Assembly (NCBI RefSeq): GCF_000512735.1
Contig: NZ_CP007028.1
Location: forward strand, 372,001-436,000
Direction: 5' to 3'
From: Thermocrinis ruber
GTDB lineage: Bacteria; Aquificota; Aquificia; Aquificales; Aquificaceae
Length of the DNA stretch: 64,000 nt
In this document: piece by piece, positions 1 to 64,000 of the stretch
How the letters are laid out: every line of letters starts with the position of its first letter
Numbering within the stretch: the stretch's first letter is position 1
Position numbers and translations under genes: made by a program
Notes under the pieces: generated by a model
Told to the model about the DNA's origin: nothing
Seen by the model: the letters and a program-made list of their open reading frames with translations, nothing else
Database searches by the model: none

Positions 1-456
1 TTTTACCATCTGCCACTGTTTGAAGGTTTCTTGGTGACAACCTGCACAGAAGTTAGAACGAAGGTAGCTAAGGTCCTCCCTTGATGGATGTGGAGGAGAC
101 CAAACCTTCAGAGGTCCGTGCATAGCTTTAGTTTCCTCCTTGAAGTGGCAGGCAACACAGCTAACGCCATCCTCTTTGAACTCCACCCTCAGAATGGGTT
201 TTTTATCTGGGTCCACTTGATGTGGCGCATGGCAGGAAAGGCATTTGTTCTTTGTGTAGTTTTCCGACTCTAAACGAAATTGCTCGCTGACCCATGCCTT
301 TGCATGCCGGCTCTTTTCCCACTCCTTAAAGATCTCTGCGTGGCAATCCGCACACCTTTTTGCCTGCGGTCTTTCTAATAGATCCTCCTCCCTTGCCAAC
401 TCCTCAAATTTTCCACACCCAAAGAGAAGAAGTGAAAAAAGCACAAGCAGAATCAT
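1..456 (-). CDS. Multihaem c-type cytochrome lipoprotein (partial, C-terminus off window)
   Basis: Reading the minus strand from an ATG at 456 gives 152 codons with no stop before the window edge, so the C-terminus is missing. A hydrophobic leader ends in a lipobox-like LLFGC with the cysteine at residue 14, so the protein is probably a lipid-anchored periplasmic cytochrome. Four CxxCH haem c sites are visible: CADCH (35), CLSCH (72), CVACH (100) and CAGCH (137). The His-rich spacing resembles the cytochrome c554/NapC-type multihaem families, but no precise family can be fixed from the fragment. Its ATG overlaps the stop of the upstream cytochrome gene (ATGA), so the two are co-translated and probably act in one electron-transfer chain. 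Confidence 0.88.
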   Translation of the reverse strand, partial: MILLVLFSLLLFGCGKFEELAREEDLLERPQAKRCADCHAEIFKEWEKSRHAKAWVSEQFRLESENYTKNKCLSCHAPHQVDPDKKPILRVEFKEDGVSCVACHFKEETKAMHGPLKVWSPPHPSREDLSYLRSNFCAGCHQETFKQWQMVK

Positions 457-1274
457 TTCCTAAAGGCTTCTTGCACCATAGCAGGGACCAGGTGTAGATT
501 GTGGCATTTATTGCAGGATTGCCCTATTACGCTCATAGCCCTGAAGATGGCTTCCCTGTTGGGTTGAGGTTCCTTCAAGAGCCTTTGAATGGACGCAAGG
601 GCTTGCTCGTGGTCCTTTCCGTGTATTCTATCCACAACTGTTTTGTCTGTATGACACTTGGAACATATAGCCTCCGTTCCCTTGACCCTTTCCACTACCT
701 GCTCTCCCGCCTCCCTTGCCTTTTGAACATCACCCTGCATGAGGAAAATCCTCAGGGCTTTCATGGAATCCGAGAGCTTTCTCATGTATTCCTTTGGACT
801 AAGCTGGACAAACTCTACAGGGTCCTCCATCTTTAAGGTGGCAAAGGGTGGATAATGATAAACGAGCTTTACCGCTATTTGATTCTCTGCGTGACATTTG
901 TTGCAGGTTTCTCCCAGCTCTCTGGATGCCTTTATCACTTGGTCTGGGTTCTTTGCCCTCACTGCACTTATAAGCTGGTCTGCCAAGGCGGGCTTGAAAT
1001 AATCTTTCCATTCTGGCACCATGTTTTGGGCCCTCGTGTAGGCATCCTTTAGTCTGTTAGCCCAATCTAAAGCCCTGTCCCATCTTCCTTCGTTTATGTT
1101 CAGCCTCACTCCATAAAAGGCAGTGCTCATCTCGTTCATAACAGACACATACTCAAACCTGTTGGACTGAGGAGGATAGTACTTTCCCAAAGAAGCGGGA
1201 GGCTTTTTTAGGATCACCTGGTCTGCACCAAAGCTCAAGCCAAGAGTAGCAAAAAGGACCAAAATTTTTTTCAT
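453..1274 (-). CDS. Periplasmic cytochrome c with three haem sites
   Basis: A 273-residue protein with a signal peptide (MKKILVLFATLGLSFGA). It has three CxxCH motifs, CNKCH at 124, CSKCH at 204 and CNKCH at 254. Each closes a mostly helical segment, which suggests a tandem of cytochrome c'-like units (inference). The start is supported by an AAGGAGGG Shine-Dalgarno sequence at about 1283-1290. It is the first gene of a two-gene cytochrome operon and overlaps the next by ATGA. It likely carries electrons in the periplasm; the partners cannot be read from sequence. No named family is recognised with certainty. Confidence 0.88.
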   Translation of the reverse strand: MKKILVLFATLGLSFGADQVILKKPPASLGKYYPPQSNRFEYVSVMNEMSTAFYGVRLNINEGRWDRALDWANRLKDAYTRAQNMVPEWKDYFKPALADQLISAVRAKNPDQVIKASRELGETCNKCHAENQIAVKLVYHYPPFATLKMEDPVEFVQLSPKEYMRKLSDSMKALRIFLMQGDVQKAREAGEQVVERVKGTEAICSKCHTDKTVVDRIHGKDHEQALASIQRLLKEPQPNREAIFRAMSVIGQSCNKCHNLHLVPAMVQEAFRK

Positions 1275-1350
1275 GACCTTCCCTCCTTTGAGTGAATTTT
1301 ATTCTTTTGGTTTTAAGGAGGCAAGCTTATAAGGGTTGTAGAATATACTT

Positions 1351-2355
1351 ATGAACTTAAAGGACTTTGACTACTACCTTCCTCCGGAGCTAATTGCCAA
1401 ATATCCGGCAGTCCCACGCCACAGTGCAAGGCTTATGGTTCTGAACAGAAAAGACAAAAGCATAAAGCACGACATTTTTTGGAACCTTCCTCAATACTTG
1501 GAGGAAGGAGACCTTTTGGTCTTTAACAACTCAAAGGTTTTGCCCGCAAGACTTTACGGTAGAAAACCTACCGGTGGCAAGGTAGAGATCTTGCTAACAG
1601 ATTACATAGACAAACACACATGGGACGCCCTAATAGGAGGAAAGGGTATAAGGGAGGGTATCAAAATATTGGTGGCAGAAGATTTTGAAGTGGAAGTTTT
1701 GGAACACATAGAAGGTGGCAAATTCAGAGTAAGGCTCCTCACAGAGGACCCTGCAAAGGCTTTGGACAAATACGGAAAAATTCCCATCCCTCCTTATCTT
1801 GAAAGGGAAGAGGAGGAAATAGACAGGGTCTATTATCAGACAGTATTTGCCCAGGAGGAGGGTTCCGTTGCTGCACCCACCGCGTCTTTACACTTTTCCG
1901 AGGAGCTACTTCAAAGGCTGAAGGACTTTGGCATAAAAATGGCCTTTATAACCTTGCACGTGTCTTATGGTACCTTCAAACCGGTAAAAGTGGAAAGGAT
2001 AGAGGAACATCGCGTAGACCCCGAATACGTAAAAGTCCCCAAGGAAACAGTGGATTTGATAATGGAGACTAAAGAGAAGGGTAAGAGGGTAATAGCGGTC
2101 GGCACTACCGTCGTCAGAGCCCTTGAGACTAAGCCCTTTGAACCCTTTGAGGGATGGACAGACCTTTACATTTATCCGGGCTTCCAGTTTAAAGTGGTGG
2201 ATGGGCTGATAACAAATTTTCATCTTCCAAGGTCTTCCTTACTCTTTTTGGTCTGTGCCTTTGGCGGAAGGGAATTTATACTCTCCGCTTACAGGGAGGC
2301 TGTAGAAAAGAGATACAGATTTTACAGCTACGGGGATGGGATGCTCATTCTGTAA
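1351..2355 (+). CDS. queA: S-adenosylmethionine:tRNA ribosyltransferase-isomerase
   Basis: A 334-residue protein that matches QueA over its full length, starting MNLKDFDYYLPPELIA, with the family blocks ARLYGRK, VAAPTASLHF, LHVSYGTFKPV and NFHLPRSSL. QueA moves the ribosyl part of S-adenosylmethionine onto preQ1 at tRNA position 34, making epoxyqueuosine in the cytoplasm. It is transcribed away from the cytochrome pair across a 76-base gap. The ATG has no clear Shine-Dalgarno sequence, and a TAGAAT/TATACT-like stretch lies just before it. The other queuosine genes are not in the window. Confidence 0.96.
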   Translation: MNLKDFDYYLPPELIAKYPAVPRHSARLMVLNRKDKSIKHDIFWNLPQYLEEGDLLVFNNSKVLPARLYGRKPTGGKVEILLTDYIDKHTWDALIGGKGIREGIKILVAEDFEVEVLEHIEGGKFRVRLLTEDPAKALDKYGKIPIPPYLEREEEEIDRVYYQTVFAQEEGSVAAPTASLHFSEELLQRLKDFGIKMAFITLHVSYGTFKPVKVERIEEHRVDPEYVKVPKETVDLIMETKEKGKRVIAVGTTVVRALETKPFEPFEGWTDLYIYPGFQFKVVDGLITNFHLPRSSLLFLVCAFGGREFILSAYREAVEKRYRFYSYGDGMLIL

Positions 2356-2389
2356 AAGTGTGATAAATTTTTAGCCTTAGGAGGGGAAA

Positions 2390-3115
2390 ATGCCCATAGA
2401 CTATCAGGGTATTTATGTGCTCTCAAGCGGAATGCTTTTGCAGGAAAGAAAATTAGAGATTATTACCAACAACTTGGCTAATGTGGATACACCCGCCTTT
2501 AAGATGGATGTAGGGCTTGTGAGCCTTTGGGATACGCCCAACGGGCAGAGGGAACCGGATAACTCTCCCGAGAATCCCACCAACAACTTTGTGTATCCTT
2601 TGATGGAAAGGGTGAGCGTTGTAATGCTTCAGGGTCCAATAAAGGAAACAGGAAATCCCTTGGACTTGGCTATAGAAGGAGAGGGCTTCTTTGCGGTGAG
2701 GTCAGAGGGTCGGATTTTTTACACAAGGAAGGGAAACTTTCGTATAGACAGGGAGGGATACTTGGTCAATGAACTGGGTATGAGGGTGTTGGACGAAGAA
2801 GGCAGGGATATAAGAGTGGTTGGTAATCTGAAGGTAGCACCCGATGGCTCCCTCTCTACAGAAGGAGGACCCGTGGGAAGGCTTGGTGTATACACCTTAA
2901 ACCAACCTCAAAAGGTGGGAAGGGACCTCTTTATCGGTCAGCCCCAAAGAGCTCAGAACTTCAAGGTAATGCAGGGCTTTTTGGAGGGCTCCAACGTAAA
3001 TCCTATACTTGAAATGGCAAAGCTCATTGAAACCCACAGGGCTCATGAGGTTTATTCCAACCTAATAAGGGCACTGGACCAAACCCACGAAAGGGCAATC
3101 AATAGCTTAGTTTAG
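2390..3115 (+). CDS. flgF: Flagellar basal-body rod protein FlgF/FlgG family
   Basis: A 241-residue protein with the N-terminal rod/hook signature NNLANVDTPAFK near residue 26, a central GEGFFAV block followed by the YTRKGNFRIDREGYLV segment, and the C-terminal helix ending in NLIRALDQTHERAINSLV that polymerises in the rod. The length and the weaker central region favour proximal-rod FlgF over the distal-rod FlgG, but the two are close paralogues. It starts 34 bases after queA behind a GGAGGGG sequence. It is isolated here, with no other flagellar genes nearby, as is common in Aquificaceae where flagellar genes are scattered. It converges with the exonuclease gene, overlapping by 4 bases. Confidence 0.85.
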   Translation: MPIDYQGIYVLSSGMLLQERKLEIITNNLANVDTPAFKMDVGLVSLWDTPNGQREPDNSPENPTNNFVYPLMERVSVVMLQGPIKETGNPLDLAIEGEGFFAVRSEGRIFYTRKGNFRIDREGYLVNELGMRVLDEEGRDIRVVGNLKVAPDGSLSTEGGPVGRLGVYTLNQPQKVGRDLFIGQPQRAQNFKVMQGFLEGSNVNPILEMAKLIETHRAHEVYSNLIRALDQTHERAINSLV

Positions 3116-3975
3116 AACAAACTTCTCTGGGCAAAGATTTTATCCAAGTCCTTTATTATGCTCTTCATCTCCAGCCCTTCAAGCTTTTTCCGTAGTAGAG
3201 ATAAGTTTGGCTCTTTTCTTTTTAGCTCTCCGATATCTATGTTTAGGTCCTCGGGGGGTTTCAACTTTACCAGCCAGTAAGACAGCTCCAAGCTGTTTTT
3301 ATCTGCATAGGGGAACAACTTTTTAAACTCGTCCCACCGGGCTAAGATGTTTTCCACAGAGCCAAAGGTGTTAATAAGGTTTATGGCGGTCTTTGGTCCT
3401 ACTCCCTTCACACCCTCTATGTTGTCCGTCTTGTCTCCCACTAGGGCAAGGTAATCTGCAAGCTTTTGGGGAGGCACTCCAAACTTTTCTATAACCTTGT
3501 TTTCGTCAAAGACCTCCTCGGAGATAGGGTTTATCACCACCACTTGATTTCCTTCCACCAACTGCAAAACGTCCTTGTCTGGAGAGTATATCTTGACCTT
3601 AAAGCCTTCCTTTTTAGCCTTTTGTGTAAGGTAGGCAATCAGGTCGTCCGCTTCGTAGCCGGGCACTTCCAAAAGCTTTATACCGAGCAGGTTTATTAAC
3701 TCCTTTATAACGGGTATTTGAACTTTCAGAGGGTCTGGAGTGGGTGGCCTTTTACTTTTGTACTCAGAATAAGCAAGCTTTCTTTGGGTTGGTGCGGGCA
3801 GGTCAAAGACTATTGCCATGTAGTTGGGTTTTTCCGTTTTTAGTATAGCCAAAATAGACCTCAAAAAGCCGTATATGGCTCCTGTGGGAAAGCCCGAGCT
3901 CGTGGATAGAGGTGGCAGGGCAAAAAAACTCCTGTAAAGGAAGGCAGAGCCATCGAAAAGGTAGAGCACTTTCAT
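3112..3975 (-). CDS. Stand-alone 5'-3' exonuclease (flap nuclease)
   Basis: A 287-residue protein matching the N-terminal nuclease domain of DNA polymerase I: LFDGSAFLYRSFFA at the start, VFDLPAPTQRK, GYEADDLIAYL with the metal-binding acidic pair, YSPDKDVLQLV, and the helix-3-turn motif KTDNIEGVKGVGPKTA. There is no polymerase domain. In Aquifex the Pol I polypeptide lacks this domain and a separate gene supplies it (established knowledge), so it should remove RNA primers and flaps in trans. Its ATG overlaps the thiE stop (ATGA), although the two functions are unrelated. Confidence 0.92.
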   Translation of the reverse strand: MKVLYLFDGSAFLYRSFFALPPLSTSSGFPTGAIYGFLRSILAILKTEKPNYMAIVFDLPAPTQRKLAYSEYKSKRPPTPDPLKVQIPVIKELINLLGIKLLEVPGYEADDLIAYLTQKAKKEGFKVKIYSPDKDVLQLVEGNQVVVINPISEEVFDENKVIEKFGVPPQKLADYLALVGDKTDNIEGVKGVGPKTAINLINTFGSVENILARWDEFKKLFPYADKNSLELSYWLVKLKPPEDLNIDIGELKRKEPNLSLLRKKLEGLEMKSIIKDLDKIFAQRSLF

Positions 3976-4613
3976 GCAGAGTAGAGCTTTTCTCTGTAAT
4001 AGCTCCTGCAGGCAGACACCAATTCTTCCGTAGCCTTCTTTACATCCTCAAAGCCAAGAATGGCAGAAACCACCGCAATGCCCTTGGCTCCCGCCGAGAG
4101 AACCTCTTTAACCCTGTAGTGTGTTATGCCTCCTATGGCGACAATGGGCTTTGAGGTCATCTTCACCGCCTGACGGAGGGCTTCTATGCCCACCAATTTG
4201 TAATCCTTCTTTGTGGAGGTCTCATAAATAGAACCAAAGCCTATGTAGTCTATGGGCAGATGCTCCACCTCCCTGAGCTTTTCCAAGCTATTGACTGAGT
4301 AGCCTATGTACATCTTATCACCCACCAACTTTCGGACCACGTCCGGTGGCAAGTCATTCTCTCCCACATGAACACCATCCGCAGAAACTGCTAAAGCCAA
4401 ATCCACCCTGTCGTTTACCACAAGCTCCACGTTGTAGCGCTTGGTCAGTTCCCTGAGGACCAAAAGCTCCTCATACATCTGCCTTGAAGTTTTGTTTTTG
4501 AACCTATACTGCAGGGCAGTTATGCCCCCCTGTATGGCTTGTTCTATGGTGCTTACAAGGTCCCTGTCCTTAAAATAGGCATCGTCCGTTACCAAATATA
4601 TGCTCAGGTTCAT
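3972..4613 (-). CDS. thiE: Thiamine-phosphate synthase
   Basis: A 213-residue TIM-barrel protein. ALQYRFKN near residue 34, VNDRVDLALAVSADGVHVGENDLP and VAIGGI are the pyrophosphate- and phosphate-binding blocks of ThiE. The usual QxR/K metal-phosphate motif is present as QYRFK. It joins hydroxymethylpyrimidine-PP and thiazole phosphate to make thiamine phosphate. No TPP riboswitch is seen in the short gap upstream; the gene sits 7 bases below the CoA-binding protein gene and is likely in the same minus-strand operon. TenI-like paralogues that aromatise the thiazole are the main alternative. Confidence 0.88.
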   Translation of the reverse strand: MNLSIYLVTDDAYFKDRDLVSTIEQAIQGGITALQYRFKNKTSRQMYEELLVLRELTKRYNVELVVNDRVDLALAVSADGVHVGENDLPPDVVRKLVGDKMYIGYSVNSLEKLREVEHLPIDYIGFGSIYETSTKKDYKLVGIEALRQAVKMTSKPIVAIGGITHYRVKEVLSAGAKGIAVVSAILGFEDVKKATEELVSACRSYYREKLYSA

Positions 4614-4620
4614 GGCTCAA

Positions 4621-5040
4621 TTAAAGATAACCAGCTTCTACGCCGATGCAAGCGTTCCAAACCACTTTTATTTTGTCTTTATACTTTTCTATCACTTCCA
4701 TGTTTTCACAGCCCGGTTGGAGCCATACGCACTTGGCACCCACCTTTAGGGCTTCCTCAAAGATGGGCTCTATGTGGGCTGGGTTCCGAAAGACATTAAC
4801 TATGTCAATGGGTTCCGGTACCTCCTCCAAAGAAGAGAGTACCTTGATCCCCAAGATCTCCTGTCCTGCGTGCTTTGGATTAACAAAATATACCCTGTGC
4901 ATTCCCTTACTTATCACCCTCTCGCTAACATAGTAGGAGGGCCTTTCAGGGTCGGGAGATATGCCCACCACTGCAACAGTTTTGGCGTTCTTTAAAACCT
5001 CAAGGGCTTCATCTTGATGTGGATGATGAAGTTCCTTCAT
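4621..5040 (-). CDS. CoA-binding domain protein (YccU/DUF2 type)
   Basis: A 139-residue single Rossmann domain: VAVVGISPDPERPSYYV (nucleotide-binding loop), VYFVNPKH, and CVWLQPGCEN near the C-terminus, as in the YccU/CoA-binding family related to succinyl-CoA synthetase alpha. The exact function of this family is unknown. The ATG at 5040 is preferred over an in-frame TTG at 5070, because the family begins close to the hydrophobic strand. Even so it overlaps the end of gcvPA by 32 bases, which implies coupled translation. Confidence 0.85.
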   Translation of the reverse strand: MKELHHPHQDEALEVLKNAKTVAVVGISPDPERPSYYVSERVISKGMHRVYFVNPKHAGQEILGIKVLSSLEEVPEPIDIVNVFRNPAHIEPIFEEALKVGAKCVWLQPGCENMEVIEKYKDKIKVVWNACIGVEAGYL

Positions 5041-6364
5041 GGGAGATATTATACCGCAACCTTTCCACAAGCTGGTCCATTTCCTCCTTCGTTCTCTTTT
5101 CGGTGACTGCTATCAAAAGCTGATCTTTGTATCCAAACCTGTCAAGCTTTATACCAAAGAGAAATCCTTCCTCTATGAGCTTTTGGTGGAGTTCTTGGGC
5201 TTTTGGATGTTTTACGGGAAACTCCCAGAGGTGTTTTCCGCTAAAAGGTATTTCAAAGCCAAGGTTCAAAAGCTTTTCCTTTAGATACATCGCCTTGGAA
5301 AGGCTCTGGATGGCTACCTCCCTCATTCCCTCCCTTCCAAGTAGGACCATGTATAGCAAATTTGCCAAGGCTATTAGGTTCTGATTGGTGCATATGTTGG
5401 AGGTTGCCCTCTCCCTTCTTATGTGCTGTTCTCGGGTCTGCAACACCAGGGTAAAGGCCCTCTTTCCCTCAATGTCCTCCGCCAAACCCACCAACCTACC
5501 GGGCATCTTTCTTACGTACTCCATTTTAGTAGCAAAAAAGCCCACATAGGGACCTCCAAAGTTCAAAAAGGCACCCATCTGCTGACCCTCCCCGACCACT
5601 ATGTCTGCACCAAAGGAGCCCGGTGGCTTTAGTATGCTGAGGGCTATGGGGTCTGCCACCACCACAAGGGGAACTTCATATTTCTTTGCCAGATGGGAAA
5701 TTTCCTTCAAAGGTTCCAAAAAGCCAAAGAAGTTGGGCTGTTGCACCGCCAAGGCGTGACATTCTCCGTCTTTAAGTAGTTCTTCCAAGCGGTCAAGGTC
5801 TGTAGTGCCCTCTTCCGTAAGGCTTACCACTTGGATCTCATCCTTGTAGCCAAAGAGATAGGTTTGAACCACCTGCCTGTAGAGTGGATTTATACCCTCC
5901 GTCAACACTACCCTTTTTCCTCTTCCTTTTATTGCCCTTGCCATAAGAACCGCTTCCGCCAAGGCAGAGCCACCGTCGTACATGCTTGCGTTGGCACAGT
6001 CCATACCGGTTAGCTCGCATATCAGGGTCTGATATTCAAATAGTGCCTGAAGGGTTCCCTGAGATGCCTCCGCTTGGTATGGCGTATAGGCGGTCAAAAA
6101 CTCTCCCCTGCTTAAAATCTGCCATATAGCTGAGGGGATTATTCGGTCGTAGGCACCACCACCCGCAAAGTATACAAGGGGTCTGTTGAGGCTCGCAAGC
6201 TCCTTGAAATATCTTCTCAACTCTTCCTCTGACTTGGGCTCCGGTAGGTTTTTGGGAGGCTCCAAAAGGGAAGGGTCAATGTGGGAAAAGAGGTCTTCCA
6301 AAGAAGAAAGACCTAGACTTTGAAGTATCTCGCTAACTTCTTTATCTGAATGGGGTAAGAACAT
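5009..6364 (-). CDS. gcvPA: Glycine dehydrogenase (decarboxylating), subunit 1
   Basis: A 451-residue protein homologous to the N-terminal half of the glycine cleavage P-protein: FLPHSDKEVSEIL, then YTPYQAEASQGTLQALFEYQ, ANASMYDGG and GREGMREVA. This half lacks the PLP lysine, which sits on the partner GcvPB, not found in this window. Together they decarboxylate glycine and transfer the aminomethyl group to lipoyl-GcvH. The gene begins one base after the gcvH stop, giving the order gcvH-gcvPA. In an autotroph the system may also run toward glycine synthesis (inference). Confidence 0.95.
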   Translation of the reverse strand: MFLPHSDKEVSEILQSLGLSSLEDLFSHIDPSLLEPPKNLPEPKSEEELRRYFKELASLNRPLVYFAGGGAYDRIIPSAIWQILSRGEFLTAYTPYQAEASQGTLQALFEYQTLICELTGMDCANASMYDGGSALAEAVLMARAIKGRGKRVVLTEGINPLYRQVVQTYLFGYKDEIQVVSLTEEGTTDLDRLEELLKDGECHALAVQQPNFFGFLEPLKEISHLAKKYEVPLVVVADPIALSILKPPGSFGADIVVGEGQQMGAFLNFGGPYVGFFATKMEYVRKMPGRLVGLAEDIEGKRAFTLVLQTREQHIRRERATSNICTNQNLIALANLLYMVLLGREGMREVAIQSLSKAMYLKEKLLNLGFEIPFSGKHLWEFPVKHPKAQELHQKLIEEGFLFGIKLDRFGYKDQLLIAVTEKRTKEEMDQLVERLRYNISHEGTSSSTSR

Positions 6365-6892
6365 TTACCTTTCCTTTTCCTCGTATCTTATCTCCTCTTC
6401 AGGTAGGGTCTCCAAGGATTCCTCTATAATTCCCGTTTCCTCCTCCGGCAGGTTCAGGCTTACCCTTTCTCCTTTTTCTTCCATTACAATCTCCGCAAGG
6501 ATCCCCGCATACTCCTTTGGAGACAGAAGGTCCTCCACCTCAGAGGGATCTTTAAGCTCCAAAACCACCATCCAACCATCCTCATAGGGAGACTCATTTA
6601 CAAGGCCTGGCTCATCGTTCAGCGCTTCATTTACCTCCACCACACTACCAGAAAGAGGTGCATAGACAGGGGATACACTCTTTACCGACTCCACGTTGGC
6701 TAAGGTGTCTCCCACTTCAAACTCCTCACCCACCGAAGGAAGGTCCACATAGACTATGTCTCCCAGTTCTTTTTGGGCGTAATCGGTTATGCCCACCCAA
6801 GCCCTATTTCCTTTTACTAAAGCCCATTCATGATCTTTGGTGTAATATCTGTCCGCCTTTACCAAATACTTTCCCACCCATATGTCTTCCAT
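6365..6892 (-). CDS. gcvH: Glycine cleavage system H protein with acidic C-terminal tail
   Basis: A 175-residue protein. Residues 1-130 form a complete H-protein, KADRYYTKDHEWALV then GITDYAQKELGDIVYVDLP, and the lipoylation site ESVKS with Lys71. Canonical H proteins stop near residue 130; this one adds about 45 residues rich in Glu (EEETGIIEESLETLPEEEIRYEEKER region), predicted to be disordered or a helix. Aquificales carry several gcvH copies, so this one is best tied to the P-protein by its direct adjacency to gcvPA. The tail could be a partner-docking segment (inference). Confidence 0.94.
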   Translation of the reverse strand: MEDIWVGKYLVKADRYYTKDHEWALVKGNRAWVGITDYAQKELGDIVYVDLPSVGEEFEVGDTLANVESVKSVSPVYAPLSGSVVEVNEALNDEPGLVNESPYEDGWMVVLELKDPSEVEDLLSPKEYAGILAEIVMEEKGERVSLNLPEEETGIIEESLETLPEEEIRYEEKER

Positions 6893-6902
6893 GGCAACCT
6901 CC

Positions 6903-7367
6903 TCAGAGTATTTCGTATTTTATACCGTATTCTTTGTAAACTTCCTCAAAGATCTCCTCCATGCTACCTTCCTTTTCCCTGTATTTTTCCACGGTCCTTA
7001 TAACATAGTCAAGGTCCATGAGTCTAAGCAATGCCCAACCTTTAGAAAGAACATTCTTCTTACCTGCGCTTAAAACCTGTGCCAATTTTTCCTTTGTTAG
7101 CCTTTCCACCGGGTCCAGAACAAGAACATGGTTTCCCCTCAGCTTCCTAAGACCCTTATAAAGCCCATACAGAAAGCTACCCTTGTCGTTTCTTATAAAA
7201 ACCAGTTCGGGGAAACGATCAAATAGGTCTTTCATCTCCGAAGGGATCACCGCGTATATGCTATCTGGACCTATTACCCTGCTAAGCAGGTTAAGTTCTT
7301 CCTCTAACTTCTTCAAAAGGTCTTCCCTGTTTGACAGGGCCTTATGGAGCACCAGCAAAACCTTCAT
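6903..7367 (-). CDS. Degenerate MobA-like nucleotidyltransferase-fold protein, function unknown
   Basis: A 154-residue cytoplasmic protein from the ATG at 7367; a GTG at 7424 is in frame but would add an unlikely leader. It opens MKVLLVLHKALSNREDLLKKL. The middle, IRNDKGSFLYGLYKGLRKL then HVLVLDPVERLTKE, follows the pattern seen in MobA-type GT-A nucleotidyltransferases, where the acceptor loop is followed by a strand ending in an acidic metal ligand. The N-terminal GGxSxRxG nucleotide loop of active enzymes is missing. The resemblance is my inference and the function is unknown. It lies 10 bases upstream of gcvH on the same strand and diverges from the oxidase operon. Confidence 0.7.
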   Translation of the reverse strand: MKVLLVLHKALSNREDLLKKLEEELNLLSRVIGPDSIYAVIPSEMKDLFDRFPELVFIRNDKGSFLYGLYKGLRKLRGNHVLVLDPVERLTKEKLAQVLSAGKKNVLSKGWALLRLMDLDYVIRTVEKYREKEGSMEEIFEEVYKEYGIKYEIL

Positions 7368-7460
7368 AATGGGCAGACTATTAATATGATAACTCAAAGG
7401 GAATACAAAGCTAATAAAAAACACTTCAGCCTGGAAAGTCTAGTAGCCTTTCAAAAAGCC

Positions 7461-7506
7461 TTGACACTATAAAAGTGTCTTATATTTTTATAAGAGTGTC
7501 TTATAA
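7461..7506 (+). promoter_or_regulatory. Promoter with two tandem 17-bp palindromic operator-like sites upstream of the oxidase operon
   Basis: A TTGACA box lies at 7461-7466, and TATTTT at 7483-7488 is a possible -10 box at 16-base spacing. Two copies of a 17-base element, TATAARAGTGTCTTATA, lie at 7468-7484 and 7489-7505, exactly 21 bases (two helical turns) apart with one mismatch between them. The second copy is a perfect palindrome TTATAAGA-GTG-TCTTATAA at 7488-7506. Both overlap the core promoter, which fits binding of a dimeric repressor side by side on one face of DNA. The regulator is not identifiable. Confidence 0.65.
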
Positions 7507-7524
7507 CCTTTAAGGAGGTGTAAC

Positions 7525-7641
7525 ATGAATGAGCGCGAGGATTTCTTCCCCAAAGGTGCGGTAGCCTTCTTTGTGCTTATGATCGCCTTTTACGCCTTTG
7601 TATGGCTGTCCCTTTACTTTACGCTTTTGGCAAGGAGGTAA
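7525..7641 (+). CDS. ba3-type cytochrome oxidase subunit IIa-like single-helix peptide
   Basis: A 38-codon gene starting ATG at 7525 behind a strong Shine-Dalgarno TAAGGAGGTG (7511-7520). The peptide has a short charged N-terminus (MNEREDFFPKGA) and one hydrophobic helix (about residues 11-34), ending in ARR. In Thermus ba3 oxidase a small one-helix subunit IIa precedes subunit II, and the size, topology and position here match. Its stop codon is 3 bases before the subunit II start. The small size limits sequence-based proof, but position makes the call good. Confidence 0.85.
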   Translation: MNEREDFFPKGAVAFFVLMIAFYAFVWLSLYFTLLARR

Positions 7642-7644
7642 GCC

Positions 7645-8097
7645 ATGGATAGGGCGGAAAAAGGTGCATTTATTACCGCTGTAGCCTTTATGGGTGTTTT
7701 CTTTGCCCTTATAGTCTATGCAGCAAAGGGGTTAAACATTGATGTACCCACATGCATAACTGATGTGAAACCTTTCACACAAGGACAAGTCATCCAACAC
7801 GCACCAGATAGGTATGAGATCCACTACCTTGCCAAGATGTGGTACTTTGAGCCTGCGAATGTGGAAGTGCCAGTAGGGTCAACTGTGGATATATACCTAA
7901 CGAGCGCTGATGTAATTCATGGCTTCCAGATAGACGGGACCAATGTAAACCTCATGGCAATACCTGGGACAGTAGCTTACGCAAGAGTTAAGTTTGATAA
8001 GCCAGGTGTGTATCACATAGTATGCCATGAATACTGCGGTATAGGACACCAAGATATGGCTACAAAAATAATAGTAAAAGCAGGTGAGCAACAATGA
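7645..8097 (+). CDS. cbaB: ba3-type cytochrome c oxidase subunit II (CuA)
   Basis: A 150-residue protein with one N-terminal transmembrane helix (about residues 8-28) and a periplasmic cupredoxin domain. The dinuclear CuA ligands are all present: His92 in VIHGFQI, Cys127, Cys131, His135 and Met138 in CHEYCGIGHQDM. The short length and single helix match the B-type (ba3) oxidases rather than aa3. It accepts electrons from cytochrome c and passes them to subunit I. The start follows AAGGAGGTAAGCC that overlaps the end of the IIa gene, and the end overlaps subunit I by ATGA. Confidence 0.95.
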   Translation: MDRAEKGAFITAVAFMGVFFALIVYAAKGLNIDVPTCITDVKPFTQGQVIQHAPDRYEIHYLAKMWYFEPANVEVPVGSTVDIYLTSADVIHGFQIDGTNVNLMAIPGTVAYARVKFDKPGVYHIVCHEYCGIGHQDMATKIIVKAGEQQ

Positions 8098-9836
8098 GGG
8101 TCGAAGGAAGCGTAAAAACGGTTATCTTAGGTGAAATCATCTTTCCTATCGTGCTTCTTATCTTTGGCATTTACCACGGATTTATGCAAGTACTCTACAG
8201 GGCTGGAATCATAAAGGACATGTCTTTCCTCGGCATTGAGTACTATCAAGGACTTACCCTTCATGGTGTTATTAATGTAATTGTATTTACCACAATGATA
8301 ATTGTAGCCTTTGGTAATGCGGTGTTTCTCTACTATCTCAAAAAGCCTCTCAGACCGGCGGTTCAGTGGGTCAGCTTTTTGCTGATGGTTGTAGGAACTC
8401 TTATGGCAGCTTGGGCTATGTTTGCTGGTAAAGCCAACGTACTTTACACATTCTATTACCCCCTAATTGCTCATCCGGCTTTCTATATAGGTGCGGCGCT
8501 TCTGTTAGTGGGTTCTGTAATCCCTCTATTCTTTGATTGGGCACCAAATTACATAGCTTGGAGAAAAGAGCATCCAGGTGAAAAGGTACCTCTTGCAGTT
8601 TTTGGTATGCTTGTAAACCACATTATGTGGGTCATAATGCTTGTCCCTGTGGTAATTGAAGTGGTCTTCCAACTCATACCTGTGTCTTTGGGTCTTATCT
8701 CTGAGACGAACCCGTCTCTGAGCAGGACTCTTTTCTGGGCTTTTGGCCACCCTGTTGTTTACTTCTGGCTACTACCAGCCTACGTTATGCTCTACACAAT
8801 ACTTCCCAAAATAGTAACAGGCGAAGGAAAACTCTATTCAGACAGCGCTGCAAGGTTTGTCTTCCTACTTTTCGTTCTTTTTTCCTTCCCAGTAGGTCTT
8901 CACCACCAATACACTGAACCCGGAATAACCAACAGCTATAAGCTCATACATGCCTTCTTTACTCTTGGTGTTGCTGTTCCCAGTTTAATCACAGCCTTTA
9001 CTGTTGCCGCATCCCTTGAGTATTCCATAAAGTCTAAGTATCCTGAGGTAAGAAATTCTCTCTTCTACTGGTGGACCAAGATACCCTATATAAGCCTGGA
9101 GGGTGATAAGTGGCTTGTTTCCTACTTTATGGCAGGACTCTTCCTATTCCTTGTGGGTGGTATAACAGGTATAGTCAACGCATCTTACAACGTGAACCTT
9201 GTAGTGCATAACACCTCCTTTGTGCCTGGACACTTCCACACCACTGTAGGTGGTCTTGTCACCTTATCTTTCTTGGGTATATCCCTTTATATGGTTTCCA
9301 AGCTTATGGGTAAGGATATAAAGTTCAAGGGCCTTGCGGTTATAGCCCCGTGGTTGTGGTGGCAAGGTATGCTTATTTTTGAATACGCCATGTCGGTGGC
9401 AGGTATTCATGGCTTTCCAAGAAGGACAAACACTGGTATATCCTACCTAAACCCCGATTCTCCCCTCTACAGACCAGAATGGGTAGGTTATGCAGAACTG
9501 TCCGTGTTTGCGGGATTTATAATAGTGCTTGGCTTTGTATTCTGGGCTATATCCTTCTTTGGAACCATATTCTCTCCTAAGGTTAGAGAAAGCACCATTG
9601 AGTTCCCCACAGCGCCCGCACTACATGATGAGAAAGCTCCAGCTCTAAACCGTCTTACTCCTTGGTTTATAGTATCTGTATTACTCTTTGTGCTTTCTTA
9701 CGTACCCGCCATATACGACGTTACAAAGAGAGGTGTATTCTTTGACTCTCCGGGATACAACGACAAAAATCCCACACCTATAACCAAACCTCAGAGCGCA
9801 AAGGAAGACCAAAGGAATACTGCGGAAGCTAAATGA
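8094..9836 (+). CDS. cbaA: ba3-type cytochrome c oxidase subunit I
   Basis: A 580-residue polytopic membrane protein with the haem-copper oxidase ligand set: His57 (LTLHG) and His382 for low-spin haem, His380 for high-spin haem in HNTSFVPGHFHTTVGG, and CuB ligands His219, His270 and His271. Tyr223 in FGHPVVYFWLLP is the residue cross-linked to His219. The motif spelling and about 13 helices place it in the B family, which lacks the D-channel motif of A-type enzymes. It reduces O2 to water and pumps protons. High-affinity oxidases of this kind suit a microaerophile. Confidence 0.97.
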   Translation: MRVEGSVKTVILGEIIFPIVLLIFGIYHGFMQVLYRAGIIKDMSFLGIEYYQGLTLHGVINVIVFTTMIIVAFGNAVFLYYLKKPLRPAVQWVSFLLMVVGTLMAAWAMFAGKANVLYTFYYPLIAHPAFYIGAALLLVGSVIPLFFDWAPNYIAWRKEHPGEKVPLAVFGMLVNHIMWVIMLVPVVIEVVFQLIPVSLGLISETNPSLSRTLFWAFGHPVVYFWLLPAYVMLYTILPKIVTGEGKLYSDSAARFVFLLFVLFSFPVGLHHQYTEPGITNSYKLIHAFFTLGVAVPSLITAFTVAASLEYSIKSKYPEVRNSLFYWWTKIPYISLEGDKWLVSYFMAGLFLFLVGGITGIVNASYNVNLVVHNTSFVPGHFHTTVGGLVTLSFLGISLYMVSKLMGKDIKFKGLAVIAPWLWWQGMLIFEYAMSVAGIHGFPRRTNTGISYLNPDSPLYRPEWVGYAELSVFAGFIIVLGFVFWAISFFGTIFSPKVRESTIEFPTAPALHDEKAPALNRLTPWFIVSVLLFVLSYVPAIYDVTKRGVFFDSPGYNDKNPTPITKPQSAKEDQRNTAEAK

Positions 9837-9837
9837 T

Positions 9838-10524
9838 ATGTGTTCCCTCGTTCGCCTCTTGTTTTTGGGGGTTCTCCCCCTTCTTCTATTTTTTAACTTC
9901 GTTTACTCTCAAGGCACAGGCATACCCCCTAACGAATCCAGAACTTTAGGAAAGCCATTGCCACATGTAAAACTTATAGACTCTTACGGAAACACCTTTG
10001 ACATATACGAGCTCAAAGGAAAGCCCATAATCTTGAGTCCCATATACACCCATTGCAACTCCGCGTGTTCCATAATAACGGATTCTTTAAAGAAAGTCAT
10101 TCCCAAGCTGGGAAAACCCGGAGAGGACTTTTGGGTTATCAGCTTTTCCTTTGACCCTAAAGACCGCATTGAGGACATAAGAAAATTTCAACAAGATCAC
10201 CTTATAGACGGCTTTGGCTGGAAGGTAGTTGTAGCAAAGGATAAAGAGGATCTTTTTAGGCTAGTAGACGCCATAGACTTTAGGTTTATGACATTGGAAA
10301 ACAGAGATTTTGTACATCCCAACCTCTTGGTGGTTATATCTCCAGACATGAGGGTAAAAAGGTATATCTACGGTGTGGTTTTTGACTACCGCGATTTAAA
10401 GAAGGCTTTGGAAGAGGAAAGCATCCTGGAAAAAGCAAGACCCTACTTGTTCTTTGTTGGTTTACTAGGTTTTACATCTACCTCTCTTTACATACTTTTA
10501 AAAATTTTCAAAAAGGTGAAATAG
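9838..10524 (+). CDS. Sco1/SenC copper chaperone for oxidase assembly
   Basis: A 228-residue protein: N-terminal membrane anchor or signal (residues 4-24), a thioredoxin-like domain with the copper-binding CxxxC (Cys73, Cys77, in THCNSAC) and the distal His160 (FVHPN), and unusually a second hydrophobic segment at the C-terminus (about 205-223). Sco proteins deliver copper to the CuA centre of subunit II. It begins one base after the subunit I stop, so it is the last gene of the oxidase operon. The extra C-terminal helix is shared with some bacterial Sco proteins with two membrane anchors. Confidence 0.93.
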   Translation: MCSLVRLLFLGVLPLLLFFNFVYSQGTGIPPNESRTLGKPLPHVKLIDSYGNTFDIYELKGKPIILSPIYTHCNSACSIITDSLKKVIPKLGKPGEDFWVISFSFDPKDRIEDIRKFQQDHLIDGFGWKVVVAKDKEDLFRLVDAIDFRFMTLENRDFVHPNLLVVISPDMRVKRYIYGVVFDYRDLKKALEEESILEKARPYLFFVGLLGFTSTSLYILLKIFKKVK

Positions 10525-10550
10525 TAATTGTTGGAGAGCTGCAGTTTAGC

Positions 10551-10574
10551 TTGGTCGGAACACTGACCTACCAA
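10551..10574 (+). terminator. Hairpin after the oxidase operon, possible terminator
   Basis: TTGGTCGG at 10551-10558 pairs with ACCTACCAA-type sequence ending at 10574 (seven pairs, one mismatch) around an 8-base loop. It is followed by a T-rich but interrupted stretch. It lies between the sco stop and the K+ transporter start, so a weak terminator is likely; a regulator site is the alternative. Confidence 0.4.
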
Positions 10575-10591
10575 TTTAATGTTTAAGCTTT

Positions 10592-10597
10592 TATAAT
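10592..10597 (+). promoter_or_regulatory. TATAAT -10 box, 9 bases before the trkH/ktrB start
   Basis: A consensus TATAAT lies at 10592-10597, with the ATG at 10607 and no Shine-Dalgarno sequence between. Transcription from it would begin within a few bases of the start codon, giving a nearly leaderless mRNA. No good -35 box is seen. Confidence 0.45.
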
Positions 10598-10606
10598 CCT
10601 TTCCTG

Positions 10607-11917
10607 ATGACACCCCACCGAATAATACTTCTCTCCTACTTGGTGTTAATAGCCATCGGGACCTTGCTACTCTATCTGCCCATATCCACCTACGAAGGAA
10701 TTAGCTTCCTGGATGCCCTATTTACCGCCACCTCTGCAGTTTCCGTTACAGGTCATGTGGTAGTGGATACCTACAAGACATTTACACCTTTTGGAAAGGC
10801 TGTAATTCTCCTACTCATTCAGATAGGTGGGCTTGGATACATGGGATTTACCACCTACTTTTTGATTCTCCTGAGAAGAAAGTTGAGCCTAAAGGACCGA
10901 ATACTTTTGGCAGAATCGGTCAATTACCCTGGACTGCACGGCTTGGTGAGATTTCTCAAAAGGATAGTACCCTTTGTTGTTGGGGTTGAGCTTTTGGGTG
11001 CCCTGCTTCTTCTTCCATTCTTTCTAAGGCACTTTGACCTGCCCATCAGTTTGGCAATGAGCATTTTTCATTCGGTTTCTGCCTTTAACAATGCGGGCTT
11101 TAGCATACTGCCTGATGGACTTACACCCTTTAGAGACAGCTTATGGCTTAACTTAGCCTTTAGCCTTTTGATCATTTTGGGAGGCTTGGGCTTTTATGTG
11201 ATCCACGAGCTCATGCTATACCAAAGAAAGGAAATTCAAAGACTTTCCACTCACACCAAGCTTGTGCTTGTATCCACACTTCTTCTAATTGTGGGAGGCT
11301 TTTTGGTTCTCCTGCTTGATACCATCAGATGGGAAAACTACAGCCTAAAGGAAAAGCTCCTTATTGCCTTTTTCCACAGTGTTTCGTCAAGGACTGCAGG
11401 TTTTAGCACTGTGGACCTAAAGAGCTTTTCAGAGGGCGGGCTCTTCTTTCTGGTGGTTCTTATGTTTGTGGGTACAGGTCCCGGCGGAACGGGTGGTGGC
11501 ATAAAGATCACCACCGCAGTGGTTATAATCCTCGTAGTTCATAGCTACCTAAAGGGCAGTGGTCAGGTGGTGGTCTTTGGGAGAAGAATAGCGGAAGATA
11601 CCATCCAAAGGGCTTTAACCATCTTTGTTCTGTCATTCCTCTACACAACCTTTGCCACACTGATACTTACCCATACGGAAGGAGCTCCACTACTTCCCAC
11701 CCTCTTTGAAACGGTGTCTGCTTTCTCTTCGGTGGGACTATCCGTAGGAAACCCTCAGGGGCTTAGCCTTTGTGCCGATTGGTCTCCTTTTGGAAAGGTA
11801 GTAATTATAATTACTATGCTGATGGGAAGGATGGGAATAATGAGCTTCATGCTCGCCCTTTATGGCAAGGGAGAAGAGAGCAGAATAAAACCCCCTGAAG
11901 CAAGGCTACTGCTATGA
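10607..11917 (+). CDS. ktrB: Potassium uptake channel subunit, TrkH/KtrB family
   Basis: A 436-residue membrane protein with four repeated M1-P-M2 units. The four selectivity loops are visible as TSAVSVTGHV, SAFNNAGF, SSRTAGF and SAFSSVGLSVG. The length (about 440) suits KtrB more than the longer TrkH. It carries K+ across the inner membrane, gated by the RCK protein encoded next, whose start overlaps by ATGA. No sodium- or phosphate-binding extra domain is seen. Confidence 0.93.
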   Translation: MTPHRIILLSYLVLIAIGTLLLYLPISTYEGISFLDALFTATSAVSVTGHVVVDTYKTFTPFGKAVILLLIQIGGLGYMGFTTYFLILLRRKLSLKDRILLAESVNYPGLHGLVRFLKRIVPFVVGVELLGALLLLPFFLRHFDLPISLAMSIFHSVSAFNNAGFSILPDGLTPFRDSLWLNLAFSLLIILGGLGFYVIHELMLYQRKEIQRLSTHTKLVLVSTLLLIVGGFLVLLLDTIRWENYSLKEKLLIAFFHSVSSRTAGFSTVDLKSFSEGGLFFLVVLMFVGTGPGGTGGGIKITTAVVIILVVHSYLKGSGQVVVFGRRIAEDTIQRALTIFVLSFLYTTFATLILTHTEGAPLLPTLFETVSAFSSVGLSVGNPQGLSLCADWSPFGKVVIIITMLMGRMGIMSFMLALYGKGEESRIKPPEARLLL

Positions 11918-12573
11918 AGAAAAAAAATAGAACCTTTGGTGTTATAGGGCTCGGTAGGTTTGGCTATCATGTAGCAAGAACCTTGGCGCAGGGGGGTGCT
12001 GAGGTAATAGCCTGCGATGTGGATGAGGAGAAGGTTAGGGAAGTCTCCGAGTATGTGTCTTTGGCTTATGTGTTGGATGCAACGGATGCAAAGGCACTCA
12101 AGGAGTCTGGCATAGCCAACGTGGATACTGCGGTGGTTAGCGTAGGAGAAAACATAGAGGCAAGTATACTTATCGTGGTTCAGTTAAAAGAGCTGGGAGT
12201 AAAAGAGATAGTGGCAAAGGCGGTAAATCCTCTGCATGGCAAGGTGCTTGAAAAATTAGGAGTTGATCGGGTGGTCTATCCGGAAAAGGAGATGGCTATA
12301 AGGGTTGCCCACTCCCTTTTGGCGGGCGAGTTCATAGAGGAAATACCTATCGGAGAAAAGCACAGCGTTTTTGAACTAAAAGCCTTTGACTTTATGCTGG
12401 GCAAGACACTGAGGGAGTTGGACGTTAGAAGGCGCTTTGGCGTGAGCGTCCTTGCCATAAAAAGGGGAGAAAACCTCATCGTCAACCCTATGGGGGATGA
12501 AAAAATCCTACCGGGAGACATCCTTGTGGTATTGGGCACCACCGAACAGCTCAGCACTATGGCCTCTCAGTGA
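11914..12573 (+). CDS. ktrA: K+ transporter regulatory RCK protein, TrkA/KtrA family
   Basis: A 219-residue protein with an N-terminal Rossmann RCK domain (GLGRFGYHVARTLA with the GxGxxG nucleotide loop, acidic ACDVDEE at the second strand) and a C-terminal TrkA-C domain (about residues 135-219). It binds ATP/ADP or NAD(H) as a ring and gates the membrane subunit encoded just upstream. One RCK pair only, as in KtrA rather than the double-length TrkA. It converges with lpxK, overlapping by 17 bases. Confidence 0.93.
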   Translation: MKKKNRTFGVIGLGRFGYHVARTLAQGGAEVIACDVDEEKVREVSEYVSLAYVLDATDAKALKESGIANVDTAVVSVGENIEASILIVVQLKELGVKEIVAKAVNPLHGKVLEKLGVDRVVYPEKEMAIRVAHSLLAGEFIEEIPIGEKHSVFELKAFDFMLGKTLRELDVRRRFGVSVLAIKRGENLIVNPMGDEKILPGDILVVLGTTEQLSTMASQ

Positions 12574-13480
12574 GCTTTTCCCTCACAAAATCCATAAGCC
12601 CGGGCACTTCCACATCAAAGTCCAAGTAGTATAAGTTTTCCGCTGGTTCCAGCTTGAAAAAGTCCTTTAAGGTGGTAAGATAAAGTTTTTCCTTTTGCAA
12701 CTTAAAGCCTTCATAATGATAATGGTCTGGAAAGCTCAGCTTTTCTTCTGTCTTTATGCCCAATCTTTCCAAGGTTTTAAAAAACTGTTCGTTGTCTCCA
12801 AGCCCACAGAAGGCTATAAAGCTCTTGTCTTTGAAATTTAAAACCTCTCCTTCCTTTGAGACCACCCTCCAGTTTTTTCTGTAAAGCTTAAAAGTAGGTT
12901 TTTCAATCTTGAACTCCCACTCCTTTAGGTCCTGATAGGTCAGTACCACTGCGTGCGCCCTTTTCAACCCATCCAGTGGCTCCCTTAACCTGCCAAAGGG
13001 CAAAAGCCTGTCTTTTAAGTCCCTCTCCTTTAAAAGGACAAGGTCTAAGTCCCTCTTTAACCTTCTGTGTTGGAAGCCGTCGTCAAGGATAATCAACTGA
13101 GCCTTTAGCTCCTCCACCGCCAACTTTGCACCAAGGCATCGGTCTTCGCTCACCACCACGCTGACGTTTTTTAAAAGCCTTGCCAACATGTAAGCTTCGT
13201 CTCCCACCTCTCTCCAATTTGCCCTAACTTCCCCCCTATAGCTAACAACCACCGGACCCCTTGTGCTTCTTTTGTAGCCCCTCAAAAGCACCGCGATATG
13301 GTAGTCCTCTGCTAAGTTCTGCGCCAAAAACCTTACCAAACTGGTCTTTCCACTACCACCCACCGATAGGTTTCCCACGCATAGGATGGGAACACTAAAA
13401 GAACAGGTCTTGAGAAATCCTCTATCATAAAGCCAGTTCCGTAGATTGACCGCGTAGAAGTATGGGTTTAGCCAGTTCAT
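12557..13480 (-). CDS. lpxK: Tetraacyldisaccharide 4'-kinase
   Basis: A 307-residue membrane-associated P-loop kinase. The Walker A loop VGNLSVGGSGKTSLV is near residue 36, followed by AVLLRGYKR and VVSEDR, and the LILDDGFQHRRLKRDLDLVL catalytic/metal block near residue 130. It adds the 4'-phosphate in lipid A synthesis at the inner membrane, which shows this is a Gram-negative cell envelope. The start overlaps the preceding flippase-like gene by ATGA. The length is normal for the family. Confidence 0.94.
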   Translation of the reverse strand: MNWLNPYFYAVNLRNWLYDRGFLKTCSFSVPILCVGNLSVGGSGKTSLVRFLAQNLAEDYHIAVLLRGYKRSTRGPVVVSYRGEVRANWREVGDEAYMLARLLKNVSVVVSEDRCLGAKLAVEELKAQLIILDDGFQHRRLKRDLDLVLLKERDLKDRLLPFGRLREPLDGLKRAHAVVLTYQDLKEWEFKIEKPTFKLYRKNWRVVSKEGEVLNFKDKSFIAFCGLGDNEQFFKTLERLGIKTEEKLSFPDHYHYEGFKLQKEKLYLTTLKDFFKLEPAENLYYLDFDVEVPGLMDFVREKLTERP

Positions 13481-14439
13481 CTAAGCATAGCCTTTGTGTC
13501 TTTGAAAAGTAAATAAAAGAAAAGAACTCCACCAATGATGGCGCTCAGGTATTGGGTAATAAACCTCCAAAGGATAACAAAGCTACCCAACATGTAAGCG
13601 GAAAGGAAACCAGAGAAGACCTCCAAGCCTCCCACCTCACCAACGCCACTTCCTCCGGGCGTTGGGCTCAAAAAGATGGCATAGAGCAGGGCTACCTGCG
13701 AAAGAACAGCTTTCGAAAAGCTCACAGAAGGCTCAAAGGCAGAGAGCAGAAAGGCTCCCGATAGCAAAAAGCATACATACAAAAGCACACTGCTGAGGGT
13801 GGCCAAGAAAATATGCTTCTTTTTGTCCCTCAAAAATAGTCTGCTTACGATAATGAACCTCTTCAGAGTGTATTTAACTTTCAGCATCAGGCTTTGGTTT
13901 TGGTCCTTGGACCTATCAAAAAAGTATTTGAACACTTTGTAGACCAAAAGGCTCAGCAATCCTAAAACCACCAATATGACAAAAAGTTTTACAGCCTCCT
14001 GTGTATGCTTATAAAAGTAATAGACTAGAAGAGGGGACAGAAAAACAAAAAAGACCATTCCCGTTAGGGTTTTCATAACTACCACGCTCATGACTTTGTG
14101 CAATCTCCCTCCCTTTCTGGAGAGGGTGTACAAAGACATCATTTCTCCTCCCACGTGGGCGGGTGTAATGGTGGCTCCAAAGGTGTTTATAAAAGAGACC
14201 AAGTAGCCATAAGAAAAAGAATACCTGAGGTTCATGGCTCGGGCAAGGATAAAGAGCCTGATGTTGTCAAAGGTGTGATAAAAAAACATGCTTAGAACAG
14301 AAAGGAACAAATACCTTTTGTCAAGCAGTGGGAGAACTTCAAAGATCTCTTTGCTCATAGTCCTTTTTAGCACATAAACAAAGGAGCCGGTAAGCACAAA
14401 AACCGTGAGAACGATTCCATACAATAAGGGTCTTAGCAT
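13477..14439 (-). CDS. Lysylphosphatidylglycerol synthase TM-region/UPF0104 membrane protein
   Basis: A 320-residue protein with about eight hydrophobic helices. The central NTFGATITPAHVGGE and the later LSPTPGGSGVGEVGG are hallmark loops of the LPG-synthase transmembrane family (UPF0104, AglD-like), often thought to be lipid or glycolipid flippases. No MprF synthase domain is attached. It heads a two-gene unit with lpxK, so a role in lipid A or envelope-lipid handling is reasonable (inference). It diverges from thyX with only 20 bases between the start codons. Confidence 0.82.
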   Translation of the reverse strand: MLRPLLYGIVLTVFVLTGSFVYVLKRTMSKEIFEVLPLLDKRYLFLSVLSMFFYHTFDNIRLFILARAMNLRYSFSYGYLVSFINTFGATITPAHVGGEMMSLYTLSRKGGRLHKVMSVVVMKTLTGMVFFVFLSPLLVYYFYKHTQEAVKLFVILVVLGLLSLLVYKVFKYFFDRSKDQNQSLMLKVKYTLKRFIIVSRLFLRDKKKHIFLATLSSVLLYVCFLLSGAFLLSAFEPSVSFSKAVLSQVALLYAIFLSPTPGGSGVGEVGGLEVFSGFLSAYMLGSFVILWRFITQYLSAIIGGVLFFYLLFKDTKAMLR

Positions 14440-14442
14440 CTG

Positions 14443-14448
14443 TATAAT
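14443..14448 (+). promoter_or_regulatory. thyX: TATAAT -10 box, 11 bases before the thyX start
   Basis: Consensus TATAAT lies in the 20-base gap between two divergent starts. The thyX ATG is at 14460 and no Shine-Dalgarno sequence intervenes, so a nearly leaderless transcript is suggested. No -35 box is recognisable. Confidence 0.4.
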
Positions 14449-14459
14449 AGTTTAAGCCC

Positions 14460-15389
14460 ATGGCTGTGTTTTTGCTTGGTTCAGACCAGAGGGTTGTACG
14501 TTGCGCTCGTGTGTCCTTTGCAAAGGATGAGCAAGTGGATCGGGAACGAGACATAAAGCTCATAAAGTTTCTCTTTGAAAACAGGCATGCATCACCCTTT
14601 GAGCACGTGGTAATAGCCTTTGAAAGCGACGAAGAGTTTTGGATTTCCCTTTTGAGAAAGGTCAAAAACCCTACCTTTCAAGCCTATTGGGATGGCAAGT
14701 TTTTGTGGCTGAATCTCAGGAATATCATAAACGCTTGGGAACACATGCCAGAGGAAGTTCTAAGTGTTATAGAAGAAAAACTGCCTGCGGTCTATTCGGT
14801 GGTGGTCGGGAAAGAGCCCAAAGGTTATTCAACGGACAGCGCATACGTGAAAGAGCTTGTGGAAACCTCCTCGGGCTTTGTAGGTTTGGTGGATAAGTTA
14901 GAGCTGGACAGTCCGATGGATTACTACACCTTTGTGGTGGAGTGCCCTCTGTTTGTTGCACGCCAATGGCACAGACACCGCTTTGGCTCGTACAACGAAG
15001 TAAGTAGGAGGTATGTATCCTACGAGCCCGATTTTTACATTCCGGAGTATTTAAGGAAACAATCAAAGAGCAACAAACAGGCAAGCGAGGATACGCCCTT
15101 GGAAGAACCTTGGAACTCCCTTTTTCTTAAAAAGATCAAGTGGTATGTGGAGGACCTAAAGACCCTCTATACCAGCATGGTGGAGAAGGGGACTGCCAAG
15201 GAACTGGCAAGGGGCATCCTTCCGCAGTTTATGAAAACACGCTTTTACTGGACGGTGCCAAGGATCTCTTTGGATAACTTTATAACCCTGAGGACCCACC
15301 CGCACGCCCAGAAGGAGATAAGGGAGCTTGCCTTGGCAATAAAGGATATGGTAGGATATAGAGGATGGGACAGGATTATGCGACTTTAA
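14460..15389 (+). CDS. thyX: Flavin-dependent thymidylate synthase with internal insertion
   Basis: A 309-residue protein carrying the ThyX signature RHRFGSYNEVS (Arg172, Arg174, Ser182), preceded by VECPLFVARQWH and by the N-terminal HASPFEHV block at 43-50. It makes dTMP from dUMP with FAD, NADPH and methylenetetrahydrofolate. ThyX is usually about 210-250 residues and the SPFEH block lies some 20 residues before the RHR motif. Here about 100 extra residues (roughly 55-155) separate them, with no motif I recognise. The reading frame is clean across it. The gene overlaps thrB by 25 bases. Confidence 0.9.
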   Translation: MAVFLLGSDQRVVRCARVSFAKDEQVDRERDIKLIKFLFENRHASPFEHVVIAFESDEEFWISLLRKVKNPTFQAYWDGKFLWLNLRNIINAWEHMPEEVLSVIEEKLPAVYSVVVGKEPKGYSTDSAYVKELVETSSGFVGLVDKLELDSPMDYYTFVVECPLFVARQWHRHRFGSYNEVSRRYVSYEPDFYIPEYLRKQSKSNKQASEDTPLEEPWNSLFLKKIKWYVEDLKTLYTSMVEKGTAKELARGILPQFMKTRFYWTVPRISLDNFITLRTHPHAQKEIRELALAIKDMVGYRGWDRIMRL

Positions 15390-16282
15390 GGGTTCCCGCA
15401 AGCACCAGCAATCTGGGTGCAGGCTTTGACACCTTTGGGCTTGCCCTGAACCTATACAACTACTTTACCGCACAGCCTTGGGATAGATGGGAGTTTGAGA
15501 TAGTGGGAGAAGGGCAGGAACTTCCACAGAACGAAGAAAACCTCTTTGCCAGAGTATATTTAAAAGCCTGCGAGCTCTTTTCCCAAAAGCCCATTCCTTT
15601 GAAGGTTAAGATGAAAAACCACATTCCCACCGCAAGGGGGCTGGGATCTTCCGCCACCGCCATCGTGTCTGCCATAAAGCTCTGGGAACACTTCTATCAA
15701 AGGACCTTAAGCTTGGAAGAGAGGTTAAGGATAGCCTTTGAGTTTGAGCCACATCCGGATAACCTACTGCCAGCCTTTCTTGGAGGCTTTCTAGTGTGTG
15801 CAGTGGGCGAAAGGGTCCATTATCAGAGGTTGGACTTTCCGGAGGAACTAAAGGTGGTGGTTTGCATCCCAGATTTTGAGCTTTCCACAAAGAAGGCACG
15901 GGAGGTATTAAGGCAGGAAGTTTCTTTGAAGGACGCAGTCTATAACATACAGAGGGCGAGCCTTTTGGTGGTAAGTCTTTGCAAAAGGGACTATCAAGGT
16001 CTGAGGGAAGCGGTAAAGGACAGGCTTCATCAACCCTACAGAAAGTCCCTAATTCCAAACTTTGATAAGGTTTTAGAAAGCGCATACTCGGAGGGTGCCC
16101 TTGCGGTCTTTCTAAGTGGGGCTGGTCCCACCATAGCCAGCTTCTGCCTTGAGGGGGAGGACAAAGTAGGAAATGCCATGGTTTATGCCTTTCAAGAGGC
16201 GGGCATATCCGCAAAGTATTTATCCTTGAAGGTGGATAAAGAGGGGGCAATTTTTACCACAACTCCAGCTTCAGGGGGTTGA
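15365..16282 (+). CDS. thrB: Homoserine kinase
   Basis: A 305-residue GHMP-family kinase: VPASTSNLGAGFDTFGLAL at the N-terminus, the ATP-binding loop PTARGLGSSATAIVSA near residue 90, EPHPDNLLPAFLGG, and the C-terminal FLSGAGPTIA. It phosphorylates homoserine for threonine synthesis. The start lies inside the end of thyX (25 bases) and the end overlaps the convergent priA gene by 29 bases. Length and motifs are complete. Confidence 0.93.
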   Translation: MGQDYATLRVPASTSNLGAGFDTFGLALNLYNYFTAQPWDRWEFEIVGEGQELPQNEENLFARVYLKACELFSQKPIPLKVKMKNHIPTARGLGSSATAIVSAIKLWEHFYQRTLSLEERLRIAFEFEPHPDNLLPAFLGGFLVCAVGERVHYQRLDFPEELKVVVCIPDFELSTKKAREVLRQEVSLKDAVYNIQRASLLVVSLCKRDYQGLREAVKDRLHQPYRKSLIPNFDKVLESAYSEGALAVFLSGAGPTIASFCLEGEDKVGNAMVYAFQEAGISAKYLSLKVDKEGAIFTTTPASGG

Positions 16283-18257
16283 GGCTAAGAAGCTTTGGCA
16301 AAAATTCCCTCAAACGCTTTGGCTCCACCTTAAGAAAAACCTCCAGCAGATTGCCATACGTCCGGGTTTTTGCAAAGGATAGTTCCCTCAGGACCTTTTC
16401 TCTGTCTTTGGGAAAGACCGCCAAGATAAGCTTTGTGAAGGGAGGTAGGTTTTCTTCCCTTCTTTTTTCCAGCTCTTCCTCCAGAAAGTCATCCTTTAGG
16501 TACCTTTCCACCAGCTCCTCTTCCAAGAAGGTTTGCAGATAAAACTCCTGCTCCGCCATTGCCCATGCCCTGTGCACATACTTGTAAAACTCCTCCTCCG
16601 CGTTAAAGTTAGGAAGAGAAAGCAGGTTATCTCCATGAACCAAAAAGACCTTTTTATAGGTTCCCGAGAGAGAAGGCTTAGTGTCAAAGTGCAAACTTTC
16701 TTTTACAAGTCCGTATTTTTCCAGCTCTTCCACCGCCCTCTCCACACCAAAGCCTTGGGGAACCACAGGACTCTCGCAGTGGGGACAAGTGGGAGGACCA
16801 GACCATTTGCATCGGGTACAAAAAAGACTGTTTTGGCTTTTACTTAAAGTCAAAAAGGTGCCACAGTGGGGACATTCTGTCAGAAACTGACACCTGGGAC
16901 AGTATGCATAAGAGTAGCCCGTTTTTCTTATCAGAAGGAGGGAGTTGTCCTCTAACTTTGAAAGAAGCTCTTGGGAAAAAACTTCCTCCGGCTTTCTTTT
17001 TAGAATTTTCACACTGGCGGAGTAGCCAAGACTTTCCAACTGCCAAGCACCAATCTTCACCTTTTGGTAGGTATCCACTCCAAGGCTTGTGGTGTAGTAA
17101 AAAAACTGAGAGCCGTAATACCTGTAAAGGTGGAAAAGGTAGTTCCTAAGGTCTATTCCGTTGTATAACTTTGTATTTTGGTCTTCGAATAGTACAAAGG
17201 CAAAGGGCTCCTTAAAGGGCACCAAAAGTCCAAGCCTTGAGCTCAGGATCACCCTTCCTTCTTCCTGTGCCAGAAACCAGTTTTTCACAAACTGCCTTGG
17301 GCTGTCAAAGGAAGAGAGAGAAACCACCCGATCTCCAAAAAGGGGCTTTAGTTCTCTCATAAGGTAAAGAAGCGTAGAGTTTTGAAAACAAAATATGGGA
17401 AGGCTCTTGTTTTTACTTAGGGCGGACTCCACCAAAAGGACAAGGTGTTCTAAAAGCCTTGAAAGGCTTCCTACTACAAGCACTGGCTTTTGTATGCTTT
17501 TTATTAAGGATATGCTACTCTGCCTTAGCTGGCTTTTTGGACTAAAGGCAAAGTTCTGCATCAGCTCCTTTTCCACCTTGACTATACCCTTGGAAACCAA
17601 AAACTGCAGGTCTTTGGAGGAAAAACCTTCTTCTTTGAGCTCCTCCCTTGTGGCGTACAACCTCTCCCTGAGGTAGCTGAGCAGTCTTACCCTTTCTGCG
17701 TAGTTTTTGGTCTTTTTTAGCTTAGAAAGGGCAACATCAAAGGGAAGGTTAAGGCTAAAAAGCTCCATCTCCACATTTACCGCAGACCAATCTTCCACCA
17801 CCTTCAAAAAGCCTTTTTCCAATAAAAGCCTCACAAACTGCCATCCAAACCTTTTCTTGGCTGTTTCTTCCTTTATCCTTTTGTTTTTTGCCACCCAATC
17901 TAAAAACCGTTTAGTCCTTTGGTCCAAGCCCACAAAGGAGGAAAGGGGGACCGTAAGAAATCTTTCTTTTTTCCAGTTCCACTCAGCGGGCAAAAGTTCC
18001 CATAACAACAGCCAAGGTATTAAGCCATAGAGCATGGCGGTGTCCTTTAGGGCTGAGAGGTTCTTTTCGGAGGTCAGAGGCACCTTGTCTGGAAATACTA
18101 CTTCCTTGACCTGTCCGTCATCAGAAAGACCCACCACAAGTCCAGTTTTTCCTTCCACCAGAACCCTAAAGCCTATAGGGGAGCCCTCGTAAGGAAAGTC
18201 CGCTTTTATCCTTTCAACCCGCCCTCCGGGGAGAGCAATTTTCAAGCTCAGTTCCAT
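16254..18257 (-). CDS. priA: PriA-like replication restart protein with eroded helicase motifs
   Basis: A 667-residue protein from the ATG at 18257; a TTG at 18278 is the alternative. The eight zinc-binding cysteines between the helicase lobes are intact (Cys453, 456, 462, 465, 480, 483, 491, 494: CPRC, CPHC, CTRC, CPHC). The C-terminal NLPPF and the N-terminal fork-binding region are also PriA-like. The ATPase is not: the Walker A GSGKT is replaced near residue 260 by VVGSLSRLLEHL, DEEH by FEDQ, and the AGRAGR arginine-finger motif is absent. It should therefore bind forks without unwinding, as reported for Deinococcus PriA. Confidence 0.82.
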   Translation of the reverse strand: MELSLKIALPGGRVERIKADFPYEGSPIGFRVLVEGKTGLVVGLSDDGQVKEVVFPDKVPLTSEKNLSALKDTAMLYGLIPWLLLWELLPAEWNWKKERFLTVPLSSFVGLDQRTKRFLDWVAKNKRIKEETAKKRFGWQFVRLLLEKGFLKVVEDWSAVNVEMELFSLNLPFDVALSKLKKTKNYAERVRLLSYLRERLYATREELKEEGFSSKDLQFLVSKGIVKVEKELMQNFAFSPKSQLRQSSISLIKSIQKPVLVVGSLSRLLEHLVLLVESALSKNKSLPIFCFQNSTLLYLMRELKPLFGDRVVSLSSFDSPRQFVKNWFLAQEEGRVILSSRLGLLVPFKEPFAFVLFEDQNTKLYNGIDLRNYLFHLYRYYGSQFFYYTTSLGVDTYQKVKIGAWQLESLGYSASVKILKRKPEEVFSQELLSKLEDNSLLLIRKTGYSYAYCPRCQFLTECPHCGTFLTLSKSQNSLFCTRCKWSGPPTCPHCESPVVPQGFGVERAVEELEKYGLVKESLHFDTKPSLSGTYKKVFLVHGDNLLSLPNFNAEEEFYKYVHRAWAMAEQEFYLQTFLEEELVERYLKDDFLEEELEKRREENLPPFTKLILAVFPKDREKVLRELSFAKTRTYGNLLEVFLKVEPKRLREFLPKLLSLNPLKLELW

Positions 18258-18278
18258 GTTTTTTATATTAAGGTTCAA

Positions 18279-18293
18279 AGTGATTTAATCACT
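18279..18293. promoter_or_regulatory. 15-bp palindrome in the priA/globin divergent gap
   Basis: AGTGATT-T-AATCACT is a perfect 7-1-7 inverted repeat, and GTTCA/GAAC arms flank it with a one-base offset. It lies 22 bases before the priA ATG and 58 before the globin ATG. TGAT/ATCA half-sites recall Fnr boxes, but the spacing is three bases, not four. The binding protein is unknown; the Crp/Fnr gene downstream is a candidate. Confidence 0.45.
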
Positions 18294-18350
18294 GAACAAA
18301 AAGCCCAAAAGCCCTAACATAAAAAGCAAATCTTTTTGGGAGGTGTTGCC

Positions 18351-18791
18351 ATGAAGAGAGCTTTACTTTTTGGCTTGCTTTTGGCGGGTATGCTGTCCGC
18401 ACCCGCATATGCACAGATGAAGGAAAAGAGCCTGTATGAAAGGCTCGGCGGCTACGACGCCATATCCGCAGTGGTTAATGAGCTGGCGACTAGGCTCGTA
18501 ACGGACAGGAAGCTGGGAGTGTACTTTAAGGGGCTTAGCAACGATAGCAAAAGAAAGCTAATAGCCCATCTTACTGACTTTGTCTGCTCTGCCACAGGAG
18601 GACCCTGCATATACACAGGAAGGGATATGAAAACCGCTCACGAGGGTTTGGGCATAACGGAAGAAGACTGGGATAGGTTTGTGAAGATCACCAAGGAGGT
18701 TTTGGATAAGTTCAAAGTTCCCGCCAGAGAACAGCAGGAGTTTCTGCAAGCGGTGGCTCCCCTTAAGTCGGTAATTGTGGAAAAGAAATAA
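18351..18791 (+). CDS. Exported group 1-type truncated haemoglobin
   Basis: A 146-residue protein. Residues 1-21 are a clear signal peptide ending APAYAQ. The rest is a truncated globin: KSLYERLGGYDAIS opening helix, Lys-rich middle, GGPCIYTGRDMKTAHEGLGI with the proximal haem ligand His97, and a terminal WDRF helix. Most truncated globins are cytoplasmic, so a periplasmic form is notable; it could bind O2 or NO near the oxidase (inference). The ATG at 18351 follows TTTGGGAGGTG. It is followed by a strong hairpin terminator and a Crp/Fnr gene. Confidence 0.9.
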   Translation: MKRALLFGLLLAGMLSAPAYAQMKEKSLYERLGGYDAISAVVNELATRLVTDRKLGVYFKGLSNDSKRKLIAHLTDFVCSATGGPCIYTGRDMKTAHEGLGITEEDWDRFVKITKEVLDKFKVPAREQQEFLQAVAPLKSVIVEKK

Positions 18792-18803
18792 AGCCCATTG
18801 CCG

Positions 18804-18828
18804 GGTCCCCTCGGGGGACCTATATTTT
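18804..18828 (+). terminator. Rho-independent-type terminator after the globin gene
   Basis: GGTCCCC (18804-18810) and GGGGACC (18814-18820) form a perfect 7-bp GC-rich stem with a TCG loop, followed by TATATTTT. It ends the globin transcript. The TATATT at 18821-18826 is also 10 bases before the next ATG (18837), so it may double as the -10 box of the regulator gene. Confidence 0.75.
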
Positions 18829-18836
18829 TATCCTTG

Positions 18837-19466
18837 ATGAAAGAACTCACTCTAGAAAAGCTCTTCCCTTATGCGGATAAAAACTTTAAGGAAGATTTGG
18901 TTTCCTTCTCCCAACCGGTCAGTCTAAAAAAGGGAACTATGATAGGCTATCCAGGTGCGGTGTGTGAGTTAGTACCTATAGTTTTGGAGGGAAGTGTTAA
19001 GGTCTATTTTACCGCAGAGAACGGTAGGGAGATCTTCCTGTACAGAATTGGCAGGGGTGAGACCTGCATACTTACAAACCTCTCGGTTTTAAAGAAAGTC
19101 CCATATCCTGCCTACGCGGTCTGTGAGGAGGACGTGCTGGGTTATGTGATCCCTGCAGAAAAAGCCAACTACCTCTTTGAAAAATACTCCTACTGGAGGA
19201 ACTTTGTTTTAGATATGGTGGTGAAGAATGTATATGGGCTCTTTCTTGTTCTGAACGAGCTAATATCCAAAAGGGTAGACCAAAGACTGGTGGAATACAT
19301 AAAAAACAACGCCAAAGGCAATGTGATAAAGGCTACCCATGAAGAGATCGCAAGGGATATTGGCACTGCCCGGGAGGTGGTATCAAGGCTTTTGAAGGAA
19401 CTGGAGAGGGAGGGCTATCTGGAAATCACAAGGGGCGAAATAAGAATACTAAAACCCATCCCTTAG
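18837..19466 (+). CDS. Crp/Fnr family transcription regulator
   Basis: A 209-residue regulator from the ATG at 18837; an in-frame TTG at 18798 would lie in the terminator and is rejected. Residues about 10-120 form a cyclic-nucleotide-binding-type beta roll, and residues 150-200 a winged helix with HEEIARDIGTAREVVSRLLKEL as the recognition part. Three cysteines are in the sensor domain (43, 77, 96), with RIGRGETCILT at 71-80. The Fnr four-cysteine N-terminal cluster is absent. The input signal (redox, NO or other) is unknown. Position next to the globin gene suggests regulation of it (inference). Confidence 0.85.
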   Translation: MKELTLEKLFPYADKNFKEDLVSFSQPVSLKKGTMIGYPGAVCELVPIVLEGSVKVYFTAENGREIFLYRIGRGETCILTNLSVLKKVPYPAYAVCEEDVLGYVIPAEKANYLFEKYSYWRNFVLDMVVKNVYGLFLVLNELISKRVDQRLVEYIKNNAKGNVIKATHEEIARDIGTAREVVSRLLKELEREGYLEITRGEIRILKPIP

Positions 19467-19481
19467 CCTAAATTTATCTTC

Positions 19482-20183
19482 ATGCTGGTAAGACTAAAAC
19501 TTTACAGGGACGATGATTTTGTTATAAAGGAGTTTATTGTTCCCACAGAACCCGGACAAACCCTCTTGGATGTCCTCTTTTACATCAAAGAGGAGTATGA
19601 CCCAACCATCTCCTTTAGAAGTATGTGCAGGGCTGGTATATGCGGAACCTGTGGAGTAAAGGCAAACCAAAAGCCCATCCTTGCATGCAAAACCGCCATA
19701 AAAGACCTGGGAGAGGAGGTTTTGGTGGAGCCCCTTGATAACATGCGTCCAGTTAAAGACTTGGTTGTGGAGCATAGCATCCTAATAGAACGTATCAAAA
19801 AGCTAAAGGTATGGTATGAACCCCTCCAAGAGAACCTTCAAAAGCTTGAGATGAGCCCATTTCTTTTAAAGAGTTTTGATTGTATTGCCTGCGGTTTGTG
19901 TGATAGTAGTTGTCCCATCTTTGTTAGCAACTCAGACTTTGGAGGTCCAATGGCTTTCTCCCGAGCCTATAAGCTACTCCAAGACAGAAGACACTCAAAG
20001 GCGGAGGAAAGGCTCCTTCTTCTCAAAGATGCCCACATCAACCTTTGCACCCACTGTAAGAACTGCTCCATAGTTTGCCCAATGGGTGTGATGCCGGAGA
20101 TGTTGATCAAACTGGAAGAGACGGAGCTTTTAAAGAGAGGAATGCTCTCCCAAGGTGGCGTAGCTGATTTTGGCTTTTTCTGA
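19482..20183 (+). CDS. frdB: Fumarate reductase/succinate dehydrogenase iron-sulfur subunit
   Basis: A 233-residue two-domain protein. The ferredoxin domain holds the [2Fe-2S] ligands Cys49, 54, 57 and 69 (CRAGICGTCG). The C-terminal domain has CIACGLCDSSCP (134, 137, 140, 144) and CTHCKNCSIVCP (189, 192, 195, 199), both four-cysteine. It passes electrons to or from the flavoprotein subunit. In this group fumarate reduction is a reverse TCA cycle step. The flavoprotein gene is not in the window, so the assignment to a soluble NADH-linked fumarate reductase as in H. thermophilus is inference. Confidence 0.9.
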   Translation: MLVRLKLYRDDDFVIKEFIVPTEPGQTLLDVLFYIKEEYDPTISFRSMCRAGICGTCGVKANQKPILACKTAIKDLGEEVLVEPLDNMRPVKDLVVEHSILIERIKKLKVWYEPLQENLQKLEMSPFLLKSFDCIACGLCDSSCPIFVSNSDFGGPMAFSRAYKLLQDRRHSKAEERLLLLKDAHINLCTHCKNCSIVCPMGVMPEMLIKLEETELLKRGMLSQGGVADFGFF

Positions 20184-20187
20184 AGTG

Positions 20188-20700
20188 ATGAACCTGCCAA
20201 ACCTTGTATCACTTACCCGTTTACTGCTAAGCCCCCTTATGCTATTTTTGGAGTTTCTCCAAGCCATCGCACTGTTTATACTCCTTGCCCTAACGGATGC
20301 CCTGGATGGTTTTCTGGCAAGAAGGCTAAAACAGGAGACGGACTTGGGAAAGGTCTTGGACCCTCTGGCGGATAAAACCTTACTGCTAATAGCCCTCTAT
20401 GTTCTCACTTATAGATTTCAGATGATAGAGCCCGCACTTTTGTTTTCTTTGCTCTTTAGAGACCTTTTTATACTCCTCGGTGGAGGGCACATATACTTGA
20501 CTAAAGGGTTTGTCCCCAAGGCAAGAATGTTGGGCAAGCTTACCACAGCCTATATATCCTTTGCCATCCCCCTCTATGTTCTTTTTAAGTTAGAGCTCCT
20601 TCTCTATCCTGCTTATATTTTGATCTCTCTTTCCTTCTTGGACTATCTTTTGTTCTACGTGAAAACCCTATCAAAAGTTAAACTTGCCCCTGACCCTTAA
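20188..20700 (+). CDS. pgsA: CDP-diacylglycerol-glycerol-3-phosphate 3-phosphatidyltransferase
   Basis: A 170-residue membrane protein starting MNLPNLVSLTRLLLSPL. It has the CDP-alcohol phosphatidyltransferase motif DALDGFLARRLKQETDLG then KVLDPLADK, which gives DGx2ARx8Gx3Dx3D, and about five helices. It makes phosphatidylglycerol phosphate in the inner membrane. The ATG at 20188, 4 bases after the frdB stop, is preferred over an in-frame TTG at 20170. The 3' end overlaps tamB by 30 bases, tail to tail. Confidence 0.92.
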   Translation: MNLPNLVSLTRLLLSPLMLFLEFLQAIALFILLALTDALDGFLARRLKQETDLGKVLDPLADKTLLLIALYVLTYRFQMIEPALLFSLLFRDLFILLGGGHIYLTKGFVPKARMLGKLTTAYISFAIPLYVLFKLELLLYPAYILISLSFLDYLLFYVKTLSKVKLAPDP

Positions 20701-23700
20701 TCTAACTTCCTTTGATTTGTCTGAGTTTATCCTTCCTCCTACCGAAATCCCACCGGTGATTCTCGCACTGCCTCCCACATAGCTTTCCTTTGGATCTTTC
20801 AGAGTACTATGCTGATACTCTATGGAAAACCTATCTGTTATGTCCTTAGAAACCTTTGTGGAAACTCCCACCTCACCAGAGCTACTGAGCTGAGGCGATA
20901 CAGATATGTTTAACTCAGTGCCCAACGTTTTTTCTAAGCCTTTCGTGAGTCCTGTTACCTGCGGGATCTGAGAAGCTAAAATATCTCCAAGGGATATAAT
21001 TCCCTGCGCTTCTCCTCCACCCAACACAAGGTCTGTTATTATTTTTCTTGTTTCTTTTGGCGGTTCAGAGTTAAGTAAGACCTTAGGATACTCGGGATCT
21101 CCCTTTAGGTTTATGAGGATCACATAATCGGGCAGGGATGATGCTATGGTTAGGTCTATATTTTTGCTCTTTTTATCAAGCTCAAAAAAGCCAGACTTTA
21201 CATAGAACTTCTTGTTGAAATACTTTAGCTCTCCCCCAGAAAGTGAAAACCTAAACTTATACTCAAGGTCATCCAGCTTGCCCTTTGCATAACCCTCCAA
21301 GGAGCTGTATATGTATCCCTCAGGCAAATATACCCTTAGAGGCTCATAAGAAGAGACCTTTAGGTCTAGAGTAAGTGGAATCTCTTCCCTTTTTGCCTGT
21401 TTTGCCTTTGGAAAACTTCGCACTTCTACAATGCCCGCTATGCTTAGGTCAGAGGATATTTTAACCTTTTTGTAGTCTGTGCTTATAGCACCCACTCCCC
21501 TCAAAAATAGGCTACCCCTTAAATTTTCATCCCTATATACCACAGGAACTCTGTTTACGTTGAATTTTACCTGCAACTCTTTTTCTGTTCCCTCTGCTTC
21601 CGCGGTCAAAGAAGAACCGTTTCCCAAAAAGTTCATCGAACCTTTAAAGATCTTTCCGTCTCCGTAAAAGTAAGCTTCCCCCCTCATTGGAATACCTACG
21701 TACCTAGACCTCAGTTCTATCGGTTCCTTTGATAACAAGACTAAGTTGACGCCCTTTTTGTCTATGTTCAGATAATAGTATAAGTTGCCTATCAGTGAAG
21801 TTTGAACCCTACTTCTAAAGAGTGCGGATGTTTTTTCTAAGTTTATATGCCCCTCTGAATTGATGCTAAGACCTTCCGTCTTGCTGTAAGAAATTTTAGC
21901 GTTGCCCTCCGCATAGCGGTATATTTTTATGTTGGGTATTTCAAAGCCCTCTTTTTTTAAGTCATAGAAGCCTTCAGCTTGCGATAGCTTCAACAACTCT
22001 TCCGAGTTTAAGCTTACACTTCCACCACTAAAGAAGATTTTACCCTCCTCCAGGCGTAGATCTCCTACCCTTACCTTTATGGGTCCTTTTTGAAGGTCAA
22101 ATCCTTTGACGTTTGCCCTCAGCCTTTCCCCTTCGTAATCAAACTTGGCGTTTATGGGTATTGTTATGTCTTTGAACTTTGCCCTTCCCACAAGCTCACC
22201 CTTGCAAGCGGTCTTTGAACAGCTTTGGAGTCTATAGGAGAGCATCAAAAAACTTCCCTTTAGCTCCCCTTCCCACCTGCCCTCTGTGTTAAAGGTATAA
22301 TCTGAGAGGGAAAAGATGCCCGAACCTTTGAGTTTTTCTTCCAAACTGTAGGTTAGTATGAGCTTTTGGTCCTTTACACTTCCCACCAAGAGACCGTTTT
22401 TAAACTCAAGGTCCCCGAGCTTTACGTTCTTCAATATGCTTTTAAATTCTCCTTCGGGCTTTCCTTCAAGGAGTTTTATGTTAAATTCCAAGTTTGCAAG
22501 CGACTGCACCTTTTCCTGACTTAACTTACCTTCCAACCTACCCTCTGCCTGTACCTTTTTACCAATAGCCTCAAAAGAAACCTGCCCCACAAGGTTTGAA
22601 AGCTCTATACCCCTCTCTTGAAAGTTAAAGCCTGTAAAGGTTAAAACACCCTTTATGCTTTCGTCTTTTATATTTCCAGAGGCGTTCAGCTTAAAACCCT
22701 TGCCCTCTCCGCTGACCAGAAAATCCTGCCCTTTGAGATTAAGATTAAAGTCAGACCTTCCTATAAACCTGTTGTATACGTAAAGGTCAGAAAGATAGCC
22801 TTTTCCCAAGCTCTCTGGAGTTCCCGCCACGTAGGAAAGATAGCCCTCATAAAAGACCTTTGCCCTTACATTTTCCCTTTGATAGGGTAGTCCATTTACC
22901 TTTAGCTGACCCCAAAAGTCCTTCCCGTAGAACCTACCTTTTAGCTCAAGCACGTCGGAAGCAAAGGAAACTTCCCCCTTTGGCTTTTCCTTGTAATCAA
23001 GCCCCAAGCTTAGGTCTGCATTATTTATCTGGATGTCTTGAAAGATTATGTCCTTAACACTCCCCTCTAAGCTTAAGGTTTTTTTGTTGAGGTCTGCAAA
23101 CAATCTACCCGCAAAGAAGCCCCTCAGACCTTGTTTTACACCAAGCAGTTTTTCATCAAAGGCAAGCTCGGAAAAGTCAAGCTTTAATGTCCTCCTATTC
23201 AAGTCATACTCAAGCCTTCCAGTGAGATTTTTACCCTCAAAGCTAGTGGAAAACAGGTTTTCATTCCTCCATCTGTAGCGGTATTTTCCTATCCCGGCTA
23301 CTCTGCCAAAGTGTTTTTCTTTTATCACAAGGTCATCTGTTTGCAATTGCATATCTACTTGGATATTTTTGTAATCCAACCAGCCTTTAGCTTCAACCTT
23401 TATGGGTTCAATGGAAAAGTTTCCGGTGGTTATTCTATCCACATAGCCCACCGCTTCAAAGGCGCCCTCTTTACCCTTCCAACGACCCTTTAGGTCAAAG
23501 GAATAATTTTCTCCTAGAACCTTTGAAGAAAGAACTTCCAAAGTGTGACCCTTTAGTTGGGCACTTTCAACAAAAACTTCTATCCTTATGATTTTCTGTC
23601 CATGGATATAATAGGCAACTGTTGGCTCTTCAGCCCAAATTTTATTGCCCTCCTTGTGGGCTTTCCCTACAAAAAGGGTTATACTCTCTGAATAGGGCAC

Positions 23701-24063
23701 CGAATTCATTGAAATGTAAGCCCTTTGCAGGTGTATGTTTATCTTATTCAATCTCCTCGCAAGGTCGCTAAAATCGTATTCAAAGGGCTTTTCCGATATC
23801 TTTGAGGAGACGCTTATCAGCGAAAGCTCCCTTAGCTTCAAAGTATCTTTGTAAAGGGCAAGCCCATCCACCCTTAGAAAGAACGTTTCACCTCTAAAGT
23901 TGGGCAAAAGAACCCAAAACTCTCCTATCTCAAAGCTTTTTTCCTTGAGATTTATTTTTGGTTCTTTTACCTCAAACTCAATGCGATGCAAAAGCAGAAA
24001 AGGTTTAACAAAGACAAAATAGATAAAAAGAAGGACTAAAACCAGATAACCAACATACTTCAT
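20671..24063 (-). CDS. tamB: TamB-like inner-to-outer membrane bridge protein
   Basis: An 1130-residue protein with one N-terminal membrane helix (residues 5-22), then a very long region of repeating beta strands, and a C-terminal TamB (DUF490) domain. The C-terminal block includes LPDYVILINLKGDPEYPKV, LNSEPPKETRKIITDLVLG and the final porin-like strand GKFNF. Such proteins form hydrophobic grooves spanning the periplasm and move phospholipids or help outer-membrane protein insertion. Its partner TamA/BamA is not in the window. The ATG overlaps the upstream helix-turn-helix gene by ATGA. Confidence 0.9.
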   Translation of the reverse strand: MKYVGYLVLVLLFIYFVFVKPFLLLHRIEFEVKEPKINLKEKSFEIGEFWVLLPNFRGETFFLRVDGLALYKDTLKLRELSLISVSSKISEKPFEYDFSDLARRLNKINIHLQRAYISMNSVPYSESITLFVGKAHKEGNKIWAEEPTVAYYIHGQKIIRIEVFVESAQLKGHTLEVLSSKVLGENYSFDLKGRWKGKEGAFEAVGYVDRITTGNFSIEPIKVEAKGWLDYKNIQVDMQLQTDDLVIKEKHFGRVAGIGKYRYRWRNENLFSTSFEGKNLTGRLEYDLNRRTLKLDFSELAFDEKLLGVKQGLRGFFAGRLFADLNKKTLSLEGSVKDIIFQDIQINNADLSLGLDYKEKPKGEVSFASDVLELKGRFYGKDFWGQLKVNGLPYQRENVRAKVFYEGYLSYVAGTPESLGKGYLSDLYVYNRFIGRSDFNLNLKGQDFLVSGEGKGFKLNASGNIKDESIKGVLTFTGFNFQERGIELSNLVGQVSFEAIGKKVQAEGRLEGKLSQEKVQSLANLEFNIKLLEGKPEGEFKSILKNVKLGDLEFKNGLLVGSVKDQKLILTYSLEEKLKGSGIFSLSDYTFNTEGRWEGELKGSFLMLSYRLQSCSKTACKGELVGRAKFKDITIPINAKFDYEGERLRANVKGFDLQKGPIKVRVGDLRLEEGKIFFSGGSVSLNSEELLKLSQAEGFYDLKKEGFEIPNIKIYRYAEGNAKISYSKTEGLSINSEGHINLEKTSALFRSRVQTSLIGNLYYYLNIDKKGVNLVLLSKEPIELRSRYVGIPMRGEAYFYGDGKIFKGSMNFLGNGSSLTAEAEGTEKELQVKFNVNRVPVVYRDENLRGSLFLRGVGAISTDYKKVKISSDLSIAGIVEVRSFPKAKQAKREEIPLTLDLKVSSYEPLRVYLPEGYIYSSLEGYAKGKLDDLEYKFRFSLSGGELKYFNKKFYVKSGFFELDKKSKNIDLTIASSLPDYVILINLKGDPEYPKVLLNSEPPKETRKIITDLVLGGGEAQGIISLGDILASQIPQVTGLTKGLEKTLGTELNISVSPQLSSSGEVGVSTKVSKDITDRFSIEYQHSTLKDPKESYVGGSARITGGISVGGRINSDKSKEVRLRVRGKFNF

Positions 24064-24674
24064 TCAAGGCCATACATACGCAGGTTTTCTTTTATCTTTT
24101 CTATGAGCTCAATGGGTGTATGGATGGGATAATCAAGTTCTTCAAGGACTTCTTGGACAGACCTACCACTTAGCCAAACCTTTCCAAGCTTCTCCTTTAG
24201 ATGTTGTGCAGATTGAACGGGAAAATCTTTCTCCTCAAGCCTTCTAAGGAGGATTTTAGCCCAGGCTATATCCAAGGCTCCTGCAGTTCTCCGTGAGAAC
24301 TCCAAGCAAAGACCTGTATGGTCCTTTTGGTCTTTTACTAATCTGTAAGCGAGCTTGGCTATGCCACCGGCGGTATGTATGTTAAGGTCTTTACCCTCAC
24401 TTTCAAAAAGTTCCTCTAAATTATCAACCAAAGGCTCAGACCGGAGGATGTTTTTTACCGTTTGAGGGGTTATTCTTAGCCTTTGGGCGATCTCCTGCTC
24501 GGATTTGAGGTATTCTTCCTTCAGCACTACAGTGTAAGAAGCCAGAAGCAGGGACGATAGCCAACTGGTTGCCCGTGTTTGGACCAACTTTTGCGTACCA
24601 CCTAACAGCTCAAGGGACTTGAGAAAAACTCTAAGAGTTAAAGCTTCAACGTGCTCTTCCAGCTCGAGAGCCAT
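24060..24674 (-). CDS. Helix-turn-helix protein of unknown function
   Basis: A 204-residue, largely helical soluble protein. Residues about 58-80 (KSEQEIAQRLRITPQTVKNI) look like a DNA-binding helix-turn-helix. The N- and C-terminal regions are not recognised. The overall pattern, helix-rich with a hydrophobic middle followed by an HTH and a GIAKLAYRLV helix, has some cyclin/TFIIB-fold flavour, but I would not name it on that. It sits between tRNA-Pro and tamB and overlaps tamB by ATGA, so it is in the same transcript. Confidence 0.7.
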   Translation of the reverse strand: MALELEEHVEALTLRVFLKSLELLGGTQKLVQTRATSWLSSLLLASYTVVLKEEYLKSEQEIAQRLRITPQTVKNILRSEPLVDNLEELFESEGKDLNIHTAGGIAKLAYRLVKDQKDHTGLCLEFSRRTAGALDIAWAKILLRRLEEKDFPVQSAQHLKEKLGKVWLSGRSVQEVLEELDYPIHTPIELIEKIKENLRMYGLE

Positions 24675-24697
24675 TTTGACTCCTTTTTAGTTTAAAA

Positions 24698-24770
24698 TCG
24701 GGGTGACGGGACTTGAACCCGTGACCTCTGGCCCCCCATGCCAGCGCGCTTCCTCCTGCGCCACACCCCG
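24698..24770 (-). tRNA. tRNA-Pro (anticodon GGG)
   Basis: The minus strand folds into a complete cloverleaf of 73 bases. The acceptor pair is CGGGGTG/CACCCCG, the D stem GCGC/GCGC, the anticodon stem CTGGC/GCCAG with loop ATGGGGG (anticodon GGG at positions 34-36), the T stem ACGGG/CCCGT with TTCAAGT loop, and discriminator A. CCA is not encoded. The first base directly follows the stop codon of the HU-like gene, so the tRNA must be cut from a longer transcript. Confidence 0.95.
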
Positions 24771-25028
24771 TTATCTATTAATTTTAGCATCTAAGTTGGG
24801 GGTGTTCAAATAGTACAGAAGCTTTTTGCTGGGCTTGAACTTAACGCCAACCTTCTTACCTGTCTTTTTTACACTCCACGTACCAAAGCCAGAGAGCTTA
24901 ACCTTCTCACCTCTACTTAAGCTCAGGGCAATTTCCTTAAGGATAAAGTTCAATACCTTCTCGGTCAAAGACTTGGAAAAATCAGGGTACTTCTCGTGAC
25001 ACCTTTGAATTATATCCCTTTTAGTCAT
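24771..25028 (-). CDS. HU/IHF-family DNA-binding protein
   Basis: An 85-residue protein with the HU fold: helical half MTKRDIIQRCHEKYP to LNFILKEIALSL, then RGEKVKLSGFGTWSVKKTGKK, the DNA-binding arm start. Canonical HU has an RNP-rich arm; here this region is short (VGVKFKPSKKLLYYLN), so it is a divergent member. It should bend DNA in the nucleoid. It begins one base after the rpsA stop and its stop abuts tRNA-Pro, so rpsA, this gene and the tRNA form one unit. Confidence 0.88.
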   Translation of the reverse strand: MTKRDIIQRCHEKYPDFSKSLTEKVLNFILKEIALSLSRGEKVKLSGFGTWSVKKTGKKVGVKFKPSKKLLYYLNTPNLDAKINR

Positions 25029-25029
25029 C

Positions 25030-26610
25030 TTACAGCTTCATCTTCTTCTTCAGAAGTTCTCCCAGAGTAAAACCGCTCTCTCCTCCTTCGCTGACTATGT
25101 CCTCTACCTTGGTTTCTTCCTTTGCACTTAGAGTTACCTTTGAGTGTGGAACTATATCAATGATGCGTACCTCAACTTCATCTCCGACCTTTATGTCCTT
25201 TGCGTTATCCATTTCAGAAACAGGCAACAACCCTTCTACTCCTTCAGGAAACTCCAAAAATGCTCCAAAGGGATGCACAGAAACTACCTTTAGTTTAACC
25301 CTATCTCCCACCTTATACTTCTTGAGAAAGAGCTCCCAAGGATTCTCTTGCAGTTGCTTTAGCCCAAGCTTTACAAATTTACCCTCCAGACCAAGGACCA
25401 CAAACTCCCTCTCTTCTCCTATTGTGAGAACCTCTTCTACCCTTTTGGGTCTTCCCCAAGAGAGGTCGCTCCTGTGAATGATTCCCTTTACATCGCCCAA
25501 ATCTATTATAGCTGACGCTTTTTCAAACCTTTGGACAATTCCTTTAACTTTGCTTCCCACAGGATGATTTTTGATATACTCCTCCCAAGGCTTTGGAAGT
25601 GTTTCCTTTATACTAAGAATGAGCTTTTGGGCTCTTGGGTTAAACTCAAGAACCTTTACGTTAACATTTTCCCACTTCTTTGGCATACTGCCATCATATG
25701 AAACCTCGTCCTTCGGCACAAAACCCTCCAAACCTTCAAAGAGTTCCACTATAACTCCCTTTTCTGTTATATCCACCACCTTGCCGGACATAACCTTGCC
25801 TTTGCTTATAACTTCCTTTGCCTTCTCCCATGGGTTGGGCTTTAGCTCCCTAAGGCTCACAAAGATAAACTCACCGTCTTTGGGTATTCTTTTAACCTTG
25901 ACCTTGAGCCTCTCGCCTACCTCCGTGTAATTGTAGGGATTTTTGTCTCTACCCCAAGAGAGTTCTTCCTTTGGCAAGAATGCCCTTAGCGCATTCTTTA
26001 TCAGCAGTGTAACCCCTTTCTCTGGGTCTATTTTGATAACTCTACCCTCTATTACATCTCCCACCTTTAACTGCTTGAGGATTCTCTCCTTCTTTCTCTT
26101 TTTGATCAGCTCTATAAAATCCTTTTCACTTAGAACGATCTTTAGACCTTCCTTTGTGTCTGAAAGTTCCTTTATCTTTGCTACTACTCTTGAATTCTTT
26201 CTCAGTCCTTGTCGGGCTTCAGATTTAGGTAGGATTGCCTTTAGACCACTGATATTAACCACATACGCGTCATCCAAAATCTCCTCTACTCTACCCTCTA
26301 CGAACTTACCTTTTTCTTGGGCAGACTTTAGAAAGCCGTAGAGCCTCTCCTTGAGATACCTTTGGAAAGACAGAACGGGCACACCACCTGAAAATTTAAC
26401 CAAGATGCCCTTTATTTCGTCCCCCTCCTTGGTTTGTGGCGGCAGTTCTTCCCTGGGCATTATTGCCTCTACCTTATAGCCCACATCAATGTACGCGGTC
26501 CTATCGTCTATTTTGACGATCCTTCCCCTTACCACCTCCCCTTTCCTTAAAATTCTGTTTGGCACAAGCTTTTCTTCTAATAGGTTTTCAAACCTTTCCA
26601 TTTCACCCAT
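25030..26610 (-). CDS. rpsA: 30S ribosomal protein S1
   Basis: A 526-residue protein built from about six S1 (OB-fold) repeats. Each begins with a pattern like GEVVRGRIVKIDDRTAYIDVGYK (residues 23-45), GKVMSGKVVDITEKGVIVEL, and GSKVKGIVQRFEKASAIIDLG. S1 binds mRNA at the ribosome during initiation. The ATG at 26610 is 9 bases from a TATAAT box on the same strand; a second ATG at 26601 is the alternative. Length is typical for the family. It heads the unit that includes the HU-like gene and tRNA-Pro. Confidence 0.95.
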   Translation of the reverse strand: MGEMERFENLLEEKLVPNRILRKGEVVRGRIVKIDDRTAYIDVGYKVEAIMPREELPPQTKEGDEIKGILVKFSGGVPVLSFQRYLKERLYGFLKSAQEKGKFVEGRVEEILDDAYVVNISGLKAILPKSEARQGLRKNSRVVAKIKELSDTKEGLKIVLSEKDFIELIKKRKKERILKQLKVGDVIEGRVIKIDPEKGVTLLIKNALRAFLPKEELSWGRDKNPYNYTEVGERLKVKVKRIPKDGEFIFVSLRELKPNPWEKAKEVISKGKVMSGKVVDITEKGVIVELFEGLEGFVPKDEVSYDGSMPKKWENVNVKVLEFNPRAQKLILSIKETLPKPWEEYIKNHPVGSKVKGIVQRFEKASAIIDLGDVKGIIHRSDLSWGRPKRVEEVLTIGEEREFVVLGLEGKFVKLGLKQLQENPWELFLKKYKVGDRVKLKVVSVHPFGAFLEFPEGVEGLLPVSEMDNAKDIKVGDEVEVRIIDIVPHSKVTLSAKEETKVEDIVSEGGESGFTLGELLKKKMKL

Positions 26611-26619
26611 GGGAAAATT

Positions 26620-26625
26620 ATTATA
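26620..26625 (-). promoter_or_regulatory. rpsA: TATAAT -10 box, 9 bases before the rpsA start
   Basis: On the minus strand TATAAT lies at 26625-26620, nine bases before the ATG at 26610, without a Shine-Dalgarno sequence between. A TTGATT about 13 bases upstream is too close for a standard -35 box. A leaderless or near-leaderless mRNA is implied. Confidence 0.5.
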
Positions 26626-26635
26626 AGCAATTTTT

Positions 26636-27484
26636 TCAAATCAACCTATCCAAAAGAACGGTAAGAAAGTACACTACGCTCACATACCCGTTTACTGTAA
26701 AGAATGCTTTGTTTATCTTAGAAAGGTCGTTCTCCTTTATTAGGCTGTGTTCATACACAAGAAATAGACCGAGTACCAGAAGCCCCAAAATGTAAATGGG
26801 ACCTAAGAAATCCAACACAAAGAGTAAGGCTAAGAGGGAAAGAAAGGTTATAGCATGAAAGAGCCTGGAGATCTTTATGGCTCCCCCAATGCCATACTTT
26901 ACTGGGATGGATTTTAGATTGTGCGTCCTGTCAAACTCATAGTCTTGAAGTGCATACAGCACATCAAACCCCGCTACCCAGAAAGCCATACCCACACCCA
27001 AAAGCAGGGCGGTTTTTGATATGCTTTCATTAAAGGCAACATCCACCGCAAGGGGGATCAAAAAGTAAACCAAGCCGAGCACCAGGTGTGGATAGTAGGT
27101 GATCCGCTTGGCATAAGGATAAAACCAAAGGAGAAAAACCACCAAAGGAGCCAACAGGAAGGTAAGCAAGTTTATCATAAGGCAGGCAAGGAGGAAGATG
27201 CCGCCGGAGAGAAAAACGAGTTTTTTTATATCCTCTTGAGAGAGCTCACCCCTTGCGTGAACCCAATCCTTTGTTCTTGGGTTTAGCTGGTCTATGGGAA
27301 GGTCAATGAGCCTGTTGAGGGACATACCCAATGTCCTTGCGGACACGAATGCAACAAACACCCAAAAGAGCTTCCAAAGGGATGGGAAATCCTCAACCAA
27401 CAGGACTATTCCCGCCAGCAAGAAGGGAAGGGCGAAGATGGTGTGTTCAAACTTTGTAAGCTCTGCGTAAGCCTTTAGCCTCAT
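26636..27484 (-). CDS. ubiA: UbiA-family prenyltransferase
   Basis: A 282-residue protein with about eight membrane helices. The first Asp-rich motif is NRLIDLPIDQLNPRTKD (residues about 57-73) and the second is the ALQDYEFDRTHNL block with KSIPVKYG. It attaches a prenyl chain to an aromatic acid or quinone precursor in the inner membrane. In Aquificales the product should belong to a menaquinone-type (methionaquinone) pathway, so MqnP-like function is more likely than 4-hydroxybenzoate use (inference). The start overlaps the archease stop by ATGA. Confidence 0.9.
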   Translation of the reverse strand: MRLKAYAELTKFEHTIFALPFLLAGIVLLVEDFPSLWKLFWVFVAFVSARTLGMSLNRLIDLPIDQLNPRTKDWVHARGELSQEDIKKLVFLSGGIFLLACLMINLLTFLLAPLVVFLLWFYPYAKRITYYPHLVLGLVYFLIPLAVDVAFNESISKTALLLGVGMAFWVAGFDVLYALQDYEFDRTHNLKSIPVKYGIGGAIKISRLFHAITFLSLLALLFVLDFLGPIYILGLLVLGLFLVYEHSLIKENDLSKINKAFFTVNGYVSVVYFLTVLLDRLI

Positions 27485-27897
27485 ATATCAAATATAACCT
27501 CCGCCAAATAATCGTCTTCTAACTTTTCCACCTTGAGCCTGTGATAGGTGGCTGCCTTTATGACAAGCTTTGAGGGGTGCCTTTCTGGATCAAAGGTACC
27601 GCCCTTTAGCATCAGTTTAACACCATCCTCTTTAAACTCCACCCTTTCACAGTGGCTTATTATCAATTTTTCCTTTTCGTGCAAGACCAAAAGCTGGTTT
27701 ATGACATCTGCCAAGAGGTAGGGTAGTTCTCCTTGAACCTCCAACTCTACTTTTTTGTCTTTGCTAACCTTTTCTATGTCTGTGATCTCGTTAAAGGTAG
27801 CAAGGATGGCTTTGCAGAATAGTTCCTCCAAGCTCTTTGCCCTTACCCTTATACCTGCGTCTGCGGTGATGTCATCTATGATTTCATAAAAGCTCAT
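27481..27897 (-). CDS. Archease
   Basis: A 138-residue protein matching archease end to end: DDITADAGIRVRAKSLEELF, ADVINQLLVLHEKEK, GTFDPERH and IKAATYHRLKVEK. Archease activates the RNA ligase RtcB by promoting guanylylation and multiple turnover. The acidic residues of the metal site (Asp12 in the ADAGI segment and the Asp near the C-terminus) are present. No rtcB is in the window. The ATG overlaps the dapB stop, and the stop overlaps ubiA. Confidence 0.9.
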   Translation of the reverse strand: MSFYEIIDDITADAGIRVRAKSLEELFCKAILATFNEITDIEKVSKDKKVELEVQGELPYLLADVINQLLVLHEKEKLIISHCERVEFKEDGVKLMLKGGTFDPERHPSKLVIKAATYHRLKVEKLEDDYLAEVIFDI

Positions 27898-28694
27898 ATC
27901 CCAAGCACATCAAACATGCTGTAAAAGCCGGGTGGTTTTCCTTTGATCCACCGGCAAGCTTCTAAGGTGCCCTTGGCAAAGATGTCTCTGGAGACTGCCC
28001 TGTGGGTAAGCTCTATCCTCTCTCCAAAGCCCAAAAGATATAGAGTATGCTCTCCCACTACATCTCCACCCCTCAGAGACATGACGCCTATCTCCTCGCC
28101 CTTTGGGTCTATTCCCTCCCTTCCAAACTTTCCCACCTGTGAGGGGTCTTTGCCCAAGGCGTTAGCTACTATCTCCAGAAGCTTTAGGGCGGTTCCACTT
28201 GGTGCATCCTTTTTAAATCGGTGGTGGATCTCTAAAATTTCCACGTCAAAACCCTTGTCCTTTAGGGCTTTAACCGCTATCTCTGCCAACCTAAAGAGAA
28301 GATTGACTCCCAAGCTCATGTTGGGAGAGAGAAGAATGGGGGCATACGCTGAAAGCTCCTTTAGTTCCTCCACCTGCTGTGGGCTAAAGCCCGTGGTACC
28401 TATGACCACTCCTTTACCCGCATAGGCAGACAGCTTGGCATGGGCTAAAGCAGACAGAGTATTCCCCGTAAAATCCACCACCACATCTCCAAGGGGTAAA
28501 ACGTCCTCCAAGTTAGAGGTGAGCGGTGCAAACTTGAACTCTTCCATACCCACCGCTTCTCCTAAGCTTTGCCCTCTGACGCAGTCGGGGTGCTCAACGC
28601 CTGCAACTACCTGCAGGTCTGAATACTCAAGGGAGGTCTTTAGGATCGCCCTGCCCATTCTGCCGAGGGCTCCGCACAAGATCAGCTTGGTCAT
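27894..28694 (-). CDS. dapB: 4-hydroxy-tetrahydrodipicolinate reductase
   Basis: A 266-residue enzyme: NAD(P)H loop LCGALGRMGRAI, VVDFTGN, TTGFSPQQV, PNMSLGVNLLFRL, EIHHRFKKDAPSGTALKL with catalytic His and Lys, and ITHRAVSR-type EL-THRAVSRDIFAKG near the end. It is a step of lysine and meso-diaminopimelate synthesis. It pairs functionally with dapL at 40917. It starts as an ATGA overlap with an 81-codon gene. Confidence 0.95.
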   Translation of the reverse strand: MTKLILCGALGRMGRAILKTSLEYSDLQVVAGVEHPDCVRGQSLGEAVGMEEFKFAPLTSNLEDVLPLGDVVVDFTGNTLSALAHAKLSAYAGKGVVIGTTGFSPQQVEELKELSAYAPILLSPNMSLGVNLLFRLAEIAVKALKDKGFDVEILEIHHRFKKDAPSGTALKLLEIVANALGKDPSQVGKFGREGIDPKGEEIGVMSLRGGDVVGEHTLYLLGFGERIELTHRAVSRDIFAKGTLEACRWIKGKPPGFYSMFDVLGI

Positions 28695-28936
28695 TCTTCC
28701 TCTCCAAAGATCATATCTTCAAGCTCATCTATCGCCTCTTCCGCTTGATCCGGTGGAACAACCGATGGATAGAGGGCAACTTGGACACCTTCCGTAAAGA
28801 GTAGCCTGCTTATGATCTCCTGAAGCTTTTCCAGCTCTTCCGGAGTCACATCGTTTCTGATGCTCTCCTCAATGGGCTTGGAGGTTAGGAAAAAGCCTAC
28901 CAATGCAAAAGGTACTGCATAGGTTTGTTCTTCCAT
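28691..28936 (-). CDS. Conserved-looking small hypothetical protein
   Basis: An 81-residue protein from the ATG at 28936, which follows AAAAGGAGAGTGTC; a longer in-frame reading from 29023 runs into thrS and is rejected. It opens MEEQTYAVPFALVGFFLTSKP, then charged helices and a Asp/Glu-rich C-terminus (ELEDMIFGEEE). No family is recognised. It is acidic and soluble with no membrane span. It lies between thrS and dapB in a tight minus-strand run and overlaps dapB by ATGA, which argues it is a real gene. Confidence 0.7.
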   Translation of the reverse strand: MEEQTYAVPFALVGFFLTSKPIEESIRNDVTPEELEKLQEIISRLLFTEGVQVALYPSVVPPDQAEEAIDELEDMIFGEEE

Positions 28937-28968
28937 GACACTCTCCTTTTCAAGTTTTACTAAAGATA

Positions 28969-30882
28969 TTAACACACTTTCTTTTGAACAAGTTCTGTGA
29001 AAAATTCCACCAGCTCTTCCCAAGTTTTAGTTCCTAAATCTCCTTCCTTTTTGGACCTAACGGAGACGGTTTTGCTTTCCACTTCTCTATCTCCCACCAC
29101 AAGGATGTAAGGGACCTTTTGCAACTCCGCAGTCCTTATTTTGGCGGAGAGTCGTTCCTTTCTGTCATCCACTTCCACTCTGAAGTGCCTTTCTGTTAGG
29201 AAATTCTTAAGCTCGGTTGCGTAAGGTATATGTTTTTCAGAAACTGGGATCACCCTTGCTTGGACGGGTGCGAGCCAGAAGGGTAAGAGCCCCGCATAGT
29301 GTTCCAAAAGAACACCGGTGAACCTTTCTATTGACCCAAAGATCGCCCGGTGGATCATGTATGGTCTGTGTCTTTTGTTGTCTGGACCTACGTACTCCAT
29401 GTCAAAGCGCTCTGGCAAATTAAAGTCAAACTGAATGGTAGAACACTGCCAGAACCTACCTATGGCATCCTTGATCTTTACGTCTATCTTTGGACCGTAA
29501 AAGGCACCACCACCTTCGTCTATCTCGTAGCTTAAGTTTAGAGCTTCTACCGCCTTTTTGAGGGCATTCTCCGCTTTTTCCCACTGCTCTTCGGAGCCGA
29601 TGTAAAGGGGTGGTCTTGTGGATATGTAAACCTTGAAGTCCTCAAAGCCGAAGGTTTTTAACATCTGCACTGCAAAGTCCAAGGTTTCAAGGATAACATC
29701 TTCCACCTGCTCGGGTGTGCATATTATGTGGGCGTCATCTTGGGTAAAGCCCCTCACCCTCATTAGTCCATGCAGAACTCCGGATAGCTCGTATCTATAA
29801 ACAGTGCCAAGCTCTGCCAACTTCAGAGGAAGCTCTTTGTAGCTCCTTACCTTGCTCTTGTAGATGGCCACATGGAAAGGACAGTTCATAGGTTTGACAA
29901 AGTATTCCTCCTGCTCCATCTCCATGGGTGGATACATGTTCTGACGGTAGTACTCCAGGTGTCCGCTGGTTTGCCATAGTTTTGCCTTCCCCACATGGGG
30001 TGTATAAACCAGTTGATAGCCCCTCTTTAAGTGTTCTTCCTTCCAAAAGTCCTCCAAAACTTTTCTGTATATTCCGCCCTTTGGAAGCCAGAGCACCAAA
30101 CCTCCCCCTATGTCTTCGTCTATGATGAACATCTCCAACTCTGCGCCCAGTTTTCTGTGGTCCCTTTTCTTTACCTCTTCGTAGAACTTCAGCCTCTCTT
30201 CAAGCTCCTTTGTGTCCCAGTAGGCTATGCCGTAAATTCTTTGAAGCATAGGCTTGGAAGGGTCTCCTTGCCAGTAGGCTCCAGCTATGTGAGTTAGCTT
30301 AAAGGCACCCACCATACCAGTGGATGGTACATGGGGACCCCTGCAAAGGTCTATAAAGTCCCCCTGCTCATAGACGGATATAACATCGTGAGGGTCTATG
30401 CGCTTAATTATGTCAAGCTTGTAATGTTCCTTTAACTGTTCAAAGAGCCTAATGGCAGAATCCCTGTCCAGCTCCCTCCTCAGAATAGGATAGTTTCTCT
30501 CTATGATCTCCTTCATCTTCTGTTCTATCTTAGGAAGGTCCTCCTCTCTTATCCTTGTTCCTTCCACCTCCACGTCGTAATAGAAACCTTCCTCCGTGGT
30601 GGGTCCCACTCCAAGATGGACTACCTCCTTACCGTATATCTCCTTTAGGGCTTGAGCCATTATGTGAGAAAGGGAGTGGCGCATGATCTCCAAGCTCTCT
30701 GGGTCCCCCTTGTATATAGGCACGAGCTCTCCAGACTCCCTTATGGGTGTCTGAAGGTCAATTATTTTACCGCCCAGTTTGGCGCCAAGGGCGCCCTCTA
30801 TTCCCACCTCTTTAAAGAAATCTCCAAGCTTTTTTCCCTCTTCCACTTCGTACTCTTTACCGTTTAGAACTACCCTAAGCAT
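28969..30882 (-). CDS. thrS: Threonyl-tRNA synthetase
   Basis: A 637-residue class II synthetase. The N-terminal TGS domain (MLRVVLNGKEYEVEEGKKLG), the editing domain with HSLSHIMAQAL and the zinc-type C-x-G-PHVPSTG, then the catalytic core with LVYTPHVGKAKLW, NCPFHVAIYK, RVRGFTQDDAHIICTPEQ (motif 2) and HRAIFGSIERF (motif 3), and the anticodon domain ending in a KTWEELVEFF helix. All domains are present and the length is normal. Confidence 0.98.
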   Translation of the reverse strand: MLRVVLNGKEYEVEEGKKLGDFFKEVGIEGALGAKLGGKIIDLQTPIRESGELVPIYKGDPESLEIMRHSLSHIMAQALKEIYGKEVVHLGVGPTTEEGFYYDVEVEGTRIREEDLPKIEQKMKEIIERNYPILRRELDRDSAIRLFEQLKEHYKLDIIKRIDPHDVISVYEQGDFIDLCRGPHVPSTGMVGAFKLTHIAGAYWQGDPSKPMLQRIYGIAYWDTKELEERLKFYEEVKKRDHRKLGAELEMFIIDEDIGGGLVLWLPKGGIYRKVLEDFWKEEHLKRGYQLVYTPHVGKAKLWQTSGHLEYYRQNMYPPMEMEQEEYFVKPMNCPFHVAIYKSKVRSYKELPLKLAELGTVYRYELSGVLHGLMRVRGFTQDDAHIICTPEQVEDVILETLDFAVQMLKTFGFEDFKVYISTRPPLYIGSEEQWEKAENALKKAVEALNLSYEIDEGGGAFYGPKIDVKIKDAIGRFWQCSTIQFDFNLPERFDMEYVGPDNKRHRPYMIHRAIFGSIERFTGVLLEHYAGLLPFWLAPVQARVIPVSEKHIPYATELKNFLTERHFRVEVDDRKERLSAKIRTAELQKVPYILVVGDREVESKTVSVRSKKEGDLGTKTWEELVEFFTELVQKKVC

Positions 30883-30885
30883 GGT

Positions 30886-32163
30886 TCAAAAATTATAAGC
30901 CCTGTACAAAACTTCTATAGGGTGCAATACCTTTATGCCCGTTGCCATCTCTATTTGGTTGCTGGCAAGGGGGCAATCGGATACCACAAGGTCTGCCTTT
31001 GCACTGATTATTTCCTCAAAGAGCTTGGAACCTACCTTGTATGCCATGTCAAAGGTCTGCTTTTTTACACCAAAGGTGCCATCGTGTCCAGAGCATCTTT
31101 CAATGAGCCTAACCTTGGTGTTGGGGATTAACCTCATAAGCGCCGCAGCCTTGTAGCCCACGTTCAGGGATTTGAGGTGACAGGGTATGTGGTAGGCTAT
31201 GTTGCCCATGGAGACCCTAAAGTCTTGGTTTAGTCTTCCCTTTTCCTTTAGCTTCCAAAGATACTCATGCACATCAAAAACCTTTTCGGAAATCAGCTTG
31301 ACGTCGGGGTCATCGGGCAAGAGCAACGGATACTCGTACTTTATCTGCAGGGCACAGGTGGGAACAGGCACTACTATATCATAACCTGCAGATACGTAGG
31401 ACTTTAGAACCTTGACGTTGTGCTTTGCCTTTTCTATGGCCGTGTCTATATCTCCCACATCAAAGAAGGGAATGCCACAGCATTGAACCTCTGGAATTTC
31501 CACCCAAAGGTCGTTCTTTTCTAATACTCGTAGCAGTGCTATGCCCTTTTCCAAGTAGTTATAGTTAAAAAGACAGGTGCTAAAGAGGACAACCTTTCCG
31601 TTTTCGCCTTTGACGGGTTTTCTATTTTCTTTATACCAATCCACCAAAGTTTGAGAGTTTATGGGTGGCAGTTTTGCCCTCCTGTCTATGCCCATAAAGT
31701 TCTCTAGGATCACCCTTACAGGCTTTGTGTTGTTTAGCTTGTTTACTATGCCAGCAAAGGGTACCGAAAGCTTGCCCACTAAATCTGTATTTACCATAAG
31801 TCTGTCTGTTAGCTTGGCTCCTTTGTTTTTGAACTTCCACACCTTATACCTCAAAGAAAGGTGAGGGAAGTCTATGCGCCACTCGTGGGGCGGAGTGTAA
31901 GGGCACTTAAAATAGCACTGCTTACAGTGAAAGCACAGTTCCAAAGGAAGGGCTAACTCCTCTTTACTCAGCTTTTCTACATCATCATCGTGCCGGTCCA
32001 CCGCATCAAACAGGGCAGGGAAAGAGGGACAGTAGGTAACGCACATCCTACAATCCTTACACTTTGAATATACTCTTTTTGCCTCCTCCCAGAGGGCTTG
32101 CTCGTCCAGAAACTTCGGGTCCTTGATGTTGAACTCAAAATCCTTCGTGCCACCTATGTCCAT
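30886..32163 (-). CDS. Heterodisulfide reductase/GlpC-related Fe-S protein
   Basis: A 425-residue soluble protein. It has two [4Fe-4S] motifs (Cys35, 38, 41, 45 in CKDCRMCVTYC and Cys77, 80, 83, 87 in CFHCKQCYFKC) and two CCG-type domains, with QCCGIPFFDVGD and the variant ERCSGHDGTFG. This layout is that of GlpC and HdrD C-terminal halves. A subgroup of such proteins is associated with rubrerythrin and peroxide defence, which suits the peroxiredoxin and YaaA-like neighbours (inference). FrdE/glycolate oxidase subunit-type roles are the alternative. A strong promoter with an operator lies upstream. Confidence 0.82.
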   Translation of the reverse strand: MDIGGTKDFEFNIKDPKFLDEQALWEEAKRVYSKCKDCRMCVTYCPSFPALFDAVDRHDDDVEKLSKEELALPLELCFHCKQCYFKCPYTPPHEWRIDFPHLSLRYKVWKFKNKGAKLTDRLMVNTDLVGKLSVPFAGIVNKLNNTKPVRVILENFMGIDRRAKLPPINSQTLVDWYKENRKPVKGENGKVVLFSTCLFNYNYLEKGIALLRVLEKNDLWVEIPEVQCCGIPFFDVGDIDTAIEKAKHNVKVLKSYVSAGYDIVVPVPTCALQIKYEYPLLLPDDPDVKLISEKVFDVHEYLWKLKEKGRLNQDFRVSMGNIAYHIPCHLKSLNVGYKAAALMRLIPNTKVRLIERCSGHDGTFGVKKQTFDMAYKVGSKLFEEIISAKADLVVSDCPLASNQIEMATGIKVLHPIEVLYRAYNF

Positions 32164-32188
32164 TTTTTACCTCCTTTTTATAAAGAGT

Positions 32189-32217
32189 ATTATATGCAAA
32201 TAATTTGCATTTGTCAA
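32189..32217 (-). promoter_or_regulatory. Consensus promoter whose spacer is a Fur-type 7-1-7 palindrome
   Basis: On the minus strand TTGACA (32217-32212) and TATAAT (32194-32189) are exactly 17 bases apart, a perfect consensus. The spacer is filled by the perfect palindrome ATGCAAATTATTTGCAT (32210-32194). Its core TGCAAAT-N-ATTTGCA has the 7-1-7 shape with AAT-N-ATT centre shared by Fur, PerR and Zur boxes. Bound regulator would block the promoter. A TAAAAAGGAGGT Shine-Dalgarno follows before the ATG at 32163. Confidence 0.78.
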
Positions 32218-32283
32218 ACTATAAAAGGGGTACTCTAAAAAAACACAAAAGAAGGAAGGAATTTTTGAAGGTAGCCTCAGCGT

Positions 32284-32793
32284 TCAATAGTTTTTAGCCT
32301 TTGATGTAATGTAGCTGAGCACTTGGTTGGGGTCTCCCTTTGGGTCCACGCCTCTATAGATTTTCTCCACCTTTCCCTCCGGGTTTATTAAAACTGTATC
32401 CCTTGAGCACATGCCAAAAAACAGCTTAACTCCGTAAGCTTTGGCTACTTCGCCTTTTGGGTCCGAAAGTAAGCTATGTCTAAAGTTGTATTTTTCTTTG
32501 AACCTCTTTATAGTGGGCACGTCGTCGGTGCTTACGCCAAACACTACTGCGTTATTGGAAAGGAACTTGTCATAGAGTCTTGAATACTCTTTGCCCTGCG
32601 TGGTGCATCCGGGAGTATCTGCCTTTGGGTAAAAGTAAAGCACCACCCATTTACCTCTGTATTGGGAAAGCTGAACCGGTTTGCCCTCTTCGTTTAAGAG
32701 ATTAAAGTTGTATGCAGGCTGTCCCTCCTGAATTAGGTTCCCAGCTTCCACAAAACCCAAAAGGGTGAGGAGTTTTATAAGAAATGCCTTCAT
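32284..32793 (-). CDS. Bcp-type peroxiredoxin, probably exported
   Basis: A 169-residue peroxiredoxin from the ATG at 32793; a TTG at 32847 is in frame but less likely. The catalytic site is DTPGCTTQ with Cys63, followed by SRLYDKF and VFGVSTDDVP; the second cysteine is in FFGMCSRD. The first 18 residues (MKAFLIKLLTLLGFVEAG) look like a signal peptide, so it probably works in the periplasm. It reduces hydroperoxides. It diverges from the YaaA-like gene, with 26 bases between ATGs. Confidence 0.88.
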   Translation of the reverse strand: MKAFLIKLLTLLGFVEAGNLIQEGQPAYNFNLLNEEGKPVQLSQYRGKWVVLYFYPKADTPGCTTQGKEYSRLYDKFLSNNAVVFGVSTDDVPTIKRFKEKYNFRHSLLSDPKGEVAKAYGVKLFFGMCSRDTVLINPEGKVEKIYRGVDPKGDPNQVLSYITSKAKNY

Positions 32794-32819
32794 AGCGTTT
32801 TTTATTTTAAGTCTCCACG

Positions 32820-33539
32820 ATGATTTATCAAAGGCTAAAAATGACAAGAGAGGATGTTAAAATAACTTTTGTGCGGTTTATCCTTCCTTGGTCCAAAAGA
32901 CAATCAAAGATAAAGCTTAGGGAAAAATACCCTGTTGGCTTAGAGGTTTACCCCTTCGAAGAGCTCAATACCAAAAGGATAGAGGTTATAAACTGCCTTG
33001 GCATTAACATGGATGAGCCTTTGCCCCTTTGGAGAAGGCTAAAGGGAAGGTTTTGGGAAAGCTTGGAGTTTTGGGTTTTACCTCCACCAGTGCAGGAGTT
33101 TATAGTGGAGAGCTCGGTGGTTCTTTCTCCCCTCTTTGGTATGTTAAAGGTGGATACGCCCATTCCCTACGCAGAGCACTCTTGGGAGGACAGTTGCCAA
33201 GGTTCAAAGCTAAAAGACTGGTGGAAGGAATCCCTAAAACAAATCTCAAAGGAGCTCTTCAAAGACCAAGTGGTGGTCCCCCTTGTGGGAAGGCAGGAGG
33301 AAGGGCTCTTGGACCTTGGAACCGCCCATAAGATAGTGAGGTTTTTCTTTTACAAAAAAGGGCAGAGAGTTATCAACCCTCAACCCCACAGGGCATACCT
33401 TTTGAGATACATCGCAGAAAAGAGGCTGAGCTTAGAGGAGCTCTCAAAGATAAACTTTTATGATTATAGGGTAAAGGACATAGAAGAGAAGGGAAGGCTA
33501 ATAAGGGTAATAGTGGAAGGGCAGGGAGCATACATCTGA
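32820..33539 (+). CDS. YaaA-like (DUF328) peroxide-stress protein
   Basis: A 239-residue protein. ESSVVLSPLFGMLKVDTPIPYAE matches the central YaaA block (in E. coli, a loop of the form I-L-S-x-L-Y-G followed by D-x-I-x-P-Y), LKDWWKESLKQI matches the following W-containing helix, and the C-terminal HRAYLLRYIAEKRL then YDYRV matches the RY/YRF end. YaaA limits intracellular iron under peroxide stress and binds DNA in structural work. Opening with MIYQRLKMTRED differs from the family, so the true start may be the ATG at 32841. Divergence from the peroxiredoxin gene supports the stress role. Confidence 0.72.
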   Translation: MIYQRLKMTREDVKITFVRFILPWSKRQSKIKLREKYPVGLEVYPFEELNTKRIEVINCLGINMDEPLPLWRRLKGRFWESLEFWVLPPPVQEFIVESSVVLSPLFGMLKVDTPIPYAEHSWEDSCQGSKLKDWWKESLKQISKELFKDQVVVPLVGRQEEGLLDLGTAHKIVRFFFYKKGQRVINPQPHRAYLLRYIAEKRLSLEELSKINFYDYRVKDIEEKGRLIRVIVEGQGAYI

Positions 33540-33551
33540 TAAACTATTAGC

Positions 33552-34493
33552 ATGCTCTCGGTGGTTATCCCCGCCTATAACGAAGAGGAAAACATTCCAA
33601 TCCTTTACGAAAAGCTCAAAAAGGTTCTGGATAGCTTAGGAGAGGATTACGAGATCATCTTTGTGGATGATGGCTCCACCGATGGCACCTACCAAAGGCT
33701 AAAACAGCTGGCGGAGAAGGATAGCCGGCTAAAAGTAATAAGGTTCAAAAGGAACTACGGACAAACCGCCGCCATGTCTGCGGGCTTTGAACACGCAAAG
33801 GGAGATGTGATCATCACCTTGGACGCAGACCTACAAAACGACCCCGAAGACATCCCAATACTACTGGAAAAATTAAAGGAAGGCTATCATGTGGTAAGCG
33901 GGTGGAGAAAGGACCGAAAGGACCCATTTTTATCAAGAAAGCTTCCTTCAATGGTTGCCAACTGGCTCATATCCAAAATTACCGGCGTGCATCTTCACGA
34001 TTACGGATGCACCCTAAAGGCATACAGGGCAGAGGTGGTAAAGGATCTGGAACTTTTTGGAGACATGCACAGGTTTTTGCCCGCCCTTACCAAAAGGAGA
34101 GGTGCCAAGATCACGGAGGTGGTGGTAAGGCATCATCCGAGGATGTTTGGAAAGTCCAAATACGGCATAGGAAGGACTGTTCGGGTCCTTTTGGACATAA
34201 TGCTGGTAAAGTTCCTCAATGAGTACATCAACAAGCCCCTTTATATGTTTGGTGGTGTGGGCTTTTTGCTCCTTGCGTTGGGTCTTTTCAGCCTCTTTTA
34301 CCTGATCTTTTTAAAGCTCTTTTTTGAGGAGCCCATAGGAAGGAGGCCCCTCTTGATCCTTAGCGTCCTTTTTATCCTTGCGGGCATACAGCTCATATCC
34401 ACTGGGCTTTTGGCGGAGCTTTTGATCCGGATATACTACAGGACAAAGGACGCAAAGCCTTACGTAATCCAAGAAAAGATAAACTTTGAATGA
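33552..34493 (+). CDS. Glycosyltransferase family 2, polyprenyl-phosphate type
   Basis: A 313-residue protein. The GT2 domain starts SVVIPAYNEEENIPILYEKL, has the metal-binding VDDGSTDGT and the DADLQNDPED block, and ends with two C-terminal membrane helices (about 237-265 and 277-303). This matches DPM1/ArnC/GtrB enzymes that transfer a sugar from a nucleotide donor to undecaprenyl phosphate. The acceptor and sugar cannot be told. It starts 12 bases after the YaaA-like gene and overlaps comF by ATGA. Confidence 0.9.
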   Translation: MLSVVIPAYNEEENIPILYEKLKKVLDSLGEDYEIIFVDDGSTDGTYQRLKQLAEKDSRLKVIRFKRNYGQTAAMSAGFEHAKGDVIITLDADLQNDPEDIPILLEKLKEGYHVVSGWRKDRKDPFLSRKLPSMVANWLISKITGVHLHDYGCTLKAYRAEVVKDLELFGDMHRFLPALTKRRGAKITEVVVRHHPRMFGKSKYGIGRTVRVLLDIMLVKFLNEYINKPLYMFGGVGFLLLALGLFSLFYLIFLKLFFEEPIGRRPLLILSVLFILAGIQLISTGLLAELLIRIYYRTKDAKPYVIQEKINFE

Positions 34494-35125
34494 GAAAACT
34501 TTTAAGACTTCTGGGACTTGCTAAAGGAAATTGCCTAAATTGTGAAAAACCCACAGTGGGAGAAGAGTTTTTGTGCGAAGACTGTCTAAAGGAGCTCAAA
34601 CCCCAGCATCCCATGGAATATACGCACATTCCCTATGTTTTCTCTTACAGAGTTTTTGGAAGGTATGAGGGTGCAATAAAGAGTTTGATCCTCAACGCAA
34701 AGTTTGAGAACAACCCATACACCGCAAGGTTCTTGGGCAAGGTGGTAAAGGATTATCTTTGGCAGTACATAAACGAAATCCAGCCGGACATCATAACCTT
34801 TCCTGAGCTCAACATTAGAAGGTTTTGGCTAAGAGGCTTCAATCAGGTGGAGGAAATTCTGAAGGGCGCAGAAGTTCCCTATCAGAGAATTTTTGAAAGG
34901 AAAGGTTTTGACCCGCCCATGGTAAAGCTCAAAAGTCAAGAGAGGCTAAAGGCTGTACAGAGCCATCAGGTGAGAAGGCAATGGTTATACGCCCTGGAGG
35001 ATAAAAAAATCTTGGTAGTGGATGATGTGCTAACCACAGGGCAGACCATATCCCACCTTTGCCAAATGTTACTTTCCCTGGGTGCCAAAGAGACCCACGC
35101 CTTATTTATTGCACGGTCTGTCTGA
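34490..35125 (+). CDS. comF: ComF-family phosphoribosyltransferase-like protein
   Basis: A 211-residue protein with an N-terminal zinc-ribbon-like pair of CxxC motifs (CLNC, CEDC) and a PRTase domain with the PRPP loop [13 protein letters not shown] near residue 169. Bacterial ComF/GntX proteins support DNA uptake or sugar metabolism. Sequence supports only family. The zinc motif starts at residue 16. It overlaps the glycosyltransferase stop by ATGA and converges with the aminotransferase gene by 20 bases. Confidence 0.88.
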
Positions 35126-36317
35126 ACCTTTCAAGGGCTTTTTTTATACCACGGACCGCTTGCCTTATCCGATGCTCGTTTTCCACCAAGGCAAACCTAA
35201 CGTAGCCCTCTCCATACTCTCCAAAGCCTATGCCGGGTGAGACCGCCACCTTTGCCTCCTTCAACAAAAAGAGGGAAAAGTCCAAAGAGCTCATACCCAC
35301 CCACTCAGGAATCTTTGCCCAAACAAACATGGATGCCTTGGGCTTTTCCACCGGCCAACCTATACGGTTCAGTCCCTCCACCAGCACATCCCTTCTCCTC
35401 TGATAAACGTCCCGATTTTTCTCTACTATCTCGTAAGGGCTCTCTAAGGCTATTATGGAAGCAACCTGTATGGGTGTAAAAACGCCGTAATCTAAGTAGC
35501 TTTTCAGATGGGCAAGGTTATTTATGAGGATTTCGTTGCCCAAAACAAAGGCAACACGCCAGCCCGCCATAGAAAAGCCCTTAGACATGGAGTAAATTTC
35601 CACCGCAATATCTTTTGCACCTTCCACCTGCAGAATGCTAGGCGGTTTGTATCCATCAAAGCCAAGGTCCGCGTAAGCAAAATCGTGGATCACCCACACT
35701 TCCTCCCTCTTTGCCCACCTAATAATTTCTTTGAAAAATTCCAAGCTAACGCAAAGGGTGGTTGGATTGTGAGGGAAGCTCAGCACCAGGGCTTTGGGCT
35801 TTTTGAAGGAAGCCTTAAGGGTATCGTGGATGCTCTTTAAAAAGTATTCTTCAAAGTTTTGCTTTTCCTCAAAGTTTATAGGAATAGATATAGCATCTCC
35901 GCCCGCTATTATGGGTGCGTAATAGTGTATGGGATAGGTAGGGTTTGGTACCATTACTGAATCGCCGGGCTCCACCATAGCAAGGATAAGATGCGAGTAG
36001 CCCTCCTTTGCCCCTATGGTCAATATAGCCTCTGTTTCTGGGTTTAGTTCAGCTCCGTAGTTTCTTTGGTAAAAGTCGCATATAGCCTTTCTGAGCCTTG
36101 GTATACCCCTTGAGGAAGAATAGCCATGCACATTGTCCCTCCTTGCCACTTCGCAGAGCTTTTCTATTATGTGAGGTGCGGGTGGAAGGTCTGGATTTCC
36201 CATTCCCAAATCCACAATGTCCTCTCCTTCCCTTCTGAGCTTCATCTTTAGCTCATTGACCATGGCAAAAACATACTTGGGAAGCTTTTGGACCCTTGGA
36301 AAGATAAGCTTACTCAT
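35106..36317 (-). CDS. alaC: Class I/II aminotransferase, AlaC-like
   Basis: A 403-residue PLP enzyme. [66 protein letters not shown], the PLP lysine in [13 protein letters not shown], and FVWAKIP are those of AlaC (glutamate-pyruvate aminotransferase) subgroup I. It likely makes alanine from pyruvate with glutamate. It is related to dapL at 40917, which shows a longer DapL motif set. The start overlaps the dksA stop by a few bases. Confidence 0.85.
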
Positions 36318-36675
36318 GCTCGCCTTCCTCTTCCAACTCCTTACAGTTTATACACAAGGTAGTTACTGGTCTTGCCATGAGCCTTTCGAAAGGTATTTCC
36401 GCACCACAACCCTCACATATGCCGTAAGTCCCTACCTCTATTTTATAAAGGGCATAGTCTATCTTCCGCACAAGCTTTAGTTCCCTTGTTTTTAGCCTCT
36501 GAAGGTTTATGTATCTTTCCGTTTCTATGTTTGCCCTGTCTATCTCATCTCCTCCCTCGAAGGCTATGTTGGATGGATCCTTTATCTGCTCTTGGGCAGA
36601 GCCCAGAATCTTCTGCCTCATTTCCAAAAGCAGGTTCTTTATCTGTGCAATTTGCTCTTCCGACAAATGGTGCAT
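36310..36675 (-). CDS. dksA: DksA/TraR-family zinc-finger regulator
   Basis: A 121-residue protein: a coiled-coil N-terminal half and a four-cysteine zinc finger (CEGCGAEIP at one end, [10 protein letters not shown] at the other). It binds RNA polymerase through the secondary channel and adjusts promoters with ppGpp. The DxxDxA tip acid pattern is present as [10 protein letters not shown]. An in-frame TATAAT-like box sits 6 bases before the ATG at 36675. The end overlaps alaC's start. Confidence 0.9.
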
Positions 36676-36786
36676 GCTATAATTATATCTTGACTAACAC
36701 TTCTGGTGAGAAACCATTTAAACATTCAAAATAACCCGTTGTAATACTCTTCCGTCTGCTAACTTTTAGGCATTTGTTAAAATTAG

Positions 36787-38118
36787 ATGTCCATGTATTC
36801 CCTGGTTTATAAAAACAAAAAGTTTGTAGCGGGTGTTATAGGTCTCGTATCTTTAGCTTTTTTACTCTGGCTACTTTGGGTTGGGGGTATAGGAGATATT
36901 GCCAACATAGGGCAAAACTGTGTGGCAAAGGTGGATGGCTCATGCATAACACTAAGGGACTACAGAAGGGAGCTTTTGAGGTACGGAGACCTTGTACAGA
37001 ACAAAGATATGGAGCAATTGTTAAGAGAGCAAGTGCTTGAAAGTTTGATAGTTCAGGAACTTCTTTATGCAAAGGCAAAAAAGCTTGGCTTTCTTGCCAG
37101 CAACCAGGAGGTCATAGACCTTATAAAATCAGACCCAAGCTTTCAGGAAAATGGTATATTTAGCACTTCCAAGTACAAAGAGAGCCTTGCCCGTTTGGGC
37201 TTGGAGCCAACGGAGTATGAAGAATACATAAGAAAAATACTAACCATACAAAAGCTACTGAACCTTGTAGGAAACGCTGTTTATCTGACACCAAAGGAGG
37301 AGGAAATCAACCTGCTTAGCCAGAGCTTTGAAATAAGCGGTAGGCTTTACATAATAAACCCGGAGGATGTATCGGTTAGCGTTAGTGAGAAGGAGATCTT
37401 GGACTTTTACACCCAAAACAGGGAAAACTTTAAAAGGGAACCAACAAAAGTAGTCCGTCTTTGGATAGAAAAAGACAAACAGAAAGCTGAAGAAATATAC
37501 AGAGCCCTTAGGAATAGGCAAGAAGTTCCAAATTTCAAAGAGTTCAAACTGCCCCAGCAGGAGGGAGAATTTCCCGCAGAGCTTAAAGGAGAGCTAAACA
37601 GGCTCAGCCCCACTGACCCCATAAGCTTGGTAAAGACAGGAGAGGGCTATGCCATAGTTTTTCTCTTCAAGGAGGAGACCGGCGGATACAAAAGCCTGGA
37701 GGAGGTAAAAGCCCAGATTGAAAGAACACTAAAAGAGAAAAAAGCCCAAGAACAGGTAAAGTCTTTGGCGGAGAAGGTTAAAGAGGATCTCAAGCAGGGC
37801 AAAGATGTTTCCTATAAGTTCTTTGAGTTTTCTAAGGCGCCAGCCATTCAGCTTCTTTCTGTAATGAAGCTCGGAGAGAAGGACCTCTTTGAAATCTTGC
37901 TCTCCAAAGAAAAGGTATTTGGTCCTTATCCTCTGCTCAAGGGCTATGGGGTGCTGGTGGTTCAGGAGAGGAGCAAGAAGGAAATAGACCAAAAGCAAAG
38001 GACAGAGTTTATTAAAGACCTTCTTTCCCTCAAAAAGGATGCCACCATAAACTACTACATAGAGAGCCTTAGAAAAGGTGCAAAGGTTAAAATAAACAGG
38101 GAGTTAATAGGAGGTTAG
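36787..38118 (+). CDS. SurA/PpiD-like periplasmic chaperone, peptidyl-prolyl isomerase family
   Basis: A 443-residue protein with an N-terminal anchor helix (about residues 15-35), then SurA-N helical chaperone region (about 45-180) including LREQVLESLIVQELLYAKAK, and a PpiC-like stretch around 190-320 that is short and weak. The catalytic region looks degenerate, so it may act as a chaperone only (inference). Membrane-anchored arrangement is as in PpiD. The start may be ATG at 36787 or at 36793. It is 4 bases from the citryl-CoA lyase gene. Confidence 0.82.
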   Translation: MSMYSLVYKNKKFVAGVIGLVSLAFLLWLLWVGGIGDIANIGQNCVAKVDGSCITLRDYRRELLRYGDLVQNKDMEQLLREQVLESLIVQELLYAKAKKLGFLASNQEVIDLIKSDPSFQENGIFSTSKYKESLARLGLEPTEYEEYIRKILTIQKLLNLVGNAVYLTPKEEEINLLSQSFEISGRLYIINPEDVSVSVSEKEILDFYTQNRENFKREPTKVVRLWIEKDKQKAEEIYRALRNRQEVPNFKEFKLPQQEGEFPAELKGELNRLSPTDPISLVKTGEGYAIVFLFKEETGGYKSLEEVKAQIERTLKEKKAQEQVKSLAEKVKEDLKQGKDVSYKFFEFSKAPAIQLLSVMKLGEKDLFEILLSKEKVFGPYPLLKGYGVLVVQERSKKEIDQKQRTEFIKDLLSLKKDATINYYIESLRKGAKVKINRELIGG

Positions 38119-38121
38119 AGG

Positions 38122-38901
38122 ATGGAAAAGAAGTGGAGAACAGCTATTACCCAGCATGTGGGTCATGAAACCTACATAAGGGGCTACAGGCTCTTGGACT
38201 TGGTGGGCAACCTAAGCTTTGCCCAAGCCATTTATCTGATCCTGAAGGGAGAACTACCCACAGAGAAAGAATCCAAGATGATGGAAGCTATGCTGGTTTC
38301 GGTCATTGACCACGGCATTGCGCCACCCTCCGCAATAGCTGCAAGGGCTGTGGCATCCGGTGGAAACTCTCTAAATGTTGGTGTTGCAGCGGGTGTGCTT
38401 GCCTTTGGCTCCGCCCACGGTGGTGCTCTGGAGGATGCCATGAAGTTCATCCAGGAGGGTGTAAAAAGTGGCAGAAGTGTAGAAGAAATAGTCAAAGAAT
38501 ACTTAGAAAACAAAAAGCCCATACCCGGCTATGGACACAGATACTACAAGGACTTTGACCCACGGACCAAAAGGCTCATGGACATAGCCAAGGAGCTTGG
38601 CTTTTATGGACCTCACTGCAAGTTTGCAGAGGATGTGGAAGAAGAGATCAGTAGGCAAAAGGGTAAAAGGTTGGTGCTCAATGTGGATGGTGCTATAGCA
38701 GCGATAGCTTCTGAGATGGGCTTTGACTGGAGGCTCGGAAAGGGCTTTTTCATAATAGGAAGGGTGCCGGGGCTTGTCGCCCATGTGTATGAAGAGCTCA
38801 CCACCGAAAAGCCCTTCTCCAAGAGATTGGACGAGGAAACGGAAGTAGAATACACCGGACTGCCACCAAGGGAGTTGCCTGCAGAGTTTAAAAGGGTTTA
38901 A
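38122..38901 (+). CDS. ccl: Citryl-CoA lyase
   Basis: A 259-residue protein related to the C-terminal part of ATP-citrate lyase and to citrate synthase. The catalytic triad of the fold is visible: His99 in SAHGGALEDA, His139 in PGYGHRYYKDFDPR and Asp189 in LNVDGAIAA. In Hydrogenobacter thermophilus citrate cleavage is done by two enzymes, citryl-CoA synthetase and this small lyase, which splits citryl-CoA into acetyl-CoA and oxaloacetate. This is a key autotrophy marker. It is 4 bases downstream of the chaperone gene. Confidence 0.96.
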   Translation: MEKKWRTAITQHVGHETYIRGYRLLDLVGNLSFAQAIYLILKGELPTEKESKMMEAMLVSVIDHGIAPPSAIAARAVASGGNSLNVGVAAGVLAFGSAHGGALEDAMKFIQEGVKSGRSVEEIVKEYLENKKPIPGYGHRYYKDFDPRTKRLMDIAKELGFYGPHCKFAEDVEEEISRQKGKRLVLNVDGAIAAIASEMGFDWRLGKGFFIIGRVPGLVAHVYEELTTEKPFSKRLDEETEVEYTGLPPRELPAEFKRV

Positions 38902-38934
38902 AATAGAAAAAAATCTCAATTAGGAGGTATTACC

Positions 38935-39570
38935 ATGGCAGTGCATAAACTTCAACCCAAAGACCACCTTAAGCCCTCCAACCTAAAGGGTATATCCAAC
39001 GAACAGATAGAGCCTCACTTTGAGGCCCACTACAAGGGCTATGTAACCAAATACAACGAAATTCAGGAAAAGTTGGCGGACTTGAACTTTTCCGACAGGT
39101 CCAAGGCAAACCAAAACTACTCCGAATACAGAGAGTTAAAGGTGGAAGAAAGCTTTAACTACATGGGTGTGGTCCTGCACGAACTATACTTTGGCCATTT
39201 GGGGGCAAAGGGACAGCCATCAGAAGCCTTTAAGAAGAAGGTGGAAGAGGACTTTGGTTCTTGGGATGCCTGTGTGCAGGAACTGAAGGCGACGGGCATA
39301 GCCTTTAGAGGATGGGCAGTGCTTGGCTTGGACATATTCTCCGGAAGGCTTGTGGTAAACGGTTTGGATGCCCACAATGTGTACAACTTCACAGGTCTCA
39401 TTCCGCTCATAGTACTTGACACTTACGAGCATGCCTACTATGTGGATTACAAGAACAAAAGACCTCCATACATAGACGCCTTCTTGGAAAACATAAACTG
39501 GGATGTTGTCAATGAAAGGTTTGAAAAGGCTATGAAAGCCTACGAAACTCTTAAAGACTTTGTTAAGTAA
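38935..39570 (+). CDS. sod: Iron/manganese superoxide dismutase
   Basis: A 211-residue Fe/Mn-SOD without signal peptide. Metal ligands are His28, His82 (VVLHELYF), Asp162 and His166 (LDTYEHAYY). The GVVLHELYFGHLG segment is characteristic. It removes superoxide in the cytoplasm. It follows the AATTAGGAGGTATTACC Shine-Dalgarno region at about 38920-38934. Iron versus manganese cannot be decided by eye. It follows ccl by 34 bases and precedes a hairpin at the start of the next gene. Confidence 0.95.
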   Translation: MAVHKLQPKDHLKPSNLKGISNEQIEPHFEAHYKGYVTKYNEIQEKLADLNFSDRSKANQNYSEYRELKVEESFNYMGVVLHELYFGHLGAKGQPSEAFKKKVEEDFGSWDACVQELKATGIAFRGWAVLGLDIFSGRLVVNGLDAHNVYNFTGLIPLIVLDTYEHAYYVDYKNKRPPYIDAFLENINWDVVNERFEKAMKAYETLKDFVK

Positions 39571-39576
39571 TTCCTT

Positions 39577-39591
39577 GGGGGCTCTGCCCCC
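39577..39591 (+). terminator. GC hairpin directly at the THEP1 start
   Basis: GGGGG (39577-39581) and CCCCC (39587-39591) form a perfect stem with a CTCTG loop, ending one base before the ATG at 39592. No T run follows. It may be a weak terminator for sod or hide the THEP1 start from ribosomes; it is not settled by sequence. Confidence 0.4.
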
Positions 39592-40113
39592 ATGAAAATA
39601 ATACTTACCGGCGAGCCGGGTATAGGAAAGACTACCCTCATAAAAAAGCTACTCCAAAGACTTGGAAATAGAGCAATAGGCTTTTGGACGGAGGAGGTAA
39701 GGGACCCCAAAACCAAAAAGAGAACAGGCTTTAAGGTAATCAGCACAGAAGGCAAAGCCCAACTTTTTGCTAGCAAGTTTTTCACCTCCAAGCATTTGGT
39801 AGGGTCCTACGGAGTGAATACCGCTCGGTTTGAGTCGGTAGTCCTTCCTATCTTGGAAAAGGCAAAAGAATTAAAGGACGTTTACATCGTTATAGACGAA
39901 ATCGGAAAGATGGAGTTGTTTTCTAAGGCTTTTAGAGAGCTGGTAAGAGAGATCCTTTTCAACCCAAAATACAAGGTAATTGCCACCATTCCCATAAGGG
40001 ATGTGCATCCTCTGGTGAGGGACATCAGAAGGCTTCAAGGTGCAGTAGTCATTGAGGTAAATAAAGAAAACAGGGAGCTTTTGGTGGAGGAGATACTAAA
40101 ACTTTTGGATTAA
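39592..40113 (+). CDS. THEP1-type nucleoside-triphosphatase
   Basis: A 173-residue P-loop NTPase. Walker A is GEPGIGKTTLIKK, Walker B is YIVIDEIGKMELF. It matches THEP1 of Aquifex aeolicus, a thermostable NTPase with broad nucleotide use and uncertain cell role. It begins directly after a GC-rich hairpin with no Shine-Dalgarno sequence. Residue count is normal for the family. The gene precedes the flavin/Fe-S subunit gene by 15 bases. Confidence 0.9.
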   Translation: MKIILTGEPGIGKTTLIKKLLQRLGNRAIGFWTEEVRDPKTKKRTGFKVISTEGKAQLFASKFFTSKHLVGSYGVNTARFESVVLPILEKAKELKDVYIVIDEIGKMELFSKAFRELVREILFNPKYKVIATIPIRDVHPLVRDIRRLQGAVVIEVNKENRELLVEEILKLLD

Positions 40114-40128
40114 AATAAAATAAGGCTA

Positions 40129-40914
40129 ATGTATCCAGTCTTAAAGAAGGAGCCATTAAGCAAAGATTACTTTATTCTAAGTGTAAGGGCGGAACACCTA
40201 CAAAGAGCCCAAGCTGGTCAGTTTGCCCTTTTACAACATACTGAACTTTCGGAGCTTATTCCTCTTTCCATCTTGGAGGTAAACGGGGAGGAGGTTAGCT
40301 TTTTGGTTAAGGTGGTAGGCAGGAGCACCTTGGAGCTAAAAGAGGAAGCCCAGCAGATATCATACATTGCAGGTCCTTTGGGAAAACCCTTTCCCGTGAA
40401 AAACTATGGCAAGGTAGCCTGCTTTGGTATAGGTTGGGGCATAGCGCCCCTCTATAACGTGGCTAAGTTTTTAAGGGCGGAGGGCAATTCCCTTGAACTC
40501 TATTTTCTTTCCGAGGATGGCTTTTTGCCTCTCAGGGAAAGGTTGGATGCCCTCTTTGACCGGGTTGAAGTGCTAAGGGAACCCAAAAGGGTGGATGCGG
40601 ACCTTATAATCTCCGCTGGTGGCAACAGGCTCTCAAGGGATGTGTTAAAGTTAAACCCAGAAACGCCACACATAGCCATGGTAAATACCCATATGTTGGA
40701 TGCGGTGGGGCTCTGTTTGGTGTGTAGGGTACTGGTGGATGGTTCTATTAAGCTTGCCTGCTCGGATGGTCCATGGTTTGATGCCCAAAAAGTAGATTGG
40801 GAAAACCTTATAATCAGGGAGGACCTTTTTGTAGAACAGGAAAGGTTAGCCCTTGAAGAGTATCAAAAATTACTAAGACGCAAAAATCTAAGAAAAACTT
40901 CCTCGGAGGTGTAG
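40129..40914 (+). CDS. Ferredoxin-NADP reductase-type (SudB/NfnA/PyrK) electron-transfer subunit
   Basis: A 261-residue protein: FAD-binding barrel (about residues 1-95), an NAD-binding lobe with GIGWGIAPLYNVAKFL, and a C-terminal [2Fe-2S] region with CLVCRVLVDGSIKLAC and then DGPWFDAQKVDW. The DGP-FD-xKVDW ending is typical of SudB/NfnA subunits. In these complexes it couples NADH oxidation to a second, larger subunit; no such partner gene is adjacent. Dihydroorotate dehydrogenase electron subunit PyrK is an alternative, though pyrD is not here. Confidence 0.82.
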   Translation: MYPVLKKEPLSKDYFILSVRAEHLQRAQAGQFALLQHTELSELIPLSILEVNGEEVSFLVKVVGRSTLELKEEAQQISYIAGPLGKPFPVKNYGKVACFGIGWGIAPLYNVAKFLRAEGNSLELYFLSEDGFLPLRERLDALFDRVEVLREPKRVDADLIISAGGNRLSRDVLKLNPETPHIAMVNTHMLDAVGLCLVCRVLVDGSIKLACSDGPWFDAQKVDWENLIIREDLFVEQERLALEEYQKLLRRKNLRKTSSEV

Positions 40915-40916
40915 AA

Positions 40917-42080
40917 ATGTTTGAGTTTTCCCAGAGGATTTCCCAGCTTCCCCCTTACCTCTTTGCCCAAATTGACAAGAAAAAGAGGGAAAAGATCGCC
41001 CAAGGGGCAGATGTTATTGACCTAGGAGTGGGAGACCCAGACATACCCACACCCAAGCCGATAGTAGATGCCATGAAGAGGGCGGTGGAAAAGCCCGAAC
41101 ACCATAGATACCCCTCTTACGAGGGCATGCTTTCCTTCCGCCAAGCGGTGGCAGATTGGTATAAAAGAAGGTTTGGCGTTGAACTGGACCCTGAGAAGGA
41201 GGTAATTACACTTATCGGTTCAAAGGAAGGAATTGCCCACTTTCCCTTAGCCTTTGTAAATCCAGGGGATGTGGTGCTCTGCCCAGACCCTGCCTATCCA
41301 GTATATAAGATCGGCACCCTCTTTGCTGGAGGAGTTCCTTATATTCTGCCGTTGAAAGAAGAGAACAACTTCCTTCCGGACTTCAAAAGCGTTCCCTCCG
41401 ATGTGTTAAAGAAGGCTAAGATCATATGGGTCAATTATCCCAACAACCCAACCTCTGCCACTGCCACAAGGGAATTCTACAAAGAGCTCATAGACTGGGC
41501 AAGAGAGCACAACATAATAGTGGCGTCTGACCTTGCCTACTCAGAGATTTACTTTGATGGTGAAAAGCCTCCGTCCATATTGGAGATAGAGGGTGCAAAG
41601 GATGTTGCCATAGAGTTTCACTCCCTTTCAAAGACCTTCAACATGACTGGCTGGCGTTTGGGTATGGCGGTGGGAAACGAAAAGCTCATAGCAGGGCTTG
41701 GAAAGGTAAAGACCAACGTGGACTCGGGGCAATTCCAAGCTATCCAAGAAGCGGGCATTACCGCCTTAAACCTCCCCGAGGAGGAAATTCAAAGGCTGAG
41801 GGATATATACAAGGAGAGAAGGGAGGTGATGACCAAGGCGCTAAAAGAGGCGGGCTTGGAGGTTTATCCTTCCAACGCCACCTTTTACCTTTGGGTGAAG
41901 GTGCCAAAGGGGTTTAGCTCCGCCCAGTTTGTGGAAAAGCTCCTGGAAGAATGTGCTATCGTTTGCACACCAGGAAATGGTTTTGGAGAACACGGAGAGG
42001 GCTACTTTAGGATTTCTCTGACAGTTCCCACCCAAAAGCTATTAGAGGCAGCGGAAAGGATCAAAGGACTCAGGCTCTGA
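40917..42080 (+). CDS. dapL: LL-diaminopimelate aminotransferase
   Basis: A 387-residue PLP aminotransferase: IDLGVGDPDIPTPKPIVDAM, HHRYPSYEGMLSFRQAVADWY, IGSKEGIAHFPLAFVNPGD, NYPNNPTSATATREFY, the PLP lysine in HSLSKTFNMTGWRLGMAVGN, and PGNGFGEHGEGYFRISLT. DapL makes LL-diaminopimelate directly from tetrahydrodipicolinate, bypassing DapC/D/E. With dapB (27894) this gives the diaminopimelate route. The gene ends one base into the next, so the CBS/PDC gene is translationally coupled. Confidence 0.92.
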   Translation: MFEFSQRISQLPPYLFAQIDKKKREKIAQGADVIDLGVGDPDIPTPKPIVDAMKRAVEKPEHHRYPSYEGMLSFRQAVADWYKRRFGVELDPEKEVITLIGSKEGIAHFPLAFVNPGDVVLCPDPAYPVYKIGTLFAGGVPYILPLKEENNFLPDFKSVPSDVLKKAKIIWVNYPNNPTSATATREFYKELIDWAREHNIIVASDLAYSEIYFDGEKPPSILEIEGAKDVAIEFHSLSKTFNMTGWRLGMAVGNEKLIAGLGKVKTNVDSGQFQAIQEAGITALNLPEEEIQRLRDIYKERREVMTKALKEAGLEVYPSNATFYLWVKVPKGFSSAQFVEKLLEECAIVCTPGNGFGEHGEGYFRISLTVPTQKLLEAAERIKGLRL

Positions 42081-43357
42081 TGAGGGAAGTTGAACTTCGG
42101 GAAATAGCCACCAAGGTGCCAACCCTCAACTACGACCTTTCCATAATGGAGGCACTAAAAATATTCGCAGAATACGGTATATACGACCTGTTGGTGGTGG
42201 TAAAGGATAGAAAACCCTTGGGCGTTGTCTCAAAGAAAGACCTTTTGATGGCACAGCACAGGTCAGACCTAAAGGTAGGAGACATAACCTCCTCCTTGCC
42301 GAAGGTAAAAACCTTTAAATCCTCTTTGGACAGGCTGGAAGGGCTCTTTGACTTTTTCACCTTCAACAAAAAGCCCCTCATAGTAGTAAATAAGGATGGT
42401 ACTTACGCAGGCCTACTCTTTTACCATGTGCTTTTGCACTATTTTAGCAGTGTCAGGGAGGGCACTTCGCCCCTCTTCCAAAAGCTAAGGGAATTCTTTG
42501 GTACTGATGCATACTTTTACAACTTTTACCTAAAGGAAACAAAGAGGTTCAGAGAGGAAATGGGCATCGCTCGTTTAGAAAGCCTTTACAAGCTCCTGTT
42601 GGAGAATGTAAAGGACCATATAGAAGGAAATGCCTTCCTTTCCTTGGAAGACGGAGAGGTTTATGTGCTGTCTCGCAAAAAAGTGGAGGAAGAAAAGATA
42701 AAACTTCTTATGGAGGAGTTTCATCGGGAGTTTTCCTTGCTATACGGAGAGTCCAAACCGGTGCATGTATGCGGTTTTTGTGTCCCATTGAAGGATGTGA
42801 AGAACTACGAAGAATTCTTCAGCCTAAACTCCCAGCTAAAGGAAAGACTAAACTCCACGCCCGATGTTTCCTTTTTCATATACCACGGCGTTCAGCCCCA
42901 TGTGGTAGTCTGTGAATACAAAGGAAGGGAGTATATAAAGCGGGTGATAGAGAAAATCAAAGAGGACTTTAAGCGGATTCTTTGGAGGTTAAAGCATTCA
43001 GACAAGGAGATGTGGGAGTACGTACTGCAGGATGCCTTTAAGGATTATCCCTACTTTGAGATCTTTTACATAATCGGCGAAAGAGGCATTCAAATCTCCA
43101 ACAATGTAATAAACCCAAGGATAAAGTATCCGGTAAAGACCGGTAGGAAGGGTGCAGACAGAAGCGAAAAGCCCTACTTCAAAATGGCCAAGGAAGGAGA
43201 CATATACATCTCCGAAATATATCTCTCTCAGGCAACAGACGATTTTTGTATCACCCTGTCTTCTAAGTTCAGATATGGAGATAAGTTTTACGTTCTGGCG
43301 GGGGACATAAACTACACAGAAGTGCACAAGCTTGTAAAAAGCTACACCTTTTCCTAA
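42080..43357 (+). CDS. CBS pair, degenerate GGDEF-like and PDC sensor-like protein
   Basis: A 425-residue soluble protein with no membrane helix. Residues about 5-125 form two CBS domains (LLVVVKDRKPLGVVSKKDLL is the first). Residues about 160-275 have the strand-helix order of GGDEF but the motif is DGEV (191-194), so it is not expected to make c-di-GMP (inference). Residues about 300-425 resemble a PDC/Cache ligand domain, as in DRSEKPYFKMA then YISEIYLSQATDDFCITLSS. It sits after dapL with a one-base overlap. Signal and output are unknown. Confidence 0.75.
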   Translation: MREVELREIATKVPTLNYDLSIMEALKIFAEYGIYDLLVVVKDRKPLGVVSKKDLLMAQHRSDLKVGDITSSLPKVKTFKSSLDRLEGLFDFFTFNKKPLIVVNKDGTYAGLLFYHVLLHYFSSVREGTSPLFQKLREFFGTDAYFYNFYLKETKRFREEMGIARLESLYKLLLENVKDHIEGNAFLSLEDGEVYVLSRKKVEEEKIKLLMEEFHREFSLLYGESKPVHVCGFCVPLKDVKNYEEFFSLNSQLKERLNSTPDVSFFIYHGVQPHVVVCEYKGREYIKRVIEKIKEDFKRILWRLKHSDKEMWEYVLQDAFKDYPYFEIFYIIGERGIQISNNVINPRIKYPVKTGRKGADRSEKPYFKMAKEGDIYISEIYLSQATDDFCITLSSKFRYGDKFYVLAGDINYTEVHKLVKSYTFS

Positions 43358-43378
43358 ATTTAGTTTGGGAGGTAAAAA

Positions 43379-43570
43379 ATGAGATTGGTGGTTTTTACGG
43401 AAAAGGAACCCTATAAGTTAGAGGCAGGAGAAAAGACCTATTACCTTTGCATGTGCGGGCTTTCTAAGAAAAAACCCTTCTGCGATGGCTCTCACAAAAG
43501 AACAAAGTACGAAGAAGAGGGTAAGCTATACATTTACGATCAAGAGGGAAGGGTTGAGATAAAACCTTAA
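43379..43570 (+). CDS. CDGSH iron-sulfur domain protein
   Basis: A 63-residue protein with the whole motif CMCGLSKKKPFCDGSHK, which binds a [2Fe-2S] cluster by three Cys and one His, as in mitoNEET-type proteins. No signal peptide and no other domain. Bacterial members may handle Fe-S clusters or redox sensing; function unresolved. Preceded by TTTGGGAGG Shine-Dalgarno and converging with pncA 3 bases apart. Confidence 0.93.
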   Translation: MRLVVFTEKEPYKLEAGEKTYYLCMCGLSKKKPFCDGSHKRTKYEEEGKLYIYDQEGRVEIKP

Positions 43571-43573
43571 GCT

Positions 43574-44158
43574 TTAACTAATATCCTCCAGTGTTATAGC
43601 CACTGCACCAGCCCTTAGCATATCCTCTATAGCTTGGTCGGAATCGCCGGGTTTCACATCCACACCCTTTATAGCGTCCATAAGCAAGAAAACAAAATAG
43701 CCCAAATTTATGCCACCAAGGACTGTGTTTTTCACGCAATAGTCTGTGGCTACTCCACCCACAAAGATCCTTTTTATCCCCCTCTCTCTTAAAAGATCGT
43801 TTAGAATTGTTCCCTGAAAGCCCGAGTAGGCATCAAAGTCCCTGCTGGTACCCTTTGAGATGATGAACTTGTTGTCTGTAGGTATTTTTAGGTCAGGATG
43901 GAACTGGGCGCCTTCTGTGTCCTGCACGCAATGTGGTGGCCATATACCACCGTATCCCTTAAAGGATATATGGTCCTTTGGGTGCCAGTCCCTTGTGAAA
44001 AAAACGGGCAAGTTTGCTTTAGAAAACCTTTCAATGTATTGGTTGAGAGGTGCCACAACTTTATCTCCCTCAGGCACTGGCAGGGCACCGCCGGGCATAA
44101 AATCCCTTTGCACATCCACAACTATCAGCGCATCAAAGGGCGTAAGCCTCAACTTCAT
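43574..44158 (-). CDS. pncA: Nicotinamidase / isochorismatase-family hydrolase
   Basis: A 194-residue hydrolase. Catalytic triad: Asp17 in VDVQRDFMPGG, Lys near 100 in ISKGTS, and the nucleophilic Cys in GVATDYCVKNT. HPKDHISFK and HCVQDTEGAQFHP give the zinc-binding and substrate residues of PncA. It converts nicotinamide to nicotinate in NAD salvage. A GAGGAGG Shine-Dalgarno is at about 44164-44170. pncA starts the 3' end of a long minus-strand gene run. Confidence 0.9.
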   Translation of the reverse strand: MKLRLTPFDALIVVDVQRDFMPGGALPVPEGDKVVAPLNQYIERFSKANLPVFFTRDWHPKDHISFKGYGGIWPPHCVQDTEGAQFHPDLKIPTDNKFIISKGTSRDFDAYSGFQGTILNDLLRERGIKRIFVGGVATDYCVKNTVLGGINLGYFVFLLMDAIKGVDVKPGDSDQAIEDMLRAGAVAITLEDIS

Positions 44159-44181
44159 GGCTAAACCTCCTCAGTTTAAAT

Positions 44182-45021
44182 TTATCCCCTCCAAAACCTA
44201 AAGCCCCTTTTTAGCAGGCTCCAAAGCCTCCGTGGGTTCGCCAAAAGGGTTGGCTTTTTAAAAATCGCACCTGTGCAAAGTTCCCAGCCAAATCTTAGCT
44301 CTCCAAACCTCATGGCGGTTTCTCCCACATGAAAGAGAAAGTAAGGAAGGTATTCCTCGGGCACTTTGTCTTTGTAGTCCTCATAAACCTTATAGGTAGC
44401 TATCCAAAATTTCTTGCCTCTGCTGGTCCTTTTGGGATGCTCCCTTATAAAAACATTATCCTCGTCAAGGATTTTTAAAATCAGCCCTTCCAAACAGGAC
44501 CTAAGAAATATCTCCCAATCTTCCCTCATCACGTATTCGTCCTTGTAGCCCAAAAAGGCAGACCTTTTGAAGGCTGTGGCTGACGGATAACCCACCATCC
44601 CAGAAAAAACAAGCTCAAGTGGGTCCTCCGGAAGTTTTTTCCTTGAAACCCTCAAAAGGTTCCCTTCGGAGTTTATAAAACTTCTCGGAAAGCTATAAAC
44701 TATCTGGCTGTCCTCTAAATGCTTTAACACAGACTCAATGTAATCCTCCCTCCAAAGGTCATCGTGGTCTAAAAAGAATATGAACTCTCCCTTAGAAAGT
44801 TCCACTCCCTTGTTGCGGGAGTATGCCCTCTCCATGTTCCTTTCGTTCCTGTGATAGATCACGGGATATTTTTTAACAACCTCCTGCGTTCTGTCTGTGC
44901 TGGCGTCATCTATTACGATTACCTCTTTGTGTGGATAGGTTTGAGATAGGGCACATTCAATAGCTCGGTGGACATATTCCTCTCCGTTATAGACAGGTAT
45001 GATTATGGATACTAAGCTCAC
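44182..45021 (-). CDS. Glycosyltransferase family 2
   Basis: A 279-residue soluble GT2 enzyme starting with GTG at 45021, since the ATGA-like GTGA overlaps the upstream stop. [36 protein letters not shown] and FFLDHDDLWREDY are GT-A motifs with the metal-binding DHDD. There is no membrane anchor. A lipid A core or surface polysaccharide role is likely (inference), but the acceptor is not visible. Confidence 0.87.
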   Translation of the reverse strand: MSLVSIIIPVYNGEEYVHRAIECALSQTYPHKEVIVIDDASTDRTQEVVKKYPVIYHRNERNMERAYSRNKGVELSKGEFIFFLDHDDLWREDYIESVLKHLEDSQIVYSFPRSFINSEGNLLRVSRKKLPEDPLELVFSGMVGYPSATAFKRSAFLGYKDEYVMREDWEIFLRSCLEGLILKILDEDNVFIREHPKRTSRGKKFWIATYKVYEDYKDKVPEEYLPYFLFHVGETAMRFGELRFGWELCTGAIFKKPTLLANPRRLWSLLKRGFRFWRG

Positions 45022-45995
45022 TTTTCTATAATGGTCTCTTCCACCTTCATGCCAAAGTGTCTGCCCTCGGATTCTATGTATCCGAGCACTTCATCCCCTT
45101 CCTTCAGCTCTGCCACCGATATGGGCGTGCCGTCTGGTCTTGTTAGCCTTATGGTTTCTGCGTTCTGCAACACCGCACTAATTTTTTTATTGTCTGCCTT
45201 TCCCTCCACCAAAAGCATGGGTCTTCTTTCTACCTTAGCCCTTCCCACATAGACAACCCTTCCCCTTCCTTTGTAGTCATAGACCATTACCTCATCTCCT
45301 GCCTTTAACTCGCAAAGATACTTAGTTCTATTGTTGGGAAGTCTTATGTACATATGCACCGCACCCGCATTAACCCTAAAAGGTCTTGACGCTACATAAG
45401 GGTTCTCCTCCGTCTCTGCATGCACCAAGAACATGCCCCCGGAAGAGTTGCCCACCAGCATGCCCTCTCCCCTGTTTAAGAGGGATGTGGTATCCACACA
45501 GACCCTGTCTCCCAAGCCCAAGGGCAAAATCCTCGTGATCTTTACCACAACAAGGGGAAGGTTTTCTTCCTCCTCTTCCAAAACCTTTCCCACCTTTTTT
45601 ATAACGTTTATGTCTTTGCTTTTCAGGACCACTCCCTTTACGCCCTTTTCTAAGATCTTTATGGCAGTTTTTGCTTCCTCTTCGTTTTTTACCACTGCGT
45701 AAAGCTCTTCCCTCTGGGCTATGAGGTTTTCCAAAGGGATTATAGTCCAGTCGGTGGTTTCTACCACTACCTTCACATTGGGTGGATACTTTCCCGCCCT
45801 CTCTTCATCTTCTTTGCCCTTTATTAGCACATACTCAAAGTCCCTCCCTTCCTTAAAAACCTCAATCCTTCCTAACCTTTTGACCTCCTCTTCCTTATCT
45901 GGGTCGTTTAGAATGATTACCTTTGCCCCCGCCTCAATGGCGCTAGTAATTAGCTTTTTATCGTACTCTTCTGCCCAATACCAGAACTCTTTCAT
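45018..45995 (-). CDS. 3-dehydroquinate synthase II (archaeal type)
   Basis: A 325-residue protein, not homologous to bacterial AroB. It matches the DHQS-II family: [86 protein letters not shown], and [26 protein letters not shown]. It makes 3-dehydroquinate from 2-amino-3,7-dideoxy-heptulosonate with NAD, so the shikimate pathway probably starts from aspartate semialdehyde as in archaea. It is followed by the GTG-starting glycosyltransferase. Confidence 0.94.
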
Positions 45996-46003
45996 GGAAA
46001 AGA

Positions 46004-46915
46004 TTATAAACCATAGATTTCTTTTAGTATTTCCTCTCCTCCTTCCCTTAATAACCTCTGGGCTAGCCTTTTGCCCACTTCCTCCGCTTCTTGCAAGCCA
46101 CCCTCTTCATAACCTTCCAAAAATCTCTCGCCCTCTAGGTCCGAGATGAAACCCTTTATTTTTATACGATCACTCTCTATCCAAGCGTAAGCTCCTATGG
46201 GCACCTGACAGCCTCCTTGCAATTCCCTCAAAAAAGCCCTCTCACACACAGCCCTGAGCCAGCTTTCCTGGTGATTTAGCACTTTCACAAAGTTAATAAC
46301 CTTCTCATCGTCAGCCCTGGTTTCTATTGCCAGACTACCCTGTCCCACCGCAGGGATAAAATCCTCCAAAACCTGGCTAATTTCACCAGAAAGTCCCATC
46401 CTCTTTACTCCCGCGTAGGCTAAAACTATGGCATCATACAGTCCTTCCTTTAGTTTTCTCAGGCGTGTATCCACATTTCCCCTGAGAATTTCCACCTTTA
46501 GGTCCCTTCTTCTCCTCTTTATTTGCACCTGCCTGCGTAAGGATGACGTGCCTACCACTGCACCAGAGGGCAGCTCCTCCAACTTTTTGCCATTCCTTGA
46601 TATTAGAACATCGTACGGCTCCTCCCTTTCCGTTATGGCAGAGAGAGTTAATCCCTCGGGTATTGTTATGGGCACATCCTTTAGGGAATGTACCGCCAGG
46701 TCTATTTCACCCGCAAGGAGGGCATTCTCTATTTCCTTTACAAAGAGTCCCTTTCCGCCGATCTTTGCCAAAGGTGCGTCCAAGATTTTGTCCCCAGTGG
46801 TTGTAATGGGCACAATCTCCACCTTGCAACCCAAAGCCTCTAACTTTTCTTTAACAAAGTTTGCCTGCCAAAGGGCTAATTTGCTCTTTCTGGTGCCAAG
46901 CCTAAGCAGAGTCAT
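46004..46915 (-). CDS. hemC: Porphobilinogen deaminase
   Basis: A 303-residue enzyme with [18 protein letters not shown], the [25 protein letters not shown] block, [30 protein letters not shown], and the cofactor-carrying Cys in [15 protein letters not shown]. It makes hydroxymethylbilane in haem synthesis. It pairs functionally with hemN (53276) and the cytochromes. The ATG overlaps the stop of a DUF190 gene by ATGA, and downstream is 8 bases from DHQS-II. Confidence 0.96.
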
Positions 46916-47232
46916 GCCCTAATCACCTTAACCTTTTCCATGGTTATAAGCCCATCTTTAACCATCTGGGCTATCTCAGGGAGCACTTGGTCAATTTTCT
47001 CCTGGCAGTCTACGATCTCCACCACTATGGGGAGGTCCGAGGAAAGTTTGAAGGGACTTGCCTTATGTAGCACGGAAGACTTGCCATAACCCAATATGCC
47101 CCTGAAGACGGTGGCACCCGCTATGCCCCTATTCTTGCAAAATTCCACCAGATGCTTGTAAAGAGGCTTCCCTTCGTACTTATCATCCTCTCCAAAATAT
47201 ATCCGCACCAAAACCGCCTCTTCGCACTTCAT
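46912..47232 (-). CDS. DUF190 (PII-like) protein, copy 2
   Basis: A 106-residue protein from the ATG at 47232, which makes an ATGA overlap with crcB; an ATG at 47238 is the alternative. It matches DUF190 (COG1993): [48 protein letters not shown], and [10 protein letters not shown]. The fold is PII-like and forms oligomers, function unknown. It is about half identical to the copy on the other side of crcB, so they arose by duplication. Confidence 0.88.
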
Positions 47233-47603
47233 AGCCATCTACCCACATTGTAACCCAAAAAGGTCAAAAGCAAACCCACAAGATTTGTGCCCATAAAGTA
47301 GGCAAGAAACTTTAAATATTCGCCGTTTAATATCAGGTTAAAGCTCTCGTATGAAAAGGTGGAAAAGGTGGTAAAACCACCCAACAGTCCTGTTATCAAA
47401 AAAGCCCTAAGTTCTACGGATACATCCAACTTTTCCACCAAGTAGGAGAAGAAAAGGCCAATAAAAAAGGCACCCGTTAAATTGACTATCAATGTTCCCA
47501 CAGGAAATTCTATGCCGAACTTATTTTGCAAAAACTTTGAAAGATAAAACCTCAAGAGGGAACCAATAGCCCCACCTATAGCTATAGCTAAGAAGACACC
47601 CAT
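47229..47603 (-). CDS. crcB: Fluoride ion channel
   Basis: A 124-residue four-helix membrane protein of the Fluc/CrcB family: GGAIGSLLRFYLSKF, GTLIVNLTGAFFIGLFF with the pore Asn, TGLLGGFTTFSTFSYE with the central Phe/Ser/Thr of the ion path, and NLVGLLLTFLGYNVG. It exports fluoride as an antiparallel dimer. It lies between two DUF190 genes, overlapping both. No crcB-motif fluoride riboswitch is visible in the 22 bases upstream of the unit. Confidence 0.94.
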   Translation of the reverse strand: MGVFLAIAIGGAIGSLLRFYLSKFLQNKFGIEFPVGTLIVNLTGAFFIGLFFSYLVEKLDVSVELRAFLITGLLGGFTTFSTFSYESFNLILNGEYLKFLAYFMGTNLVGLLLTFLGYNVGRWL

Positions 47604-47911
47604 ACTTTTGTTCTCTCAATGGTTATAAGCCCTTTTTTTACGTATTTTGTAAGCTCTTCCAAAAGGCTATTTACCTTCTCCTCCTTTTCCACAAACTCCA
47701 CCACCACAGGAAGGTCGTAAGATAGCACCTCAATGCCCTCGTAGTGATACTCGCCCGTGGTTCCATAACCCATTATAGCCTTCAAAACCGTTGCACCGCC
47801 CACACCCTTGCTTTTTAAAAACTTTAAAAGCTTGGAATATAGCCTTTCTCCATCAAGTTCATCATCCTCCCTCATAAAAACTCGCACCAGGAGATAATTT
47901 CCTTCAACCAC
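47588..47911 (-). CDS. DUF190 (PII-like) protein, copy 1
   Basis: A 107-residue protein from a GTG at 47911. LLVRVFMREDDELDGERLY, GVGGATVLKAIMGYG, LPVVVEFVEKEEKVN and GLITIERTKVW are the DUF190 blocks. The GTG is chosen since the first strand (YLLVRVFM) would otherwise be lost. It overlaps crcB by 16 bases and sits at the head of the unit, following the radical-SAM gene by 22 bases. Its link to FluC is by genetic context, not by sequence motif. Confidence 0.88.
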   Translation of the reverse strand: MVEGNYLLVRVFMREDDELDGERLYSKLLKFLKSKGVGGATVLKAIMGYGTTGEYHYEGIEVLSYDLPVVVEFVEKEEKVNSLLEELTKYVKKGLITIERTKVWVSS

Positions 47912-47933
47912 AGGAAAATTTTATCAGATGCTT

Positions 47934-49016
47934 TTATAGCCCCTTTCCGTAATAGCGTCCATCTATCGTTACGTATTTGAGTATTTTCTTTAGGTTTCTT
48001 ATACCCTTTAGGTCCTCTAAGGAAGAGAGCCTTTTCACTTTGCGCCTTGAGATTATTTCCTCGGCAGACCTCTTGCCTATGCCCGGTACTCGCAGAAGAA
48101 GATGATAATCTGCCTTGTTTATCTCCACAGGGAATAGTTCCCTGTTGGCAAGGGTCCACGCCTCTTTCGGATCCATGTTTAAGGGAAGATTTCCATCCAC
48201 AAGCACCTTGCTAAAATCCTCTAAGTTAAAACCGTAGTCTCTGATTAAAAATTCTGCCTGATAGAGCCTGTACTCCCTTAGAGGATTCTCCGGTTGTTTG
48301 TTCTCAAGGGGCGTTCCCTTTATTGGAAAGAAAGCGCTAAAGTAGATCCTGCTAAGCCTGTATTTTTTATGCAAGAAATTCACCACTTTGAGGATCTCTT
48401 CGTCCTTCTCTCCATCTACACCTACCATCATTTGGGTTATCTGGCTTTTTCCTTTGTATTCCCTAATGAGCTTATCTACCGCTTCTATTTTGGGAAGAAT
48501 ATCTTGCAGTATGCTCTTTCCTTTGGCGATCCTTTTGAGCCTTTCCTCCTTGGAGGTCTCTATGTTTATGGAGACCCTGTCTGCTACCTTTACAGCCTCC
48601 TCCACCGTTTGCAGAGAAACTCCGGGCATTATTTTTAAATGAACGTATCCATTGAAATGATACTTCTCTCGCAGTATTTTTACCGTGTCTATCATCTTTT
48701 CCATGGTAAATTCTGGATGCCCAAAGATCCCAGAGGACAAAAAGAGCCCCTTTACCCTACCCCTTCTGTAAAGCTCCATAAAGCTCCTCGCCAGTTGGTC
48801 TGGAGATATATAAAGCCGAGGGGTTTCATCTCTGTCCCTTCTGAAGGCGCAGTAGAGACAGTTTTTATCGCACATGGTAGTTTGCATAACCTTAAGTATG
48901 GGGACCCTACCTTTTGGAGTGGAAGCCATGTATATACAATCCTCCAAATTGACATCTCCATCCCTTTCAAAGCCTGCCAACCTACTCAAAAGACGTATTT
49001 TTTGTCCCTCTTCCAT
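47934..49016 (-). CDS. Radical-SAM protein with C-terminal helix-hairpin-helix (putative DNA modification/repair)
   Basis: A 360-residue protein from the ATG at 49016; an in-frame TTG at 49022 is rejected. The [4Fe-4S] triad is Cys49, 53, 56 (CDKNCLYCAF). Later GVSLQTVEEAVKVADRVSINIET and a C-terminal HhH unit at about 305-350, LRVPGIGKRSAEEIISRR, suit nucleic-acid binding. It resembles the family described as the putative DNA modification/repair radical SAM protein that often partners a uracil-DNA glycosylase-like protein. That partner is not in the window. It shares a palindromic -10 box with nuoE. Confidence 0.87.
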   Translation of the reverse strand: MEEGQKIRLLSRLAGFERDGDVNLEDCIYMASTPKGRVPILKVMQTTMCDKNCLYCAFRRDRDETPRLYISPDQLARSFMELYRRGRVKGLFLSSGIFGHPEFTMEKMIDTVKILREKYHFNGYVHLKIMPGVSLQTVEEAVKVADRVSINIETSKEERLKRIAKGKSILQDILPKIEAVDKLIREYKGKSQITQMMVGVDGEKDEEILKVVNFLHKKYRLSRIYFSAFFPIKGTPLENKQPENPLREYRLYQAEFLIRDYGFNLEDFSKVLVDGNLPLNMDPKEAWTLANRELFPVEINKADYHLLLRVPGIGKRSAEEIISRRKVKRLSSLEDLKGIRNLKKILKYVTIDGRYYGKGL

Positions 49017-49027
49017 CGCCAAACTGG

Positions 49028-49035
49028 ATTATAAT
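49028..49035. promoter_or_regulatory. Palindromic ATTATAAT, shared -10 box for divergent genes
   Basis: ATTATAAT reads TATAAT in both directions. On the plus strand (49030-49035) it is 10 bases before the nuoE ATG at 49046; on the minus strand (49033-49028) it is 11 bases before the radical-SAM ATG at 49016. Neither side has a Shine-Dalgarno sequence, and no -35 boxes are obvious. Confidence 0.5.
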
Positions 49036-49045
49036 TTAACCTTAA

Positions 49046-49510
49046 ATGCTACCACCAGAGCTTGAACAGAAACTTTTAGAACATGCCAACTATTTCCCCA
49101 GAAGGGAACAAGCAATACTTCTGTGCTTGCATGAAGTGCAGGACTACTACGGCAACATCCCTCCTTTTGCTTTAGAGAGGGTTGCCCAGATATTGGGTCT
49201 GCCCCTCAATCATGTGGAGAATGTGGTCTCCTTCTATGATATGTTTGATAGAGGAGAGCCTGCCAGACACCGTATAAGGGTGTGCGTAAGCATTGTGTGT
49301 AATCTGATGAACAAACAGAGACTTTTGGACGCCATAAGAAAACATCTTGGCATTGGGGTGGGGGAAGTTACAAAAGACGGGCGGTTTAAGCTCATAGCGG
49401 TGCAATGCCTTGGCGCGTGCTCAGAGGCACCAGTTTTTATGGTAGATAATGACACCTATAAGTTTGAAAGCGAGGAGAAGCTCTATGAGATCCTATCCAA
49501 ATATACTTAA
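49046..49510 (+). CDS. nuoE: NADH dehydrogenase (quinone)-type 24 kDa subunit, NuoE
   Basis: A 154-residue thioredoxin-fold [2Fe-2S] protein. Cluster ligands are in IRVCVSIVCNL (Cys-x4-Cys) and QCLGACSEAPV (Cys-x3-Cys). It opens with LEHANYFPRREQAILLCLHEVQDYYGNIP. It passes electrons from FMN in NuoF. The end overlaps nuoF. The pair may belong to complex I or to a soluble NAD-linked enzyme such as a hydrogenase or formate dehydrogenase; nuoG and others are not in the window. Confidence 0.92.
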   Translation: MLPPELEQKLLEHANYFPRREQAILLCLHEVQDYYGNIPPFALERVAQILGLPLNHVENVVSFYDMFDRGEPARHRIRVCVSIVCNLMNKQRLLDAIRKHLGIGVGEVTKDGRFKLIAVQCLGACSEAPVFMVDNDTYKFESEEKLYEILSKYT

Positions 49511-50774
49511 CATTTACGCAGAGACCACTTTGAACCTTTTGCTAAGGAGGGCAAAAAAGCCCAAGGTTCATACCATAGAAGACTACCTTAAGGATGGTGG
49601 CTATCAGGCTTTGGAAAAAGCCCTCAACATGAGCCCGGAGGAGATCATTGAGTGGGTAGATAAAAGCCAGCTCAGAGGCAGAGGTGGGGCAGGCTTTCCC
49701 ACCGGCAAAAAGTGGAGGTTTGCAGTCCAAAATCCAGCACCTCGTTATTTGATTTGCAACGCAGACGAGTCGGAACCCGGCACCTTCAAGGACCGAATAC
49801 TCATAGAGAGGGACCCACACCTTCTCATAGAGGGTATTATCATATCTGCCTATGCCATAGGGGCAAACCAAGCCTTCATATACATAAGGGGCGAGTATGC
49901 GGCAGGATACTACATACTGCGGGATGCAATAGAGGAAGCAAAGGCTAAGGGCTTTTTGGGAAAAAATATCCTTGGCTCTGGCTTTGACCTGGAGATCTAT
50001 GTGGCCAGAGGAGCGGGTGCATACATATGCGGAGAGGAAAGCGCCCTAATAGAATCCTTGGAGGGCAAAAGGGGATTTCCAAGAATAAAACCTCCCTATC
50101 CAGTGCAGTATGGTCTCTTTGGAAGACCCACAGTGGTTAACAACGTGGAAACCCTCTGTAACATTCCCCTTATCGTGGGCACGGGTTGGGAAGAATACAG
50201 GTACATCGGACCTAGCGACTATCCGGGACCCAAGCTCTTTCCGGTCAGTGGCAAGGTAAAAAAGCCCGGGGTTTATGAGCTTCCCATGAATACCACCCTA
50301 AGGGAGGTTATATACAAGTACGCTGGTGGAACCTTAGGGAACAAAAAGGTAAAGGCAGTTTTTTCCGGTGCCCTAGACTGCTTTTCTGCGGAGGAGCTGG
50401 ACACACCCATGGACTACTCTCCCTTTGGCTTTGGAGGGACAGGAACGGTCATAGTGTTAACAGAAGATGATGATATAGTTAAGGCATGCTTGGACATAGC
50501 AGAATTTTATGCCCATGAAAGTTGTGGGCAATGCACTCCATGCCGGGTAGGTACCCACGAACAGGCGTATCTGCTAAAAAAACTCATAGAGGGCAATGCT
50601 ACGCCTGAGGATTGGGAGGGCTTTCAGTTTGTTAATAAATATATACAGCCTACATCCATATGCGGTTTGGGTGCGGTGGCAGGCAGGCTCATAAGACAGA
50701 CCATGCAGAAGTTCCCGGAGGAGTGGGAGCGGTATGTGGGTAAAATTAAGGAGGTAGCCCATGGAACATCTTAA
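49485..50774 (+). CDS. nuoF: NADH dehydrogenase (quinone)-type 51 kDa subunit, NuoF
   Basis: A 429-residue protein starting at ATG 49485, which has a CGAGGAG before it; a start at 49449 would lie well inside nuoE. NADH/FMN site: [31 protein letters not shown], and [18 protein letters not shown]. The [4Fe-4S] ligands are in [13 protein letters not shown] plus a Cys near the C-terminus (SICGLGAV). It oxidises NADH. It overlaps nuoE by 26 bases and glyA by 14. Confidence 0.96.
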
Positions 50775-52047
50775 GAAGACAGACCCAGAGATTTACCAAG
50801 TGGTAATCAAAGAGTATGAGAGGCAGTTCTACCACCTTGAGATGATAGCCTCTGAGAACTTTACCTCCCTTGCAGTGATGTCCGCGCAAGGTTCTGTGCT
50901 TACCAACAAATATGCAGAAGGGTTGCCCGGCAAAAGATACTATGGCGGTTGTGAGTGGGTTGATGTGGCGGAAAAGTTAGCCATAGAGAGGGTAAAAGCC
51001 CTGTACGGTGCGGAGCATGCCAACGTACAACCTCATTCGGGCAGTCAAGCAAACATGGCGGTTTATATGGCGGTACTTCAACCGGGGGACACAATCCTTG
51101 GCATGGACTTGGCCCACGGTGGGCACCTAACCCATGGTGCAAAGGTCAACTTTTCGGGGAAGATTTACAGAGCTATCTATTATGGGCTAAATCCAGAGAC
51201 GGAGCTTATAGACTACGATCAGATATACAGGCTTGCAAGAGAGCACAAGCCCAAGATGATTGTGGGTGGGGCTTCTGCCTATCCGAGGGTCATAGATTGG
51301 GCAAAGCTGAGGGAGATAGCGGACGAAGTGGGAGCCTACCTGATGGTGGATATGGCCCACTACTCAGGCTTGATAGCGGGAGGTGTTTATCCTAACCCTG
51401 TGCCCTATGCCCACTTTGTTACATCCACTACACACAAAACACTCAGAGGTCCCAGAGGTGGTTTTATCCTCTGCAAGGCAGAGTTTGCAAAAGATATTGA
51501 TAAGGCTGTTTTCCCGGGCACACAGGGAGGACCGTTGATGCACGTGATCGCCGCAAAGGCGGTAGCTTTCAAAGAAGCTATGTCAGAAGAGTTCAAAGCA
51601 TACGCAAGGCAAGTAGTACAGAACGCAAGGGCTTTAGCGGAAGAACTGCAGAAAGAGGGCTTTAAGGTGGTCTCTGGCGGAACAGATAGCCACATAGTAC
51701 TTTTGGACCTGAGAAACACAGGGCTAACGGGTAAACAGGTGGAGGACGCCCTCGGAAGGGCTAACATCACCGTAAATAAAAACGCGGTACCCTTTGACCC
51801 TCTGCCACCCACAAAGACCAGCGGTATAAGGCTTGGCACACCAGCCCTTACCACAAGAGGCATGAAAGAGGATGAAATGAGGCTCATAGCCAGGCTTATT
51901 TCTCAGGTTATTAGAAACATAGAGGACGACCGTACCATAGAAAAGGTAAAAGAGCAGGTTATTGAACTTTGCGAGCAATTTCCGCTGTACCCAGAGCTAA
52001 GGGGGACTCTCAATGAGCTTCTTGATAGCAAAACAGCCCATTTTTGA
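50761..52047 (+). CDS. glyA: Serine hydroxymethyltransferase
   Basis: A 428-residue PLP enzyme. [71 protein letters not shown] with the PLP lysine, and [18 protein letters not shown] are diagnostic. It converts serine and glycine with tetrahydrofolate and supplies one-carbon units. This ties in with gcvH and gcvPA. It starts inside nuoF and its end overlaps the EAL-HDOD gene by 35 bases. Confidence 0.97.
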
Positions 52048-53260
52048 CAAAGAAGGTAGGATAGTTGCATACGAGGTGTATCTTCGTAAGAAAGGTAATA
52101 CGTTAGAGTATCCTAAGGAAGTTCCATACAATAGGAGTGCGTACATAATAGTGGAAATACTCGCAGAACACGGGATTGATAGGGTTGGCGAGGGGAAAAG
52201 GGTAATGCTAAATGTATCTGTTGATGCACTTCTTAACAAGGCTTTTGAGAACCTTCCTATGGAGAAGTTGATTTTTGAGCTTTTAAAACCGCAGATTCAA
52301 GTGGGAGGGGTAACCATAGCACAAACCCTTAAAAGTATGAGTAGGTTCGAAGAAGCAGGAGCCCTGTTTGCATCCTATTATGAACTTCTTGAGGACGAAC
52401 GCTATCAACAATTTGTAGAAGAATCCTTTTTTGTATCGGTGGATTTTCCCCGCCTGAATGACAGAAGAATTGAACAGTTAAAAGCCAAGGGTAAGAAGAT
52501 CATAGTTACTAAGATAGAAACCAAAGAACAGTATGAAGAAGCCCTTAAAGTAGGCGACCTTTTTGAAGGTAACTATTTGGAATCACCATACATTCTAAAG
52601 GAGTTTGAAATAGCCCCTTATCTTAAGACTACCCTTCTCAGGCTCATATCTATGGTGTACAGTGCCCAGAGTACAAAAGAGATAGCGGAGTTTATCTCCT
52701 ACGATGTGGGATTAACTGCAAAACTCCTGAGGTTTGTAAATTCTGCCTATTTTTCTCCCATACAGGAGATTAAAAGCGTAGAACAGGCTTGTTCAATGCT
52801 CGGTTTGAAGAATCTTAGAAACTTCATTTTCCTTTTGGCAATGAACGATTACATTAGCGTTGAAAATCCCAAATTGTGGAAAAGGTCCCTTGTTAGGGCT
52901 CTTTTGGCAAAGTCCATTGCAGAACGTATAGCACCAGATTTTGAGGATGCTGCTTATTTAGCTGGGCTTTTTTCACTTATAGATGAGATTTTAGGTGTGG
53001 ATAAAATAAGCTTTTTGAGGGATCTCCACATGGACAAGCTGATAATAGATGCCTACACCGGCGAAAACGAAAGACTCAAACAAATACTTGACATAGCTTC
53101 CCAGCTAGAGGAAATGTATTCGGAAATACTGAAGTCTGAAGATGTATTCAACGCTCCCCTCCTTCTCAAAATAGAGGAACTCACGGGTATTTACAGATTT
53201 GACCTATTTCGAATGTTAAAGGATGCTCATGAAAAGGCAGATTACATTTTCAACCTGTGA
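52013..53260 (+). CDS. Degenerate EAL plus HDOD domain protein (YuxH-like)
   Basis: A 415-residue protein. The N-terminal EAL-like domain starts [21 protein letters not shown]; the normal EAL/ELL motif is changed to EVY and metal ligands are missing, so phosphodiesterase activity is unlikely. The C-terminal HDOD domain (about 205-390) has [10 protein letters not shown] then [25 protein letters not shown]. Such YuxH-type proteins are signalling modules with unknown output. The ATG within glyA is forced because the EAL sequence begins at residue 5. Confidence 0.87.
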
Positions 53261-53275
53261 GTTAAATTAATACCT

Positions 53276-54646
53276 ATGAAAACGATTTTTAACAAAAGTC
53301 TTATAGAGAAGTACGACAAACCGGGTCCCAGGTACACCAGCTACCCTCCCGCCACGGAGTTCACCGAAAGCGTAGGAAAGGAAGACTACAAGAAAAAACT
53401 ATTAGAGAGTAATCAGGGCAAAAGACCTCTTTCTTTGTATATTCACATTCCCTTCTGTGAGAGCGCTTGCTGGTTCTGTGGGTGCAATGTGATCATATCC
53501 CACAGAAAGGATGTGAGCAAAAGATACTTGGACTACCTTTACAGAGAGATGGAACTTTTAGGTAAATACTTAGACAAGTCAAGGAAGGTGGTGCAGATCC
53601 ACTGGGGCGGTGGAACTCCCAACTTCCTTACTGTGGAGGAAATGGAAGAGCTTTTCTCAAAGATAAAGGAAAACTTTTCTGTGGATGAGGATGCGGAAAT
53701 AAGCGTAGAGATAGACCCAAGATATCTGTCTGAGGGGCAGTTGGAAACCCTAAGACAGCTTGGGTTTAACAGGGTCAGCATGGGTCTGCAGGATTTAGAT
53801 GAGGAGGTCCAGAGGGCGATAAACCGTATCCAACCAGAATCCCTAATGAGGGATGTTATGAAACAACTGAGGGACCTGGGCTTTAAAAGCATAAACATAG
53901 ACCTAGTATATGGACTTCCCTATCAAACACCAGAGAAGTTCAGAAGAACCATAGAAAAAACCATAGAGCTTGATCCAGACCGGGTTGCGGTTTATAACTT
54001 TGCCTATGTACCCTGGCTAAAGCCCCTTCAAAGAAGAATAGACCCAAGTACACTTCCTCCGCCGGAGGACAAACTGACGATCCTTGAGATGACCATTGAA
54101 ATGTTTCAATCAGCGGGCTATCTTTACATTGGCATGGACCACTTTGCCAAGCCAGAGGACGAACTGGCAATAGCCCAGAGGGAAGGAAGTCTTTGGAGGA
54201 ACTTTCAGGGTTACACTACCAAAAAGGGCGTGGATCTTATAGGCATAGGTGCCACATCCATTGGGATGTTCTACGATGCGTACTTTCAAAATTACAAGAC
54301 CCTGAGGGAGTATTATTTGGCTTTGGATAGTGGAGACTTTGCCACCATGAGGGGCTTCTTGCTGGGGCAGGAGGACCTTCTCAGAAGAGAGGTAATTATG
54401 GATTTGATGTGCAACTTTAGGTGTGATTTTGACCGTATAGAGAGGGCTTTTGGCATAAACTTTGAAGAGCACTTTGAGGAGGAGCTTGAGAAACTCAAAG
54501 ATATGGAAAGGGATGGACTGGTAGAAATCAAGGACAGGTCTATAAGGGTTTTGCCTATGGGCAGGCTTCTTGTTAGAAACGTGGCTATGACCTTTGACCA
54601 GTATTTACCAAAGAAAAAGGAAATGCGCTTTTCAAGAACCATATGA
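53276..54646 (+). CDS. hemN: Oxygen-independent coproporphyrinogen III dehydrogenase
   Basis: A 456-residue radical-SAM enzyme. Cluster ligands are Cys61, 65, 68 (CESACWFC) followed by G-C70. GPRYTSYPPATEF, IHWGGGTPNFL, YGLPYQTPEKF, IGMDHFAKPEDELAIA are HemN features. It oxidises coproporphyrinogen III to protoporphyrinogen IX without O2, so haem synthesis here works at low oxygen. It pairs with hemC in this window. It overlaps the ABC gene by ATGA. Confidence 0.95.
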   Translation: MKTIFNKSLIEKYDKPGPRYTSYPPATEFTESVGKEDYKKKLLESNQGKRPLSLYIHIPFCESACWFCGCNVIISHRKDVSKRYLDYLYREMELLGKYLDKSRKVVQIHWGGGTPNFLTVEEMEELFSKIKENFSVDEDAEISVEIDPRYLSEGQLETLRQLGFNRVSMGLQDLDEEVQRAINRIQPESLMRDVMKQLRDLGFKSINIDLVYGLPYQTPEKFRRTIEKTIELDPDRVAVYNFAYVPWLKPLQRRIDPSTLPPPEDKLTILEMTIEMFQSAGYLYIGMDHFAKPEDELAIAQREGSLWRNFQGYTTKKGVDLIGIGATSIGMFYDAYFQNYKTLREYYLALDSGDFATMRGFLLGQEDLLRREVIMDLMCNFRCDFDRIERAFGINFEEHFEEELEKLKDMERDGLVEIKDRSIRVLPMGRLLVRNVAMTFDQYLPKKKEMRFSRTI

Positions 54647-55554
54647 GTCTTCTTAGCTTAGAGCGGGTTAGTAAAGCGTACAAGGTGAGTGTGGGGCTTT
54701 TTAGAACAAAGAGTTTTTTCGCCTTGCAGAATGTTAGCCTGCGGATGGAAAGAGGAGAGCTTTTGGCTTTGGTGGGGGAATCGGGCTCCGGGAAAACCAC
54801 CCTTGGCAAGCTAGTTTTAAGGCTGGAAAAGCCCACCGAAGGAAGAGTTCTCTTTGAAGGTAAGGACATATGGAGCTACCGTAGGGAATACACAAGGAAA
54901 GTTTCTGCGGTCTTTCAGGACCCTTCCTCCTCTTTAAACCCTAGGATGACCGTTAGGGAAATTCTTGAAGAGCCTTTGCGAGTACATGGTGTTAAGAACA
55001 GAGAAGAGAAAATTCTGTCTGCACTAAAGGAGGCGGGCTTGGGAGAAGAATTTTTGGAAAGAAGACCCCTTCAACTCTCAGGGGGGCAAAAGCAGAGGGT
55101 TGCCATAGCAAGGGCTATGCTCTTGGAACCAAAGCTTTTGGTGGCGGATGAACCCACCGCTTCTTTGGACGCAAGCCTCAGAAAGGACATACTTGACCTT
55201 TTTTTAAAAATGAAGGCAAAGGGTGTGTCTGTTTTACTCATAACCCACGATGTTAGGTCGGTGCAGTACTGTGCAGACAGAGTGGCGGTTCTTTACAGAG
55301 GAAGGCTCTTAGAGTGGGGTACAAAGGAGCAAGTTTTGAAAAACCCCCTCCATCCATACACCAGGTATCTGATTCAGAATTTGCCCGCAGAGCATCCCTC
55401 TCAAAGAAAAAGCCCAGAAATTACAGATATACTCTTTTATTCGGAGGCGGTGTGCCCCTTTTATCATTTATGTCAAGAGAGGAAGGAGGAGTGCCTGTCC
55501 CAGCTTAGGGAGGTTTACGTAGATGGAAGGCTCGTCAGTTGTAATATATACTGA
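54643..55554 (+). CDS. Oligopeptide/dipeptide-type ABC transporter ATPase (orphan)
   Basis: A 303-residue ATPase: Walker A GESGSGKTTLG near residue 41, ABC signature LSGGQKQRVAIARAM, Walker B LLVADEPTASLDA, and the oligopeptide C-terminal extension with HPYTRYLIQNLP and four cysteines. This is DppF/OppF-like. No permease or binding-protein genes are next to it, so the transporter parts lie elsewhere. It overlaps hemN by ATGA and the next gene by 32 bases. Confidence 0.88.
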   Translation: MSLLSLERVSKAYKVSVGLFRTKSFFALQNVSLRMERGELLALVGESGSGKTTLGKLVLRLEKPTEGRVLFEGKDIWSYRREYTRKVSAVFQDPSSSLNPRMTVREILEEPLRVHGVKNREEKILSALKEAGLGEEFLERRPLQLSGGQKQRVAIARAMLLEPKLLVADEPTASLDASLRKDILDLFLKMKAKGVSVLLITHDVRSVQYCADRVAVLYRGRLLEWGTKEQVLKNPLHPYTRYLIQNLPAEHPSQRKSPEITDILFYSEAVCPFYHLCQERKEECLSQLREVYVDGRLVSCNIY

Positions 55555-56761
55555 ACTAATTTTGTTTCTTTTCCTTTTGTTCCTTTCGGGCTTTTTTAGC
55601 TCCTCGGAGGTAGTTTTCTTTGGCACCAACAGATTTTTACTAAGAAAATACTCCCAAAGAAGGTTTTATAGCTTAGTTAATAGGCTGTTGGCAAAGCCAA
55701 AGGAGATTTTAGTTTCTATCCTTATTGGCAACGAGATCGTCAATGTTCTGATCTCCGCCTATGGCACCAAGCTTTTTATTTCCCACTTTGGGGAAAAGGG
55801 TGCCACGATATCTGCCCCTATTCTAAGCATGCTGATCTTTCTCTTTGGAGAGGTTATTCCTAAAAATATAGTCTTCCCCTTTGCCACTGTTCTATCCTTC
55901 ATCTACGCACTGCCTTTTTATATTGTCCATACTCTTCTCACACCCATCAGGTTTTTGTTCAAAAAATTGGTGGACGCTTTCATGCCATTGGATGAAGGGA
56001 AGAAAAAACCTGAGGAGGTTTTTTGGGAGGTTTTTGATCTTGGCTACGGCAGGGGCTTCTTTGGCGAGGAGGAAAAAAAGATGGTAGAGAAGGCCCTTTC
56101 AATAAGGGAAACAACGGTCAAAGAGATAATGACACCAAGACCAGACCTGTTTATATTGGACGAGGACAGCAAAGTGGGAGAAGTATATCCGGAAATTTTA
56201 AAGAGGAAGCACAGCAAGATACCTCTCTATTCAAAGGAACCCGATAACATAACAGGTGTGCTCTTTGTAAAAGACATAGTGCCCTTTAGCGAAAATGCCC
56301 AAAGGTCTTTGAAAGAATTTAAAAGAGATATTCTGATTGTTCCAGAGGTAATGTCTCTGAAAAACCTGCTAATGGAGATGCGAAGGAGCAATTCCCAGAT
56401 AGCGGTGGTGGTGGATGAACATGGTCAATTAACTGGTCTTATAACCCTTGGAAACATCCTTAAGTTTCTTTTTGAGAGCTTTCCTGAAAGCTGGGAGGAG
56501 GATGTTCTACAGGTGGGAAAGAACGTTTACAAAACCTACGGTTGGGTACCTGTGGAAAGCCTTTCAAAAAGGCTTGGCTTTGAACTGCCCGAGGACTACG
56601 AATACGATACCATAGGAGGCTTTGCTATGAAGCATCTATCCAAGGTGCCCGAGGAAGGAGATGAGTTTGAGTATGGTGGATACAAGTTTGTTATTGATAA
56701 AATGGAGGGGAACAGAATAATAAGCCTTTTGGTGGTTGCTTTACAGGAGCAGGAAGTTTAA
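55523..56761 (+). CDS. CNNM/CorC-type transporter-associated protein (DUF21, CBS pair)
   Basis: A 412-residue protein. The DUF21 membrane domain (about residues 1-170, four helices) begins LILFLFLLFLSGFFSSSE, followed by two CBS domains with VKEIMTPRPDLFILD and IAVVVDEHGQLTGLITLGNIL, and a C-terminal CorC/HlyC domain from about residue 330. Such proteins affect Mg or Na transport or act as hemolysin-like membrane proteins. Its exact ion is unknown. It starts inside the ABC gene. Confidence 0.9.
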   Translation: MEGSSVVIYTELILFLFLLFLSGFFSSSEVVFFGTNRFLLRKYSQRRFYSLVNRLLAKPKEILVSILIGNEIVNVLISAYGTKLFISHFGEKGATISAPILSMLIFLFGEVIPKNIVFPFATVLSFIYALPFYIVHTLLTPIRFLFKKLVDAFMPLDEGKKKPEEVFWEVFDLGYGRGFFGEEEKKMVEKALSIRETTVKEIMTPRPDLFILDEDSKVGEVYPEILKRKHSKIPLYSKEPDNITGVLFVKDIVPFSENAQRSLKEFKRDILIVPEVMSLKNLLMEMRRSNSQIAVVVDEHGQLTGLITLGNILKFLFESFPESWEEDVLQVGKNVYKTYGWVPVESLSKRLGFELPEDYEYDTIGGFAMKHLSKVPEEGDEFEYGGYKFVIDKMEGNRIISLLVVALQEQEV

Positions 56762-56822
56762 TTAGCCTCAAAACCTTCACGCACCAATGGGTTTGTGTTT
56801 TTAGAACAGCCTCTGCTAAAAA

Positions 56823-56850
56823 TTGACATATAAGGCAAATTTTATATAAA
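56823..56850 (+). promoter_or_regulatory. arsR promoter with ATATAA-N8-TTATAT inverted repeat
   Basis: TTGACA at 56823-56828 and TATAAA at 56845-56850, 16 bases apart, with the arsR ATG only 9 bases further on. An inverted repeat ATATAA (56828-56833) and TTATAT (56842-56847) covers the spacer, which fits an ArsR dimer site giving autoregulation (inference). Confidence 0.65.
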
Positions 56851-56859
56851 ATTATTTTT

Positions 56860-57189
56860 ATGCAAACTGGAACCAAAGTAACAGAACTCGTTAAGTTTTT
56901 CTTTGCACTTTCTGAACCTATCAGGCTTGAGATCGTTAGGGCTCTGTTGTCTGCCAAAGAGCTGTGCGTCTGTCAGATTACTCAAGCCTTCGGGCTCTCT
57001 CAACCGAATGTTTCCTTTCATATGAGGGTACTAAGGGAAGCGGATTTGGTGCTTTGGGAGAGGAGGGGAAGGTGGGTCTATTACAGGTTAAACCTTGAAA
57101 ATCCTATGCTTAGGGCGGTTTTGCCCTTTATTGAAGAAGGTATGGAAGTTTCAAAAATTCAAACAACAGCCTGTGAGGTAGAGCCATGA
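56860..57189 (+). CDS. arsR: ArsR-family arsenic-responsive repressor
   Basis: A 109-residue winged-helix protein. ELCVCQITQAFGLSQPNVSFHMRVLREADLV has the As(III)-sensing CVC pair (Cys36, Cys38) in helix 3 and the SmtB/ArsR recognition helix. YYRLN marks the wing. Arsenite release should lift repression of the operon. It sits right after the promoter and overlaps the thioredoxin-like gene by ATGA. Confidence 0.94.
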   Translation: MQTGTKVTELVKFFFALSEPIRLEIVRALLSAKELCVCQITQAFGLSQPNVSFHMRVLREADLVLWERRGRWVYYRLNLENPMLRAVLPFIEEGMEVSKIQTTACEVEP

Positions 57190-57431
57190 AGAAGGTCAAA
57201 GTTATAAGCGCCACCAATTGCAACAACTGTGAGCTACTCTACAGTGTGGTCAGCACCCTAATAAAGTCAAAGAACATTCCCGCAGAGGTTGAAAAGGTGG
57301 TGGATGTTAGGGAACTGGCTAAGCTTGGGGTTATGACCACGCCAGTGCTTGTGGTGGATGGAAAGGTAAAACACGCCGGTGCACCCATTCCTGCACCGCA
57401 GGTGGTGGAAAAACTGATAACGGAAGACTGA
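57186..57431 (+). CDS. Small thioredoxin-like redox protein
   Basis: An 81-residue protein with a thioredoxin fold and the active site CNNC (Cys12, Cys15) right after the first strand. TPVLVVDGKV contains the cis-Pro. It belongs to the redox-active disulfide (thioredoxin-fold 3) small proteins common in ars operons. It may feed electrons to ArsC, which uses a thioredoxin-type mechanism (inference). It overlaps arsR by ATGA and is 1 base from the permease gene. Confidence 0.88.
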   Translation: MKKVKVISATNCNNCELLYSVVSTLIKSKNIPAEVEKVVDVRELAKLGVMTTPVLVVDGKVKHAGAPIPAPQVVEKLITED

Positions 57432-57432
57432 G

Positions 57433-58392
57433 ATGTTTGAATTATACGACGCCTTTGCCCATTATGTGGTTGGCAATCTCTTGGGCTTGAGCCCAAATCA
57501 AAAGCTTTACGGTGTTTTTCACTTTTTCATATACGATACACTAAAGATCTTTACACTGCTCGCCCTGATCATCTTTGTTATCTCCTTTATCAGAAGCTAC
57601 TTTCCCTTGGAGAAGACAAGGAGAATACTTTCTAAGCAAAAAGCTCTGGCTATTCCTCTTTCTGCGGTGCTTGGCATATTTACGCCCTTTTGTTCCTGTT
57701 CTGCGGTGCCCATGTTTATTGACTTTGTGGAGGCGGGCATTCCTCTGGGTGCAGCCTTTGCCTTTTTGGTGGCTTCTCCCATGGTCAATGAGGTAGCCCT
57801 TGGGCTTTTGTTTGCGTCCTTTGGCTATAAGGTTGCCTTAGCTTATGTGGTCTTTGGAGTATCCGTTGCCATCTTTAGCGGTTTTATCATAGAAAGGCTA
57901 AACCCAAGGCACCTTATAGAGGATTATGTCTTTGAGCTGAAGTTTGGAGAGGTTCAGGAAAAGGAGATCTCTTTTAAGGACAGGATAAACTTTGCCCTTG
58001 GCAACCTAAAGGAGATTTTAAAAAAGGTCTCTCCTTACATAATTGTGGCAATAGGTGTGGGAAGCTTTATTCATAACTATGTGCCAGAAGAGACTGTAAG
58101 AGAACTAATGAAGTCCGCGGGATTTTTATCTGTTCCTGTGGCGGTGTTGGTGGGTGTGCCTCTCTATTCTAATTCTGCGGGTATTTTGCCGGCTATCCAA
58201 GCCCTCATTGAAAAGGGAGTTCCCATTGGCACCGCCCTGTCCTTTATGATGGCAACCACTGCCCTTTCTGTGCCCGAGTTTGTGATCCTAAAGCAGATCA
58301 TGAAACCAAAGCTGATCCTTATGTTTGCTGGCATCGTATCCATCTCAATAGTGATCGCAGGATACCTTTTTAACCTTTTGTTTGGGAGGTGA
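57433..58392 (+). CDS. Permease of the DUF318/UPF0718 (ArsP-like) family
   Basis: A 319-residue protein with about eight membrane helices in two halves. The conserved FTPFCSCSAVP has Cys87 and Cys89, and IPLGAAFAFLVASPMVNEVAL follows. This family includes ArsP, exporting organic arsenicals, and is often coded with small thioredoxin-like proteins. Here it may export arsenic species or another thiol-bound solute. Co-operonic with arsR and arsC. Substrate is inferred from context. Confidence 0.87.
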   Translation: MFELYDAFAHYVVGNLLGLSPNQKLYGVFHFFIYDTLKIFTLLALIIFVISFIRSYFPLEKTRRILSKQKALAIPLSAVLGIFTPFCSCSAVPMFIDFVEAGIPLGAAFAFLVASPMVNEVALGLLFASFGYKVALAYVVFGVSVAIFSGFIIERLNPRHLIEDYVFELKFGEVQEKEISFKDRINFALGNLKEILKKVSPYIIVAIGVGSFIHNYVPEETVRELMKSAGFLSVPVAVLVGVPLYSNSAGILPAIQALIEKGVPIGTALSFMMATTALSVPEFVILKQIMKPKLILMFAGIVSISIVIAGYLFNLLFGR

Positions 58393-58395
58393 GCC

Positions 58396-58812
58396 ATGAA
58401 GATAGGTTTTATATGCACGGGCAATTCTGCAAGGAGCCAGATGGCAGAGGCATACGCCAAGTATTTTGCCAAGCTATACGGAAAACGGGTGGAAATTTAC
58501 TCCGCCGGTTCCCAGCCTGCAGAGAGGGTAAATCCCTACGCCATAAGGGTTATGGAGGAAGAGGGCATAGACATGTCCGCCCACTATCCAAAGTCCATAG
58601 AGGATATTCCATACCGGGAGCTTGATGTGGTTATAACCCTCTGCGGAGATGCAAAGGAGACCTGCCCTGTGGTGCCCGGGGCACGGATGGAACACTGGGG
58701 ACTACCGGACCCTGCCAAGTATGAGGGTTCTGAAGAAGAGAAGCTGGAATTTTTTAGAAAGATAAGAGACGAAATCAAAAGGAGGGTGGAGGAGCTTATA
58801 AAGGGAATCTGA
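58396..58812 (+). CDS. arsC: Arsenate reductase, thioredoxin-coupled type
   Basis: A 138-residue low-molecular-weight phosphatase-fold enzyme. P-loop CTGNSAR gives Cys7 and Arg13, and Cys83 and Cys90 in ITLCGDAKETC form the relay pair of the pI258-type thioredoxin-linked family. It reduces arsenate to arsenite for export by ArsB. The three cysteines are all present, so it should be functional. It overlaps none but lies 3 bases after the permease. Confidence 0.94.
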   Translation: MKIGFICTGNSARSQMAEAYAKYFAKLYGKRVEIYSAGSQPAERVNPYAIRVMEEEGIDMSAHYPKSIEDIPYRELDVVITLCGDAKETCPVVPGARMEHWGLPDPAKYEGSEEEKLEFFRKIRDEIKRRVEELIKGI

Positions 58813-58815
58813 TAG

Positions 58816-60129
58816 ATGGAAAAGCTCTTATCCCTTGGGATATTTCTTCTAACTCTATTTTTGGTTATTGCCAAGCCCAAAAATCTCGGCATAGGTTGGT
58901 CTGCGTGGCTGGGAGCCATCACCTGCTTAGCCTTGGGCTTGGTGTCTTTTTCTGATGTGGTCTACATTACCCTTTTGGTTTGGGATGCTACCCTTGCCTT
59001 TGTCTTTTTGATCTTTATCTCCATCATCTTAGACAAGGCGGGCTTTTTTGAGTGGATGGCTCTAAAGTCCATAGGCTACGCTAAGGGCAACGGAATTTTG
59101 CTTTTTGTCTCTCTTATGCTTTTGGGTGCATTTATCTCTGCCATCTTTGCCAACGATGGTGCGTCCTTGATGCTAACGCCCATAATCTACTCAAAGATCA
59201 AACACCTTAACCTGCCCAGTGCCACGATCATGCCCTACATAATGGGCAGTGGCTTTATTGCGGACACCGCAAGCCTTCCCTTGGTGATTTCCAATCTCAC
59301 CAACATCATCACCGCCCACTTTTTTGGCATAGACTTTTGGAAGTTTGCCTTTTTAATGTTTTTGCCCAACCTTGTTGCCATAATCTCAAGCATCCTTGTC
59401 TTGTATCTTTTTTACAAAAAGAGCTTGATAAAACGATATGATCCGGAGGTGCTTGAAGCCTACCCTCCCAAGTATGCCATAAGGGACCCTCTGGTTTTTG
59501 CGATGGGTTGGCTTGTAATACTTTTTATTGGTGTTAGCTTTTTGGTTTTGGAGCTGTTAAAGGTCCAAGTGCCCATCTCGGTGATTCTCGGCCTTTGTGC
59601 CCTCTTGCTCACCCTTGCCACGCTGAAAAATAGGGTCGTGTCAGTCAAAGAAATAGCCCTTCTAACTCCGTGGCAGATTGTGTTTTTCTCCATTGGTATG
59701 TATGTGGTGGTTTATAGCCTAAAGAAGGTGGGGCTCACTGATAGCTTGGTGTATGCCATAAGATGGCTCTTTGAAGCTGGAGAGCCCTTTTCCATTGTGG
59801 GAACAGGACTGCTCTCCGCATTTCTTTCTGCAACCATGAACAATCTTCCCACGGTGATGATCGTCAATCTATCGGTAAAGGACGCCCAGCTACCTGAAAG
59901 TATCACCCAATTTTTAGCCTTGGCGAACTTGGTGGGAACAAACATAGGACCAAAGCTAACTCCCATAGGCTCTTTGGCTACCCTTCTCTGGCTCCATATT
60001 TTGGAATACAAGGGGGTGCGCGTATCTTGGGGATATTACATGAAGGTGGGCTTTGTGCTAACGATCCCTGTCTTACTGGCGGTGCTTTTTAGTTTGGTCT
60101 TTGTGTACTGGCTCAGCCCAAAACCATAA
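58816..60129 (+). CDS. arsB: Arsenite efflux pump ArsB
   Basis: A 437-residue ion-transporter protein with about 12 membrane helices, matching ArsB/NhaD-like: FANDGASLMLTPIIYSKIK, MGSGFIADTASLPLVISNLTNI, and TMNNLPTVMIVNLS, NLVGTNIGPKLTPIGSLATLLWL. It exports arsenite driven by the membrane potential. It ends the ars operon and overlaps the convergent gene by 17 bases. No arsA ATPase gene is present. Confidence 0.94.
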   Translation: MEKLLSLGIFLLTLFLVIAKPKNLGIGWSAWLGAITCLALGLVSFSDVVYITLLVWDATLAFVFLIFISIILDKAGFFEWMALKSIGYAKGNGILLFVSLMLLGAFISAIFANDGASLMLTPIIYSKIKHLNLPSATIMPYIMGSGFIADTASLPLVISNLTNIITAHFFGIDFWKFAFLMFLPNLVAIISSILVLYLFYKKSLIKRYDPEVLEAYPPKYAIRDPLVFAMGWLVILFIGVSFLVLELLKVQVPISVILGLCALLLTLATLKNRVVSVKEIALLTPWQIVFFSIGMYVVVYSLKKVGLTDSLVYAIRWLFEAGEPFSIVGTGLLSAFLSATMNNLPTVMIVNLSVKDAQLPESITQFLALANLVGTNIGPKLTPIGSLATLLWLHILEYKGVRVSWGYYMKVGFVLTIPVLLAVLFSLVFVYWLSPKP

Positions 60130-60538
60130 GTTTTTTTACTTCCAAGAGCGTTTCTTTTTTGGGATGCCCTTTGTTCAGGGCATGTTGCAAGGCGACCTGC
60201 AAAAGTTTTCTGGGCTCTTGCTTTTCCTTCAAAAGCCCAAGGCGTGCAGATTCCCTCAGGGCTTCCGCCAAGTTTTCCACAATAGTCTTCATCACCGCGT
60301 CAAACCTCCAACGCTCATAAAGCTTTTCTCTTTCTTCCAAAGGTTTATTCATCATTCCGTAAGAAAGGAGTACAATCTTTTCCCAAGTTTTCAGAGTTTT
60401 CTCCCACTGGTCCTTTGGAAGGTTTTCAAGCTCAATAAGGATGAGCTCCAATACATACTCCACTAAATAGTCCTTCAACTCCTCCACACTGTTGAACCTT
60501 CCACCTTGAACGAGCATTGAACTCAGGTCCTTTTTCAT
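60113..60538 (-). CDS. Hypothetical helical protein
   Basis: A 141-residue protein from the ATG at 60538; longer in-frame reading to 60655 lies inside the divergent gene and is rejected. It is nearly all helical and charged, opening MKKDLSSMLVQGGRFNSVEEL, with no signal peptide, no membrane helix and no cysteine. It is not recognised as any family. It converges with arsB by 17 bases, so it is not part of the ars operon. The role is unknown. Confidence 0.65.
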   Translation of the reverse strand: MKKDLSSMLVQGGRFNSVEELKDYLVEYVLELILIELENLPKDQWEKTLKTWEKIVLLSYGMMNKPLEEREKLYERWRFDAVMKTIVENLAEALRESARLGLLKEKQEPRKLLQVALQHALNKGHPKKETLLEVKKLMVLG

Positions 60539-60555
60539 AGAAAGAAAGTTTAAGC

Positions 60556-60561
60556 TATAAT
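60556..60561 (+). promoter_or_regulatory. TATAAT -10 box, 7 bases before the SIMPL start
   Basis: TATAAT is 7 bases from ATG 60569, so transcription would start at or within a base of the start codon. No Shine-Dalgarno sequence exists between them. Confidence 0.45.
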
Positions 60562-60568
60562 CTTTGTG

Positions 60569-61219
60569 ATGAGACTCCTTTTCTTGCTTTTGAGCCTTTG
60601 GGCTTTGTCTTTTGCACAGGATAATCCTATAAGGGTTTTTGTTAATCTTGCCCAATCCACCCAGATAGCACCCGATATATACATTCTTACCTTGACCATC
60701 TCTACGGAAGCAGATAAAGAAATAAAAGCCCTCTCTTTACTGGGAAGGGTAGATAGAGAGCTGAGCCAACTGGGACTTTCTTACTCTGGAGGGAACTATT
60801 GGGTGGATAGAAAGTGTTTTATGGAAAAGAACACCCAAAAATGCGAAGGTTTTAGGGCTCAAGCCTTATACCAGTTCAGATTAAAGGATGCCAAAGACCA
60901 AGACCTGATACTTCAAAAGCTTGCCCAAATGGAGGGCATAAGCTTTTCCATCCATGGGACCCAATGGATTGTTTCCGAAAATGCTCAGGAAGCCAAAAGG
61001 AAAGAGCTAATGTTTTCTCTCCTTGACAAAGCGACCGCATTTGCCACCGAAATTAGCAAAAAGCTTAAAAGGGAATGCCAAATAGAAAGCATAACCTACG
61101 ACGGTCCACTGCTTTACTTACCCACATATGCAGAAGTCAAAGGCATATCTGCACCTCAACCTACCAAAGACCTGCAAACTATAACCGTTTTTATGAGGCT
61201 TTCTTTGATTTGCAAATAA
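60569..61219 (+). CDS. Secreted SIMPL-domain (DUF541) protein
   Basis: A 216-residue protein with a signal peptide (MRLLFLLLSLWALSFAQ). Mature part matches SIMPL/DUF541 proteins: ISTEADKEIKALSLLGRVDRELSQLGL, FRLKDAKDQDLI and the LTISTEAD opening. Such proteins are periplasmic or outer-membrane oligomers of unclear role. Preceded by a TATAAT 7 bases from the ATG. It faces away from the helical protein gene. Confidence 0.82.
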   Translation: MRLLFLLLSLWALSFAQDNPIRVFVNLAQSTQIAPDIYILTLTISTEADKEIKALSLLGRVDRELSQLGLSYSGGNYWVDRKCFMEKNTQKCEGFRAQALYQFRLKDAKDQDLILQKLAQMEGISFSIHGTQWIVSENAQEAKRKELMFSLLDKATAFATEISKKLKRECQIESITYDGPLLYLPTYAEVKGISAPQPTKDLQTITVFMRLSLICK

Positions 61220-61262
61220 TGTCCTAAATAAGCTTTCTATAAACACTATAGGAGGGTTTGGG

Positions 61263-61925
61263 ATGTGGTTAATATTTCTGTTGATAAGCTTTGGGTATTC
61301 CATAGGGTTAGGCACTTTTGAAGTATTAAGAGGGGTCTGTCCAGTTCCTCCAGTCGTTGAGTTCAATCCAAAAAGCATGCAGACACGTATATTTTGTCAA
61401 AAATGTCCTCCTTTCACCACCAAGGGTGGTATGGGTGAACCCTTGAACCGCACCGCAGATTTTGTAATAGAATACACTTTAAAGGTAGGAAACCTCTGGC
61501 TTGCGGTGTATCACAGCTATAAATGTGAGCCTCACGCCAGCAATTTCGGAGGGTATATAGTATTCAATGAAGAGGGAAGTCTGCTCCATGCAGAAAGCGG
61601 ATATCCTGGACAATGTCAGAATTTATCCACCGAAGACATTCTCTGCCTAAATCACTATATGGCTCAAGGCATTCTAATCACTCGTATATCCCACTGTAAG
61701 ATAGCCTCTAAATACAAACTCTCATGCGAACAGATATTTGCTACTGACACAGACATTGAAAAAAAGGACAAAATCCAGTATATAAAAAAACTCTATATCA
61801 AAGACAAAGACCACTTTTACTTTGAGGTAAATCAAGAAGGTAAGCTTTATCCTGTTCACTGCAAAAGAAATGGTGATGTTTTTAATTGCAAAGGACTTGA
61901 GAAATTAAAAAAGAGTATGCCGTGA
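61263..61925 (+). CDS. Secreted cysteine-rich protein of unknown function
   Basis: A 220-residue protein with an N-terminal signal (MWLIFLLISFGYSIG) and ten cysteines, including FCQKCPP and FNCKG, suited to periplasmic disulfides. It opens near LRGVCPVPPVVEFNP. No haem motif (no CxxCH), no family known to me. A TATAGGAGGGTTTGGG Shine-Dalgarno supports the ATG at 61263. It follows the SIMPL gene by 43 bases. Confidence 0.72.
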   Translation: MWLIFLLISFGYSIGLGTFEVLRGVCPVPPVVEFNPKSMQTRIFCQKCPPFTTKGGMGEPLNRTADFVIEYTLKVGNLWLAVYHSYKCEPHASNFGGYIVFNEEGSLLHAESGYPGQCQNLSTEDILCLNHYMAQGILITRISHCKIASKYKLSCEQIFATDTDIEKKDKIQYIKKLYIKDKDHFYFEVNQEGKLYPVHCKRNGDVFNCKGLEKLKKSMP

Positions 61926-62140
61926 GAGTTTTGGTCTTTACTCTGCTGTTTGTTCTTGGGCTCTTTGCCTACTCCCAAGAGATCCTTAAGGGGTCTGCTA
62001 AGGATCACAAAAAATTGTTCATATACAGCTTGAGAGGAGGTGATGGTTCTGTGATAAGGATAGATTTGGTAAATGTCAATCAGGATGTCGGAATTTCCTT
62101 AATAGTAGGCGAAGTTAGCTTAGAAATGATCCATCTGTAG
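61922..62140 (+). CDS. Short exported ORF, possibly truncated
   Basis: A 72-codon frame from a GTG that overlaps the preceding stop (GTGA). It has a signal-peptide-like start (MRVLVFTLLFVLGLFAYSQ) and then about 50 residues, but it ends inside the 3' end of the convergent MATE gene, overlapping by 61 bases. Such an overlap is unusual here, so it may be a truncated remnant of a longer exported protein or a short real gene. Function unknown. Confidence 0.4.
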   Translation: MRVLVFTLLFVLGLFAYSQEILKGSAKDHKKLFIYSLRGGDGSVIRIDLVNVNQDVGISLIVGEVSLEMIHL

Positions 62141-63447
62141 GCAAGGTAAAAGATCAGTGCCCTTAAAGTGGTCTCCACGCTCATAAAGACCCAAGGCACG
62201 ATTGGAGAGGGAAAGAACTTTAAAAAGACATAAGAAGGGATTATCCTGAAAAGCCAAAAGGAGGAGATGTTGATCATAAGAGGTATGTGGGTCTTTCCCA
62301 TGCCTTTTAAGGCTCCCGAGTATATGCTGGCGTATGCCATCTGGGGCTGAGATAGGGCTACGATTACCAAATAATATACCGCTAAATCCACCACCTCTGG
62401 GTCCTTTACAAAGATGTAGGAAAATTCCCTTGGGAATAGTAGCAGAAATACTCCAGCCAGACCCATTATAAGGGCGGTAAGGTGGGCTATGGTGGATATG
62501 CCACGATGTAAGCCCTTATAGTTTCCAGCACCAAAGTTCTGTCCGGAGACTATAGTGGAGGCGATCATAAACCCAAAGCCAACCATAAAAGACACACTCT
62601 CAACCCTCAAACCCACTTGGTGCGCAGCGAGTGCTTTGTCTCCAAATCTGGCAACCATACCCACAAAGATGTTAAAGGAGAGGCTGGTGATAGCCCTTTC
62701 AAGGGCGGTGGGACTGCCAATTCTCAGCATCTTTAGAAGAACATCCCTTCCTAGGTCTAGTCTTACAGGGAAGGGTCTTCTGTAGGCAATGTATAGGTAA
62801 AGGTATGCCAAAAGACCAAGTATTTCTGCAATGACCATTCCCCAGCCTGCACCCGCCACCTCCAACCTGGGCAAGCCAAACTTTCCGTATATGAGAAGAT
62901 AAGAAAAGATTATGTCTGTCAAACTTATTAAAAGGTCTATTTTGAAGGGGGTCTTTGTGTCTCCGTAGCCGTTGTAAGCGCCGTAGAAGACATCTAGGAG
63001 AAAGCCCAAGGTAATAAAGAGAAATATGGGTTTTAGGTATTGGTAGGATACTTCTGCCACCTCCTTTGAGGCACCAAATTGCACCATAAGGGCTGTGGTT
63101 ATGTCTGCACCAAAAAAGGTCAAAGGTATGGCAATCAAAAAGGCTAAGATCAGTCCCCATAGAAAGGCTGGAGAAGGGTCCTTTCCTGCACCCACCCTTT
63201 GGGCTATTAACACGGATGTGCCCGTGTAAGACAAAGCCGATAGGGAATACACAAACCAAAGCATGCTGTTGGAGTATCCCACTCCCGCCACCGCGGTGGA
63301 AGAAATACCCGAAACCAATATAAGGGACACACTAGTTTCTACCGCGTAAAGCAGGTTTGAGAAGATGATGGGTAATGCAAGCTTTGAAACTTTTTTACCT
63401 ATGGTTATCCTGTCTTCTGAAGGGTCTATGAGAATTTTATTGTCCAT
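62080..63447 (-). CDS. MATE-family multidrug/toxin exporter
   Basis: A 455-residue protein with 12 predicted helices in two halves. LALPIIFSNLLYAVETSVSLILV and GYSNSMLWFVYSLSALSYTGTSVLIAQRVGAG open the first, and RIGSPTALERAITSLSFNIFVGMVARFGDKALAAHQVGLRVES the second. It is of NorM/DinF-type, driven by Na or H gradient. The substrate cannot be inferred. The start overlaps the patatin stop by 11 bases, giving a co-transcribed pair. Confidence 0.93.
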   Translation of the reverse strand: MDNKILIDPSEDRITIGKKVSKLALPIIFSNLLYAVETSVSLILVSGISSTAVAGVGYSNSMLWFVYSLSALSYTGTSVLIAQRVGAGKDPSPAFLWGLILAFLIAIPLTFFGADITTALMVQFGASKEVAEVSYQYLKPIFLFITLGFLLDVFYGAYNGYGDTKTPFKIDLLISLTDIIFSYLLIYGKFGLPRLEVAGAGWGMVIAEILGLLAYLYLYIAYRRPFPVRLDLGRDVLLKMLRIGSPTALERAITSLSFNIFVGMVARFGDKALAAHQVGLRVESVSFMVGFGFMIASTIVSGQNFGAGNYKGLHRGISTIAHLTALIMGLAGVFLLLFPREFSYIFVKDPEVVDLAVYYLVIVALSQPQMAYASIYSGALKGMGKTHIPLMINISSFWLFRIIPSYVFLKFFPSPIVPWVFMSVETTLRALIFYLAYRWIISKLTSPTIKEIPTS

Positions 63448-64000
63448 GAAAGTCCTTCATTACCTCCAAGGTCTTTTTGTAGCCAAGATAGTAGAGCTCA
63501 TCCAATTTCCATAGATTGTATGGAGAGTAATTCTCCAAATCGGGCACTATGACCACATTGCATAGCTCCTTCCTTTTATCTGCGTTAGACCTGACCGCCA
63601 AAAGAAAGCTTCTTATTAGCACCGCAAACATACTCCTTGGCTTTCCAATGGTAGAAGTAGGATTAACATCTACGCCCACTATGAAAAGCCCTTTGTTCTG
63701 CACAGGCTCCACCGGAAGGTTGTTGGTAATACCTCCGTCCAAAAGCAGAAAGTTTTTAAACTTCACCGGTTCAAAGATACCAGGCAATGCACAGCTTCCA
63801 AGGAGGGGTTCATAGAGTTCTCCTTCCGAAAAGTAAAGGGTGTTTCCACTAAGGATATCTAAAGCGCATATATGAAACTCCCTTTTTAACTCCTCAATGC
63901 GCTCTACCTCTAGGTAGTCCTTTAGAAACCTCTTTGCGTCCATCAGGGAAAAAAATCCCAACTTTGGAAGTCTTGGCTTTATATATCTGAGCCAGTGTTT
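63437..64000 (-). CDS. Patatin-like phospholipase (partial, N-terminus off window)
   Basis: The minus frame is open from the right edge to a TAA at 63437, giving 187 codons of the C-terminal part. It contains ALPGIFEPVKFKNFLLLDGGITNNLPVEPV, where DGG carries the catalytic Asp of the Ser-Asp dyad; the GxSxG serine would lie upstream, off the window. VGVDVNP follows. RssA-type lipases hydrolyse phospholipids or acyl esters. It overlaps matE by 11 bases. Any TTG start at 63961 is not real. Confidence 0.88.
   Translation of the reverse strand, partial: KHWLRYIKPRLPKLGFFSLMDAKRFLKDYLEVERIEELKREFHICALDILSGNTLYFSEGELYEPLLGSCALPGIFEPVKFKNFLLLDGGITNNLPVEPVQNKGLFIVGVDVNPTSTIGKPRSMFAVLIRSFLLAVRSNADKRKELCNVVIVPDLENYSPYNLWKLDELYYLGYKKTLEVMKDFHGQ

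Follow-up and report, generated by a model that had tools for sequence, protein, structure and literature searches.

PriA is near-universal, and the Aquificales protein described here bears on why cells keep its helicase activity, which is dispensable for replication restart in Escherichia coli. When E. coli PriA binds a fork its zinc region pivots, a pore is built around the lagging-strand ssDNA and the docking site for the next loader is exposed; PriA-PriB restart in vivo needs no ATPase, and DnaB loading in vitro still proceeds with PriA K230A (PMC10175261). PriA of Deinococcus radiodurans, which has no ATPase, nevertheless binds DnaB as well as ssDNA and forks (Lopper et al. 2015, PMC4504706), and the paper on this pseudohelicase names Deinococcus-Thermus only (PMC4504706). 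A 2005 survey had scored PriA as absent from both Aquifex aeolicus and D. radiodurans (PMC1193525), and the D. radiodurans protein was characterised later (PMC4504706). Within the full text of the open-access literature we found no published description of an Aquificales pseudohelicase PriA.

The window, that is, the whole stretch of 64,000 nucleotides that was analysed, lies in the complete genome of a Thermocrinis (Aquificota; 1,521,037 bases, 1.52 Mb), whose nearest named relatives are Thermocrinis sp. An open frame spans positions 16254-18278 on its minus strand, and both a TTG at 18278 and an ATG at 18257 are in frame; the ATG, which gives 667 aa, agrees with the start of similarity in relatives. 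The product is a genuine PriA homolog. NCBIfam TIGR00595 matches it at E=2.7e-20 with 72 bits, under the curated 230-bit cut-off, and it matches solved PriA structures by sequence at E=1.7e-10. A Pfam search found no PriA or helicase domain above cut-off in the ORF; homology extends over the core and the zinc region, though it falls under the curated cut-off. No second PriA was found in the Thermocrinis genome, where the other weak matches are RecG (TIGR00643, over cut-off) and UvrB, so that an active copy elsewhere can be set aside and the gene is the single-copy priA. Its features are as follows.

16254..18257, minus strand: priA ortholog, predicted to be helicase-dead, 667 aa from the ATG (ORF and homology).
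17964..18257, minus strand: 3' DNA-binding domain (3'BD) region, residues 1-98; core conserved, PFG pocket loop and K61 equivalent deleted, W83 replaced by D (alignment).
17550..17963, minus strand: winged-helix/linker region, residues 99-236 (alignment and AlphaFold2 secondary structure).
16929..17507, minus strand: helicase lobe 1 in degenerate form, residues 251-443; the model shows it folded, and purifying selection acts on it.
17442..17471, minus strand: site of the lost Walker A, GSLSRLLEHL replacing GVTGSGKTEV (alignment).
17178..17192, minus strand: site of the lost Walker B/DEEH box, LFEDQ (alignment).
16776..16901, minus strand: Cys-rich zinc region with four CxxC pairs, all eight cysteines present (alignment).
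16700..16701, minus strand: junction of a deletion of about 29 residues (E. coli numbering) ahead of motif V, followed closely by a smaller gap (alignment).
16257..16775, minus strand: helicase lobe 2, reduced, followed by a shortened C-terminal domain (together residues 495-667); ELxxRRxxxLPPF remains, GRAGR does not.

Motifs I, II, III, V and VI, which mark an active SF2 PriA helicase, are all lacking. In the alignment with E. coli PriA, the Walker A stretch GVTGSGKTEV falls opposite VGSLSRLLEH, motif II (VIVIDEEHD) opposite FVLFEDQNT, motif III (LGSATPA) opposite YTTSLG and motif VI (QVAGRAGR) opposite HRAWAMAEQ, and motif V is deleted together with the stretch preceding it. Intact PriAs conserve 24 motif columns, and the Thermocrinis protein agrees with them at only 4, whereas it has all 8 zinc cysteines; an acidic pair, ED, remains as a motif II-like trace. 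The first-pass annotation of this DNA had reported Walker A, the DEEH box, a SATPS-like motif and AGRAGR as missing or unrecognisable; the alignment bears this out and adds motif V. True Walker residues elsewhere in the sequence, which that annotation had named as the result that would speak against it, were sought and not found: the P-loop pattern [AG]xxxxGK[ST] is absent from the whole Thermocrinis PriA. Two chance [AG]xxxxGKS strings occur in other Aquificaceae, off the Walker A position. We infer from the sequence that the Thermocrinis protein has lost its helicase motor and has no ATPase.

The zinc region is preserved. Counted from the ATG, cysteines 453, 456, 462, 465, 480, 483, 491 and 494 correspond one-to-one to E. 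coli C436-C479, so that all eight zinc-binding cysteines of the CRR that characterise the PriA family are present, as had been read from the sequence alone. The same claim for the terminal PriA landmarks holds in part: the 3'BD core (G29, D68, P101) and the C-terminal ELxxRRxxxLPPF are kept, but the protein lacks the PFG loop, the equivalents of F16, D17 and K61 and, in the C-terminus, P679, R688 and the DP motif at the very end. At the 3'-OH pocket, E. coli F16, D17, G37 and K61 are represented by I, K, a deletion and a deletion. This pocket is not a strict mark of the family, and since D17 varies even in motif-bearing PriAs its loss alone is weak evidence. In place of E. coli W83, which we map to the SSB-tail pocket, 45 of 46 Aquificaceae have D or E; we take W83 to be the pocket tryptophan by the numbering of the Klebsiella structure, from which a shift of one fits all five residues. 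The SSB of the Thermocrinis genome keeps an acidic DDELPF tip. Because the pocket loop and the SSB-tail tryptophan, both known fork-targeting parts, are changed in Aquificaceae, fork binding may differ from that of E. coli.

Several lines of evidence indicate that the gene is maintained. PriA is found in all 88 high-quality genomes, 82 of them matched by the Thermocrinis protein and the other six, which carry PriA-like frames of 652-698 aa, through TIGR00595; frames of about 610-740 aa are intact in nearly all relatives. The dN/dS ratio of Thermocrinis priA against three relatives of 95-97% identity is 0.073-0.089, with 0.083-0.092 among those three, and that of the degenerate lobe 1 is 0.04-0.15 among these close relatives. 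The first-pass statement that the frame is intact and the gene retained rather than decaying therefore stands. An AlphaFold2 model built on a 60-member alignment (pLDDT 86.5, pTM 0.80) has one disordered linker, residues 237-250, and otherwise the PriA fold and domain order; each of its top nine PDB matches is a PriA structure (best E=5e-29, TM 0.61). Given this confident fold, the motor lobes are predicted to be kept as folded scaffolds. The alignment, the sharing of the loss across families, the purifying selection and the modelled fold together support a PriA that has lost its motor and has been retained.

To place this loss we aligned with E. coli PriA 75 orthologs of families f1-f4, the Thermocrinis one included, and 12 of f5; eight more outgroup PriAs were added later, making nine in all. 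We take f2 to be Hydrogenothermaceae-like and f5 Desulfurobacteriaceae-like, and we take G001 to be Aquifex aeolicus, G029 Hydrogenobacter thermophilus, G079 Persephonella marina and G122 a Desulfurobacterium. Motifs I, II, III, V and VI are absent in 75 of 75 f1-f4 orthologs (one record is N-masked in its second half), none of the five E. coli motifs, including GTQMLAKGH of motif V, being recognisable. Whether all Aquificaceae share the loss had been raised at the outset; they do in every Aquificaceae PriA read, and it is common to all three Aquificales families sampled and to one genome of a neighbouring order. Over the Walker A of E. coli, identity averages 0.02-0.14 for f1-f4, 0.84 for f5 and 0.97 for the outgroups. 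At the position of the Walker lysine Aquificaceae have L, V, A, I or T, and R is found in 23 of 23 f2 and four of five f3 sequences; f1 and f3 proteins lack the segment before motif V. At the eight zinc positions no f1-f4 protein departs from cysteine except at the sixth (E. coli C466), which is replaced in four of 46 Aquificaceae. One of these four is G001 (L034), which reads CPRVKK there, and change at the second zinc site may be under way in parts of this family.

The 12 f5 proteins keep near-normal motifs (GVTGSGK, DEEQ or DEEH, SATPS, GTQ..KGHNFP and GRAGR). In every one of them (for example, L069 2500-4857, L073 and L074) the Mg-binding threonine of Walker A is a methionine, giving GSGKM, whereas GKT is found in all nine outgroup PriAs; DEEQ replaces DEEH in 11 of the 12, and the glutamine before GRAGR is usually changed. 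The f5 enzymes, too, may therefore be weakened.

In a maximum-likelihood tree f1, f2, f3 and f5 each occupy one side of a branch, with f5 outside, and f4, a single very long branch, groups with f1-f3 (support 97). Six groups require five label changes, which is the minimum, and the gene tree thus tracks the families. Since it follows the taxonomy, the simplest history is one ancient loss of the motor on the Aquificales stem, followed by vertical inheritance and possibly shared with f4; the share of f4 is less certain because of its long branch and the potential for convergent motif loss. A separate observation concerns G039 (f1 g7), which has a full priA of its own, 37% identical to the Thermocrinis gene, and in addition, at L110 2394-2984 (G039:C1:1338905-1339282), a fragment of 126 codons from the 5' end of a Thermocrinis-type priA (87% identical). 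The fragment sits between alaS and a type I restriction-modification hsdM-like gene, and probably came in with the restriction system.

The genomes also hold candidate partners. IstB/DnaC-type AAA+ matches occur in 77 of 77 genomes, a count that includes DnaA-like frames, and the Thermocrinis genome encodes a 221-aa DnaC/DnaI-like protein. DciA and PriC were considered as partners and set aside: DciA was found in none of 65 genomes of the phylum, and PriC was not found in the Thermocrinis genome. No gene neighbourhood is conserved between families that would give a clue to function, the neighbours differing and pointing to no pathway. In the f5 genus g26, priA is followed immediately by a DnaC-like gene in three genomes (the gap, measured in one of them, is about 60 bp, with both genes on the same strand), which supports a PriA-DnaC pathway in Aquificota. 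Among helicases, the Thermocrinis genome has a PcrA/UvrD-like gene and RecG, and UvrD/PcrA-like genes are present in 72 of 77 genomes. In the other five (G052, G018, G024, G058 and G060), Aquificaceae with a completeness of at least 99%, nothing matched the UvrD-helicase family, so that a UvrD-type helper cannot be a general requirement or an obligate compensation; this suggests that PcrA/UvrD/Rep helicases were lost in some lineages.

Given that E. coli restart proceeds without the PriA ATPase and that D. radiodurans PriA binds forks and DnaB without one, Aquificales PriA is most likely an ATP-free platform. We consider it probable that the motor was lost on the Aquificales stem, that the fold was kept and that the protein passes DnaB/DnaC on to forks that have stalled. 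The data show the homology, the missing motifs, the predicted fold, the selection and the phylogenetic distribution, along with DnaC-like loaders and the absence of DciA from the phylum and of PriC from the Thermocrinis genome; from these we infer that ATPase is lacking, that forks are bound and that DnaB/DnaC is recruited. Abandoned replication forks would be bound without the use of ATP, the 3'BD core, winged helix, dead lobes and zinc region forming a fork-shaped platform that also binds lagging-strand ssDNA. This platform would then recruit the DnaC-like loader with DnaB, and the replisome would be reloaded. If the lagging-strand duplex needs clearing, the job would fall to another enzyme such as the PcrA/UvrD-like protein or RecG. 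The first-pass annotation had likewise proposed a loader or platform at stalled forks, with a different helicase to open the DNA.

Other readings can be set against this one. The very low PriA profile scores might suggest a decaying relic, or motif loss through a sequencing or frame artefact, but this is hardly conceivable: frames are intact at about 610-740 aa in nearly all relatives, dN/dS is below 0.1 and genomes sequenced independently share these losses. Frameshift or decay is thus ruled out. It is highly improbable that the protein is instead a divergent helicase that binds or hydrolyses ATP through an unrecognised site: the lobes keep their folds, lobe 1 is under strong selection and the ED pair remains, but there is no GK[ST] P-loop anywhere, the Walker lysine is replaced by L, V, A, I or T in Aquificaceae and by R in 23 of 23 f2 proteins, motif V is deleted and the arginines of motif VI are lost. 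Acquisition of the dead form from Deinococcus-Thermus or Actinobacteria seems very unlikely. Pseudohelicase PriAs are published for the former (PMC4504706), and a smaller, very divergent PriA was noted in the latter (PMC1193525). Against this, in a tree without Deinococcus or actinobacterial sequences, degenerate and motif-bearing Aquificota PriAs form one group relative to nine outgroups (support 97) with congruence at family level, and PRK14873 profiles score below PRK05580/TIGR00595. In the same tree a motif-bearing family sits within Aquificota, and the loss in Aquificales is therefore likely to be independent of that in Deinococcus.

The losses reach beyond the motor to the PFG loop, the K61 and W83 equivalents and the C-terminal DP, and neighbouring genes vary between families without indicating a pathway; both would fit a PriA repurposed away from fork restart, for example to helicase loading at the origin or to a structural repair role. 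We regard this as unlikely, since the conserved set (zinc sites, GxG, ELxxRR, PPF) is PriA's own and the gene is kept in all high-quality genomes, as expected for a core restart factor. More tentatively, and as a possibility that we doubt, the platform may have been re-engineered into a minimal ATP-independent scaffold dedicated to recruiting a distinctive Aquificales DnaC loader, with the fork-targeting sites (3'-end pocket loop and SSB-tail tryptophan) shed; this state would have been reached independently of Deinococcus, and the P-loop may already have been weakened in an ancestor (the sister family having GKM for GKT, and Hydrogenothermaceae-like PriAs R for K). We favor the fork-binding platform: Aquificales PriA probably provides a docking site and does not itself unwind DNA.

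G001, which we take to be Aquifex aeolicus, has a PriA (L034, G001:C1:1239040-1241037; open frame 684 aa), to which a Pfam search at E 0.001 matched no family. Together with profile scores far under the cut-offs, this would explain the absence call of the 2005 survey, and the record that Aquifex lacks PriA is corrected insofar as this identity holds. A whole order without the motor and with the rest of the protein under strong selection is a natural experiment that splits the loader role of PriA from its helicase role. Crystal structures exist for A. aeolicus DnaB and DnaC, with which a motor-free, heat-stable restart system could be reconstituted.

Among known systems, E. coli and Klebsiella PriA (3'BD-WH-HD1-HD2-CRR-CTD; PDB 4nl4, 8fak) share with the Thermocrinis protein the fold, the domain order, the four CxxC zinc pairs, GxG, ELxxRR and PP, whereas the latter lacks the helicase motifs, W83 and F16/D17/G37/K61, has a shorter CTD and is encoded in a genome where no PriC was found. 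The Desulfurobacteriaceae-like f5 proteins are orthologous and the nearest motif-bearing relatives, with motifs kept and the Walker threonine replaced by methionine in 12 of 12. The resemblance to the Deinococcus pseudo-helicase proposed in the first-pass annotation is borne out, catalytic residues being lost and the gene retained under selection: both proteins have no usable Walker A/B, are kept across a whole lineage and are proposed to bind forks independently of ATP and to contact DnaB. In D. radiodurans, however, the changes described concern motifs I and II, where the Walker K is R, whereas the Thermocrinis protein has lost every motif together with the segment before motif V, and its 3'BD pocket loop and CTD are reduced. 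The loss inside Aquificota appears to be separate, since a sister family keeps the motifs, and the ATPase measurements are those made on Deinococcus PriA. The PriA pseudohelicase is a kind already known, of which the Aquificales protein is a further-reduced variant fixed across an order.
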